Virus record (IMG/VR): IMGVR_UViG_3300028925_015497 | Coordinates: 1 to 40,329 of that record | Length of the DNA stretch: 40,329 nt | Source of the DNA: a virus | Reading direction: 5' to 3' (one strand) | Shown: one piece after another, positions 1-40,329 of the stretch | Layout: the number at the start of each line of letters is the position of its first letter | Numbering within the stretch: the stretch's first letter is position 1 | The notes under the pieces: model-generated | What the model was told of the DNA's origin: nothing | The model's database searches: none | Seen by the model: the letters and a program-made list of their open reading frames with translations, nothing else | Position numbers and translations under genes: made by a program

Positions 1-11
1 CCTTCGGCCCC
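1..11. repeat. Left terminal repeat, probable cos cohesive end
   Basis: The first 11 bases, CCTTCGGCCCC, are repeated exactly as the last 11 bases of the window (40319-40329). When the ends are joined this gives one copy inside a small dyad, GCCGA-GCCT-TCGGC. A short terminal identity beside a Nu1/GpA-type terminase fits cohesive ends that were filled in or read on both sides. It could also be a trimmed circular assembly, but 11 bases is short for an assembly overlap. Confidence 0.7.
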
Positions 12-232
12 CGTACTGGTCGAGGTCCCCGGGAGTACCTTCGATGCCGTGCTGCGAACCGCTATCAACAACCCGTCAAGGTCAATGCGACGAACCGCAT
101 CCGATTGTCTCGGGCGCGCCGCGCGATGGCCATGGGCCGATGGGAATGTCTGGTGGGTGTGCATAGGCAAGTCGCCAACATATCGTTCCGATAGCAGTTT
201 TTCAGCGATTAGTGGACAAAGTTTATTGATCG
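12..232. other. Non-coding left end, cos-flanking region
   Basis: No credible gene was found here; the small open frames have no ribosome binding site and atypical composition. There is an imperfect inverted repeat near the end, TCGAGGT facing ACCTTCGA around a CCCCGGG centre (about 20-44). In the packaged orientation this is the last DNA to enter the capsid, the equivalent of the lambda cosQ side. A packaging-stop function is inference only. Confidence 0.4.
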
Positions 233-748
233 TCATGACAATTCTAGGCCTTGACCGTGTCTACCTTCGCATTTCTGCCGATTGAGGGTATCGGCAATAC
301 CACCGATCGCGCGCGTGTAGCGGCGGCGCAGACCGTGCGCACCTATCTTCACCCCCATCGGACGGCGCAGCCGCATCCATGACACCCGTGCCCGCCCGCT
401 CGCCAGCTGAACCAGCGCCAGCACCACCAGCTTGCGGTCACGCTCCGGCACATGGGCCAGCCACCCGCTGGCCTGATCGCGGGCAGCGACATCAGCGCGC
501 GTCATCGCTGCCGATCGCAGCGGCACGTCGCTCGACACGCCGTCACCGCCACGCGCGTCATAGTCGCCCAGCCAAGCCTCGCGCACCATCAGCTCCCATG
601 GCCCGTCACCGGCATATGGCCCGCGACCAGGTCCGACCCTGCCCGGCGTCCGCCACCATATCCGCACTGCCTCGACCATCTGCTCTTGCACCATATCGAA
701 CGTCCAATGCCCCAGTGTCGAGGCCAATGCTGCCTGTCCTATGTTCAT
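233..748 (-). CDS. Small HTH-like protein, candidate late-gene regulator
   Basis: This encodes about 171 residues, starting at the ATG at 748, which is preceded by GGAGAGGG at suitable spacing. A longer frame exists upstream but would run through the repeat field. The protein is helical and basic. Its C-terminal part, including RRPMGVKIGAHGLRRRYTRA, resembles the helix-turn-helix of small phage late-gene regulators (RinA, ArpU or sigma-region-4-like). It is the last gene of the early operon and lies next to cos, so on circular DNA it is immediately upstream of the terminase genes. That position suits a late activator, but the function is inferred and no family is firmly recognised. Confidence 0.6.
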   Translation of the reverse strand: MNIGQAALASTLGHWTFDMVQEQMVEAVRIWWRTPGRVGPGRGPYAGDGPWELMVREAWLGDYDARGGDGVSSDVPLRSAAMTRADVAARDQASGWLAHVPERDRKLVVLALVQLASGRARVSWMRLRRPMGVKIGAHGLRRRYTRAIGGIADTLNRQKCEGRHGQGLELS

Positions 749-1160
749 GACCAGCCCTCTCCACGCAAAACTGCGACAAACAGGGTATCTCTCCACTGGC
801 CCGCTCCATTTGGAGAGACCTCTCCACTCTCGCCGCACCATGATTTGTCCCTGCTTTTCATATGCTTCCCTTTCATTCCTGACCTATATTCTTCTCTATT
901 TGGAGAGATTGGAGAGACATTCTGTATAGATTACACACCTGACCCGCGCGCACATGTGTATGTGGAGTTGATGCGGTTTCTCTCTCCTTACTCTCCAAAC
1001 CCGCACGGCTCCGCCCTTTCCTCTCTCCAAACCACCATTTTAAGGGTCTCTCCACGCCTCTCCAATTGGAGAGATGATTTGTCCGCCGAACCCGGCGAAA
1101 AGCCCGGTCGCCTGCGCCTTTGACGCCTCGCGCGTCCGATATTGTCAAGCGTCCGGTGCA
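749..1160. repeat. Iteron-like repeat field, candidate replication origin
   Basis: This 412-base gap between the small HTH gene and the helicase gene holds eleven exact copies of the 7-mer CTCTCCA or its complement TGGAGAG. They lie at 757-763, 788-794, 811-817, 820-826, 901-907, 910-916, 991-997, 1022-1029, 1047-1054, 1058-1064 and 1067-1073. Most extend to 8-9 bases (TTGGAGAGA). Two copies form a perfect 16-bp palindrome, CTCTCCAATTGGAGAG, at 1058-1073, and 900-917 is a tandem pair. The stretch 841-900 is AT-rich compared with its surroundings. Repeats plus an AT-rich tract beside an SF3 helicase gene suggest an origin. Regulator binding sites are the alternative. Confidence 0.55.
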
Positions 1161-3011
1161 TCAGTCAAATCCCGGCACGGCATCGCCGCCGCCACTGTCA
1201 TCTGCGCCCGTCGAACCATCGAAATCACCATCGTCGACCGCCGTCCAGTGCCCGTCCTCGATCGCCGACTTGTTCACCATGATCGACAGGCCCAGCCATT
1301 TGGTCCCGTTGCTGTGCTTGTCCTTGAAGCCCTTGTCGCGCATCGCCCCGGCGAAACCCTGCACGGTCCAGTCGGCCGCACCTGCATCCTTGCCCCATGC
1401 CAGGAACGTCTCGTAGAGCTCTTTCGACGGGGCCTTGCCGGCAGGATCGATGACACAGCATTGCGACAGGAAGCGGCCCAGCGGATCGCTGTCGTCGCGA
1501 TATTGCTTGGTCGCGGCGGTGATCTGGGCCGGCTCGATCAGGCCATTGGCCTTCAGGTCGAGCAGGCCGCGCAGCAGCCGGTTGAATATGCCCGACGCTT
1601 CGCCCTGCAGCTTCTGCGCCAGCTTTGCGTCGATATCCTTCTCGGGGATCTGCACGTCCCAGGGGACCAGCTTCAGCCGCGCCCACATGCCATAGCTGTT
1701 GTCCTTGATCACCGGCTTGTTGTTGCCGGAAATGGTCATCTTGAACTCGGGCAGGAAGGTGAAGAAACCCTTGTTCAGATGCCGGGCATCGACCGGATCG
1801 CCACCGGTCACCTGCTTGATCAGCCCTTCATTCAGTTTCTGCCCCTTGGAGGGCTCGGAGACACGGAGAAAGCGGACGCCAGGCAGGCGGGCGATGTCGG
1901 GCGTGGCCTGGTCGCCGCGCCGCTGGCCGCCGCCGGTCATGAAACTCTCGATCGGAATGCTTCCGGCATAGTCGCCGATGATATGGGCCCAGGTCTCGAC
2001 CGTGACGCCCTTGCCGTTGCGGCCCTTGCCATAGAAGAATGCCAGTTTCTGCTCGCCTATATCGCCTGTCAGCGACAATCCGCCCCACTGGTCTACAAAT
2101 CGCTGCATGTCGGCATGCGGCTGCACGGTGTCCAGGAAGGCGTCATATAGCGGGCATTTCTTGCGCGGCGCATATTCGACATTGGCCAGCTTTGTGATGA
2201 GGTCGGCAGGATCGTGCGGATATTCGCGCTCCTGCCAGACGGTGTGATATTCGGACTTGCCGGCCTCGATATCGGCGCGCGGCCGCCTCTGCGACTTGAA
2301 CTCGATCCGGATCGTGCCGGTCAGCGTGTTGATCGCCATCCGGTCCTGGTCGAGCTGCTCGGGACGGATCACGATATCGTCGAAATTCTTGGCCAGAGTC
2401 GCGATGCAGTTGATCCGCGCACTGCCTTCGGACGCCCGCGCCCATATCTTGAGCTGGTCGGAAAACAGCACCGCTTCCTTGTTCGGCTTGATCTTGATCA
2501 CCCGGTTGAGATGGCCCAGTTCATCGAACGCGCGCGCCATTTGATCATCATCGCCGATCCGCTTGTCATAGAGCTCACTATGCTTGCCGACATCGGCCAA
2601 TATGTTCTGACGCTTCTGTTCGATCAGCAGCGCATCCTCAAACCGCTCGAACCCGGTCGCCTCGACCAGCTTCGCCTCGAACATGATGCTGCGCACCGTG
2701 GCATAGACCGCCTGCATCACCCGGGCGGGCATCTTGTCCTTTTCCTCCGACAACAGCTGCCAGCGCCGGCCATCCCACGCAAACCAGCCTATTTCGGCGC
2801 AGAAACGGAACATGTGGCCGTAGCGCAGCCGAAACCGCTCGGCATTGCCCAGGTCGGTCATCGGGAGGAAACAGGCCCGCGCATCGCGTTCCATATCCGG
2901 GCGACACGGCACCCGGTGATCACGAGGAGTCGACTCCCCAGATTCAGCGGGTGCTGGACCAGCGGCGGAAGCACCCGGCTTCCCCGCGACAGGATTGGAT
3001 CTGGCTGTCAT
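1161..3011 (-). CDS. SF3 replicative helicase, D5/P4 type
   Basis: This 616-residue protein is a phage/plasmid D5-type helicase. A D5_N-like region lies roughly at residues 50-290 (for example the GWFAWDGRRW segment). The superfamily 3 ATPase core follows with Walker A GKGRNGKG near residue 330, an acidic segment RFLRVSEP acting as Walker B, motif C TISGNNKP and an arginine-bearing GMWARLKLVPW. A P4-type C-terminal winged domain ends the protein. SF3 helicases form hexamers that unwind at the origin, and the repeat field lies directly downstream. No primase catalytic domain is apparent, so this looks like the helicase half of the usual primase-helicase. The ATG at 3011 follows the previous stop after 3 bases and has a weak ribosome binding site. 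Confidence 0.88.
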   Translation of the reverse strand: MTARSNPVAGKPGASAAGPAPAESGESTPRDHRVPCRPDMERDARACFLPMTDLGNAERFRLRYGHMFRFCAEIGWFAWDGRRWQLLSEEKDKMPARVMQAVYATVRSIMFEAKLVEATGFERFEDALLIEQKRQNILADVGKHSELYDKRIGDDDQMARAFDELGHLNRVIKIKPNKEAVLFSDQLKIWARASEGSARINCIATLAKNFDDIVIRPEQLDQDRMAINTLTGTIRIEFKSQRRPRADIEAGKSEYHTVWQEREYPHDPADLITKLANVEYAPRKKCPLYDAFLDTVQPHADMQRFVDQWGGLSLTGDIGEQKLAFFYGKGRNGKGVTVETWAHIIGDYAGSIPIESFMTGGGQRRGDQATPDIARLPGVRFLRVSEPSKGQKLNEGLIKQVTGGDPVDARHLNKGFFTFLPEFKMTISGNNKPVIKDNSYGMWARLKLVPWDVQIPEKDIDAKLAQKLQGEASGIFNRLLRGLLDLKANGLIEPAQITAATKQYRDDSDPLGRFLSQCCVIDPAGKAPSKELYETFLAWGKDAGAADWTVQGFAGAMRDKGFKDKHSNGTKWLGLSIMVNKSAIEDGHWTAVDDGDFDGSTGADDSGGGDAVPGFD

Positions 3012-3014
3012 TGC

Positions 3015-3635
3015 CTAGTATTTTTTTCCGTTGCTTTTTGATCTGTTTTCAGGCCGGTGATCTGGGCGTGAGGCGTTGAATTCCATTTTTTCCGCGATTG
3101 CACCGCCAACATCCAGCCCCATCGCTTCTGCAATATCGGCTATTCGGATCACCGCGTCGGCAAGTTCGACCTCGAACATCGGGCGATGTGGCAATTTGTC
3201 GTCCATCAGATTCTTCCGGTGACCCTCCATTGCTTCGCTTATTTCACTGTGAATGAGACAAAGTTTTTCCGGTACAACGCTGTCTGGATTGATCTTCTGA
3301 CCTGTTTCCAAATCTTTCCACCAACCGGATTCCTCGGATATTCGGTGCGCGTGATGGGCGATGAAATTGAAGCCATCGGCTATTTTTGGTTTGATAAGCA
3401 TGAAATCAGACCTTCTCTGGCGCTGGAAATTTTGGAAATGGATCACGAAAAAAACGATGTTGCTGATCGCTGCGGCGTAGACTCCCGACACCGCACCGAA
3501 CGCGATAAATAGAACTGCTACCAGCATCCCCGCTAAAGGCCCTTTTGAGCCGCGCTTGCCATATAGCCACACGCTGGCGAGCGATCCTCCGAAGGCCAGC
3601 CATTCCAGAACTGTTTGAAGAGATTGCCATTCCAC
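3015..3635 (-). CDS. Membrane segment fused to a MazG-like NTP pyrophosphohydrolase domain
   Basis: The protein has 206 residues. Residues 8-70 contain two or three hydrophobic segments ending in SNIVFFVIHFQNF, reminiscent of short PnuC-like membrane proteins. Residues 79-195 look like an all-alpha NTP pyrophosphatase of the MazG/dUTPase-2 type, with the metal-binding pattern HSEISEAMEG (E131, E134) followed by VELADAVIRIAD (E157, D160). MazG-like enzymes hydrolyse nucleoside triphosphates to monophosphates. The fusion would anchor such an enzyme in the inner membrane with its catalytic part in the cytoplasm. An internal ATG at 3401 (M79), preceded by AAGG, could also make the soluble domain alone. 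The gene abuts GapR upstream and the helicase downstream. Confidence 0.72.
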   Translation of the reverse strand: MEWQSLQTVLEWLAFGGSLASVWLYGKRGSKGPLAGMLVAVLFIAFGAVSGVYAAAISNIVFFVIHFQNFQRQRRSDFMLIKPKIADGFNFIAHHAHRISEESGWWKDLETGQKINPDSVVPEKLCLIHSEISEAMEGHRKNLMDDKLPHRPMFEVELADAVIRIADIAEAMGLDVGGAIAEKMEFNASRPDHRPENRSKSNGKKY

Positions 3636-3878
3636 CTAGACCAGCCCCAGCGCCGCTTTATAGGTCTCCAGCACCGCCTCCATTTCCTGACGGTCATGGG
3701 TCTCCATCTTGCGCAGCTTCACCACCTGGCGCATGATGCGCGCGTCATAGCCCTGAGATTTCGCCTCGGAATAGACATCGCGAATATCGTCCGCCATGCC
3801 CTTTTTCTCTTCTTCCAGGCGCTCGATCCGCTCGATAAACAGCCTGAGCTGCTCCGCCGCCACATTCCCCTCGCTCAT
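3636..3878 (-). CDS. gapR: GapR family DNA-binding protein (DUF2312)
   Basis: This 80-residue protein matches the GapR/DUF2312 family along its whole length: an N-terminal coiled helix ([19 protein letters not shown]), the conserved [23 protein letters not shown] stretch read in two parts, and a C-terminal helix ending LETYKAALG. In Caulobacter GapR encircles overtwisted, AT-rich DNA ahead of replication forks and stimulates topoisomerases. A phage copy inside the replication operon could help phage forks or repackage host DNA; that role is inference. It overlaps the upstream gene by 4 bases and directly abuts the MazG fusion gene. Confidence 0.85.
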
Positions 3879-4492
3879 TCTGCTGCCTCCATCATCATCT
3901 GCGCCGGTTGCACGCCCACATCGGGCAGCATCGGCACGGATTTCATCTGTTCCTCGATATGCGCGGCCAGCTGATGGCTGTCGGCCATAAGCCGCACCCG
4001 CCCGCCCAGCGCCATCAGGTCGCGGATCGCCCGTTCATCCCATGTCAGCACGCAAATCCCGTCGCCACCGGCGATCATCCAGTCCATCGGCGTGGCAAAT
4101 ATCCGGATTTCCTCCATCCCCGTGTCCCAGTCCGCCATGCCGCCACCGCTGCCCAATATCCGCCCGTCCCCGCGCCGCAGCGCCCATATATCGGGAGACA
4201 GAGGGGAAAAGGCGACCATGTCGACCAGCTGCGCCCCGTCCAGCACCGGCAGCACCAGCGCCTGCACACCGCCAATATCGATCGGGCTCCAGAAACCGTC
4301 CCGACCAAATTCCACCCGCATCCGGCCAATATCCCCACCACCGGTCAAACCCGCCAGATGACGGGGATCCACACCCTGATCGACCAGCACTTCAAAAGCG
4401 GTCCAACTCAACCCCAGCGACGCGCGCTGCATTTCCAGACACAGTGATCGCGATGACGGATCGAACAGCGATTGCATCAACCAGTCGCCCAT
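3875..4492 (-). CDS. Uncharacterised early protein
   Basis: The protein has 205 residues, with its start set at the ATG at 4492, which overlaps the upstream stop as ATGA. I do not recognise a family with certainty. The C-terminal half ([23 protein letters not shown] read in parts, then a helix and RLMADS) alternates strands and helices in a way that loosely recalls a Toprim-like fold, but I see no conserved glutamate plus DxD signature. It lies between the methyltransferases and GapR, two genes from a helicase that lacks a primase. A degenerate or divergent primase partner is therefore possible but unproven. Confidence 0.7.
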
Positions 4493-5118
4493 CACGCGGC
4501 CTCCCGGACGGAATGAAGCAATCCGCCCCACTGGTCGGCCATGGCCTCCGCGATGCCGGAAAATGTCCGGCTGCGCTCTTTCCACCGGTCCGCGGAAGGC
4601 GGCATCCGGTGAACGCGCGCGGCGCGGCCATCGACAATATTGCTCGGAACAAGCGGCGGCAGATTCTTCAGCCAGAAACAGGTCCGCTTTACTTCACCAT
4701 GGCCAAATTGCCACGGCTGCACCGACTGGGCGAACTCCTGGTAATTGGTGATCCGCGCCTTGGCATGTTTGTGCATGACGGGATTTTCGATCGCGATGCG
4801 CTCCACCGGTGCGTTCCACAGGTCGGAAAACAGGGCGGCCCCTTCGTCCAGATCGGCCCACATCTCCTGCCTGGTCCGCCCCGCCGGCGGATTATGGAGC
4901 CAGCGCACCCCCGAATTACAGAGCCGCGTGCAGGGAGGATGCGCCACGATCAGCAGATCCCATCCGTCATCCAGTATGTCGCGCACATCGCCGGTGATAT
5001 GGTGATTGCTGCGATCCTCTGCCGGCAGCAGGTCACAGGACCACGCATCAAATCCCCGGTCAACAAATGCCCTGCGGACAACACCAGAAAACTCACAAGC
5101 CACCAGCACCCGCATCAC
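4492..5118 (-). CDS. Minimal C5-cytosine methyltransferase-like protein
   Basis: This 208-residue protein has the AdoMet-binding motif I VACEFSG (residues 7-12), the catalytic-type motif IV HPPCTRL (C63 as nucleophile candidate) and motif VI ENP (111-113). The usual target-recognition domain and C-terminal motifs IX and X are missing, so it is far shorter than a typical DNA C5-methyltransferase (over 300 residues). Phages often carry this short form, whose substrate is not established. It overlaps the MT-A70 gene upstream by 4 bases, so the two are co-expressed. Methylation that protects from host restriction is the simplest guess; action on another substrate cannot be excluded. Confidence 0.75.
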   Translation of the reverse strand: MMRVLVACEFSGVVRRAFVDRGFDAWSCDLLPAEDRSNHHITGDVRDILDDGWDLLIVAHPPCTRLCNSGVRWLHNPPAGRTRQEMWADLDEGAALFSDLWNAPVERIAIENPVMHKHAKARITNYQEFAQSVQPWQFGHGEVKRTCFWLKNLPPLVPSNIVDGRAARVHRMPPSADRWKERSRTFSGIAEAMADQWGGLLHSVREAA

Positions 5119-5720
5119 ACCACCTCCGCCAGTTCCGGCGCATCAAACTTGTCGCTCTGATTGCCCCAGCAATCCCATCCCGGCCTCGACTGGCGCGCAA
5201 AAAGTTCCACAAACTGAACGGCCCGAGGCATGATCTGTTCGCAGATTTCATACTGGTGATCTGGTTTACGGCTATGTTCGCGCCGTTTTTCAGTCAGATC
5301 GGCGCTGCAAATTACATTGCGGATATTTCGCGCCGTTTTTGGGGAACCAAGCGTGCCAATCAAAAAAGGCTCAGTCGCGGATCGCATGACGTAACCGGTT
5401 CCAAATCCTGATTTTCCATGGGTCGAAAGCTTGTGCCAGCTGCCGCCAGTCACATACCGGAATCCCCACGCCTCCAGTACGGAAAGGGCTTCGGTCAAGG
5501 AAGGCCAGCAGGCCCACATGAACAACAAGCAGTCACCGCGCCCCAATTCTGCCACCGGAAGCGCGCGGATATCATCCATCGTCATTGTGTCATAATGCTG
5601 GCTTTGGCTCTTGCCCTGCCCCTTTTCACTATGGGTCGTAAAATGCCACGGAGGATCAGCCAGAATCACATCATATGAAAGCGGGTTCAAAGGTTCGAAT
5701 GGCCAATTGGTAGCGCTCAT
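5115..5720 (-). CDS. MT-A70 family adenine methyltransferase
   Basis: The protein has 201 residues with the diagnostic catalytic motif DPPW at residues 22-25, following the strand SYDVILA. Further family features include YDTMTMDDIRALPV, the FMWACWPSL segment, and a C-terminal FVELFARQSRPGWDCWGN that closes the AdoMet pocket. MT-A70 enzymes transfer a methyl group to N6 of adenine in DNA or RNA; phage members usually modify DNA to evade restriction. The length suits a small phage member of the family. It overlaps its neighbours on both sides by 4 bases, inside a run with the C5-type enzyme and the DnaA-like protein. Confidence 0.88.
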   Translation of the reverse strand: MSATNWPFEPLNPLSYDVILADPPWHFTTHSEKGQGKSQSQHYDTMTMDDIRALPVAELGRGDCLLFMWACWPSLTEALSVLEAWGFRYVTGGSWHKLSTHGKSGFGTGYVMRSATEPFLIGTLGSPKTARNIRNVICSADLTEKRREHSRKPDHQYEICEQIMPRAVQFVELFARQSRPGWDCWGNQSDKFDAPELAEVV

Positions 5721-6010
5721 GCGACGCGCTCGAGCATTGCCACAACCGCAGCGTGGACCGGATTGACATCGGCTATCTCGACACTGCGGCGATGGGCATA
5801 GAGCGCGCTGGTGTGATTTCGGAAACCCAGGGCCCGGGCAATGCGGGGATAGGACCAGTTGTGCCGCTCTTTCATCACATGGCTGATGGCATAGCGGGCT
5901 TCACGGACCCTCTTCGTCGCAGACTTCCCGGGGCGGCAATGGGATTTGAGAGGGAATCCGACCATTTCTTCAAATCGCTCGATCAGGCTATGGCAGGGCG
6001 TATGATTCAT
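5717..6010 (-). CDS. DnaA domain IV-like DNA-binding protein
   Basis: This 97-residue protein has a central segment (about residues 35-80: REARYAISHVMKER, then WSYPRIARALGFRNHTSALYA in two parts). It matches the helix-turn-helix of DnaA domain IV, where the signature is normally GGRDHTTV followed by a basic helix; here it is GFRNHTSAL. The ATPase and other DnaA domains are absent. Stand-alone DnaA-C-like proteins occur in alphaproteobacterial phages and may bind DnaA boxes or phage repeats. Here it could serve as initiator or loader partner for the SF3 helicase, or as a competitor of host DnaA. It overlaps genes on both sides by 4 bases. Confidence 0.78.
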   Translation of the reverse strand: MNHTPCHSLIERFEEMVGFPLKSHCRPGKSATKRVREARYAISHVMKERHNWSYPRIARALGFRNHTSALYAHRRSVEIADVNPVHAAVVAMLERVA

Positions 6011-6231
6011 TTCTTCCCTTCCACAATATCCATCCGGTGCAGCCCGGCGGTCACGTCATCGACCATGCTGGTCAGTATATTCTCGACTTCGCCGGCCATT
6101 TCGGCGCTGATGCGGCCCCGCTGGATCGCGTGGAGCAGTCCGGATTTCTTCTGCTCGACCAGCTCGCGGATCCCGTCGCGCTCGGCCGCGCGTTCGTCCC
6201 GCCGGACATCCTCGAAATTGCGCCTGGCCAT
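6007..6231 (-). CDS. Small helical early protein, unknown function
   Basis: The protein has 74 residues starting at the ATG at 6231, one base after the stop of the upstream gene. It is highly charged and almost entirely helical, with an acidic/basic N-terminus (RRNFEDVRRDERAAERDG), and probably forms a short coiled coil. No domain is recognised. The 4-base overlap with the DnaA-like gene suggests translational coupling, so it may be a partner of that protein, but nothing in the sequence proves it. Confidence 0.65.
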   Translation of the reverse strand: MARRNFEDVRRDERAAERDGIRELVEQKKSGLLHAIQRGRISAEMAGEVENILTSMVDDVTAGLHRMDIVEGKK

Positions 6232-6232
6232 A

Positions 6233-6970
6233 TCAGTGCCTCTCAAATGAAATGGATACATCGCTGGCCCAGCAAAGTGAGCAGGTCGCACAGCAGTCCG
6301 TTGCGCCGCTTTGGGCGGGGCAGGTTATGGCTTGGGAATCAGGGCGCGAACCCTCAATTTCCGATGATTTTCGGTCCAGATCGGCGCCGGAAAACCGGAC
6401 AGAGAATCGGCCCCATTGCTCCATGATCAGCGGCAACAGAGCGTCGCCGATTTCCGTTCCGGGCAAGCGCGCGGTGAAACCGAAGGCATGCAGGGCGGGA
6501 AAAGAGATCAGCGCCCGCCGCCACATGTCGACATATTGCAGATCATAGAAATCGCCGAGAACGTGGAGCCGGACCAGGAACCCGCCGGGATGCTTCTCCT
6601 GAAGCGCTTCCAGTTCAAGCCATAGGGCGTCCTCGAGCTCGGCACCCGGGCTGATCCGTTCCGCTGCCTGCATGTTGTTGCCGTAGCAATAGGCCCATGC
6701 CTGGCATGTCCGGGGACAGGTGGCGCGTTCCTCCAGCGTCAGGGTGAAAATTGGCCAGCCCCGTCGCCTGCCCTTCACGACAGTCTTGCCGATCTTGCGG
6801 CTCTGGTGACCGGTTTTCAGGACGCGCCCGACTTCATCCGGATCATAGACACGGGAAGGAAACAGCGACCGGCCATAGCGGTGCGCATGGTCAAGCGTCG
6901 ACAGCGTGATACCGCGACCCGAGGGCTTGATCGAACTGTGCCGGCGCAGGGTTGAGGAAGCCACCATCAT
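6233..6970 (-). CDS. GP88 family protein with cysteine clusters
   Basis: The protein has 245 residues. The start is the tandem ATGATG at 6970/6967, overlapping the stop of the ParB-like gene. It resembles the phage GP88 family: an N-terminal cluster CPRTCQAWAYCYGN (C85, C89, C95), then LHVLGDFYDLQYVDMW, a FPALHAFGFTAR segment, and a C-terminal CPAQ...DCCATCSLCW cluster. The first cluster (C-x3-C-x5-C) and the second could hold metal or iron-sulfur centres. The layout recalls a divergent radical-SAM-like enzyme with an auxiliary cluster, but that is inference. The biochemical role of the family is, to my knowledge, not established. It is coupled to the ParB/DGQHR gene. Confidence 0.72.
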   Translation of the reverse strand: MMVASSTLRRHSSIKPSGRGITLSTLDHAHRYGRSLFPSRVYDPDEVGRVLKTGHQSRKIGKTVVKGRRRGWPIFTLTLEERATCPRTCQAWAYCYGNNMQAAERISPGAELEDALWLELEALQEKHPGGFLVRLHVLGDFYDLQYVDMWRRALISFPALHAFGFTARLPGTEIGDALLPLIMEQWGRFSVRFSGADLDRKSSEIEGSRPDSQAITCPAQSGATDCCATCSLCWASDVSISFERH

Positions 6971-7956
6971 GCCGCTCCGCTCAGCCGCATGGGGCAAAAG
7001 CGATCCTTGCATGCCATGGCCTTGCCGGCTGCGACACGGTGGTCACACTGGTCACAGAATGCCATGCCCTCTGCATCGGCGCGAAAATTCACGGAAACGC
7101 GATTCTGGCGCGGCTTTTTGACTTCGGCCAGGTGCACAGCGGGACTGTTCCACGCCTCGGAAAAAACCAGTCCGGACGCCTCCGGCCATTTCATGTTCGG
7201 GTCGATCGCGCGCTTCCTGTGCATCAATATGCGCCATTCATCCTGGCTTTTGCTCGCGACGATCCTTGTCAGAATCTCCAGATCATGGCTGTCATGGACT
7301 ATGCTGGAGCGGTGGCAGACCTCCACGATGCCAGGGAACATCGATCCGGCGAAGCGCTTTCCCTGATCCGGCCATGCCTTTGCGATAACCTTCAGTGCCG
7401 ATAACGTGGCCGCAGGACTGCGCTCCCTCCATGCTTTCTGGATACCGCTGATATTGCCGATCATTTGCGGCTTCCAAGCCTGATTGTTGGTATGGGGCGC
7501 GATGCAAAGCCCGGCGGCAGTTATTGCATCCGATATCGCCACCGCTTCCGGGTCTTCACTGGCCACCGACGCCTTGAACACGTCCAGCACGTTCAGGGGC
7601 CGGCGCTGCTGGTTGAGATGCACGAAACTCGCCGCTTCGTCGGCGGACGATGTATATTCGACGACGACGCAAGGCAGTTGACCAATGTCTGGCCGCAACC
7701 GTGCCGCCGCCAGTCTGTGCTGCCCGTCGATGACATAAAATTCGCTGCCATCGCGGCGGGACACCACCAGTGGCTGGCACAAGTCCCAGTTCCAGAATTG
7801 CGCGATTTTGCGAATCAGTGCCCGACTGGCCGACGCATCCAGCGATCGTTGATAGCTTGCGTCAATGCGGAGCTCCGCCGGCGGCAGATATTGCAGCACC
7901 GGAAGCTTGCCGAGCGGAGCATTGACCTTCAGCCGCGATGTTGCAGGGCGGCTCAC
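6967..7956 (-). CDS. ParB/DGQHR-domain protein with C-terminal zinc ribbon
   Basis: The protein has 329 residues. The N-terminal ParB/sulfiredoxin-like fold carries DGQHR at residues 77-81 and a later FVHLNQQRRPLN segment, as in DndB-like and phage ParB-like nuclease-fold proteins. A helical middle part follows. The C-terminus adds a four-cysteine module, CDQC...C...C (about residues 303-323), that looks like a zinc ribbon. DGQHR proteins bind DNA or nucleotides, and some regulate DNA phosphorothioation; which activity applies here is unknown. It is translationally coupled to the GP88 gene downstream (4-base overlap) and to a winged-helix gene upstream, so the pair probably acts together. Confidence 0.78.
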   Translation of the reverse strand: MSRPATSRLKVNAPLGKLPVLQYLPPAELRIDASYQRSLDASASRALIRKIAQFWNWDLCQPLVVSRRDGSEFYVIDGQHRLAAARLRPDIGQLPCVVVEYTSSADEAASFVHLNQQRRPLNVLDVFKASVASEDPEAVAISDAITAAGLCIAPHTNNQAWKPQMIGNISGIQKAWRERSPAATLSALKVIAKAWPDQGKRFAGSMFPGIVEVCHRSSIVHDSHDLEILTRIVASKSQDEWRILMHRKRAIDPNMKWPEASGLVFSEAWNSPAVHLAEVKKPRQNRVSVNFRADAEGMAFCDQCDHRVAAGKAMACKDRFCPMRLSGAA

Positions 7957-8645
7957 GCCACCATCTTTCGCAGTGACTTGCCAAAAGGGGCGTCGCCATA
8001 TCTATCCCGGTGAGCCGCCTCGCATTGCATTTCATGCTCGGCATGCCGCCGCTCGGCCTCGCCGCGCCGCTCGGCCAGTTCATCTTCTTTGATATTTGCT
8101 TCATGCACTCCGGAATCGGCCATCACATTGTGAATATTGGATCCGCGGACCTGGGGCGGATATCCGTCCGGACGCCGCAGCATGGCTTCCCGAAAAGATT
8201 GCGCCGTATCGCGCTGGGGATTGCGCGCCGCCAGGACATTCTGGACGCCATTGCCATGTCCCAACGCCTCCAGTGACAATTGCACCCGGGCGGTACCGGT
8301 TCGGACCAGATAATCCTCGAGCTCGCTCTTGAACGCTGCGGCTTCGTCATCGTTAAACCGGTGCGCCGGCACGTGGTTGACACGGGTGGAAAAATGCGGA
8401 GCGCCGCGTTCACCGGCGGTCGACTTGCCGGTGGCCACTATCGTCACGATCCGGCTGTTGCCGAACCGCTCGACGCGGATCAGGCCGCGCCTGACCAGCT
8501 TGTTCATCACCGTCGGCGGCGATCCGATCGACTGCATACCCATCAGCTCGCAAATCTGGTCATTGCTGGGGCAGACATCGCCCTTGTCAGCGGCCGTGAT
8601 CAATATCTCCAGCAATCGTTGTTCGCGCGGGGTCATGTTTTTCAT
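7953..8645 (-). CDS. Winged-helix DNA-binding protein with long charged tail
   Basis: The protein has 230 residues starting at the ATG at 8645, which overlaps the upstream stop. Residues 1-70 form a winged helix-turn-helix (REQRLLEILITAAD, CPSNDQICELMGM, then MNKLVRRGLIRVERFGNSRI). This resembles phage DNA-binding proteins that read a conserved wing motif with GNSR. The C-terminal region is long, helical and rich in E, R and H, probably a coiled coil. It shares its general wHTH plan with the gene at 9378-9908 in the same operon. It is probably an early transcriptional or replication regulator; the target is unknown. Confidence 0.68.
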   Translation of the reverse strand: MKNMTPREQRLLEILITAADKGDVCPSNDQICELMGMQSIGSPPTVMNKLVRRGLIRVERFGNSRIVTIVATGKSTAGERGAPHFSTRVNHVPAHRFNDDEAAAFKSELEDYLVRTGTARVQLSLEALGHGNGVQNVLAARNPQRDTAQSFREAMLRRPDGYPPQVRGSNIHNVMADSGVHEANIKEDELAERRGEAERRHAEHEMQCEAAHRDRYGDAPFGKSLRKMVA

Positions 8646-9211
8646 TCCCCGCACCCCCGGCCAACCTGACCCGGATTTTCGGCAACAAAATCCTTCCAGT
8701 GCCGCCATCCCTGCGGACAGGCAAAGCCCCATTCGCGGACCTTGGGACCGGTGATGAACAGCGAGACCGCCCTGCCCCCTTCGGGAATTTCCAGTCGGTG
8801 CAGCGCCTCGGCAGCGCGCTTGACGAAATCACCAGCCTTGCGGTGGATAACGCTACCATCAGGCAGATGCTCGAGATATTCCCCTTCCAGCAGCCAGCTG
8901 ATATTCTCCCATGGATGATCATGCAGCGCCCGGTCATCGTCGCTGCGCAGGATTTCGTGCAGATACATGTTGTGCTGATTGTTGCGCGGCACGATCCACC
9001 AACGGCGCAGATAATTGTCGCCGATGATGAAATCAGGATCATGCTGCATCACCTCTGCAGCCCATGCCTGCATGTCGGCCAGATCCGCAAAGGGCTGGTC
9101 CATCATATTGCCATCGGTGGCTGTCATCTGCTCCTCGCAACCGGAACACAGCGACTGACCATCCGTGCGCTGAAACCCGATGCCGCAGCCATCACATATC
9201 TGCACTGTCAC
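8642..9211 (-). CDS. Zinc-ribbon plus cupin-fold protein
   Basis: The protein has 189 residues. The GTG start at 9211 overlaps the upstream stop (GTGA) and has better context than a longer upstream ATG. Residues 1-30 carry a four-cysteine ribbon (C6, C9, C22, C25). Residues 80-170 form a cupin barrel with HDHPWENISW, a glycine turn LLEGEYLEH, and a later AALHRLEIP supplying another histidine. The combination suggests a metal-dependent binding protein or enzyme. A second cupin with the same HDHP-xx motif and H-x2-EIP ending is encoded at 17571-18014 in the lysis region. No substrate can be assigned. Confidence 0.7.
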   Translation of the reverse strand: MTVQICDGCGIGFQRTDGQSLCSGCEEQMTATDGNMMDQPFADLADMQAWAAEVMQHDPDFIIGDNYLRRWWIVPRNNQHNMYLHEILRSDDDRALHDHPWENISWLLEGEYLEHLPDGSVIHRKAGDFVKRAAEALHRLEIPEGGRAVSLFITGPKVREWGFACPQGWRHWKDFVAENPGQVGRGCGE

Positions 9212-9381
9212 GCCGATTCCCCCTTGTCTTTTTTGCCGCTGGCTGGCGGCTTGATGCACTTGCGCGGATCAACATCGCGCTGCAGGACATCATCCTCTGT
9301 TTCATCGATCATCCGGTTCGACGGTGATCGACCGGCGCGCACCTTGCCGTCCTGGTCGATATTTTTCTGCCGATCGGTCAT
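9208..9381 (-). CDS. Small hydrophilic early protein
   Basis: The protein has 57 residues. The ATG at 9381 overlaps the upstream stop by 4 bases, and its own stop overlaps the next GTG start, which is the main reason to accept it. It is highly charged and lysine-rich at the end, with a lone CIKPP segment and no recognised domain. A longer frame reading upstream to 9579 lies antisense in frame use to the wHTH gene and is not supported. Confidence 0.55.
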   Translation of the reverse strand: MTDRQKNIDQDGKVRAGRSPSNRMIDETEDDVLQRDVDPRKCIKPPASGKKDKGESA

Positions 9382-9908
9382 GCCATCACCTGCACTCTCG
9401 CTTCCCTGGTCTTCATGCCGGCATATTTGCCGGTCAATATGGTCACCACGCGGCGCCCGAACGGGCTGTGATCCTCGACCGTGATGTGACCCATCTTGAC
9501 CAGCTGCCGCATCCGGTAGCTGGCGCACTTGTCGTCTGTCAGGCGGCACGCCCGCGCCAGTTCGCGGTTGGTCGGGCATGGCCGGTCATGGCTGGCCGCA
9601 TGCCGCAATATGCGCAGCAACACGCCCTCGGCTGATCGCCGGCGCTTCGGTGTGAATCTGCCGCTGTTCCCCTTGATCTGCGCCTGGCGCCGCTTCATCC
9701 GCGCCATCCGTCCCTCGCCGCGCTTGGCCAGATAGACCCCCTCGCCGCCATCGCGGGTGAACAGGGGAATGATGATCCCCGCGTCGATCATCGGGCGGGT
9801 CTGCGCACGCAAGTCCGGTGTGATATGATTGCGGGCATAGGCGACGGTATCGCCCGGCCTTGCCCGCTCTGCCCATCCCATCAGTTCATCCCCGCGCAGC
9901 AATAGCAT
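9378..9908 (-). CDS. Helix-turn-helix regulator, early operon
   Basis: The protein has 176 residues. The C-terminal half (about 95-165) is a winged helix: LLRILRHAASHDRPCPTNRE, then LARACRLTDDKCASYRMRQL, and a wing VKMGHITVEDHSPFGRRVV. The N-terminal half (MGWAERARPGDTVAYARNHI) resembles a small module found in alphaproteobacterial phage proteins. It probably binds DNA and regulates early genes. It follows the CII-like gene by 3 bases and overlaps the next small gene by 4 bases. It may be paralogous to the wHTH protein at 7953-8645, since both read a short wing with an arginine pair. Confidence 0.66.
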   Translation of the reverse strand: MLLLRGDELMGWAERARPGDTVAYARNHITPDLRAQTRPMIDAGIIIPLFTRDGGEGVYLAKRGEGRMARMKRRQAQIKGNSGRFTPKRRRSAEGVLLRILRHAASHDRPCPTNRELARACRLTDDKCASYRMRQLVKMGHITVEDHSPFGRRVVTILTGKYAGMKTREARVQVMA

Positions 9909-9911
9909 CGC

Positions 9912-10400
9912 CTATCCTCCCTTGGTAAGCACGGCGGTCCGGTAAATGGCCGCTGCAATATCCATCAGTCGCGCCGCCCGGGCTTCCAGCTCGTGCTGGT
10001 TGACCTCCCTTGCGGTGACGCCGTCGCCATTGGCGACGGACGCTGTGATATCGGAGGTGATTTCGCCGGCCTCAGCGGACAGATTGGAAACATGGGTCAA
10101 CCAGTCATGGCCGTCGGGAATGTCATCCGCTGCTGGCACGAGAACAAACCCCTGTTCTCGTGCCATCGCGCGGGTGACCGGTGGATGGTCGGCCATGCCG
10201 ACGGTGTTGGATTCAAGTTCCATGGCCTCGGCGATGGTCAGGAAGTCTTCGGTGTTCGGCAGCGCAACATCGGAAAAGCGCTGGTGGCGCTTGCCAAGAT
10301 GCTCGCCGACCGCCACCTGTCCGCCGAAGGACCGGATCAGCGCCCGACTGGCCGATTTCAGCAGCTGCAGGCGCGGGGAAAGTTGCACGGTCCGGCTCAT
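9912..10400 (-). CDS. CII/CP76-like phage regulatory protein
   Basis: The protein has 162 residues. The N-terminal third (residues 14-60: ALIRSFGGQVAVGEHLGKRHQ, then VALPNTEDFLTIAEAMEL) matches the helix-turn-helix of the CII/CP76 family, in which a phage activator binds near the establishment promoters. The rest is helical, including ADHPPVTRAMAREQGF and a C-terminal helix that may mediate multimerisation. It is the second gene of the left early operon, directly after the Cro-like gene with a 4-base overlap, the position of cII after cro in lambdoid phages. Function is inferred from family and position. Confidence 0.68.
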   Translation of the reverse strand: MSRTVQLSPRLQLLKSASRALIRSFGGQVAVGEHLGKRHQRFSDVALPNTEDFLTIAEAMELESNTVGMADHPPVTRAMAREQGFVLVPAADDIPDGHDWLTHVSNLSAEAGEITSDITASVANGDGVTAREVNQHELEARAARLMDIAAAIYRTAVLTKGG

Positions 10401-10693
10401 GCGGCAATTTCCCTTGATTTGCCGGATGACGGCGAACCGTCGGTCGAGATAGTGTCGAGGCGATCCAGTAAAATGGCGGCCGCATCCGGAATGATATCGC
10501 CCTGCCAGTTCTGGGAGGCACGGAAAAAGGAAAGGAATTTTTCAAATGTGCTTATCGTGCACGAAGACCCGTCTTTCAGCCGGTCGAATATCTTGCTGTC
10601 CCCGGCAATCTTTGTTCCCAGCGTGGCCGGGCTCCGGTTGTTGGCTTCAGCCCAGATATCGGCGAGTCGACAAAGGTGATCTGTGAGTTGCAA
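10397..10693 (-). CDS. Cro-like small repressor
   Basis: The protein has 98 residues with a TTG start at 10693, preceded by GGAG eight bases away. The segment TLGTKIAGDSKIFDRLKDG followed by SSCTISTFEKFLSFF forms a compact helix-turn-helix like those of small alphaproteobacterial phage repressors. It is the first gene of the leftward early operon and is divergent from the CI gene, with the operator pair in between. Position and size favour a Cro role, lowering CI and early transcription during lytic growth. No catalytic or additional domain is present. Confidence 0.68.
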   Translation of the reverse strand: MQLTDHLCRLADIWAEANNRSPATLGTKIAGDSKIFDRLKDGSSCTISTFEKFLSFFRASQNWQGDIIPDAAAILLDRLDTISTDGSPSSGKSREIAA

Positions 10694-10721
10694 GACGAGG
10701 ACTCCATGATTGGCGAGCCCC

Positions 10722-10751
10722 TTAATGCGGAATTTATTCCGGACTTGTCAA
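10722..10751 (-). promoter_or_regulatory. Leftward early promoter with operator in its spacer
   Basis: On the minus strand a perfect -35 TTGACA lies at 10751-10746. The -10 is weak, GCATTA or CATTAA around 10728-10722, 17-18 bases further. The 14-bp palindrome at 10728-10741 fills the spacer, so a bound repressor would block polymerase. The transcript would begin about 25 bases before the TTG start of the Cro-like gene. Confidence 0.6.
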
Positions 10752-10765
10752 CGGAAATGTTTCCG
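10728..10765. promoter_or_regulatory. Left operator pair, CGGAANNNNTTCCG palindromes
   Basis: Two 14-bp palindromes lie at 10728-10741 (CGGAATTTATTCCG) and 10752-10765 (CGGAAATGTTTCCG). Their centres are 24 bases apart and they flank the -35 box of the leftward promoter. The same motif recurs twice on the far side of the CI gene. This is the expected arrangement for CI and Cro operators. The second site also lies just upstream of the chosen CI start, where it could mediate autoregulation. Confidence 0.75.
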
Positions 10766-10801
10766 CGTGACGAAAAATCCGAATTGCTGGATAAATCCGG
10801 C

Positions 10802-11512
10802 ATGTCCGACATTGATGATTTTCTGGCCCGAATGGACCAATTGCGCCAGGAAAAGGGTCTGTCGGACCGGGCCCTTTCGCTCGCTGCGACGGACAAGCCT
10901 GATCTGGTTCGATCCATCCGCCACCGGCGTGCCTTTCCCAAGGGCGACAATCTGTCGGCCCTTGCCGCCGCGCTGGACACTTCGATCGACTACCTGGTTC
11001 ATGGTACGTCACATCAGGGCAACGCCCGGGTCTCCGAAACCCCTCTGGACTTCAAACCACAATCAGTCAGCAACGACCTGCCTGTCCTCGGCACCGCCCA
11101 TGGCGGGACCGTCCGGCTCGATAACGACGGACAAGTCACGGAAATAGAACAGACATTGTTCGAACCCACTCAGGTGATCCGCTATATCTCGCGGCCAAAA
11201 GCGCTGACCGGTGCCCAGGACGCCTATGCCATATATGTCGAGGGCGAATCCATGTATCCGCGCTTCGGGCCGGGCGAAATGGCCGTTGTCGATCCCCGCG
11301 TGCCGCCACGGATCGGCGACGACGTGATCGTGCAGCTGTCTGAAAACGGGCATGATGAAATCAGCGCGATCCTGATCAAGCGCCTGGTCCGCCGCAGCGC
11401 CAGCTTCCTTGAACTGGAGCAGTTCAACCCGGCTGCCATATTCCGAATCGATGCGGTCAGGGTAAAGCGCCTGCACCGCATTTGTCCCGCCGGAGACCTG
11501 CTCGGCGGATAA
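10802..11512 (+). CDS. CI-type repressor, S24/LexA-like C-terminal domain
   Basis: The protein has 236 residues from the ATG at 10802. The frame is open further upstream, but those starts would overlap the operators. Residues 5-65 hold the helix-turn-helix (DFLARMDQLRQEKG, LSDRALSLAATDKPDLVRSI). Residues about 95-235 are an S24 peptidase fold with the serine motif GESMYP near residue 148 and the lysine in ILIKRLVRR near residue 193. The usual Ala-Gly cleavage dipeptide before this domain is replaced by GTAHGGT, so SOS self-cleavage is uncertain. It maintains lysogeny by repressing the two flanking early promoters. The gene is divergent from the Cro-like gene. Confidence 0.88.
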   Translation: MSDIDDFLARMDQLRQEKGLSDRALSLAATDKPDLVRSIRHRRAFPKGDNLSALAAALDTSIDYLVHGTSHQGNARVSETPLDFKPQSVSNDLPVLGTAHGGTVRLDNDGQVTEIEQTLFEPTQVIRYISRPKALTGAQDAYAIYVEGESMYPRFGPGEMAVVDPRVPPRIGDDVIVQLSENGHDEISAILIKRLVRRSASFLELEQFNPAAIFRIDAVRVKRLHRICPAGDLLGG

Positions 11513-11517
11513 CCTAA

Positions 11518-11560
11518 CGGAATTATTTCCGCATTTAATATTGACAGGGAATTATTTCCG
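11518..11560. promoter_or_regulatory. Right operator pair, CGGAANNNNTTCCG palindromes
   Basis: The sites at 11518-11531 (CGGAATTATTTCCG) and 11547-11560 (GGGAATTATTTCCG, one mismatch in an arm) match the left operator pair. Their centres are 29 bases apart and they lie just after the CI stop codon. The first precedes and the second follows the -35 box of the rightward promoter. Confidence 0.75.
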
Positions 11561-11570
11561 CATCTATATC
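11541..11570 (+). promoter_or_regulatory. Rightward early promoter with operator in its spacer
   Basis: A perfect -35 TTGACA lies at 11541-11546, followed after 17-18 bases by CTATAT/TATATC at 11564-11570. The right-hand palindrome sits entirely inside the spacer. The first gene of the right early operon starts at 11595 with GGAGG at 11584-11588, so the leader is very short. Confidence 0.7.
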
Positions 11571-11594
11571 ACCTTCATTCAATGGAGGCGATAC

Positions 11595-11858
11595 ATGCTA
11601 AAAACCGAATCACTCTTCCCTCACAGCGGCAGCTTTGCCATGCGGCGCGACGACGTCACCGGCAAATGCGAAATCCCTGTCCGCATCCTGCGCAACAATG
11701 GCGATGGCACTCTGCTGACCGGTGATCCGGTTGGTGGTGCGCGTCGCCGCAACAGCGCCAGCATCAACTGCAATGTGCCTCTGGACGACTTGCTGCCGGC
11801 CACCCGCGACCGCTGCATCGCGGCCCGCGGCAAATATGCCTACCGGGTGCCGGCATGA
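11595..11858 (+). CDS. First gene of right early operon, unknown
   Basis: The protein has 87 residues from the ATG at 11595, which has a strong GGAGG ribosome binding site. It is probably one small beta-rich domain: a basic segment MRRDDVTGKCEIPVRIL, then DGTLLTGDPVGGARRRNSAS and a C-terminal helix. The wording around LLPATRDRCIAARGKY suggests nucleic-acid binding, but no family is recognised. As the first gene from the CI-repressed rightward promoter it should be among the earliest expressed, a usual place for host-takeover or anti-defence proteins. Confidence 0.68.
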   Translation: MLKTESLFPHSGSFAMRRDDVTGKCEIPVRILRNNGDGTLLTGDPVGGARRRNSASINCNVPLDDLLPATRDRCIAARGKYAYRVPA

Positions 11859-12007
11859 ACCGCCTGACCATGGATCAGAAGATCCGCTTCAACCGCGCCA
11901 TGCGCGACTTCTGGTCGCAGCACGGTCAGCGCGCGCTGGATCACGCGATCATCATCATGGTGCCGACGCTGCTCTTTGCGCCCGCCTATGTGCGGTGGTT
12001 CTCGTGA
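11855..12007 (+). CDS. Very small membrane-associated early protein
   Basis: The protein has 50 residues, accepted because its ATG overlaps the previous stop (ATGA) and its stop overlaps the next GTG start (GTGA). The N-terminal half is basic and helical (MNRLTMDQKIRFNRAMRDF). The C-terminal half AIIIMVPTLLFAPAYVRWF is a likely single membrane segment. No homologue is recognised. Confidence 0.58.
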   Translation: MNRLTMDQKIRFNRAMRDFWSQHGQRALDHAIIIMVPTLLFAPAYVRWFS

Positions 12008-12240
12008 GAACCCAGCTGTTCGCCACCTTCGACAAGCGTGGTTTCATCAAGGCGACCAAGAATGCCGCCAGCGTTGGCCGCAAGGAAATCGGCGTGATGA
12101 TCACGGTCGAAATCCCGGACACCGCCTTCGACGACGGCTTCCTGCACGCCACCATATCGGTGCCCGACAGCGCCTTTGTGTTCGCCGCCGGTACCGATCT
12201 GGTGGTCGAATGCCTGGCCGCACCGGAGGACGAAACATGA
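12004..12240 (+). CDS. Small early protein, unknown
   Basis: The protein has 78 residues with a GTG start at 12004 that overlaps the upstream stop; the longer open frame before it overlaps real genes. The sequence alternates strands (MITVEIPDTAF, HATISVPDSAFVF, DLVVECL) and looks like a small beta-sheet fold, preceded by a basic segment with KATKNAASVGRKE. It overlaps the next gene by 4 bases. No function can be assigned. Confidence 0.6.
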   Translation: MRTQLFATFDKRGFIKATKNAASVGRKEIGVMITVEIPDTAFDDGFLHATISVPDSAFVFAAGTDLVVECLAAPEDET

Positions 12241-12485
12241 CCTATCTGTCACCGCGCTCTTTCATCAATCGGGCAGCAGCTGATCCGGATGTCATTCAGC
12301 GCGGCTATCAGCCCCTTTACCATTGCGACATCGTCAACCGCTGCCCGGGCTGCGGCAGGTCGCACTGGTATATTGGCCGGTTCAGCGCCGAATGCGCGCA
12401 TTGCGAGACCGCCCTGCCGCTGGCCATGGTTTCGATACAGCCGATGCAGCCACGCTTTACCGAACATTTCAGCAAGACCGCATGA
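12237..12485 (+). CDS. Small zinc-ribbon early protein
   Basis: The protein has 82 residues from the ATG at 12237 (4-base overlap with the upstream gene). It has two cysteine knuckles, CPGCG (C36, C39) and CAHC (C53, C56), spaced like a zinc ribbon, with aromatic residues between them (SHWYIGRF). Such modules bind nucleic acid or protein. It overlaps the next gene by 4 bases. Confidence 0.65.
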   Translation: MTYLSPRSFINRAAADPDVIQRGYQPLYHCDIVNRCPGCGRSHWYIGRFSAECAHCETALPLAMVSIQPMQPRFTEHFSKTA

Positions 12486-12883
12486 TGGACCTTGCCGCCG
12501 CCACCCGCACCGAACTGGACCGCCGCTTAATCGCTGCCCAGCGCGCCTATGCGCAGCGCGGCGAAGATCAGAAGATCAATCAGCTGCTGCTGCTCTGGGA
12601 AAAGATCACCATCCACTGCCGCGGCGCACCGCGCCCGGACGGTCTTGTCTTTTTCCCGGAGGATCTGCGCGCCATGGCAACCGAGGCAGCTCGCGCGGCC
12701 CATGTCGGCGCGGCCAAGCACGCGCTGGACCCGAACGGTGCCTATGACAGCGACCGCCTGCGCACCCTGTTCCGCATCCACCACCATCTCGAGGCGGCCG
12801 CAGGATCGCTGGAAAGCATCAACACCGCCCTGCGCGACCAGGGCGCCCGCGATCGGGCAAGAAAAATGGATATGGCCGCATGA
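12482..12883 (+). CDS. Helical early protein, unknown
   Basis: The protein has 133 residues from the ATG at 12482, overlapping the upstream stop. It is predicted mostly helical, with KINQLLLLWEKITIHCRG in the first half and a C-terminal helix pair (LFRIHHHLEAAAGSLESINT). No catalytic motif or known domain stands out. It is part of the same overlapping run as its neighbours. Confidence 0.65.
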   Translation: MMDLAAATRTELDRRLIAAQRAYAQRGEDQKINQLLLLWEKITIHCRGAPRPDGLVFFPEDLRAMATEAARAAHVGAAKHALDPNGAYDSDRLRTLFRIHHHLEAAAGSLESINTALRDQGARDRARKMDMAA

Positions 12884-12899
12884 CATTGGAGAAAAAGCA

Positions 12900-13106
12900 A
12901 TGAACTGGGAAGCAATAGGGATTGGAGTCTTAGGCGTTGCGGTCTGCGCCGTGTTCGCACTGGTCGCCCTGATCTGGGGCGGACAGGGCGATGGCTATCA
13001 CGGCGCATATCAGCGCGATGCCGGGCAGACAGCCGGGTGTCTGGCGATCGTCGCGGTCATCGTGGCGCTCTTTATTATCGGATTTGTCATCGAGGCACAG
13101 TCATGA
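12900..13106 (+). CDS. Two-segment small membrane protein
   Basis: The protein has 68 residues from the ATG at 12900. It has two clear membrane helices, roughly residues 5-27 (GIGVLGVAVCAVFALVALIW) and 46-65 (LAIVAVIVALFIIGFVI), joined by a glycine-rich hydrophilic loop. Its position in the early, immunity-controlled operon argues against a holin role and for host-membrane takeover or exclusion. It overlaps the ASCH gene by 4 bases. Confidence 0.68.
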   Translation: MNWEAIGIGVLGVAVCAVFALVALIWGGQGDGYHGAYQRDAGQTAGCLAIVAVIVALFIIGFVIEAQS

Positions 13107-13507
13107 CCAGTATCGCGGCACAGCTAGTCGATGGTTTGCACCGGATAAAGGCCCTGTCGATCCGTCAGCCGTGGTGCCACCGCATATTGCACGAAGGAAA
13201 AGACGTCGAAAACCGGGACTGGCCGACCCGGCAACGCGGTTGGTATCTTATCCATGCCGCCAAATCGGAACAGGAGGATCGCGAGTTGATCCGCCGGCTG
13301 AAGCTGCCGCTGGGCGGGATCGTCGGGGCAATGAAGATTGTCGATTGCGTGACGGAAATGAACAGCAGGTGGTTTTGTGGCCGCTATGGTTTCGTGATCT
13401 CAGACCGGGTCGAGTTCCCGTTCATCCCGCTCAAGGGCCAACTTGGCTTTTTCGACCCCGGTGATGCCGTTCGGTACCAGATCCGCAATCTACTGGAGGA
13501 AGCGTGA
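13103..13507 (+). CDS. ASCH-domain protein
   Basis: The protein has 134 residues from the ATG at 13103. It matches ASCH-fold proteins (PUA-like): KALSIRQPWCHRILHEGKDV, ENRDWPTRQRGWYLIHAAK, a GGIVGAMKIVDCV strand, and the closing LKGQLGFFD. ASCH domains bind RNA or modified nucleotides, and some cleave RNA; phages use them widely for unknown purposes. It is in a gene set controlled by the rightward early promoter and overlaps both neighbours by a few bases. Confidence 0.82.
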   Translation: MTSIAAQLVDGLHRIKALSIRQPWCHRILHEGKDVENRDWPTRQRGWYLIHAAKSEQEDRELIRRLKLPLGGIVGAMKIVDCVTEMNSRWFCGRYGFVISDRVEFPFIPLKGQLGFFDPGDAVRYQIRNLLEEA

Positions 13508-13806
13508 TGCTTGAATTTTTCAGTGAATACACGATCGCCGCGGCGCGGAAAGATCACCGCTGTGAATCATGTCAAACAACCATTCTCGCAGGAGAAAGCT
13601 ACGTCTATATGGCCGGCAAATGGGATGGCGATTTGTTCATCACCAAAAACCACCCCGAATGCCGCAAGGCCGAATGTGACTACGCGCACCAGAATGGACT
13701 GTCGGGCGGTGACGAATGGCAATGGCTGTACGATATGGACAGCGAAGACCGGGAATGGCTGAAAGAAAATCACCCCGCTGCAGCAAAGCGATTGAGTGAT
13801 CGATGA
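13504..13806 (+). CDS. Small cysteine-rich early protein
   Basis: The protein has 100 residues starting at the GTG at 13504, or the ATG at 13507 directly after it; the GTG overlaps the upstream stop. A metal-site pattern is visible: CESC (C20, C23) and H50-P-E-C53 with C58, on a short beta-hairpin scaffold (ESYVYMAGKWDG). This resembles small treble-clef or zinc-ribbon proteins of phages. The C-terminal half is acidic. It overlaps the excisionase gene by 4 bases. Confidence 0.66.
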   Translation: MMLEFFSEYTIAAARKDHRCESCQTTILAGESYVYMAGKWDGDLFITKNHPECRKAECDYAHQNGLSGGDEWQWLYDMDSEDREWLKENHPAAAKRLSDR

Positions 13807-14105
13807 CCATGCTGCTCACCGAGTCGGAGGCAGCAACGGAACTGCGCCGCTCCCCCCGGTGGCTGCGCGAACAGCGCAAAACCGGCAAACTTGACTTTGT
13901 AAAGATTGGCGGGTCAATTTTCTATGCGCCGGATGATCTGGTGGCATTCATCAAAAGGCACCGACAATGCGCCTCTACCAAAGAACCGATTCCCCGTCAT
14001 GGCACTATGACTTCGCCTGGAACGGTCAGCGATATCGCGGCAGCACGAAGGAAACGGACCGCCGCCAGGCAGAAGTCATCGCCCATGCAATCCTTGCGGA
14101 AATAA
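13803..14105 (+). CDS. xis: Excisionase-like HTH protein
   Basis: The protein has 100 residues. Residues 4-55 form a MerR-like helix-turn-helix of the excisionase/HTH_17 type: LTESEAATELRRSPRWLREQ, the KLDFVKIGGSIFY wing and a final DDLVAFIKR helix. The remainder overlaps the first 139 bases of the integrase gene in another frame. It probably acts as recombination directionality factor during induction, binding near attP and bending DNA. Immediate coupling to the integrase supports this. Confidence 0.78.
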   Translation: MTMLLTESEAATELRRSPRWLREQRKTGKLDFVKIGGSIFYAPDDLVAFIKRHRQCASTKEPIPRHGTMTSPGTVSDIAAARRKRTAARQKSSPMQSLRK

Positions 14106-15025
14106 AGAAAAGCCCGGGCCGCGCCGATCGATGGGCCCTGACCCATGTCATCGCCACCTGGTGGGACGAACATGCACAGCACACCCGCAGCAGCGACGCC
14201 ATCTGGAGCAATGTCGAAAACCTGAACCGCTGCCTTGACTGCAGCATCATGATGGACCGGCTGACCGCCCCCGCCCTTCTGGATTTTCGGGCAAAGCGCC
14301 GCGGCGAAGGCGCCACCGGCCCCACCATCAACCGCGACATGGCCTATCTGAAGGCGGCGATCAACCACGCCGCCCGGCTGCACGGCAAGGCCGCACCGGA
14401 CATTGACTGGAAAAGCCTGACCTATGCCGAAAATCCGGCGCGGATCCGCTTCCTCTCGGCAGAGGAATATGCCCGGCTGCTCGCCGCCGCCGACAAGGAT
14501 ATGGTGCCCATCATCATCGCGGCCGTTACCACCGGCCTGCGCAAGTCCAATCTGGTCGGAGACACCGACCGCCGCACCGGTTGCCTGCAATGGCACCAGG
14601 TCGATCTGGCCGGACGCACGATCACCATCACCCGGACCAAGGGCCACCGGCCATCGGTTAAGCGGATCGTGCCGGCACTGCGCACAGAGCTGCTTAAAAT
14701 CCGCCGGCGAAAGGGTGATGTGTTCGATACCAAGAATTTCAAGCGCCGCTGGAACAAGGCGCTCGAGAAGGCAGAGCTCGAGGACTTCCGCTTCCACGAT
14801 CTGCGACACACCTTTGCCACCTGGGCACGCAAGGGTGGCGCAGATCTGATCGCGCTACAGAACGCCCTCGATCACGGCAGTATCACCATGACGATGCGCT
14901 ATGCCCATATCGACGCCGACAGCGAAATCACCGCCTTCGACCGAGCCAGCACAGCCATGACAGCGGCACTGGATTCCGCCCAAAATGGCACGATCGACGG
15001 CACGGAAGCGAAAAAGAAAGCCTGA
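13967..15025 (+). CDS. int: Tyrosine recombinase (phage integrase)
   Basis: The protein has 352 residues. It has an N-terminal arm-binding-like part (RLYQRTDSPSWHYDF, then TDRRQAEVIAHAIL), a core-binding domain (about 60-165) and a catalytic domain. Catalytic residues are visible: the first arginine in TTGLRKSNL near residue 188, the HDLRHTFA box near 277, and the tyrosine of MRYAHID near 310. It inserts and excises the phage at the attachment site directly downstream. The gene lies at the end of the right early operon and its 5' end overlaps the excisionase gene. Confidence 0.92.
   Translation: MRLYQRTDSPSWHYDFAWNGQRYRGSTKETDRRQAEVIAHAILAEIKKSPGRADRWALTHVIATWWDEHAQHTRSSDAIWSNVENLNRCLDCSIMMDRLTAPALLDFRAKRRGEGATGPTINRDMAYLKAAINHAARLHGKAAPDIDWKSLTYAENPARIRFLSAEEYARLLAAADKDMVPIIIAAVTTGLRKSNLVGDTDRRTGCLQWHQVDLAGRTITITRTKGHRPSVKRIVPALRTELLKIRRRKGDVFDTKNFKRRWNKALEKAELEDFRFHDLRHTFATWARKGGADLIALQNALDHGSITMTMRYAHIDADSEITAFDRASTAMTAALDSAQNGTIDGTEAKKKA
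14984..15005. promoter_or_regulatory. Candidate integrase arm-type repeats inside the 3' end of int
   Basis: AATGGCAC at 14984-14991 and ACGGCACGG at 14997-15005 match the GGCAC repeats on the other side of the core (15194-15237). Another GCGGCAC lies at about 14963-14969. They are probably one arm of attP. Confidence 0.45.
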
Positions 15026-15065
15026 AAACGGCAGTTTTCTGCCAGATACAGCGAATGCGCGAAAA

Positions 15066-15107
15066 AGATTAGGAATCTGATGCTCTATCCGACTGAGCTA
15101 CGGGCGC
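15066..15107 (-). other. attP: attP core: 5' part of a tRNA-Arg(CCU) gene
   Basis: On the minus strand, from 15107 down to 15066, the sequence reads as the first 42 bases of a tRNA: acceptor strand GCGCCCG, TA, D-stem GCTC/GAGC with loop AGTCGGATA, the 5' anticodon strand TCAGA, loop TTCCTAA (anticodon CCT at 15073-15071) and TCT. The 3' half is absent; bases after 15066 do not complete the anticodon stem. This is the identity block expected for integration into a host tRNA-Arg(CCU). It is unusual because the phage carries the 5' half, so host 3' plus phage 5' would be rejoined. Confidence 0.8.
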
Positions 15108-15163
15108 ATTGCCTGAAACGCTATGGTTTCTGCGGGATTGCCGCTAATCGGCAATCTGGCAAA

Positions 15164-15169
15164 AGTCAA
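15164..15169 (-). promoter_or_regulatory. Possible -35 of a replacement tRNA promoter
   Basis: TTGACT on the minus strand at 15169-15164 lies 57 bases before the 5' end of the tRNA fragment. That is the right distance for a promoter with a short tRNA leader. No convincing -10 element is visible. The assignment is inference from position. Confidence 0.3.
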
Positions 15170-15193
15170 CCGAAACGGAACAAAACGGAAATA

Positions 15194-15237
15194 TGCGGCA
15201 CATTGCGGCACGCTAATGGCACAGTGGATGGCACGGT
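15194..15237. promoter_or_regulatory. Candidate integrase arm-type direct repeats
   Basis: Four direct repeats ending in GGCAC lie at 15194-15201 (TGCGGCAC), 15204-15211 (TGCGGCAC), 15214-15222 (TAATGGCAC) and 15226-15234 (GGATGGCAC). They are spaced about one helical turn (10-12 bases) apart, beside the attP core. The same motif recurs at 14984-15005. This fits the high-affinity arm sites of a lambda-type integrase. Confidence 0.6.
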
Positions 15238-15328
15238 AAAACCGCAGTCTCAAAACGATCCCATTGGCGTTTGCATCTTTTACGAACCCGCCACTTCCCA
15301 AATTGATTAGCGGTTGATATGGAGATGC

Positions 15329-15910
15329 GTGGGGAAACAAACAGCATTTGAATCAGCCGTAGCGTCGGTCGGTCAGCAATTTTTGACTGTCTGGCAAGCA
15401 CCTATTCCATTTATTCTAGTTGTAGCCCTTGTCACTCTGGCAATCTGGCAAGCTATGGAATGGCGCTATGGCGGCATCATTGAACGACTGAAAGACGAGC
15501 GGGACAACCTGCAAAAGAAGCTTTCATCATCCCAAAATAGCAGCGAGGCCGCAACTCCGGTTCCTGACTGGAAGCCCTCAAAGGAACTGATCGATAAAAA
15601 TGCCGATCAAAGTGCGATTAGGGCTCTGAAAAACGTGAAATGGTCTGCCGATATTGCAATTGCTGGCCGGGATCGGAGGGAGATTGAGGCGGAAGTTAAT
15701 GAGATGCGGGCGGCGTTCCTGACGGCACATAAGCGCTTTGGGACACCCTTACTTCCCGACCTCGCAGATGTTTCTCAAAAAGTGCAAGCCGGTCGTCGTA
15801 TAATTGAAAAAATGCTTCCCTACTTAAAGGCTGGCCATATTGACGAGGCCGTCAGAGAGGCTCAAAATTTCATTGACGAGATCGATCGCCTGAATTCTGA
15901 GAAGGATTAA
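15329..15910 (+). CDS. Single-span membrane protein with coiled coil, candidate moron
   Basis: The protein has about 193 residues. The GTG at 15329 is preferred because GGAG lies 5-6 bases upstream; a TTG at 15314 is in frame. Residues 18-45 form a membrane helix (FILVVALVTLAIWQAMEW), then a coiled-coil stretch (IIERLKDERDNLQKKLSSSQ). A cytoplasmic helical domain follows. The base composition is more AT-rich than most of the phage. It sits between attP and the late operon, on the opposite strand to its neighbour, a position from which a prophage could express it. Superinfection exclusion or defence is plausible, but no family is recognised. Confidence 0.65.
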   Translation: MGKQTAFESAVASVGQQFLTVWQAPIPFILVVALVTLAIWQAMEWRYGGIIERLKDERDNLQKKLSSSQNSSEAATPVPDWKPSKELIDKNADQSAIRALKNVKWSADIAIAGRDRREIEAEVNEMRAAFLTAHKRFGTPLLPDLADVSQKVQAGRRIIEKMLPYLKAGHIDEAVREAQNFIDEIDRLNSEKD

Positions 15911-15917
15911 ACTTCAC

Positions 15918-16763
15918 CTAGTCCGCCATCACCCGGTCGAGTTCACTTTGAGGCAGGTTCGAAATGATCAGCTCCGAGGCTCGGACAGATTTATCGCCGC
16001 CGCCGATCGAGTAGATCAGGCTGACCTCATACATGGAAAAAGCTGAAAACAGGCTTCTCACTTCCGGCCTGTCGTTCAGGCTCAGCAGGAACTTGCCCTC
16101 GATCGTCGCCAATTGCTGCGCCATTTTGGCGAATTGCGAACGGTCAAACAGATCCGCGCCGTAATCACCCTCGCATCCATAATATGGCGGATCGAGATAG
16201 AATAGGGTCGTTGCAAGATCATATTTTTCAACACAGTCGGACCAGGTCAGCTTCTCGATCGTGACGGGAGTCATCCGTTCGTGGATTGCCTCGAGCAGCG
16301 GCGCGATCTTGGACAGATCAAAGCCGCTCGAACTATAGGGATCCACGCCGAAATTCCGTTGAGCCACCTTGCCGCCATATGACAGGCGCTGCAGATAGAG
16401 GAACCGTGCGGCCCGCTCCAGGTCGGTCTGGGTTGACGGATCCACGCGCAGCATTTTGTCAAAACCGGCCCGGGTGGAGATCTGGAATCGCAGCATGTCG
16501 AGAAAGGCGACATAGTGCCGCTGGAGAATCCGGAAAAATGTCGAGACATCTTCCGACCAGTCATTGATGATCTCGACCGGAGCCGTGCGCGAACGGCGGA
16601 AAAACACGCCGCCCATGCCCATGAAAACTTCGCAATATCCGCGATGCTCGATACGGTCGATCGCCCGGCAAATCTGCTTTGCGAGCTTTCGCTTGCCTCC
16701 AATATAGGCGGCAGCTGGGTGAGTATTGTTGACGATTTCAGGAAAAAGAGGAGTCGACGGCAT
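15918..16763 (-). CDS. D12-class N6-adenine DNA methyltransferase (Dam-like)
   Basis: The protein has 281 residues. AdoMet motif I is AAYIGGKRKLA (residues 18-28), and the catalytic motif is DPPY near residue 191 (LFYLDPPYYGCEGDYG). Conserved helical insert features such as EVFMGMGGVFFRR and the substrate-recognition part around LYLQRLSYGGKVAQRNFG are present. D12 enzymes methylate adenine in GATC-like sites. It is convergent with the membrane gene at 15329-15910, whose stop lies 7 bases away, and is separated from the lysis cassette by a hairpin. It may be expressed independently of the late operon; protecting phage DNA from restriction is the likely role. Confidence 0.87.
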   Translation of the reverse strand: MPSTPLFPEIVNNTHPAAAYIGGKRKLAKQICRAIDRIEHRGYCEVFMGMGGVFFRRSRTAPVEIINDWSEDVSTFFRILQRHYVAFLDMLRFQISTRAGFDKMLRVDPSTQTDLERAARFLYLQRLSYGGKVAQRNFGVDPYSSSGFDLSKIAPLLEAIHERMTPVTIEKLTWSDCVEKYDLATTLFYLDPPYYGCEGDYGADLFDRSQFAKMAQQLATIEGKFLLSLNDRPEVRSLFSAFSMYEVSLIYSIGGGDKSVRASELIISNLPQSELDRVMAD

Positions 16764-16855
16764 CGGGCATGTCCTTCATATGTCCCCCGCCCGTGTACCG
16801 GGTGCGGAGGTGGCCTGGTCGCAGGCCGGTTCAGGTCATGACGGTGTAGGCCGTC

Positions 16856-16881
16856 GGAAGGGGCGTTGGCGCGCCCCTTCC
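16856..16881 (-). terminator. Strong hairpin after the lysis cassette
   Basis: GGAAGGGGCG, loop TTGGCG and CGCCCCTTCC form a perfect 10-bp stem. No U-tract follows on either strand, so it may be a pause or a rho-assisted terminator. It lies just downstream of the i-spanin stop (minus-strand sense) and before the adenine methyltransferase gene. Confidence 0.55.
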
Positions 16882-16909
16882 CCCGCTCGATCGCGGAGGA
16901 AAATTGAAA

Positions 16910-17560
16910 TCAATCGGGCGGCAATCCTCCATTCTCATTCACATCCACCGCCTCGATCGCCTTCCAAGCGGCGATCAGGCTGGTCAGCGTCGAATAATTG
17001 TCGGCGCAGATCAGGGCGTCGGATCCAGAAATGATGGCCGCTCCGGATCCAGGCACAATCCCTCCGGGCAGGGAGGAAATGATGGGCAGGTCCGCTGCTC
17101 CGCCACCACCGAGACCGACGCTGGCGGTGTGTACCCCTGGCCCCCGCATGCGCTGAACGACAAGGCTGCGATTACGATCGCGCAATTCGATATTTTCATT
17201 TTCAATCTCCACTATTCTGGCTGCGGTTTCGGTTTTGAAGCGCTCGACGTTCTGACGATCGAGCTCGGCCGCAACCTTGCGCGCCAGCTCGACCTTGATG
17301 ATGAACTCGTTAAATGCCCGGCGCTCTTCGACGAACCAGCGGGCCGCGATATTCTTGGCGCCTGATTGCACAGCAATCTCGTGATTCTTGGCCGGGATCG
17401 TGCGGACCTGGACGAACACCATCCACAGCGCCAGCACCAGGCATGCCGCCTGCCATGGGTTCTCGATTGCCCATTTGATGATCCTTGGAATCAGGCCCAG
17501 CAGCCATTTGCCAAAGCCGAGCAGTTTGAAGCCTATCGAGGCCAGCGATATTCCGAACAT
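16910..17560 (-). CDS. i-spanin (Rz-like) inner membrane protein
   Basis: The protein has 216 residues from the ATG at 17560, which follows the strong ribosome binding site TAGGAGG. The N-terminal 45 residues hold amphipathic/hydrophobic stretches and a membrane helix (AACLVLALWMVFVQV). Residues 60-135 are a long charged coiled coil (VEERRAFNEFIIKVEL, then AAELDRQNVERFKTETAA). The C-terminal part is glycine-rich. The layout matches an i-spanin that spans the periplasm and joins an o-spanin to disrupt the outer membrane. Its reading frame encloses a complete o-spanin gene, as in lambda Rz/Rz1. It is the last gene of the late operon. Confidence 0.78.
   Translation of the reverse strand: MFGISLASIGFKLLGFGKWLLGLIPRIIKWAIENPWQAACLVLALWMVFVQVRTIPAKNHEIAVQSGAKNIAARWFVEERRAFNEFIIKVELARKVAAELDRQNVERFKTETAARIVEIENENIELRDRNRSLVVQRMRGPGVHTASVGLGGGGAADLPIISSLPGGIVPGSGAAIISGSDALICADNYSTLTSLIAAWKAIEAVDVNENGGLPPD
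17011..17205 (-). CDS. o-spanin (Rz1-like) lipoprotein nested in the i-spanin gene
   Basis: This 64-residue protein is encoded entirely within 16910-17560 in another frame. MKMKISNCAIVIAALSFSAC is a lipoprotein signal, with a basic start, a hydrophobic core and a lipobox-like F-S-A-C20. The mature part is short and proline- and cysteine-rich (CPSFPPCPEG, then PSFLDPTP), as in Rz1. The F at the -3 position is atypical for a lipobox. The nesting itself is the strongest support. It should sit in the outer membrane and pair with the i-spanin. Confidence 0.78.
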   Translation of the reverse strand: MKMKISNCAIVIAALSFSACGGQGYTPPASVSVVAEQRTCPSFPPCPEGLCLDPERPSFLDPTP

Positions 17561-17570
17561 AATAAGCCTC

Positions 17571-18014
17571 CTAAAAAGGGGTGATCTGATATCCATTTTG
17601 CCCGTGGTTACGGCGCCCGACGATAAATAGCGTCCACGGCTGTTCACCCCCGTCATCAGGGATTTCAAAGCTATGGATCGCCTTCCTGCTGCGAAAAACA
17701 ATGCTTCCGGGCTTCAATGTCCTGACAGACCAAGGCGTTCGCTCGATGATCCTGCCCTTCAAACAGATCGTGATGCTCCAGCGCGGATGATCGTGCATTC
17801 CGCCGTCATGCTGGGCGATCCATTTGTGCAGCAGGATATTGAAGGGTCTCCACCAAGGTGCCCGATGCAAATGAACGCCCGATTTGGCGACATACTCATC
17901 AAGCCAAAAGGGCTGGTACCGAGAAAATAATGTCGTACCGGTGTCATTGGTGACAACGTTGATGGGATGGGGATTTCTGCTGATCAACCATCTGATGAGA
18001 GCATCGACAATCAC
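17571..18014 (-). CDS. Cupin-fold protein in the lysis region
   Basis: The protein has 147 residues with a GTG start at 18014. The cupin signature runs GGMHDHPRWSITICLKGRII, then LKPGSIVFRSRKAIHSFEIP and a final WTLFIVGRR strand. The HDHP motif and the later H-x2-EIP are shared with the zinc-ribbon cupin at 8642-9211. It ends 10 bases before the i-spanin start, so it is co-transcribed with the lysis genes. A metal-dependent binding or isomerase role is possible; the substrate is unknown. Presence in a lysis cassette is unusual. Confidence 0.7.
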   Translation of the reverse strand: MIVDALIRWLISRNPHPINVVTNDTGTTLFSRYQPFWLDEYVAKSGVHLHRAPWWRPFNILLHKWIAQHDGGMHDHPRWSITICLKGRIIERTPWSVRTLKPGSIVFRSRKAIHSFEIPDDGGEQPWTLFIVGRRNHGQNGYQITPF

Positions 18015-18018
18015 AATA

Positions 18019-18606
18019 TCAATACCCCTTGCTTTCCGCGCCCATCGGCCGCCATTTCACCAGATATTCCATATGCTCGAGCACATATTCCCGCGCCTTT
18101 GGCTGGGCTGCTTTCAACCGCCGCGCCATTTCCTCGATCGACGGGTGCCCGCTGTCGAAATTGACCGAGACAGGGATTTTGGGAATGTCAGGCCAAAGCC
18201 CTTTTTTCGCATAGCCACTGTCATCCCGGACCATCGACCGGGCCTGCAGCAGATATTCCATTTCCATGTTTTTGCGGCCGTACAGGATATCGATCGCGGC
18301 AATCTCGATCGCCTGCCCCATCAGCTCGCGCTTGCCAAGCATGCCCCTGGTCGGCAGCAGGCTCTTGCCGATCGCCAGCATCCAAACAGGGACCGCGGCA
18401 CCGATCCAGTATATCCCGGTGATGACGGCCGCGATGACGAAGGCCAGCGTCGGGAGCCAGAACCACGCCATGAACCGACGCCCTTCATAAACCTCCTGCA
18501 GCAGCACGGAAGCGAAGTATCGCGTCCCGGTGGTAATCCGGACCCCGAGCGGGCCGTTGTGCGCCTCATGGTGGCTTGCTTTGACGATTTTGATGGGCGG
18601 GAACAT
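18019..18606 (-). CDS. Membrane protein of the lysis region, unknown
   Basis: The protein has 195 residues from the ATG at 18606, 2 bases after the previous stop. It has one or two membrane segments (WLPTLAFVIAAVITGIYWI, then AAVPVWMLAIGKSLL) at residues 47-83, preceded by a short region with ASHHEAHNGPL and a LLQEVYEGR helix. A cytoplasmic or periplasmic domain containing RELMGQAIEIAA and a charged C-terminus follows. I do not recognise the family. Position among small membrane genes suggests a lysis role or a membrane-linked enzyme. Confidence 0.62.
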   Translation of the reverse strand: MFPPIKIVKASHHEAHNGPLGVRITTGTRYFASVLLQEVYEGRRFMAWFWLPTLAFVIAAVITGIYWIGAAVPVWMLAIGKSLLPTRGMLGKRELMGQAIEIAAIDILYGRKNMEMEYLLQARSMVRDDSGYAKKGLWPDIPKIPVSVNFDSGHPSIEEMARRLKAAQPKAREYVLEHMEYLVKWRPMGAESKGY

Positions 18607-18608
18607 CA

Positions 18609-18842
18609 CTAGTCTCCCAATGCCTTGCCAGTGACCTGATAATAGGCCCAGCAGAATATCAGGAACGGGACGGCCAGCGGCCATAACAAGGTTCCTGCGA
18701 TCAAATATTGCATCATGATTATTTGGCCGTGGGCCGTTGGCTCGCTTCCTATTTGGCTCAGACCCAGAAGAAACACGATGACGGCGCCGATCGCGTAGAT
18801 CAGCAACAGCGTACCGATCACAACACGACCTCCCATGCCCAC
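18609..18842 (-). CDS. Small two-span membrane protein, holin candidate
   Basis: The protein has 77 residues (75 if the second ATG at 18836 is used). Two membrane helices are visible: about residues 7-27 (VIGTLLLIYAIGAVIVFLLG) and 48-70 (IAGTLLWPLAVPFLIFCWAY). The 25-base overlap with the next gene and the absence of a soluble domain fit holin or antiholin genes. No sequence family is recognised. Confidence 0.6.
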   Translation of the reverse strand: MGMGGRVVIGTLLLIYAIGAVIVFLLGLSQIGSEPTAHGQIIMMQYLIAGTLLWPLAVPFLIFCWAYYQVTGKALGD

Positions 18843-19009
18843 CAGCCCATCAGTGCAAGGCCGATCAGGCTAGCGATGCAGCCACCTTTCGATGAAGGGT
18901 GGCCACCGCTTGACGCCATGCCTCTGGCAAATTCAGTGAGCGGGAAAATACAAATCAGTGCGAGTGCGATGACAAAAATCAGCGCGTAGCCGAAAAATTC
19001 CAGCATCAT
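18818..19009 (-). CDS. Small two-span membrane protein, holin/antiholin candidate
   Basis: The protein has 63 residues with two hydrophobic segments (FGYALIFVIALALICIF and IASLIGLALMGWWAWEVVL) separated by a short loop with GMASSGGHPSSKGG. The start overlaps the upstream stop by 4 bases. Small size, two spans and its place between the endolysin and other membrane genes suggest a holin-system protein, but function cannot be separated from that of its neighbours by sequence alone. Confidence 0.6.
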   Translation of the reverse strand: MMLEFFGYALIFVIALALICIFPLTEFARGMASSGGHPSSKGGCIASLIGLALMGWWAWEVVL

Positions 19010-19377
19010 TCATTTCCTTCATTGTCAGAGCCTTCGCGACCGGCACTGATTTCCTTGTCGCCCCAGCGCGCCCGGAATACTTCCGCCCCGAACACGATTA
19101 GGCCCATGATGAACGCAAACCACGCCTGCAGACCGCTGTTGTAGCGGGTGCGCTCGAGCAGCATCCCGAACCAGACCTGAAGCGATTCCCCCTCGCTGAC
19201 CGCGTGATGGGCCAGCGACATATAGACCCAATTCTCCATGCTGAGAGAGACGATCCCGCAAAGCATGGCGATGGAGAAAAGACTGCGAACCTGCCGGAAA
19301 TCCAGCGCGACAATGGCGCGGAACGGTGTGCCGAGAAAGCGCCAGAAGCGCGATGTCAGGGTAATTCTCTCGCTCAT
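19006..19377 (-). CDS. Membrane protein next to endolysin, holin candidate
   Basis: The protein has 123 residues. Two hydrophobic segments (FSIAMLCGIVSLSMENWVYM and LQAWFAFIMGLIVFGAEVF) are separated by a periplasmic or cytoplasmic loop. The C-terminus is highly charged (GDKEISAGREGSDNEGNE), as in many class II holins. The start overlaps the endolysin stop by 4 bases, so it is translationally coupled to the lysozyme, the usual holin position. It is the best holin candidate of the cluster. Confidence 0.62.
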   Translation of the reverse strand: MSERITLTSRFWRFLGTPFRAIVALDFRQVRSLFSIAMLCGIVSLSMENWVYMSLAHHAVSEGESLQVWFGMLLERTRYNSGLQAWFAFIMGLIVFGAEVFRARWGDKEISAGREGSDNEGNE

Positions 19378-19919
19378 GACAGGCGACTATCGACCCAGCC
19401 CACCATAAAATCTTCGAACTTCGTGCCGCCCTTGGCCAGTTTGAAATAATGGGCGAACTGCAGACCGTTGAGGCAACGCAGCATCAGGCGACCCGCGGTG
19501 GCGATGCCGCGCTTTCGAACGAGGGCGCGATAGGCTCCGATGGTGCCCGGACCAATATCGCCGTCCTCGGCAATATCCGCGTAATCCTTGCCGCGCCGAT
19601 TCAGCACGTTGAGCGACTGTTGGAACCAGAGCGCAGCCCGTTTTTGGCCGGCGTTGACGCCGCTGTCGATTACTTCCTCGGCAACGATTGGGTCAATCTC
19701 TGCGATCGGAAGAAAGCCGGGCTTGACCACATATTCGCGCAGATAGATCTCCCGTGCCGTCGCCAGGGGAAGATCACGCATATGGCCCCGATATCCATTC
19801 GCCCGCGCCACCCGCTCGGTTATGCCATAGTTGGTCGCACCACCCGGATCGGAAGGGTGATTTACATAGCCACCCTCACGCTTCAGAATACCGTCGATCA
19901 TCTTGTCAATATTGCTCAT
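19374..19919 (-). CDS. Endolysin, glycosyl hydrolase family 108
   Basis: The protein has 181 residues from the ATG at 19919; an upstream in-frame ATG is less likely. The catalytic motif KREGGYVNHPSDPGGATNYG (glutamate at about residue 15) is typical of GH108 lysozymes. The middle and C-terminal parts carry a peptidoglycan-binding region (DGDIGPGTIGAYRALV). It hydrolyses peptidoglycan glycan strands. No secretion signal is visible, so release depends on a holin. A strong terminator lies upstream at 19953-19975, so it may rely on antitermination or its own promoter. Confidence 0.88.
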   Translation of the reverse strand: MSNIDKMIDGILKREGGYVNHPSDPGGATNYGITERVARANGYRGHMRDLPLATAREIYLREYVVKPGFLPIAEIDPIVAEEVIDSGVNAGQKRAALWFQQSLNVLNRRGKDYADIAEDGDIGPGTIGAYRALVRKRGIATAGRLMLRCLNGLQFAHYFKLAKGGTKFEDFMVGWVDSRLS

Positions 19920-19952
19920 ACAAGTCTCCATCCCCGCCGTGCAGCAGGCCAT

Positions 19953-19975
19953 AAAAAACCCGCTCAAAGGCGGGT
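19953..19975 (-). terminator. Rho-independent terminator before the lysis cassette
   Basis: Minus-strand stem ACCCGC, loop CTTTGA, GCGGGT is followed by six T residues. It lies between the end of the small gene at 19999 and the endolysin start, so it should end or attenuate the structural transcript before lysis genes. Confidence 0.8.
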
Positions 19976-19998
19976 CATTGCATCATCATTTCATCGCG

Positions 19999-20253
19999 CT
20001 ACCGGTGGCGGTCTCGGTCTTCCTTGGCGAGTTCGGTCAGGAACGCGACATTGGCGTCGATCCTCTCTATCCGGGCGACCACCCCGTCGACCTTGGGTTC
20101 AATCGCATTGAGACGATCGCTATTATTCTGCACCTGCCCATAGACAACACCGAGCGTAAAAACGCCCACCCTCGATGATGTCAGAAGCGAAACAATCACC
20201 CCGATTTCCGTCAGCGTGAGGGATTTTCGAACAGCCTTGATCGTGTCATTCAT
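19999..20253 (-). CDS. Small membrane/coiled-coil protein
   Basis: The protein has 84 residues. A hydrophobic segment near the N-terminus (TEIGVIVSLLTSSRVGVFTL) could be a membrane anchor, followed by a coiled coil with NNSDRLNAIEPKVDGVVARI and a charged end. It resembles the small phage tail-tip or lysis accessory proteins that lie after tail fibres, but no family is firm. It is the last gene before the terminator. Confidence 0.58.
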   Translation of the reverse strand: MNDTIKAVRKSLTLTEIGVIVSLLTSSRVGVFTLGVVYGQVQNNSDRLNAIEPKVDGVVARIERIDANVAFLTELAKEDRDRHR

Positions 20254-20267
20254 TATGCTGCGCCCGC

Positions 20268-20420
20268 CTATCTGTAATCCTGATCGTCACGCGGAGAACT
20301 TCCGCCGCCGCCCGAACCGGACGATCCGCCCGACGAATTGGCCCTTGTAATCGACCGGTAGACCAGCCATCCCAGCAGCGCCAGGACCACAATTCCGACG
20401 ATAATTTCTGCAATTTCCAT
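20268..20420 (-). CDS. Very small membrane protein with glycine/serine-rich tail
   Basis: The protein has 50 residues from the ATG at 20420, after the ribosome binding site AAAGGAT. Residues 3-22 form a membrane helix (AEIIVGIVVLALLGWLVYRS). The tail is G/S-rich and ends in charged residues (SSPRDDQDYR). A longer open frame on the same strand (20246-20443) lacks a ribosome binding site and has improbable composition, so this short frame is preferred. Confidence 0.6.
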   Translation of the reverse strand: MEIAEIIVGIVVLALLGWLVYRSITRANSSGGSSGSGGGGSSPRDDQDYR

Positions 20421-20450
20421 TTCAATATCCTTTCATAGTTCAAAAATAAA

Positions 20451-21350
20451 TCAGGCTTCTAACGCCGCTATCCGCTGCTCAAGTTCGTTCTGACGCCGCG
20501 CCTGGGCGGCCAGCAGGAACATCGTGAACTGACCCTCGCGCAGGCCGTATCGATCGCCCGCCTCTAGAGTTTTGCGGGTTTGACCGGTATCGACCATCTC
20601 TGTGCGCTCCGGCTCGATTTCTTCCCCGCTTTCATTGAGGACAGCGGGAATCAACCGCTCTTCAAAAACAGGTCCAAATTCATCGCCCCAGCTATCGTGG
20701 CATGCAAAGGCATAGCGATGCCATTCGTCCTCGCCCAGATGCTCATCGAGCATGGCAAAAACCCGTTGTGCGCGCGCGCCAAAATGCAGCCGCGCATCGC
20801 TGCCTTTTTCCGCAATCGAATCATTCCACTGATAAAAGCCCAGCTCATCTATGATTTTAAGGGCGGCGGCATATTCGGCATCAGACAGCCCGCCGCGCCA
20901 TGTTTTTTCGCGTTCATCCGAGGTGTTGATGGTGCCGGTGCCGGCATAAACTACGGACCAGCGGTTGGAGGCCGAACCGAGAGTGATGAAGTTGTCAACA
21001 CTGGGGCGGGGGATGATGCCGATCGTAAGATTATCGCTGCTTACCTCAATGCGCCCGCCGGCCGTGCCGGGAGCATCGACAAGGATAAGGCCCAGCCCGC
21101 CAAAGGATGCCAAAACGTCCGTGGCAAGATTGTCTCCGGATACACGCAGGCAGCTTGCGCCGCCGCTGACCTGGAGCTTGTGAGTCGGAGACGACGTACC
21201 AATACCGACATTGCCGGAGGCATCCTTCTTGACCAGTGCGGATCCTGGGATCTCCACACCAGCCCCCGCGGAAGTCCGCGCGAGGATCGTGTCGGCGTCC
21301 TCCAGAATACTCTGATCGGCATATGCTGCCCAATCTTGTTCTGCTGCCAT
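20451..21350 (-). CDS. Tail fibre with S74 intramolecular chaperone domain
   Basis: The protein has 299 residues. The N-terminal half has short repeated strands (SGNVGIGTSSPTHKLQVSGG, and ITLGSASNRWSVVYAGTG), typical of trimeric fibre heads. From about residue 140 it carries a peptidase S74 chaperone domain, TINTSDEREK, with the serine-lysine dyad that self-cleaves after trimer assembly. The C-terminal helix (RRQNELEQRIAALEA) would be part of the released chaperone. It probably contacts the host receptor. It is the last structural gene after the tail tip. Confidence 0.85.
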   Translation of the reverse strand: MAAEQDWAAYADQSILEDADTILARTSAGAGVEIPGSALVKKDASGNVGIGTSSPTHKLQVSGGASCLRVSGDNLATDVLASFGGLGLILVDAPGTAGGRIEVSSDNLTIGIIPRPSVDNFITLGSASNRWSVVYAGTGTINTSDEREKTWRGGLSDAEYAAALKIIDELGFYQWNDSIAEKGSDARLHFGARAQRVFAMLDEHLGEDEWHRYAFACHDSWGDEFGPVFEERLIPAVLNESGEEIEPERTEMVDTGQTRKTLEAGDRYGLREGQFTMFLLAAQARRQNELEQRIAALEA

Positions 21351-21363
21351 TTTGAAAAATCCT

Positions 21364-24300
21364 TTATGGTTGTTTGATGGTGAAGCCAGCGCCGAACCAG
21401 CTCAGCGTGCCGCTGCCCGCGGATCGCTTGGCAACCAGTCGCACGAAATAATCGGTCGATGCGGAAAGGCCGGTTTTTGTCGCCGCCGCGATCGCAACAT
21501 AACCGGGCTCTGGCTCGGTGCCCGCGACAGAGGGAAAGCCGCTTGTTTCGGCGGCAAAATCTGACCAGCTACTGCCATCCAGAGAATATTGTGCCTTGAT
21601 CACAGCAGTTCCGGCACCATTATAGCTGGCACTCGCGTAATAGCGCAGTTCGCCGCTGGCATTTGATTGCACCTTTGCGCCGGTATCTGTCACCTGCACA
21701 AACGCAAGCGCGGAAATATTTGTCCACTCGTCATCGATAAATTGCGACGATCCGGCAGCGCCGCCGGTGATCGCCGCCGCTTTTGTCCGGTTGACCAGTA
21801 TCGCCGCCTGATAGGTCACGCCGCCGTAAACCACATCAATAATGATTGCGCCGGCAACCGGCGCGGCGGTCAGATCTATCACACCAGTCGACGCGCCAAC
21901 CGTGATCGTCAGGCCGGCACTGACACTGTTCTGCGAGAAGCTGACGCCCGAGGTAAGCAGAACACCGCCCTTGCGGACCTTCACGGTGCGCGATTGCGGC
22001 AACGCCGAAGTAGTTTCGCCGCTGCTGTTGGCCTGGATGTCAAAGGGCGTCAGCGGGTCGATCGTGATCTGCGCGGTGGCCGTCACATCGGCAAAACTTT
22101 CGGGAGTCCCGTCGCCATTTACGCCGGACCATAGGGCAGTTTTTGCCGCCGCAACCACCGGCTGTTCCGCCTCTGCGGTCCATTTCAGCGCTGGCCGAAA
22201 CCCTCCCAGCGTGACCACCGTCGTGCCCAGGATGATCCCGGTCGAAGATACCCGGCGATAGATCGTGCCATTGGGTGTCAGCGCCCGCTGACCGACTTTC
22301 GGGTTCAGGGCGTCCGCAGCGGCAAGATCAGCGACGATCAAAAGCTGATCATCTTCGGACCATCGGATCGGGGCATCCCACGCGCCAATCAGCGTGCCGT
22401 CGAGCTCCTGTTTCGCGCGCGACATCCACAATGGCAATTCGCCCGCAGGAATATCGTCGTACCAGCCAACGGGAATGCCGTTGCCGGTCGGTGTCGCCGG
22501 CGTCGAGATTGATCGCAGGAAGACGAATTCGGTCAGCTTGCCATCGGTGCCGTCGACCCCGTCGACCCCGTCAGCGCCATTGGCGGCGATGATATTGGGC
22601 GATGACCATTCGCCGGTGCCGATCGTGTCGGTGGCACCGGCCCCCACCGCTGCGGCCGTGATCGCATAGATCGGATTGGTCCCTGCCGGGATCGATTGGG
22701 TCCAGCCATTGTTATGGCCGGTCAGAACCCCCGTGACGAACGTATAGGTCGATGTCACACTGGGCACAGCGGGTGCGCTGGCCGCGCGCTTGTAAAGAAA
22801 TACCGTCGCGGCATTCAATCCATCGGCACCGTCCGCCCCGGCTGCGCCCGTGGTGCCGTCCTGGACCAGTACCACCGGCGCGGCCCATTCGCCGGTCGCG
22901 ATCGTGTCACTCGGCCCGGTCGAGCTCGCCGAGGCAGTTGCGACGAAGAGCGGGTTGCTTCCCGCAGGAACGGTGGCGCTCCATCCATTGTTCAGGCCGG
23001 TGATTGCGCCGGTGGCAAAAGTGAATGTCGCGGTCGTACTAGGCACATCTGGTGCGCTGGCCGCGCGCTGGTAGATAAAGACCACCGCTGAATTGAGCCC
23101 CGCTGCGCCGTCCGCTCCATCGGCACCGTCTGCACCCGCTTCGCCCCGCTCTACCGTCAGTGCCCATTTCGTCCCGTCTGACGGAGCCACACCCGTGGTG
23201 TCGCCGGCCCCGATCCGGGTGTAATTATGCCCGGTGCCGCCGCTCGCCACGGTCCAGACAACGCTGTCGCCGGGGGCATATGACGTGCCGGCAGCGTAAT
23301 TGCCGCGCGGTCGGTTGCGGGTCGCACCGTCCTCGGGCTTGTTGGAACCGGTGACATTGTCGAAATCCACCACCGTCGGATCGCCGCGCCGTTCCCAGTC
23401 AGTATTGGCGTCCGTAGGTAACGAACCCGCGGCAGGCGAGGCCGCAATAAACCGCCATGTAGATCCGTCTTCCGTGCTGACCACGTCATCCAGGCGGTAC
23501 ACGCGATCGCCGGAATAGACGCCGCGGAAATTATACTGGTAGGCAATGTCGGCATCACCGTGGACAACCCACGTCTTTTCTGCCTCGGTGGCCAGTCGCC
23601 AGAACGGCGGATCGACCGGCAGCTGCTGGACATCGGCGACCGGCGGCAGCGCGCTGCCATCGGTGTTCAGGGTTTTCGTGGCGGCACCGATGCCGACCGG
23701 CGCCAGAAACAATTCCCCCATCCAGCTGACACCCGCCACCGCCTTTATGCTGGCAGCGATCGACTGGATCAGCTCGCGGGCCGTGATCTGATCCGTGATC
23801 GCGACGGACAGGTTATACGGGCGACTGACATTGATCGCCGCCAGCGAAGTGGACGAAACCACGCCGCCAGCCATGTTGGCGATTCTGGCAACAATCTCGC
23901 CCGGCAGGCGCGCCCATCCATTGACCTTGTCGCCACTGACATGAAAGCTGACCTGGCCATCCGGCGGCGCACCCAGCCTGACCAGGCCCAGCGCCAGGCA
24001 AGTCGCCCAGCTTCCATTGGCGATGGTCGCGGCCAGCAGGGCCGCAAGGCTCGCATGATCGCCCGAGGATGGGCCGAGACTCGACAGCCGGTCATAGACG
24101 GCCTCGACGGCCTGAATGGTGCCATAGGCGGACAGTTGATAGACGTTGTCCACCGCATCGACCAGCACGCCGGGCGCAAACCGCGGGGATCCCAGCAGCA
24201 ACGGCTTGACCGAACCTTCCAGTTCATCAGGTCCCTCGACACCGCCGGTACCGGCATAGGTCTCCAGCAGAGGTTCATCCAGCCAGCGCGAATCGCTTTC

Positions 24301-24753
24301 GAACTCGATATCGGCAACCCCGCCCGAAAATCTGGGCTGGGAACGGACCCTGCCGGAAAATATCTGGGTCAGTCCCGACAGCTGCCCCTTTGCCAACACG
24401 GGACGCTTGCCATCCAGGACGACAATATTTCCGCCCAGCAGGATCGGCCGCGCGAATTCATAGTCAATCAGGTCTGCCTGATAGATGGAAATGGCCGCAT
24501 CGGACCAGATTGCAGACGACATCGTGGGCAGCGCCTGCATCGATACTGAAAAACTTCCGCCGGATGTCGTGATGTCTCCACGAAATCCGCCGTCGAAAAA
24601 ATCATAACCCAGGGTCGGCAGCTTCGCTATGGCCGGCCACCATGCATTTTGATCATGGTGGCACAGCCCCGCGTCATCATGGCTCGCAAAGCGCAGGGTC
24701 AGCGGATCACCTACGCCATCGCGGGCGCTTACCTCGATCAGATAGCCTTTCAT
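21364..24753 (-). CDS. Large tail tip/fibre protein with collagen-like modules
   Basis: The protein has 1129 residues. The N-terminal 370 residues look like a central baseplate or tail-tip hub domain (for example VSARDGVGDPLTLRFASHDD and the RDGVGD-type turn). From about residue 540 there are three tandem modules of about 90 residues, each opening with a collagen-like G-A-D or G-V-D stretch (near 538, 631 and 721) and continuing with an immunoglobulin-like or carbohydrate-binding-like strand set (FVFL, GWSATVPAG, DTIATGEW). The C-terminal part is beta-rich (GAKVQSNASGELRYYASASY). It probably makes the tail spike or side fibre used for adsorption. Confidence 0.78.
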   Translation of the reverse strand: MKGYLIEVSARDGVGDPLTLRFASHDDAGLCHHDQNAWWPAIAKLPTLGYDFFDGGFRGDITTSGGSFSVSMQALPTMSSAIWSDAAISIYQADLIDYEFARPILLGGNIVVLDGKRPVLAKGQLSGLTQIFSGRVRSQPRFSGGVADIEFESDSRWLDEPLLETYAGTGGVEGPDELEGSVKPLLLGSPRFAPGVLVDAVDNVYQLSAYGTIQAVEAVYDRLSSLGPSSGDHASLAALLAATIANGSWATCLALGLVRLGAPPDGQVSFHVSGDKVNGWARLPGEIVARIANMAGGVVSSTSLAAINVSRPYNLSVAITDQITARELIQSIAASIKAVAGVSWMGELFLAPVGIGAATKTLNTDGSALPPVADVQQLPVDPPFWRLATEAEKTWVVHGDADIAYQYNFRGVYSGDRVYRLDDVVSTEDGSTWRFIAASPAAGSLPTDANTDWERRGDPTVVDFDNVTGSNKPEDGATRNRPRGNYAAGTSYAPGDSVVWTVASGGTGHNYTRIGAGDTTGVAPSDGTKWALTVERGEAGADGADGADGAAGLNSAVVFIYQRAASAPDVPSTTATFTFATGAITGLNNGWSATVPAGSNPLFVATASASSTGPSDTIATGEWAAPVVLVQDGTTGAAGADGADGLNAATVFLYKRAASAPAVPSVTSTYTFVTGVLTGHNNGWTQSIPAGTNPIYAITAAAVGAGATDTIGTGEWSSPNIIAANGADGVDGVDGTDGKLTEFVFLRSISTPATPTGNGIPVGWYDDIPAGELPLWMSRAKQELDGTLIGAWDAPIRWSEDDQLLIVADLAAADALNPKVGQRALTPNGTIYRRVSSTGIILGTTVVTLGGFRPALKWTAEAEQPVVAAAKTALWSGVNGDGTPESFADVTATAQITIDPLTPFDIQANSSGETTSALPQSRTVKVRKGGVLLTSGVSFSQNSVSAGLTITVGASTGVIDLTAAPVAGAIIIDVVYGGVTYQAAILVNRTKAAAITGGAAGSSQFIDDEWTNISALAFVQVTDTGAKVQSNASGELRYYASASYNGAGTAVIKAQYSLDGSSWSDFAAETSGFPSVAGTEPEPGYVAIAAATKTGLSASTDYFVRLVAKRSAGSGTLSWFGAGFTIKQP

Positions 24754-24757
24754 GAAA

Positions 24758-25555
24758 TCAGTCGATCGACACTAGGTTGATCTGAGCCTGGAAACCGTTG
24801 GCGCGCGCCCACACCGTGCCGATATTGCCGACCAGGAAGCCGAAATATATCCGGGACTGGCGCTGCGCATCGGTCTCGGGATCGGTAACGATCAGTATCG
24901 GCATATCGTTGCCGGATGCTTCAAGCAGCGGCTGTACCTTCTCTTCAACCTCATCCCTGTGGACATGGCCAAAACTGATCCCGAGTGCCCGTAGCTTCTT
25001 GCCCATCCGGCGCAGCGGAACACCGTTGACGGAAAAGTCGACATTGCCCAGCGCATTGACGCCGAACGCCGCTCCGAAGGAAAAATTGCGCTCCATCTGG
25101 ATTTTCTTGCCAATTACAATCCGCCCGATGGTAGCCGGAAAGCTGCCCAATGATGCGATAGTAAAGCGCACATAGCGACCCGCAGCAGGCGCGCCGGGCG
25201 GCGCCTGCCAGAAAGCCTTGCTTCTGCCATTGCGCGGGGATGCCGTGCCGGCAAGAAATGTCTCGACGCTGCCAGACCATGCGCCGGCAAATCCGGAACC
25301 CTGGGCAGCGGTGGCAATTTCCACCTTCAGCGTCCACGAAGCATAGGCGCCGACGCATCCCAGCAGACAGGCCGTGTCAAAGGCGACATCGTCCCCCAGA
25401 TCGACGGTCACAGTGACACTGGTGAGCCCGCTGGCCGATTTCCAGACCACGCCGATGAAATCATTGTCGCAATTCTGGGCATCATATCCGGCTGCGGTGC
25501 TGCTGGCACTTATCGCCGGCATCGCCAGAGGCTCCACCATCAGGGCATTGGTCAT
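24758..25555 (-). CDS. Tail protein, probable distal tail component
   Basis: The protein has 265 residues. It is beta-rich with segments TVTVDLGDDVAFDTACLLG and YVRFTIASLG that recall a discoidin-like or galactose-binding jelly roll. The C-terminal half carries FGFLVGNIGTVWARANGF. It lies between a small tail gene and the large tail tip, in the position of a distal tail or baseplate protein. The start overlaps the upstream stop by one base (TGATG). Confidence 0.62.
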   Translation of the reverse strand: MTNALMVEPLAMPAISASSTAAGYDAQNCDNDFIGVVWKSASGLTSVTVTVDLGDDVAFDTACLLGCVGAYASWTLKVEIATAAQGSGFAGAWSGSVETFLAGTASPRNGRSKAFWQAPPGAPAAGRYVRFTIASLGSFPATIGRIVIGKKIQMERNFSFGAAFGVNALGNVDFSVNGVPLRRMGKKLRALGISFGHVHRDEVEEKVQPLLEASGNDMPILIVTDPETDAQRQSRIYFGFLVGNIGTVWARANGFQAQINLVSID

Positions 25556-25920
25556 CAGCCGAATAACTCCATGTCAGTAGTTTCGCTTTCCAGGTCAACT
25601 ATGATCCGCGACAGCACGCAATCCGCATTCACCTGCTGCTCCAGGTCACTCAGAAAATAGGTGGGTACACCGTCATTGACCGGGTCCAATATGATCAGGT
25701 CCTGGGCCCGTACAGCGAACCGCCGGCGGGCGACACCCGTCAACGATCCCTCTATGTTAAGAGCCGCCATCGCGTCCGACTGGCTGTCGAAATATCCGGT
25801 TGACGGTGAAGCCAGATTGTCTCGTGCGCCGGGATAGTCCGCCTTCACCGCCAAATCCTCCCGCTTGACGATGCGCGCAGGCCGCCGGGCGGCAACGATA
25901 TCGGAGGCAATGGCTGTCAT
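25555..25920 (-). CDS. Small tail protein after tape measure
   Basis: The protein has 121 residues. No family is recognised. Alternating strands (RRFAVRAQDLIILDPVNDG, VPTYFLSDLEQQVNADCVL) suggest a small tail fold. It overlaps the tape measure gene by 4 bases, the usual place of a tail assembly or tip-linking protein in siphophages. Confidence 0.55.
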   Translation of the reverse strand: MTAIASDIVAARRPARIVKREDLAVKADYPGARDNLASPSTGYFDSQSDAMAALNIEGSLTGVARRRFAVRAQDLIILDPVNDGVPTYFLSDLEQQVNADCVLSRIIVDLESETTDMELFG

Positions 25921-28900
25921 TTGAGGTCCGTATAGTTTCGGGGGCCGAAGCTTCCGTTGCCGCCGCCGCCAGCGACCAATCGCGCGATATTAGTATTGAT
26001 ATTGTTCAAAATATCCGTGTGATCGGTCAGTATGTTGGCGGTCGCCTCGGTGAACGGATCGCGGTTGTCGGCGCTGATCGGCACCGCATTGTCGATCAGC
26101 GAAATCGCGCTGTTGGTCAGGTCCCTGATCCGGTCGAACTGGGTAAAGAACCCGCTGCCGCTGGCATCGATCTGGCGGGAGATATTGAGCAGCAGCGATC
26201 CGCTGTCCTGGAACCCGCTCTGGTCGATTTTCTGGGAGGCAATGCGCGCAGCTGTTTCTGCCGCCGCGATATCGCTGGTACTGGCACCGGACTGCTTCAG
26301 CCGGTCGAGTTCCGCCTTGGCGGCCTCTGCCTCCCTGATCTGCGCGATATAGGGTGCCAGGGCGGCCTCTGCCTCCTGCTGCTGCTGGCGCAGCGACAGC
26401 GGGCTCCCCGACCCGGCATTCAGCGACAGCAGGAAATCCTTCAGGGTATCACTGGCACCGCCAACCGCGGCAATGGCATCCGCCTTTTCCAGTTCCCACA
26501 GCTGCTGGGCCTGGGCAATCTGCTCCGCACTGGCCCCGCCTTCGCGCAGCACCTCGGCAAGCCGCTCGAACTTGTCGTTGATCTGGTCCAGCGCATAGCC
26601 GACCGGATCAAGGCGCTGCTGCAGCAATTTGGGCAGTTCCTCGATCATCAGCGCCTTTTCAAGAGCGGTTTCCAGATCCTGCCCGGACTGCAATATCCTT
26701 TGCGATGCGTCCGAAATGCCTTTCAGGACACCGTCACGCAACGCATCCAGCGTGGCAATCCGCAAGGCCTCTTCCGGATCCTTGCCGTCGTAGAGAAAGC
26801 CGGACGTATTCTTGCGGCCCGTGTCGGTGCCGGCGCTTCCGGCAACCCGGAAATAATCTTCACGCTGGCCGATGGAAACGCTGAATGCTCCGGTTTCCGC
26901 GCCAAGCGCCTTCGCGATCGCGCGCAGATTATCCTGCAGTTGCCCGGTGATCCCGCCCAGATTGTCACGGACCTCTGACTTGTTGGTGCTGATTCCGGCT
27001 GCTTCGTCCAGGCTGGTCACACCCGCCTGGCCGGCAGGGCGTTTTTTGAACAGGCCGCCGATGATCCCGCCGAGCGCGCCGAAAATGCCGCCCGCCGTCT
27101 TGCTGTATTTCAGGCCCAGAAGACTGGATATGCCCTGCCCGATGGTATCGGAAATTGCCACGGCGCCGGCGTAAAGACCGGCAGCGCCGGGCAAGCCACC
27201 ACCCAGCCCGCCGAGACCACCAGAACCGCCGGATTGCAGAGGGCTTCCGGACAGAAGCCCGTCCTTGCCCAGAGCAATGCTTGCCGGGTCCCACATTCCG
27301 CCAGGCGCGCCATTGTCGTTCGCCGCTCCGCCGCCAAAAAGGCCACCACCGCTAATGGCCCCGAAAAGGCTTCCCAGCGGGGACCCGCCACCGGGGAATG
27401 GCCCGCCCAGAACATTGCCTGCGATATTGCCCAAGGACGTGTCCTGCCCGGTGATCAGCGCCAGTGTCCACTTCGCCGCGATATCGGAAATAACGCCCAG
27501 TCCCTGCCGCTTGAAATCCTTCCAGATATTGCCGGTGTTCCCCGAGAACAGGTCAAAATAGAAATCGGAGATATCGAGCAGCTGCTCTTCCTGAATCCGC
27601 CGCTGTTTCTCGGCAAGGCGCTTCTGCGACTCCAGGATTTGCTTTTCGGCCTCTGCAACGGATTCGTTGAAATTGGTTTCCTGCAGATCATACCATTTGT
27701 CCAGGCTGGCCTGTTCGGCCATCTGCTTGGTCAGTTCAAGATTGTCGAGCAGCTGCTGGCCCTCGGCGACCGTGATCCGGTACCGCTCCGCCACTGCCTC
27801 GGCCGACTGGCCGATCAGGGTCGGGAACTGGCGCTCGATGTCCAGATGCTTTTTAGCGACCTCGGCGGCATATTCGCCCTTGGTCCGCCGGATTTCCTCG
27901 ATTGCGGCAGCATCTTCCAGGGTCTCGACCTGACGGTCCAGCGATTCCTCGAGACGCTCATATTCCTTCTGCAGCGCCTTGGCGGCCCGTTCCTGCTCAC
28001 GCTGCTCGGCGGACTTGCCCGGCTTCCGTCCGCCGCCGCCACCTCTACTTTTTGGCGGATTGATGGGTCTATTGTAGCCTGGAGATTCGGGGTCTTGGTT
28101 GGCCTTGGGCCTGCGCGCGCCCGCGCGAACGGACCCGGCAAATTCGGTCAGGCTACCATATGGGCCCAGGAATTTGCTTCCAAAGGCTGGATCCTGATCG
28201 CGGCTGATAACACTAAACAATGGTTCGTTCGCGAACGTCTTGATGGCAGTCGCGAATTCTGCCGCGGCCTCAATAGACTTGGCCGCCAATGTGCCGAGTG
28301 CGTCGGCGAGGAACAGGATACCCTCGGCATTACCCGCAACTGCACCGGCAATATTGACCGACAATATGCGCTGCATTTCGTCGAGCTTGGCATTGGTATC
28401 CTGAAGATTCTTGATTTCCTCTTCAGACAAAACGCCGTTCATGTCGTGGAGCCGGTCGGTCAGTTCGGATACCCCATCGGCGCCAAGCGCCAGAATGGGC
28501 TCCATCTTCTGATATTCTTCACCCAGCAGTTGCGTCCCGATCCGCGCCCGCTCGGACGGATCCTCGATCGCACCGAGGGTCTTGATGATATCCTGGAATA
28601 CCTGGTCTGTGGTGCGGCCGCGGCCCTCGGCATCCGTCAGGGAAACACCCAGCTCGGAAAATCCCTCGGTAAATTTCTTGTTGCCGTCGGCGGCCTCGCC
28701 AATGGTCAAGGTCAGCTTCTGTAATGTGCCCTCCAGCTCATTCTGGGAAACACCGACCTGCTCCGCAACATACTGATATTCCTGCAGCGCCTCTGTACCG
28801 ATCCCGATCTGCTGCGCGGAGGTCGCGATATTTGCCCCCAATTCGACAGAATCATTGACCGCCTTGACAAGCAGGGTGAATGCCGCGGCGCCCGCTGCGG

Positions 28901-29066
28901 CAAAGGCCGCGTACTTGGCGCTGAACCCCTTCGCCATGCGAGACCCGGCATCTTCACCAGCCCTCTCCGCTTCATCGCCGACACCGGAAAAGGCATCCTT
29001 GACGCCCGCGCTGAATTCCTCGCCTTTCAGGCGGAGGCGGACAAGAATATCACTTTCACCGGCCAC
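25917..29066 (-). CDS. Tail tape measure protein
   Basis: The protein has 1049 residues. It has the helical, alanine-rich N-terminus of tape measures (LRLKGEEFSAGVKDAFSGVG), an internal hydrophobic stretch (AAFAAAGAAAFTLLVKAVN), a long coiled-coil region (REQERAAKALQKEYERLEES) and glycine-rich segments (GGGLFGGGAAND, then SGGSGGLGGLGGGLPGAA). The C-terminal part is predicted helical. Length sets tail length; at the usual 1.5 Å per residue it corresponds to a tail of about 150 nm. It lies upstream of the small tail genes and downstream of the inserted plus-strand gene. Confidence 0.88.
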   Translation of the reverse strand: MAGESDILVRLRLKGEEFSAGVKDAFSGVGDEAERAGEDAGSRMAKGFSAKYAAFAAAGAAAFTLLVKAVNDSVELGANIATSAQQIGIGTEALQEYQYVAEQVGVSQNELEGTLQKLTLTIGEAADGNKKFTEGFSELGVSLTDAEGRGRTTDQVFQDIIKTLGAIEDPSERARIGTQLLGEEYQKMEPILALGADGVSELTDRLHDMNGVLSEEEIKNLQDTNAKLDEMQRILSVNIAGAVAGNAEGILFLADALGTLAAKSIEAAAEFATAIKTFANEPLFSVISRDQDPAFGSKFLGPYGSLTEFAGSVRAGARRPKANQDPESPGYNRPINPPKSRGGGGGRKPGKSAEQREQERAAKALQKEYERLEESLDRQVETLEDAAAIEEIRRTKGEYAAEVAKKHLDIERQFPTLIGQSAEAVAERYRITVAEGQQLLDNLELTKQMAEQASLDKWYDLQETNFNESVAEAEKQILESQKRLAEKQRRIQEEQLLDISDFYFDLFSGNTGNIWKDFKRQGLGVISDIAAKWTLALITGQDTSLGNIAGNVLGGPFPGGGSPLGSLFGAISGGGLFGGGAANDNGAPGGMWDPASIALGKDGLLSGSPLQSGGSGGLGGLGGGLPGAAGLYAGAVAISDTIGQGISSLLGLKYSKTAGGIFGALGGIIGGLFKKRPAGQAGVTSLDEAAGISTNKSEVRDNLGGITGQLQDNLRAIAKALGAETGAFSVSIGQREDYFRVAGSAGTDTGRKNTSGFLYDGKDPEEALRIATLDALRDGVLKGISDASQRILQSGQDLETALEKALMIEELPKLLQQRLDPVGYALDQINDKFERLAEVLREGGASAEQIAQAQQLWELEKADAIAAVGGASDTLKDFLLSLNAGSGSPLSLRQQQQEAEAALAPYIAQIREAEAAKAELDRLKQSGASTSDIAAAETAARIASQKIDQSGFQDSGSLLLNISRQIDASGSGFFTQFDRIRDLTNSAISLIDNAVPISADNRDPFTEATANILTDHTDILNNINTNIARLVAGGGGNGSFGPRNYTDLK

Positions 29067-29103
29067 GCCTGTTCTCCAAACAAAAATAATAAAGTGCTGC
29101 GCA

Positions 29104-29135
29104 TTGACACTCTTGCGCCGACTGAAACCTAGATA
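29104..29135 (+). promoter_or_regulatory. Possible promoter of the inserted plus-strand gene
   Basis: A perfect TTGACA lies at 29104-29109. The best -10 is weak (CTAGAT/TAGATA at about 29129-29135, spacer 19-20). It lies in the 144-base gap between the tape measure start and the small gene, on the strand opposite to the late operon. Confidence 0.4.
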
Positions 29136-29170
29136 TCACTGCAATCCAGTGCTATACCGCTGCCGGAAGA

Positions 29171-29192
29171 CATCTGATGCGAAGATCAGATG
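29171..29192. other. Perfect hairpin upstream of the inserted gene
   Basis: CATCTGAT, loop GCGAAG and ATCAGATG form an 8-bp perfect inverted repeat without a U-tract. It lies between the plus-strand TTGACA and the start at 29210, so it would be in the leader of that transcript. It could control translation or bind a regulator. Confidence 0.5.
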
Positions 29193-29209
29193 ACAACTGG
29201 AGTAATCAA

Positions 29210-29401
29210 ATGAAAACGATCGCCAATATTCTCGATGCAGTCGCGATTGTGTTTGCCTTGATAGGCTTTGTTCTTTTCATATATGCGTTTCTTGGTTCTG
29301 CCGGAGGGCAGGCACAAATTGGCACGGTCATTTTTGCCATCGGTTTTGCCGTAATACCTTATTGCATCAGCAACATTTTTCGCCGCGCAACTTCGGCCTA
29401 A
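29210..29401 (+). CDS. Small membrane protein, candidate moron
   Basis: The protein has 63 residues from the ATG at 29210 with GGAG ten bases upstream. Two hydrophobic segments (AVAIVFALIGFVLFIYAF and IGTVIFAIGFAVIPYCISNI) form a small membrane protein. It is the only plus-strand gene inside the 20-kb minus-strand structural operon. Its stop overlaps that of the minus-strand gene at 29398 by 4 bases. The opposite orientation and its own TTGACA box suggest a recently inserted accessory gene, possibly for exclusion or host fitness. Confidence 0.6.
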   Translation: MKTIANILDAVAIVFALIGFVLFIYAFLGSAGGQAQIGTVIFAIGFAVIPYCISNIFRRATSA

Positions 29402-30078
29402 CTCCGCGCACCAATCCGCTTTCTAAAATTCGTCACCAGATCGGCCCGTGCCCGCACGATCGCGGGATACAGGCTGACGCTGTTCGCGTGATCCTGATCG
29501 GTCAGCAGCGCGAATATCGGCACCGTCGCCCGCTTCAAATTCTGTCCGCCACGCTGCTTTGCGCGCAGCCTGGACGGTGATACCGGCATGAAGGCACCGG
29601 TCGATGTCACTGCCCCGTCCGCGACCAGCAGAGGCGTCTTGCCAGGCTTGAACAGGGGGCGCAGCTTCACGCCGTTCATGCCCTCCCACTGGCGAGGAGT
29701 GATGTTCCGGCCCCGCGACGTATTGACCGCGGCATCCAGCGGCACCGCCAGATATTTGCCGCGCTTTGCCCGGTTGACGCCCGGCGTCGTGAAATAGAGC
29801 ACCATGCCGCGCGACCGGTTGCCACCGTTGATGAACACCGTGCCGACCGGGTCATAGGCCCCGATATCGGCCTTGGGAAAGGCGGTGGACTTCCATGCCC
29901 GCCACGCCTTGCCCTTTACCTTCGCCCGGGTCAGAGCCTCGAATTCCCGCTCCAGGCCGCGCGTGGTCGCCTTCACCGCCCGGACACCGGATTTCAGCAC
30001 AAAGCTGACAATTTCCCGCTCTACCTCGGTCAGTTGCTGTTCGTCGATCTCGATCTCGACCCGCGGCTTATTCGACAT
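29398..30078 (-). CDS. DUF6441-like tail-associated protein
   Basis: The protein has 226 residues from the ATG at 30078. The family-like features are an N-terminal charged helix (IDEQQLTEVEREIVSFVLKS), the AWKSTAFPKADIGAYDP segment, the VFINGG turn and KYLAVPLDAAV. DUF6441 proteins are phage-encoded and often lie between the tail chaperone and the tape measure, as here, but their role is unknown. Its start overlaps the end of the frameshifted chaperone extension by 11 bases. Confidence 0.66.
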   Translation of the reverse strand: MSNKPRVEIEIDEQQLTEVEREIVSFVLKSGVRAVKATTRGLEREFEALTRAKVKGKAWRAWKSTAFPKADIGAYDPVGTVFINGGNRSRGMVLYFTTPGVNRAKRGKYLAVPLDAAVNTSRGRNITPRQWEGMNGVKLRPLFKPGKTPLLVADGAVTSTGAFMPVSPSRLRAKQRGGQNLKRATVPIFALLTDQDHANSVSLYPAIVRARADLVTNFRKRIGARS

Positions 30079-30370
30079 CGCCCTTTCCTTCCGCCGCATA
30101 TCCGTCCAGAATCTCGAACGCATCCATCAAGGCGGCGGGCTGATCCCCGAAACCGCCGCCACAGGGAAGCAGCGGTTGGGACGCGATCAGCCCGCCTCCC
30201 CCGTTTCGTCGCAGACGAAACCACAGCAAGACGATATTCATGATATATTTGGGCAGGATTATTTTGGGGTTTTCTTCCCAGATTTCGCCGGCGATTTCCC
30301 ATCCTTTGTTGATCCGCCGCCCGAAGTCGAAGTCTTGGGGACGCCGGATGACTTCGAAGGCGGCCCGGAG
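30068..30370 (-). CDS. -1 frameshift extension of the tail assembly chaperone (GT form)
   Basis: After a -1 shift at the slippery site 30376-30370, translation continues in this frame for 100 residues beginning LRAAFEVIRRPQDFDFG and ending at 30068. The fusion with the first 198 residues of the gene at 30259-30963 gives about 298 residues. The extension carries a predicted helix and a short aromatic stretch (IMNIVLLWFRLRRN). It plays the role of lambda gpGT: the extension binds the tape measure while the shared N-terminal part binds the tail tube. Confidence 0.72.
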   Translation of the reverse strand, partial: LRAAFEVIRRPQDFDFGRRINKGWEIAGEIWEENPKIILPKYIMNIVLLWFRLRRNGGGGLIASQPLLPCGGGFGDQPAALMDAFEILDGYAAEGKGDVE

Positions 30371-30963
30371 TTTTTTGCCTCTCCGGATCCATATTGCATC
30401 GCATAGGCTTCCATGCCGGTCACGTGCAGCATGATATGGGGAACCTTGCGCAGCGCATCCTCGTCGATCTGGCCCAGCAGGTTGGTGGCGAAGATCAGCG
30501 GCTTGCCGTCGTTCCCGGTGACATTCTCCCAACCGGTGCAGAATGTCATGAACGCCAGCGTCGGCAGCAGCTTGTTGCGCCGGGATATTTGTGCCTGGAC
30601 TGTCCTGTATTCCGGCCAGTGCTGAGCCAGCACCTCGCGCATCCCGCGCAGCAGCGCCGCCTCTTCCGGCGCAAGTTCCTCGCCCCTGTCCAGCGTCGCT
30701 TCCTGGTCGACCAGGTCCGTCAAACGGCCCTGGTCATCGGCGCCGGCGAGCGCGCGGATACCCGCCATCGTGATGTCGCGCACCACCACGTCATAAACGG
30801 CGCCCGCATTGTGAACGCCTTCCAGCTCCGCCTCGAACGCATCGCGCTCCAGCGTCGAGACCGTGCGCAGCTGGAATGTCGGCGGGTTCTTCCGGTCCCG
30901 CATCCACGGCGGGACATAGGGCGTCGATTTGCCTGTCTGTGTACCGATCATCAGCTGTAGCAC
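30259..30963 (-). CDS. Tail assembly chaperone, G-like short form
   Basis: The protein has 234 residues. The N-terminal 180 residues are helical with RTVSTLERDAFEAELEG, DITMAGIRALAGADDQGR and a central acidic stretch (RGEELAPEEAALLRGM), as in gpG-like chaperones. The final 35 residues are low-complexity (S/G/K/P-rich), typical of a default product that ends soon after the shift site. It lies between the major tail protein (12-base overlap upstream) and the DUF6441-like gene. Confidence 0.72.
   Translation of the reverse strand: MLQLMIGTQTGKSTPYVPPWMRDRKNPPTFQLRTVSTLERDAFEAELEGVHNAGAVYDVVVRDITMAGIRALAGADDQGRLTDLVDQEATLDRGEELAPEEAALLRGMREVLAQHWPEYRTVQAQISRRNKLLPTLAFMTFCTGWENVTGNDGKPLIFATNLLGQIDEDALRKVPHIMLHVTGMEAYAMQYGSGEAKNSGPPSKSSGVPKTSTSGGGSTKDGKSPAKSGKKTPK
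30370..30376 (-). promoter_or_regulatory. Slippery heptamer A AAA AAC for -1 frameshifting
   Basis: On the minus strand the codons read GCA AAA AAC in the chaperone frame, the classic X XXY YYZ heptamer A AAA AAC. A -1 slip places the next codon as CTC and opens the 100-residue frame down to 30068. Confidence 0.75.
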
Positions 30964-32186
30964 AGGATGGAGTCGGAATCGCGCAGCGAGGCATCAGGAC
31001 CGGCGGTCAGCGCCCGCATGCCCAGCTGCTCGGTGCGGGCGATGCCGCGCTGACCGACCGTCGGGTTGGACGGCAACAGCTTGGGGAAGGTCAGCGACAC
31101 ACGGTTCTGCGCTGTATTGCCCATCCGGATCACGCCGGTATATTCCGCGCCGGACTCGATATCGGCGATCGTGTCGCGATTTTCGACATGGGTGGTCAGC
31201 GGATCGATCGTCAGAAGCGGTGTCCGCCCGGCGATTTCCGGAGAACCGAAGCCGAACGGCGTGTTCGGATCGTCGATCACTTCCTTGTTGGCGCTTTCCG
31301 CCATCGACCAGTTGCTGATCCGCAGTTCCTTGCGATCGATCAGCAGCGCAGGGTTGACGCCGCCATTGCCCATGGCCAGCACCGGGGCGCTGTGCTGCGG
31401 GATCGCGACGGTCGGCACGGCGACAGTGGTCTTGCCGGCATAGATGCCCATCAGGTTAAAGGTCATGAAGCCGGGCCGTGCGGTATTGCCGGACCAGTCG
31501 GACAGGCTGCCGCGACAGCCGACAAACTTGTGCAGCGATCCGTCTTCATAGAGGTACAGCGTGCCCGATGGATGGTCGGTGGCCCGGGATGCCACGTCTT
31601 TCGGAGACGTGCCGGCATAGGTCCAGTTGGCCGGCACCGCGGCCGATTCGGCAACGGTCAGCGCGTTGTCCAGTTCATCGGTCAGCGTGGCAACCTTTGC
31701 CGCTGAATAGTCGGCAACATGGACCGCGCGGCCGCCACTGGATCCGCCGGACAGGATCAGCGGCATCCCACGATAGGATTGCGCCACAGTCGCGAAACCG
31801 GTTCCCAGCGTTGCCGAGGTCGTTGTGCCGGCGGTCAGCGCGGCGGCAGCAACGGCGGCGGTAAACAGGCCGCGCTTGCCGCAGGATTCCAGCAAGGCAT
31901 GGTGCGGCGGCTTGACCGATGCGGAATAAGGCGTGCTGCCACCAATACCCTTCATCCGCACGCGAATGGAGATTTCCGCAGGCTGGCCGACGATCAGCGG
32001 CGCTGCATCGACCAGCGTGCCGTTGACTTCGTTGCTGGCCTCGCTGGTGTAGGGCGCATTGTAGGTGAAGCCGTCAGCCTCGAACGGAAAGGCATCGACC
32101 ACGGTCGGCGCAGCGTCGGTGCCTGGCGTGGACTCCAGCTTGAACAGCATTGCCACGTTGCGTGGCCGGATAATTGGATCAACCAT
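30951..32186 (-). CDS. Major tail tube protein
   Basis: The protein has 411 residues. The N-terminus (RNVAMLFKLESTPGTDAAPT), the beta-rich middle with repeated strand-turn units (AEISIRVRMKGIGG) and a C-terminal tail-tube-like domain (SLTFPKLLPSNPTVGQRGIA) are consistent with a phage major tail protein with an extra domain. It is larger than typical tube proteins (200-300), so an immunoglobulin-like C-terminal module is possible. It lies between the tail terminator and chaperone genes and has the usual neighbour order. Confidence 0.72.
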   Translation of the reverse strand: MVDPIIRPRNVAMLFKLESTPGTDAAPTVVDAFPFEADGFTYNAPYTSEASNEVNGTLVDAAPLIVGQPAEISIRVRMKGIGGSTPYSASVKPPHHALLESCGKRGLFTAAVAAAALTAGTTTSATLGTGFATVAQSYRGMPLILSGGSSGGRAVHVADYSAAKVATLTDELDNALTVAESAAVPANWTYAGTSPKDVASRATDHPSGTLYLYEDGSLHKFVGCRGSLSDWSGNTARPGFMTFNLMGIYAGKTTVAVPTVAIPQHSAPVLAMGNGGVNPALLIDRKELRISNWSMAESANKEVIDDPNTPFGFGSPEIAGRTPLLTIDPLTTHVENRDTIADIESGAEYTGVIRMGNTAQNRVSLTFPKLLPSNPTVGQRGIARTEQLGMRALTAGPDASLRDSDSILCYS

Positions 32187-32208
32187 GTTTCACTCCTCTG
32201 GGAAAAAT

Positions 32209-32637
32209 TCAGATTATTTCCGGGTTTCCCCGGGCCGTGGGAAAATTCACTGTAAATTCTGCGGTGAAGGCAAGCCGTCTCTTGCTGGCCAGCGGCGCGA
32301 TCGAGACATTCATCACGCCTTCGGTGATTTCGTCGACCAGGCCGCCGATCGGCGGCTCGGTCACCAGTGCCTGCACCGTCGCGCTGTGCAGGGCGTTCAG
32401 CGCCATATGCGCCGCCGATCCACCAGCGGCCTCGACATAGCCGTCGATATTGAACGTCATGCCATATTCGGTCACCCCGGCCTCGGACTGCTCTGGCCGC
32501 TGTCCTTCGTCCCAGATATGCAGCGCCGGGAACTTGCAAGGATCACCCGACGGCATCCGCTCCACTTCGCTCACCGAGGGAAGCGCGGTCAGCAGCTGCT
32601 CGATCTTGGCAAATATCGCCTCGCGCGCACTGGTCAT
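32209..32637 (-). CDS. Tail terminator-like protein
   Basis: The protein has 142 residues. It begins with a helix (AREAIFAKIEQLLTALPSVS), followed by PALHIWDEGQ and FNIDGYVEA strands, the alpha/beta pattern of the gpU/tail terminator family. It sits between the small joining gene at 32634 and the major tail protein, the canonical place. Function comes from fold pattern and order rather than close similarity. Confidence 0.6.
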   Translation of the reverse strand: MTSAREAIFAKIEQLLTALPSVSEVERMPSGDPCKFPALHIWDEGQRPEQSEAGVTEYGMTFNIDGYVEAAGGSAAHMALNALHSATVQALVTEPPIGGLVDEITEGVMNVSIAPLASKRRLAFTAEFTVNFPTARGNPEII

Positions 32638-32951
32638 GCCGCGCGCTCGACGATCAGGTGCCAGGCATCAATGTCATCCCGGTCGGTGATATCAATCACG
32701 GACCAGTCAAGTCCCGATATCTCCACGATTCCGTCACCCTTTTCCGGGCTGGTTGGCAGCGCCGATTTCAATATCTCGAAACGGATCATGCGGGCGGTGC
32801 TGCCTGCACCCTGGAACGGGTCGGCGGGCTGGTCGGACTTGACCGCCTTGACGTCCCCTGCCGTCAGACCGGCACCGGTATATTGCACCACTTTCGCAAA
32901 TTGGTTGTGGATCGCAATATTGTCGCTGTCCGCGCCCGGCACATTGGTCAT
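32634..32951 (-). CDS. Probable head-tail joining protein
   Basis: The protein has 105 residues. It is beta-rich with ARMIRFEILKSALP and IVEISGLDWSVIDIT, typical of small head-tail joining or head-completion proteins. It overlaps the terminator-like gene by 4 bases. Order and size are the main evidence. Confidence 0.55.
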   Translation of the reverse strand: MTNVPGADSDNIAIHNQFAKVVQYTGAGLTAGDVKAVKSDQPADPFQGAGSTARMIRFEILKSALPTSPEKGDGIVEISGLDWSVIDITDRDDIDAWHLIVERAA

Positions 32952-32954
32952 GAC

Positions 32955-33143
32955 TTAATCGGCAGACTTTTTGGCAGACGCCTTTGTGGCGTTGACCTCG
33001 ACCGCGGTTCCGGCATCAACCATCGCCTTGGCACGAACCAGCACGATTCCGTCCTTCGCGCTGCCCACGGCCAGCAGCGAACCTGCCTCGCGGCGGACGC
33101 CGCCATTGTCCGCGGTCGCGGTGTAGATTTGAATCTCTTTCAT
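32955..33143 (-). CDS. Small structural-region protein, unknown
   Basis: The protein has 62 residues, lysine- and alanine-rich at the end (EVNATKASAKKSAD), with a short beta-hairpin start (KEIQIYTATADNGG). No family is recognised. It lies between the capsid-side genes and head-tail joining genes and may be a minor head protein or decoration factor. Confidence 0.52.
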   Translation of the reverse strand: MKEIQIYTATADNGGVRREAGSLLAVGSAKDGIVLVRAKAMVDAGTAVEVNATKASAKKSAD

Positions 33144-33176
33144 GTCATTTCCTCGGAAAAGCAGTTTTAATCCGGA

Positions 33177-33449
33177 TTAACCGGCGGCAGCATCACCGGT
33201 ATCAGCAGCGGCACCTTCACCGGTCAATTCCGCATCAGGATTGACTTCCGGATCCGGCTCTGCCGCATCTACTTCCGGCGCAGGCCGGTGTTTCGGCTTG
33301 CTGTTGGCGGCCTTGCCGATACGGATCGCGATAGCGAGCTGATCGGCATCAACATCTTTTATTTCATCGTTTTTGGCAAAATGCTTGCCGTCAATCGCGA
33401 CATTGGATTGTGCATAATATTTTGTGCCGGCTGAATTTTTCTTGGTCAT
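33177..33449 (-). CDS. Small acidic structural-region protein
   Basis: The protein has about 90 residues; the ATG at 33449 has a good AAAGGAAA ribosome binding site, while an earlier ATG at 33464 lies in the terminator tail. The N-terminal part (KKNSAGTKYYAQSNVAIDG) forms a small beta module and the C-terminal half is low-complexity and acidic (PDPEVNPDAELTGEGAAADT). It follows the capsid gene and may be a decoration or connector protein. Function is unknown. Confidence 0.55.
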   Translation of the reverse strand: MTKKNSAGTKYYAQSNVAIDGKHFAKNDEIKDVDADQLAIAIRIGKAANSKPKHRPAPEVDAAEPDPEVNPDAELTGEGAAADTGDAAAG

Positions 33450-33462
33450 GATTTTTCCTTTC

Positions 33463-33495
33463 AAAAAATGGGGCTGACCATCAGGCCAGCCCCAT
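33463..33495 (-). terminator. Rho-independent terminator after the capsid gene
   Basis: Minus-strand stem ATGGGGCTG (extendable by GCC), loop of about four to ten bases, CAGCCCCAT, followed by six T residues. It lies 21 bases downstream of the capsid stop (33517) and would limit transcription into the tail genes relative to capsid, a common arrangement in phages. Confidence 0.75.
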
Positions 33496-33516
33496 AATTC
33501 ATATTATCAATGCCGA

Positions 33517-35559
33517 TTAAGCTGTCAGCGCATCAACCATGGCAGCAAAGGATTCGGCATGGCGCACCGCCACATCGACATCCTGCAGGGCCACAATGCG
33601 CACCGTACCGCTGGTCGAGCTGGTGTACGGATCAACCATAAGGTCGAGCCCGCCCCACATGCCGATCATCAGGTCAGCCCAGTTACCGAACAGGATTGCC
33701 GAGCAGATACTGGTGGCGGTGCCCTTGGTCAGATCCGATGGCACCTGGTTGGAAACGGCGGCGTTGTAACCATTCAGATTATTGCCATCTTCCCACACCG
33801 GATTGCCATTCGTACCGGCAAATTTCTCGGTCAGTTTCAACTTACCGCGAACCGCGGCGTTGGTCAGATAGCCCAGGCTGCCGATAGCCGCGTTGTCGAC
33901 CGCAACCGCGGTTTCCAGTCCGACAATATCGGTATAGTCGGGCGCGGCACCATTGGTGCCACCAACCACCGAACCGATTCCGGCAGTATTCAGTACGCCG
34001 CGGGGCTGGTTGGCGCTGCCGGAACCATTGATGCCGGCCAGATCGATCGCCAGCGCCAGGGTGACCGCCAGATCCTGCCGGACAAAAGCTTCGACATCGA
34101 TCGAACTTTGCAGCAAGAGCTTGCGGCTGATGTCGGTGAAGGCACCCACCGTTTTCGGGGTCATCGCCACCTGGTCGAAAGCCTGCTGCGTCTCGGTAGG
34201 AGAACCCGATTCTGCCACCCAGTAGGCCGTGGCCCCACCGGTCTGACGAGGAATGGCGATATTGCCATTCAGGTCGGTGAGCATCCGAGCTCCCAGACCC
34301 TGCAGCGCCATGTTGTTGCGCAGCAGGTCGATGAACGATTCTGCCAGCAAATCCGTAGCTACGGTATTGCCGCCCGCCGTCGGCGTGCCGACGACCAGAT
34401 CACGCTGAGAACCGGCGCGTGATGGTCGCAAGACATCAACCGGAACGGTAAATCCGCGCATTTCGCCATCGGAACGCTGCGCCTGTGCAGCGTTCGAACA
34501 TTCGATTTCAAAGGCCGCAGCTTCCTGCGCCCGGCGATCTTGCGGGTTGGCAATGGCGTTGAGCAGGCGGACAAAACTATAGTTTTGCCGTTCCTGACCA
34601 TTCATCCCGATAGCTGGATCTTCAGCTGCCCGAATGGCCTGGCTGTCTGGCGCTGCCGCGTTGAAATCACGGACGAACTGCTCGACCGAGCGGCCATCGG
34701 CGATCGCCGCTTCAGCCAGTTCGGTGGCGCCAACACGTGCACCCATCGCGCGAATATTGGCGGCGCGCTGGCGCTCTTCTGCCGCAGCAGACGTGCGCAG
34801 CGCATCCTGGTCGACAACCTGGGCAGGCTGCCGATTGTCATCGCCATTGTCGCGGGTGGCCGTCGCTGCCGGAGCAGCTGCAGGCGTTGGGGTTACAACT
34901 GGTGCCGGACCATTGCCCGAACCATCACGAGTTCCTCTAAACATATCTTCTTCCTCTTCATTTACTAAAGTTCGGGGATCAAAAGCATTCACTTCACCAT
35001 CGCGGCCAACGCCGACCGTGGTATCTGCGGGAACCGAAACCATGCTGATTTCGTAAGGCTCCCATTCAAGCGCGCGGTAGGTGCACTCGCCATCTTCCTC
35101 TTTTTCAAGAACAAGCTTTTTGATGCGATAACCGACGCTGACCAGCTTGCGGATGCCATCCTTGACATCGTTGAAAATTTCATCGGCGCGGGCAGATTTT
35201 CCAAATCTGACCAGCGCGTAGCCTTTTCGGCCCTTCAACCAGGCCTTTTCCACAACACCCACCTGATCACGGATATTGTGGTCCATCAGGAGCGCGGCGG
35301 ATCCGTTCAAGCGACCAAGCTCGACAGCGGATTTGCCGTGATCCAGAATTTCTACGCCCCACCAGCGTTCATAGGGCTCTTCCGAAGAGAAGCTGAGTTC
35401 GACCGTCCGGCTTTCCTCGTCTATCAACTCGGCGCGGACATCGATGGTCATTTCGCGGGTGATCGCGTCTTTCGGATTTTCACCGTCCCGCACCTGTGCG
35501 GTCAGCATGGTGGACGCCATCAGCGATGCTGCCCCGGCGAGCATAAGTGACTTGGTCAT
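33517..35559 (-). CDS. Fused prohead protease and HK97-type major capsid protein
   Basis: The protein has 680 residues from the ATG at 35559 (ribosome binding site AAGGAAAT). Residues 35-220 match HK97 family prohead proteases (peptidase U35): the histidine in LLMDHNIRDQ (H94) and the serine in GIRKLVSVGYRI (S141). A linker rich in A, P, T and E (about 225-330) precedes an HK97-fold major capsid domain from about residue 390 (LLRNNMALQGLGARM, then AINGSG-like LAGINGSGSANQPRG). The N-terminal MTKSLMLAGAASLMASTMLT is unusually hydrophobic. The protease must free the capsid domain during maturation. Fused forms are known but less common than separate genes. Confidence 0.86.
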   Translation of the reverse strand: MTKSLMLAGAASLMASTMLTAQVRDGENPKDAITREMTIDVRAELIDEESRTVELSFSSEEPYERWWGVEILDHGKSAVELGRLNGSAALLMDHNIRDQVGVVEKAWLKGRKGYALVRFGKSARADEIFNDVKDGIRKLVSVGYRIKKLVLEKEEDGECTYRALEWEPYEISMVSVPADTTVGVGRDGEVNAFDPRTLVNEEEEDMFRGTRDGSGNGPAPVVTPTPAAAPAATATRDNGDDNRQPAQVVDQDALRTSAAAEERQRAANIRAMGARVGATELAEAAIADGRSVEQFVRDFNAAAPDSQAIRAAEDPAIGMNGQERQNYSFVRLLNAIANPQDRRAQEAAAFEIECSNAAQAQRSDGEMRGFTVPVDVLRPSRAGSQRDLVVGTPTAGGNTVATDLLAESFIDLLRNNMALQGLGARMLTDLNGNIAIPRQTGGATAYWVAESGSPTETQQAFDQVAMTPKTVGAFTDISRKLLLQSSIDVEAFVRQDLAVTLALAIDLAGINGSGSANQPRGVLNTAGIGSVVGGTNGAAPDYTDIVGLETAVAVDNAAIGSLGYLTNAAVRGKLKLTEKFAGTNGNPVWEDGNNLNGYNAAVSNQVPSDLTKGTATSICSAILFGNWADLMIGMWGGLDLMVDPYTSSTSGTVRIVALQDVDVAVRHAESFAAMVDALTA

Positions 35560-35575
35560 ATCGATTTCCTTCTGT

Positions 35576-37099
35576 TCAGTCTTCGTCTTCGGGCGGCGGC
35601 CGCTTGGCGGCACTGGTGGGCGCTGCAGGCGCTGAAAAACCGCGTTCGTTCTCGGCGTCCAGTTCATCCCAGACATCCTCCGGATCGCGGCCATTGGCGC
35701 GGATGATGCTGGCCCGGCTCTTCACGCCCAGCGCCACCCCTTCCTTGGCGGCCAGCATGTCATTGCGCGGATCCACCCAGTCCCAGCCACGGCCGAAATA
35801 TTCCGCGGCGTCATATTTCTCGAATTTCGTGAACGGCAGTTTCTTCAGGTCGGCGTCGTTCATCAGCGCCCGGGTCAGCCACCAGGGGAAGATCAGCATC
35901 TTCTTGGCGTCGATGTACCAGTTCTGGATCACGCGCCACATTTCCCGTTCATCGAGCGTACCCGACCGGATCGAACTGAAATTCACGTCAGTCAGGTCGC
36001 CGGACAGACCGTGCGCGCTGACCAGCAGGCCCATGGCCATGGTCCGCAGCGTCGATTTTACAAAAGGGTCATAAACATCATTCGGATAGGACGGGTTGAA
36101 CTCGGCAAATTCGTAGCCGTCGGGAATGACGTTGAACGTGCCGGGCTCCGCTTCATCGATAAATTCATGCTCCTCGCCATAGCCGGACTCGTCACCTTCA
36201 TCGTCGACGCCCATCGGCGCACCGGCTTCAGGATCATTCTGCTGGAAAAAACCCATCTTGCCGGCACCGACCCGCGCGTTGACCTGGGCCGATTCCTGAA
36301 ATTCGTCCAGATGCTTGGCACTGCGCAAGGCCGCAAAGGGCCATGGCACGCCGCGCCACTGGTCGACCTCTTCAGGGACGAACAGGTGCAGCATTTCATC
36401 TGCCGACACCCGTTCATATCTCCGGCCCGCCGTGCCGTGCATGTCGGCGCTGTTGTTCATGATACGCAAATGATAGGCGATCGGCTTCATCCAGCGGTTG
36501 AACTCGACCCCCATCCGGATCCGGTTTCCGCCGGCCAGGTCCATGTTATGCTCTTCGTCCAGCAGATGTGCAGACAATAGCTGCAACTGGCATCCGTGGA
36601 CGCCAAAGCCGTTTCCGGTCACCTTGCGGACCAGGACTTCGCCATCGCGTGCGATCATCGTCATCGCCAGCATGTCGAACATGGTTTCGGACAGCTTGCC
36701 CGTCACGTCGAAATTGCCCGGCTTGGCAAATTTCAGATAGGCCTGGCGGATCCGCTTGCTGTCTTCATGATCGCAGGAACCATCATGATTCAGGCAATTG
36801 ACCTTCAGCGTAAATCCGGAGCTGCCGACCACGTTGGCCCGGACCATTCCGAAAAACTTCCGGCCATATTCGTTGTTCTTCGCAAAATCGCGGCTGCGCG
36901 CACGCATTGCCCGCAGGTTTTTCAGCAGCGACTGGTTGACCGTCTGGTCGGCCACAGTCCACTTGCTGGTCAGCCGGTCGGTGACGCCAGACTGAAAGCT
37001 GCGCTTTTGAACGCCTCTGGCGATATGCTGCCGCTTGACGGGCACTACAACCGCATCATCCGCGCGCGATCGCCCGATTTCAAAGCCTAGTATTTTCAT
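35576..37099 (-). CDS. Portal protein, lambda-type
   Basis: The protein has 507 residues. It resembles lambda gpB-like portals (Phage_portal_2): the N-terminal KNNEYGRKFFGMVRANVVG, a middle RDGEVLVRKVTGNGFGVHG, an AYHLRIMNN segment, and GVPWPFAALRSAKHLDEFQE with the usual Asp/Glu clusters. The C-terminal 30 residues are low-complexity and acidic. The dodecameric portal forms the DNA entry vertex and holds the terminase. The gene lies between the gpW-like gene and the fused protease-capsid gene. Confidence 0.86.
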   Translation of the reverse strand: MKILGFEIGRSRADDAVVVPVKRQHIARGVQKRSFQSGVTDRLTSKWTVADQTVNQSLLKNLRAMRARSRDFAKNNEYGRKFFGMVRANVVGSSGFTLKVNCLNHDGSCDHEDSKRIRQAYLKFAKPGNFDVTGKLSETMFDMLAMTMIARDGEVLVRKVTGNGFGVHGCQLQLLSAHLLDEEHNMDLAGGNRIRMGVEFNRWMKPIAYHLRIMNNSADMHGTAGRRYERVSADEMLHLFVPEEVDQWRGVPWPFAALRSAKHLDEFQESAQVNARVGAGKMGFFQQNDPEAGAPMGVDDEGDESGYGEEHEFIDEAEPGTFNVIPDGYEFAEFNPSYPNDVYDPFVKSTLRTMAMGLLVSAHGLSGDLTDVNFSSIRSGTLDEREMWRVIQNWYIDAKKMLIFPWWLTRALMNDADLKKLPFTKFEKYDAAEYFGRGWDWVDPRNDMLAAKEGVALGVKSRASIIRANGRDPEDVWDELDAENERGFSAPAAPTSAAKRPPPEDED

Positions 37100-37102
37100 A
37101 TC

Positions 37103-37648
37103 CTACAGCCTGGCCAATATTTTCTTGGGACCGGTCCGCCGCTGCTCCTCGGCGGCAACCTTGCGGGCATATTCTTTGCGCAGGATCAGAAGTTCGCTAT
37201 TCTCCATATGCTTGATCCGGCGTCCGTCCTCGAATTCGACTTCCAGCTGCGTAGTGCTGGCGCGCCCCTCGATCGTCGCATTCAGCGCATCCAGCACCTT
37301 GCGGGCATGGCTGCGCGCATCGACATCGGTACCCGCCGGATCGGCGATCACCTGAATTTGTCCGCTGTCCAGCGTGGTGCGATCGCCGGACTTGATTGCC
37401 GAGATCGACCAGCGAAACAGACCGGCGGCAAACAGCGCCGTCTGCGCCGAGGTGACGGCAAAATTCCAGCTGTCGGCTCCGCCCGAACCGTTGATTTCAA
37501 GCGGCGTGCCGCCCGCGATCGGGACCAGTGTCAATTTTGTCGCCCAGCTTTCGCTCGCCGGATAGTCCTGCGCCGCCTGGACAAGTGCCAGCGCCAGGTT
37601 GTCACCGGCAACCAGCTTCGAAGGCATGGCCGAAAGACTGTTCGACAT
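37103..37648 (-). CDS. gpW-like/head-tail connector protein, extended
   Basis: The protein has 181 residues from the ATG at 37648, overlapping the TerL stop as TGATG. The N-terminal two-thirds is beta-rich (LTLVPIAGGTPLEINGSGG). The C-terminal third, helix ARKVLDALNATIEG then QLEVEFEDGRRIKHMEN and a basic helix, resembles gpW or a small connector. It is between terminase and portal, where lambda places gpW. It might be a fusion of two connector genes. Confidence 0.6.
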   Translation of the reverse strand: MSNSLSAMPSKLVAGDNLALALVQAAQDYPASESWATKLTLVPIAGGTPLEINGSGGADSWNFAVTSAQTALFAAGLFRWSISAIKSGDRTTLDSGQIQVIADPAGTDVDARSHARKVLDALNATIEGRASTTQLEVEFEDGRRIKHMENSELLILRKEYARKVAAEEQRRTGPKKILARL

Positions 37649-39699
37649 CAAAAACTCCTCTTGTGGCCTGCCATCCAACCCTTTTTCCGGCGCGGTTGGC
37701 GGCGGCGCCGGGTTGGTTTGGCGGCTTGCCCCTGTTCATCTGCCGCCGTCGGGGCAGACAAGGGGTTGAATTCTTCCTTCTCGACAGGCTCGGGCTCGCT
37801 GAGCTTGGGCCATGCGACATTGTATCCGCGCGGTATCCAGCGCATGTGATTCTGGCTCTGGGCAAATGGCGGCTTCAGCAGCGCCGCCTCGCCATAAACC
37901 AGCAGATCGAGCGACTCGTTGCGCGCCCGGATCTGCTTCCACTTGCCGTCGACCAGTTCTTCGGCCGTCAGTTCGTCGAAATGCTCGTCCGAAAAATCTT
38001 CCGGAAAATGCACGTAACCGGGTCCGGGCCGATCTCTTCGCAGCCGGGCGTCGATAACATTCTTGATCTTGTGGACATTCGGTATCCACAATCTCGCGCT
38101 GCGCCGCTTGGCACCGCCCCGCGTCTTCTGGTCTGAAAACTGGCCTGCAGGCATGATCTTCGCCGTGACGCTCGACCCGCCCTTGACCAGAGTGATCCGC
38201 GACGGATGAACGCCCAGTGCGACTGCCGCCTGGTAAAAATATTTTGCACCCTCGGTCGCCTGGTCGCCCCTGCGCCCTGAACCGCCGGTATCGATCGTGA
38301 CCGACAGCACCGGCGCAAACCCGATCGGCTTCCCGTTCTGGTCGGATGTGGCGAGCGGATATTTCCGGTCGAACAGCGACAGCAGAACCTTCCAGTGCTC
38401 CTTGTGAATGAACGGCTGAACGCCGGTCAGTCCATCATCCAGGACATGGATCGCGGACCGTTCCACAAACCATGTTTCCCGCCCCGCCGCAGTGCCGAGG
38501 CATGCCAGTTCAAAACGGTCCTGCTGCACGTCGACCGTGATATTCAGCACCTTCGGACCGCGTGGAACGGTGCCAGAGGCCCATCCATCTTCCCGCCGCG
38601 ACCGCAGATCACTGGCCTTCACCGGCTTTTCCCCGCTCAGTTGCGATCGATAATTCTGTCCGCCCTTGACGTTGAAAAACGTGCGCAGCGGATTTTCATC
38701 CTGCCGGGCTTCCCAGGCGATCTGGGCTTCCCTCCATTCGCGTGCCAGTTTTGGCCAGCTGGTAAAAGCCAGCAGCCCGTCGCGTCGGAACGTCCGGCGG
38801 CGCAGCGAAGCGTTTTTATTATGGGCGACAAATCCGCGCTGCGGCAGATCGATCATGCTGTCCAGCAACTGGCGCTTGGCCGGCGGCTCGAGGATGCACC
38901 CGTGCGCCGGGCAGATCACGTGCGCACTGGCCTCCGCTTCATCCAGACTGCCCTGGTCAAATTTCAAGTCCCGCTTTATGTTGAGCTCGATCCGCTCTTC
39001 ACACTGGGGACAAACCGGCTGCAGCCGTTCGTCCGTACCCTCGGCAATAAAGACCTCGATACCGCCGTTGTCCTTCGCCGGCGATGAACTCACCAGCTTG
39101 GTATCGCGGCCCTCGAATGTCGTTTGCCGACCGTCGAGCAGCTTGATCGCGTTGCCCTGCCCTTCGATATCATCGTCAAACTGGTCATAATCATCCAGCC
39201 AGCCCCGCGGCACGGGCCGTGCCCGAAACTGCGAACCGACCGGCCAGATCGATGTCAGCAACATGCCCCGAAATTGCTTCAGGAAAATATTGTCAGCATT
39301 GGATGCCGACAGCATCTGCGCCTTCAGCGCCGGCGTATTCTGGATCAGCGGCTGAATTCGCCGCACCACAAAATCCTGCATCAACTGCTTGTCGGGCTGG
39401 CAGACCAGAAAGTCTGCCGGATCATGGTCGATCGACCATCCGATCCACGCCTCGCCGATCATCGACTTGCCGCCCTGCGCCGGCCCCATGTCGCCGACTT
39501 CCGATGTACGCGGATCCGATAGTGCATCCATGATCTCTGCCAGGAACGGCAGCGCCCGGGAATCATAATGGGCCATGTTTCGGATGGCCCATTCGTTCAC
39601 TGTCAGATGCTGCTTCGGCCTGGTCAAGTAGGACAGTCGCGACAACAGCGCCGCCCCTGTCTCAAACGGAGGGATTGCTGATATTTTCTCCTGAATCAT
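37648..39699 (-). CDS. Terminase large subunit, GpA type
   Basis: The protein has 683 residues. Walker A GPAQGGKS lies at 72-79, with the lambda GpA-like N-terminal sequence RPKQHLTVNEWAIRNM. Walker B is near LVCQPDKQLM and the nuclease domain carries KVLNITVDVQQDRFELAC (the D of VDVQ) with a C-terminal EFSDEHFDELTAEELV. It packages DNA into the prohead by ATP hydrolysis and cuts at cos. The C-terminal 40 residues are basic, low-complexity. It overlaps TerS upstream by 38 bases. Confidence 0.9.
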   Translation of the reverse strand: MIQEKISAIPPFETGAALLSRLSYLTRPKQHLTVNEWAIRNMAHYDSRALPFLAEIMDALSDPRTSEVGDMGPAQGGKSMIGEAWIGWSIDHDPADFLVCQPDKQLMQDFVVRRIQPLIQNTPALKAQMLSASNADNIFLKQFRGMLLTSIWPVGSQFRARPVPRGWLDDYDQFDDDIEGQGNAIKLLDGRQTTFEGRDTKLVSSSPAKDNGGIEVFIAEGTDERLQPVCPQCEERIELNIKRDLKFDQGSLDEAEASAHVICPAHGCILEPPAKRQLLDSMIDLPQRGFVAHNKNASLRRRTFRRDGLLAFTSWPKLAREWREAQIAWEARQDENPLRTFFNVKGGQNYRSQLSGEKPVKASDLRSRREDGWASGTVPRGPKVLNITVDVQQDRFELACLGTAAGRETWFVERSAIHVLDDGLTGVQPFIHKEHWKVLLSLFDRKYPLATSDQNGKPIGFAPVLSVTIDTGGSGRRGDQATEGAKYFYQAAVALGVHPSRITLVKGGSSVTAKIMPAGQFSDQKTRGGAKRRSARLWIPNVHKIKNVIDARLRRDRPGPGYVHFPEDFSDEHFDELTAEELVDGKWKQIRARNESLDLLVYGEAALLKPPFAQSQNHMRWIPRGYNVAWPKLSEPEPVEKEEFNPLSAPTAADEQGQAAKPTRRRRQPRRKKGWMAGHKRSF

Positions 39700-40240
39700 T
39701 TCCGTTCTGAACCGCGCGTTTCAATTCATCGGCAAAAGCGTGCTGGTCCGCCTCCATCATTTCGTCGATCGCCGTCACCAGATGGCGCGGCACATCATGT
39801 CTGCGGGCAAGCCGCGCTGAAAAACTCTTTGATCGCTCACTGTTCTTCACCAGGGCGGAGGCAATTGCTTCCTCGACGCTGTCCTTGCGGATCAGATCGC
39901 CGCGCTCCCTTGCCAGCTTCATGGCAATCAGCTCTTCCTCGAGCAGCTGCTTTCGCTCCTGCGCGCTCAGATCGGATCGTTCATCACCGGAAGCCCGGTC
40001 ACCGCCGAACAGGTCAAGCGCCTGTTCCTGAATTTGTTCCTGTCGCCGGCGGGCCGCTTCCAGCTCGACCGCCTTCAGGTTGTCGAGATAGGCAGCGCCT
40101 TTCTCCATGTCGATTTCGTAGGAAACGCCGTTCTTGCCCTTGGACACAACCGGAAAATCCGGATGCTCGTTCAGGAACTTGCGCAGCCATGGCTCGCTTT
40201 TGCCGATCGCGCTGGCAAATTCACCGAACGACACGATCAT
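39662..40240 (-). CDS. Terminase small subunit, Nu1-like
   Basis: The protein has 192 residues from the ATG at 40240. The N-terminus has a helix-turn-helix (SFGEFASAIGKSEPWLRKFL) like lambda Nu1, followed by a central acidic/coiled region (EEELIAMKLARERGDLIRK) and a C-terminal helix. It binds cos DNA and positions TerL. An in-frame start further upstream (40312) exists but runs into the cos end. The start lies 89 bases from the right terminus, in agreement with a cosN-cosB-Nu1 layout. Confidence 0.8.
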   Translation of the reverse strand: MIVSFGEFASAIGKSEPWLRKFLNEHPDFPVVSKGKNGVSYEIDMEKGAAYLDNLKAVELEAARRRQEQIQEQALDLFGGDRASGDERSDLSAQERKQLLEEELIAMKLARERGDLIRKDSVEEAIASALVKNSERSKSFSARLARRHDVPRHLVTAIDEMMEADQHAFADELKRAVQNGNDSGENISNPSV

Positions 40241-40329
40241 CCGACCGCCCCAATCCAAGCAAAAAACAAACAAAAACAACAGCTTCCGAAAAAATCCGAA
40301 ACACTGCCACACGCCGAGCCTTCGGCCCC
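40241..40329. other. Right end with cos site and TerS upstream region
   Basis: This is the non-coding end before terS. It ends with the 11-base repeat CCTTCGGCCCC (40319-40329), overlapping a dyad GCCGA-GCCT-TCGGC (40313-40326) that spans the junction when circularised, as for a cosN nicking site. The stretch 40259-40290 is A-rich (CAAGCAAAAAACAAACAAAA) and could include IHF-like or cosB elements. The late promoter may lie in it or across the cos junction. Confidence 0.6.

Follow-up and report, generated by a model that had tools for sequence, protein, structure and literature searches.

The iteron array in its phage genome

The window, which is the whole stretch of 40,329 bases that was analysed, is a temperate siphophage of sphingomonad bacteria. 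By gene content it is a whole temperate phage genome, with integrase, repressor, capsid, portal, terminase and tail genes. The genes run in the order integrase, S24-type repressor, CII-like activator, early genes and helicase, followed by the array, then terminase, portal, capsid, tail and tape-measure. An 11-mer, CCTTCGGCCCC, is common to both contig ends (1–11 and 40319–40329). Three relatives (L002 at 2805, L010 at 12944 and L090 at 12947) have it once, in the stretch that separates the phrog_6836 gene from the terminase genes, and because of this single internal copy the contig looks as though it had been opened at a cos site. Judged from these matches, CCTTCGGCCCC is probably a cos site with 11-nt cohesive ends, and the window probably a complete phage genome. 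The early operon also encodes, two genes away from the helicase, a GapR-like DNA-binding protein (3636–3878, minus strand; PF10073, 3.5e-35).

The features discussed below, in coordinates of the window, are as follows.

233–748, minus strand: downstream gene, phrog_6836, present in 47 of 77 relatives; its product is a rival candidate binder
757–1073, no strand: iteron array, 11 exact CTCTCCA/TGGAGAG copies; putative replication origin
757–826: iteron cluster proximal to the downstream gene, 4 copies (at 757, 789, 811 and 820)
827–900, no strand: iteron-free stretch whose A+T content is in part above the phage average; candidate unwinding element
901–907 and 910–916, no strand: tandem iteron pair, start spacing 9 bp
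940–960, no strand: GCGCGCACATG element in the gap between iteron clusters
991–1073: iteron cluster proximal to the helicase stop, 5 copies (at 991, 1023, 1048, 1058 and 1067)
1058–1073, no strand: perfect 16-bp palindrome, CTCTCCAATTGGAGAG, two iterons head to head
1161–3011, minus strand: D5/SF3 helicase of the P4 family (TIGR01613, PF08706), 616 aa; proposed initiator
1242–1499, minus strand: predicted C-terminal winged-helix domain of the helicase, residues ~505–590; proposed origin-binding domain
1302–1316, minus strand: wing-tip codons, residues 566–570 (H S N G T), the positions that co-vary with iteron bases 3–5
5717–6010, minus strand: DnaA domain IV-only protein, 97 aa (PF08299, below cut-off); rival candidate binder

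An exact-match count confined all 11 copies of CTCTCCA/TGGAGAG in the window to 757–1073. Dinucleotide shuffles of 745–1160 (n = 2000) gave a mean of 0.12 copies and a maximum of 2. The intergenic gap that runs from the helicase stop (1161) to the phrog_6836 ATG (748) is filled by the array. A mechanical ORF could begin at 841, but close relatives begin that gene past their array, and for this reason we take the array to be non-coding. An earlier note on this DNA had described 11 exact repeats with a tandem pair and a perfect 16-bp palindrome in a non-coding stretch, all of which was borne out. The note had also placed the repeats next to an SF3 helicase gene; the array does adjoin it, and can be placed more precisely as downstream of that gene, not upstream. 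The AT-rich tract of the same account was present but modest, with G+C of ~37–40% over 60 bases on the downstream side of the tandem pair (~860–920) versus ~60% for the window.

The 9-bp spacing of the tandem pair is the commonest same-strand iteron spacing among relatives. The copy closest to the next gene (757–763) overlaps a possible Shine-Dalgarno sequence. In 42 of 77 relatives, GCGCGCA/TGCGCGC occurs no more than 350 bases from where the array starts, compared with 24% of control windows. An 11-bp direct repeat, ATGATTTGTCC, at 840–850 and 1074–1084 brackets most of the array, and in several relatives a similar sequence, GGCAAATC, adjoins the tandem pair; these are possibly a second origin motif. 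An Rfam search found no family. GC skew, a check proposed in the earlier note, showed no switch at the array when run across the window.

Arrays beside related helicases

Searches of viral sequences and of genomes, for which the helicase and its alignment served as queries, yielded ~120 loci, with Sphingorhabdus sp. 109 (L010) as the nearest relative. Arrays were called as 7-mer arrays at a fixed threshold (score ≤ −9). Most alphaproteobacterial relatives have an array of short repeats 3′ of the helicase gene: 57 of 83 had a 7-mer array downstream of the helicase, versus 3 of 330 control windows. Motifs refined by EM came out loose for some of the set, and exact words were counted instead. In five relatives (L008, L011, L014, L015 and L018) there is an insert between helicase and array, and the array remains beside the downstream gene. 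The related phage records that we examined annotate only a ‘primase’, and no origin.

The iteron shifts in register, being TGGAGAG in the clade of the window and TGGAGCA, TGGAAGG, CGGAAGG, TGGAAGT, TGGAACC, TGCAAGG or TGGGAGG elsewhere. The search of related prophages for the same motif beside D5 helicases, as the earlier note had advised, thus found the array in the same place but the motif diverged. Such a fixed place combined with a moving repeat sequence suggests a binding site co-evolving with its reader.

The helicase wing and the iteron bases

The helicase scored above the cut-off of TIGR01613, the P4-family helicase C-terminal profile (224.8 bits vs 108.7). Pfam found D5_N, with Pox_D5 and DUF5906 below cut-off only, and no fused primase domain. 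As a whole the helicase has a fold match to the SaPI5 primase-helicase 7ola. In structure models, pLDDT exceeded 85 over the C-terminal domain, where residues 569 and 570 lie at the tip and start of a beta hairpin following a helix; this hairpin corresponds to the wing of a predicted winged helix. The nearest solved folds to the isolated domain were the RFX1 DBD (1dp7) and then the origin-binding domain of phage P4 (1ka8), with weak Foldseek E-values (0.017, and 0.049 for the second-best, 1ka8). The RFX1 DBD reads bases through its wing, in line with the covariation that we observed at the wing tip of the helicase.

This covariation was measured as mutual information between iteron bases and 514 helicase columns in 77 loci. 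The top column for iteron base 4 was residue 569, which is Gly in 43/43 TGGA-type loci and non-Gly in 33/34 TGGG-type loci, L096 being the exception. For iteron base 5 the top column was the adjacent residue 570, Thr or Glu in 6/6 G-type loci and in 0/71 others; column 139 separates base 5 too, but is gappy. The link of Glu566 to iteron base 3 is suggestive only, because a single clade carries this residue and 13 columns separate base 3 equally well.

On a tree built from the helicase without its C-terminal domain, there were three independent changes of base 4, two of base 5 and one of base 3. The two changes of base 5 fell in the same clades as two changes of residue 570. A tree-aware sign test on independent pairs had too few events to reach significance, so that, with few independent base changes, the covariation is strong by rank and not by phylogenetic test. 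One locus, L053, has iterons of the TGGAA type, TGGAAGG, although nested among relatives of the TGGGA type, TGGGAGG, and there Gly569 was the most discriminating of 496 columns (0.97, the next 0.76).

Genomes fetched later served as a held-out set, most of it supplied by searches of Sphingomonadales and Rhizobiales; a class-wide genome search returned mostly distant helicases. Of 13 later loci in which the wing could be aligned and the YGGR array was clear, 12 fitted the base-4 rule, as counted by eye. Most of these loci belong to clades already seen, and we therefore treat the fit as confirmation rather than as new independent events. The rule fails in L096 and in the held-out L159, which has a weak array, and the base-5 rule may fail to extend to far relatives.

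We put forward tentatively, with slightly more doubt than belief, that in D5/P4-family phage helicases the wing tip contains a recognition code that can be read, with residues 566, 569 and 570 corresponding to iteron bases 3, 4 and 5. Origin specificity would then be predictable from protein sequence, and phages would form origin-specificity groups that change by stepwise wing-iteron co-evolution. Such a code linking helicase sequence to iteron sequence would be new if upheld by experiment; the kind of origin itself is already known. We found no earlier description in the open-access collection searched, from which subscription papers are mostly missing.

A putative origin and its proposed initiator

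We consider it very probable that the array is the replication origin of this temperate siphophage, with the D5/SF3 helicase from the gene immediately upstream acting as initiator. The helicase is the likely initiator because the iteron motif co-varies with the wing tip of its predicted C-terminal winged helix. The initiator-binding origin proposed in the earlier note is supported by this covariation and by the same-place arrays of relatives, from which we infer binding, replication and the origin activity of the array. The winged-helix domain would bind each TGGAGAG half-site, mainly via its wing (residues 566–570), and the tandem, head-to-head and converging half-sites would gather helicase hexamers. 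The neighbouring A+T-richer tract may then open, and the helicase would load itself. Priming and extension would then fall to the host, because no primase domain was seen in the helicase.

The repeats could instead be operators of a transcription factor, either the phrog_6836 product or another phage regulator, controlling the downstream gene and the late region. The array does end 9 bp from the phrog_6836 start codon, a weak promoter-like site overlaps it, and in several relatives with an inserted gene it is the phrog_6836 gene beside which the array stays. We nonetheless regard such operators as very unlikely. In 30 of the 77 array-bearing loci, among them the whole TGGGAGG Rhizobiales group, no phrog_6836-like gene was detected, and the motif co-varies instead with the helicase wing; 11 sites in mixed orientation over 317 bp would also be unusual for one promoter.

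A DnaA-like protein, another binder named in the earlier note, is indeed encoded in the window, and this orphan domain IV protein might bind the repeats as diverged DnaA boxes, since TTATCCA and CTCTCCA share the register xxxTCCA. It matches PF08299 and has a DnaA-like recognition helix (RNHTS vs RDHTT, Asn replacing Asp), and the TCCA end is retained in several variant iterons, not all. The TGGGAGG and TGCAAGG variants, however, break the resemblance, and sites within one mismatch of a DnaA box occur at chance level, with none in the array. Of 25 related phage records only 5 contained the protein, whereas the group commonly has arrays, and the DnaA-like binder is accordingly disfavoured, to the point of being extremely unlikely. 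No relatives of the protein were found in the viral contigs searched. The array might also be a packaging signal made of cosB-like terminase sites, given a putative cos ~0.75 kb away and the single CCTTCGGCCCC between the array region and the terminase genes in the three relatives mentioned above. The array and the terminase genes, however, stand on opposite sides of the putative cos, with one gene in between, which makes packaging unlikely, and since the array moreover tracks the helicase and not the terminase, we give this role a nearly negligible probability.

An origin read by the helicase has parallels in the SaPI/PICI Rep-ori replicons (SaPIbov1, SaPI5 PriRep 7ola and EcCICFT073), where, as is proposed here, an iteron origin lies directly 3′ of the initiator helicase gene. 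The C-terminal domain of SaPI Rep recognises iterons directly downstream of its gene (PMC7581432); a C-terminal domain as origin reader is predicted here, and the fold match to 7ola is a further likeness. In the origins of E. coli PICIs an A+T-rich region stands between two sets of iterons (PMC6092414); here there are three iteron clusters and the gap at 827–900 is only partly A+T-richer. Unlike these satellites, the window is a complete integrase-bearing sphingomonad siphophage, its helicase is without a fused primase domain, and its iteron sequence differs. Phage P4 alpha shares with our helicase the P4 family (TIGR01613) and a C-terminal winged helix resembling 1ka8; alpha is trifunctional, whereas Pfam found no primase domain here, and here every site belongs to a single compact array next to the gene. 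SCCmec Cch2 likewise has direct repeats downstream of its operon, and its isolated C-terminal domain binds them (PMC7581432), but these iterons are short (AAGTG), number three copies, and belong to another host and element. With the RFX1 DBD, the best fold match, our domain shares the fold and perhaps the mode of reading; RFX1 is a eukaryotic transcription factor, and we make no claim of family. A DnaA-box origin was considered and set aside, no cluster of DnaA boxes being found.

If the helicase is the initiator, these data place the origin and name a putative initiator across a broad group of temperate phages from alphaproteobacteria. Nature here supplies a series of helicase variants with their matching iterons, which makes testable an old question, how self-loading phage helicases choose their origin and how that choice changes without loss of function.

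Some loci lie further afield. Dense arrays of other repeats (TGCGAGGGTT, GGGAGGC), with up to 13 copies, come after Rhizobiales helicases that are more distant (L158, L161, L162, L164, L166, L170, L172, L173, L176, L178, L179 and L181–L184). The helicase of Microcystis phage Mae-JY28 (L196) is 54% identical to that of the window and is accompanied by TGGAAGG iterons, and its C-terminal stretch is nearly the same as that of L004; the recorded Microcystis host may instead be an associated alphaproteobacterium.
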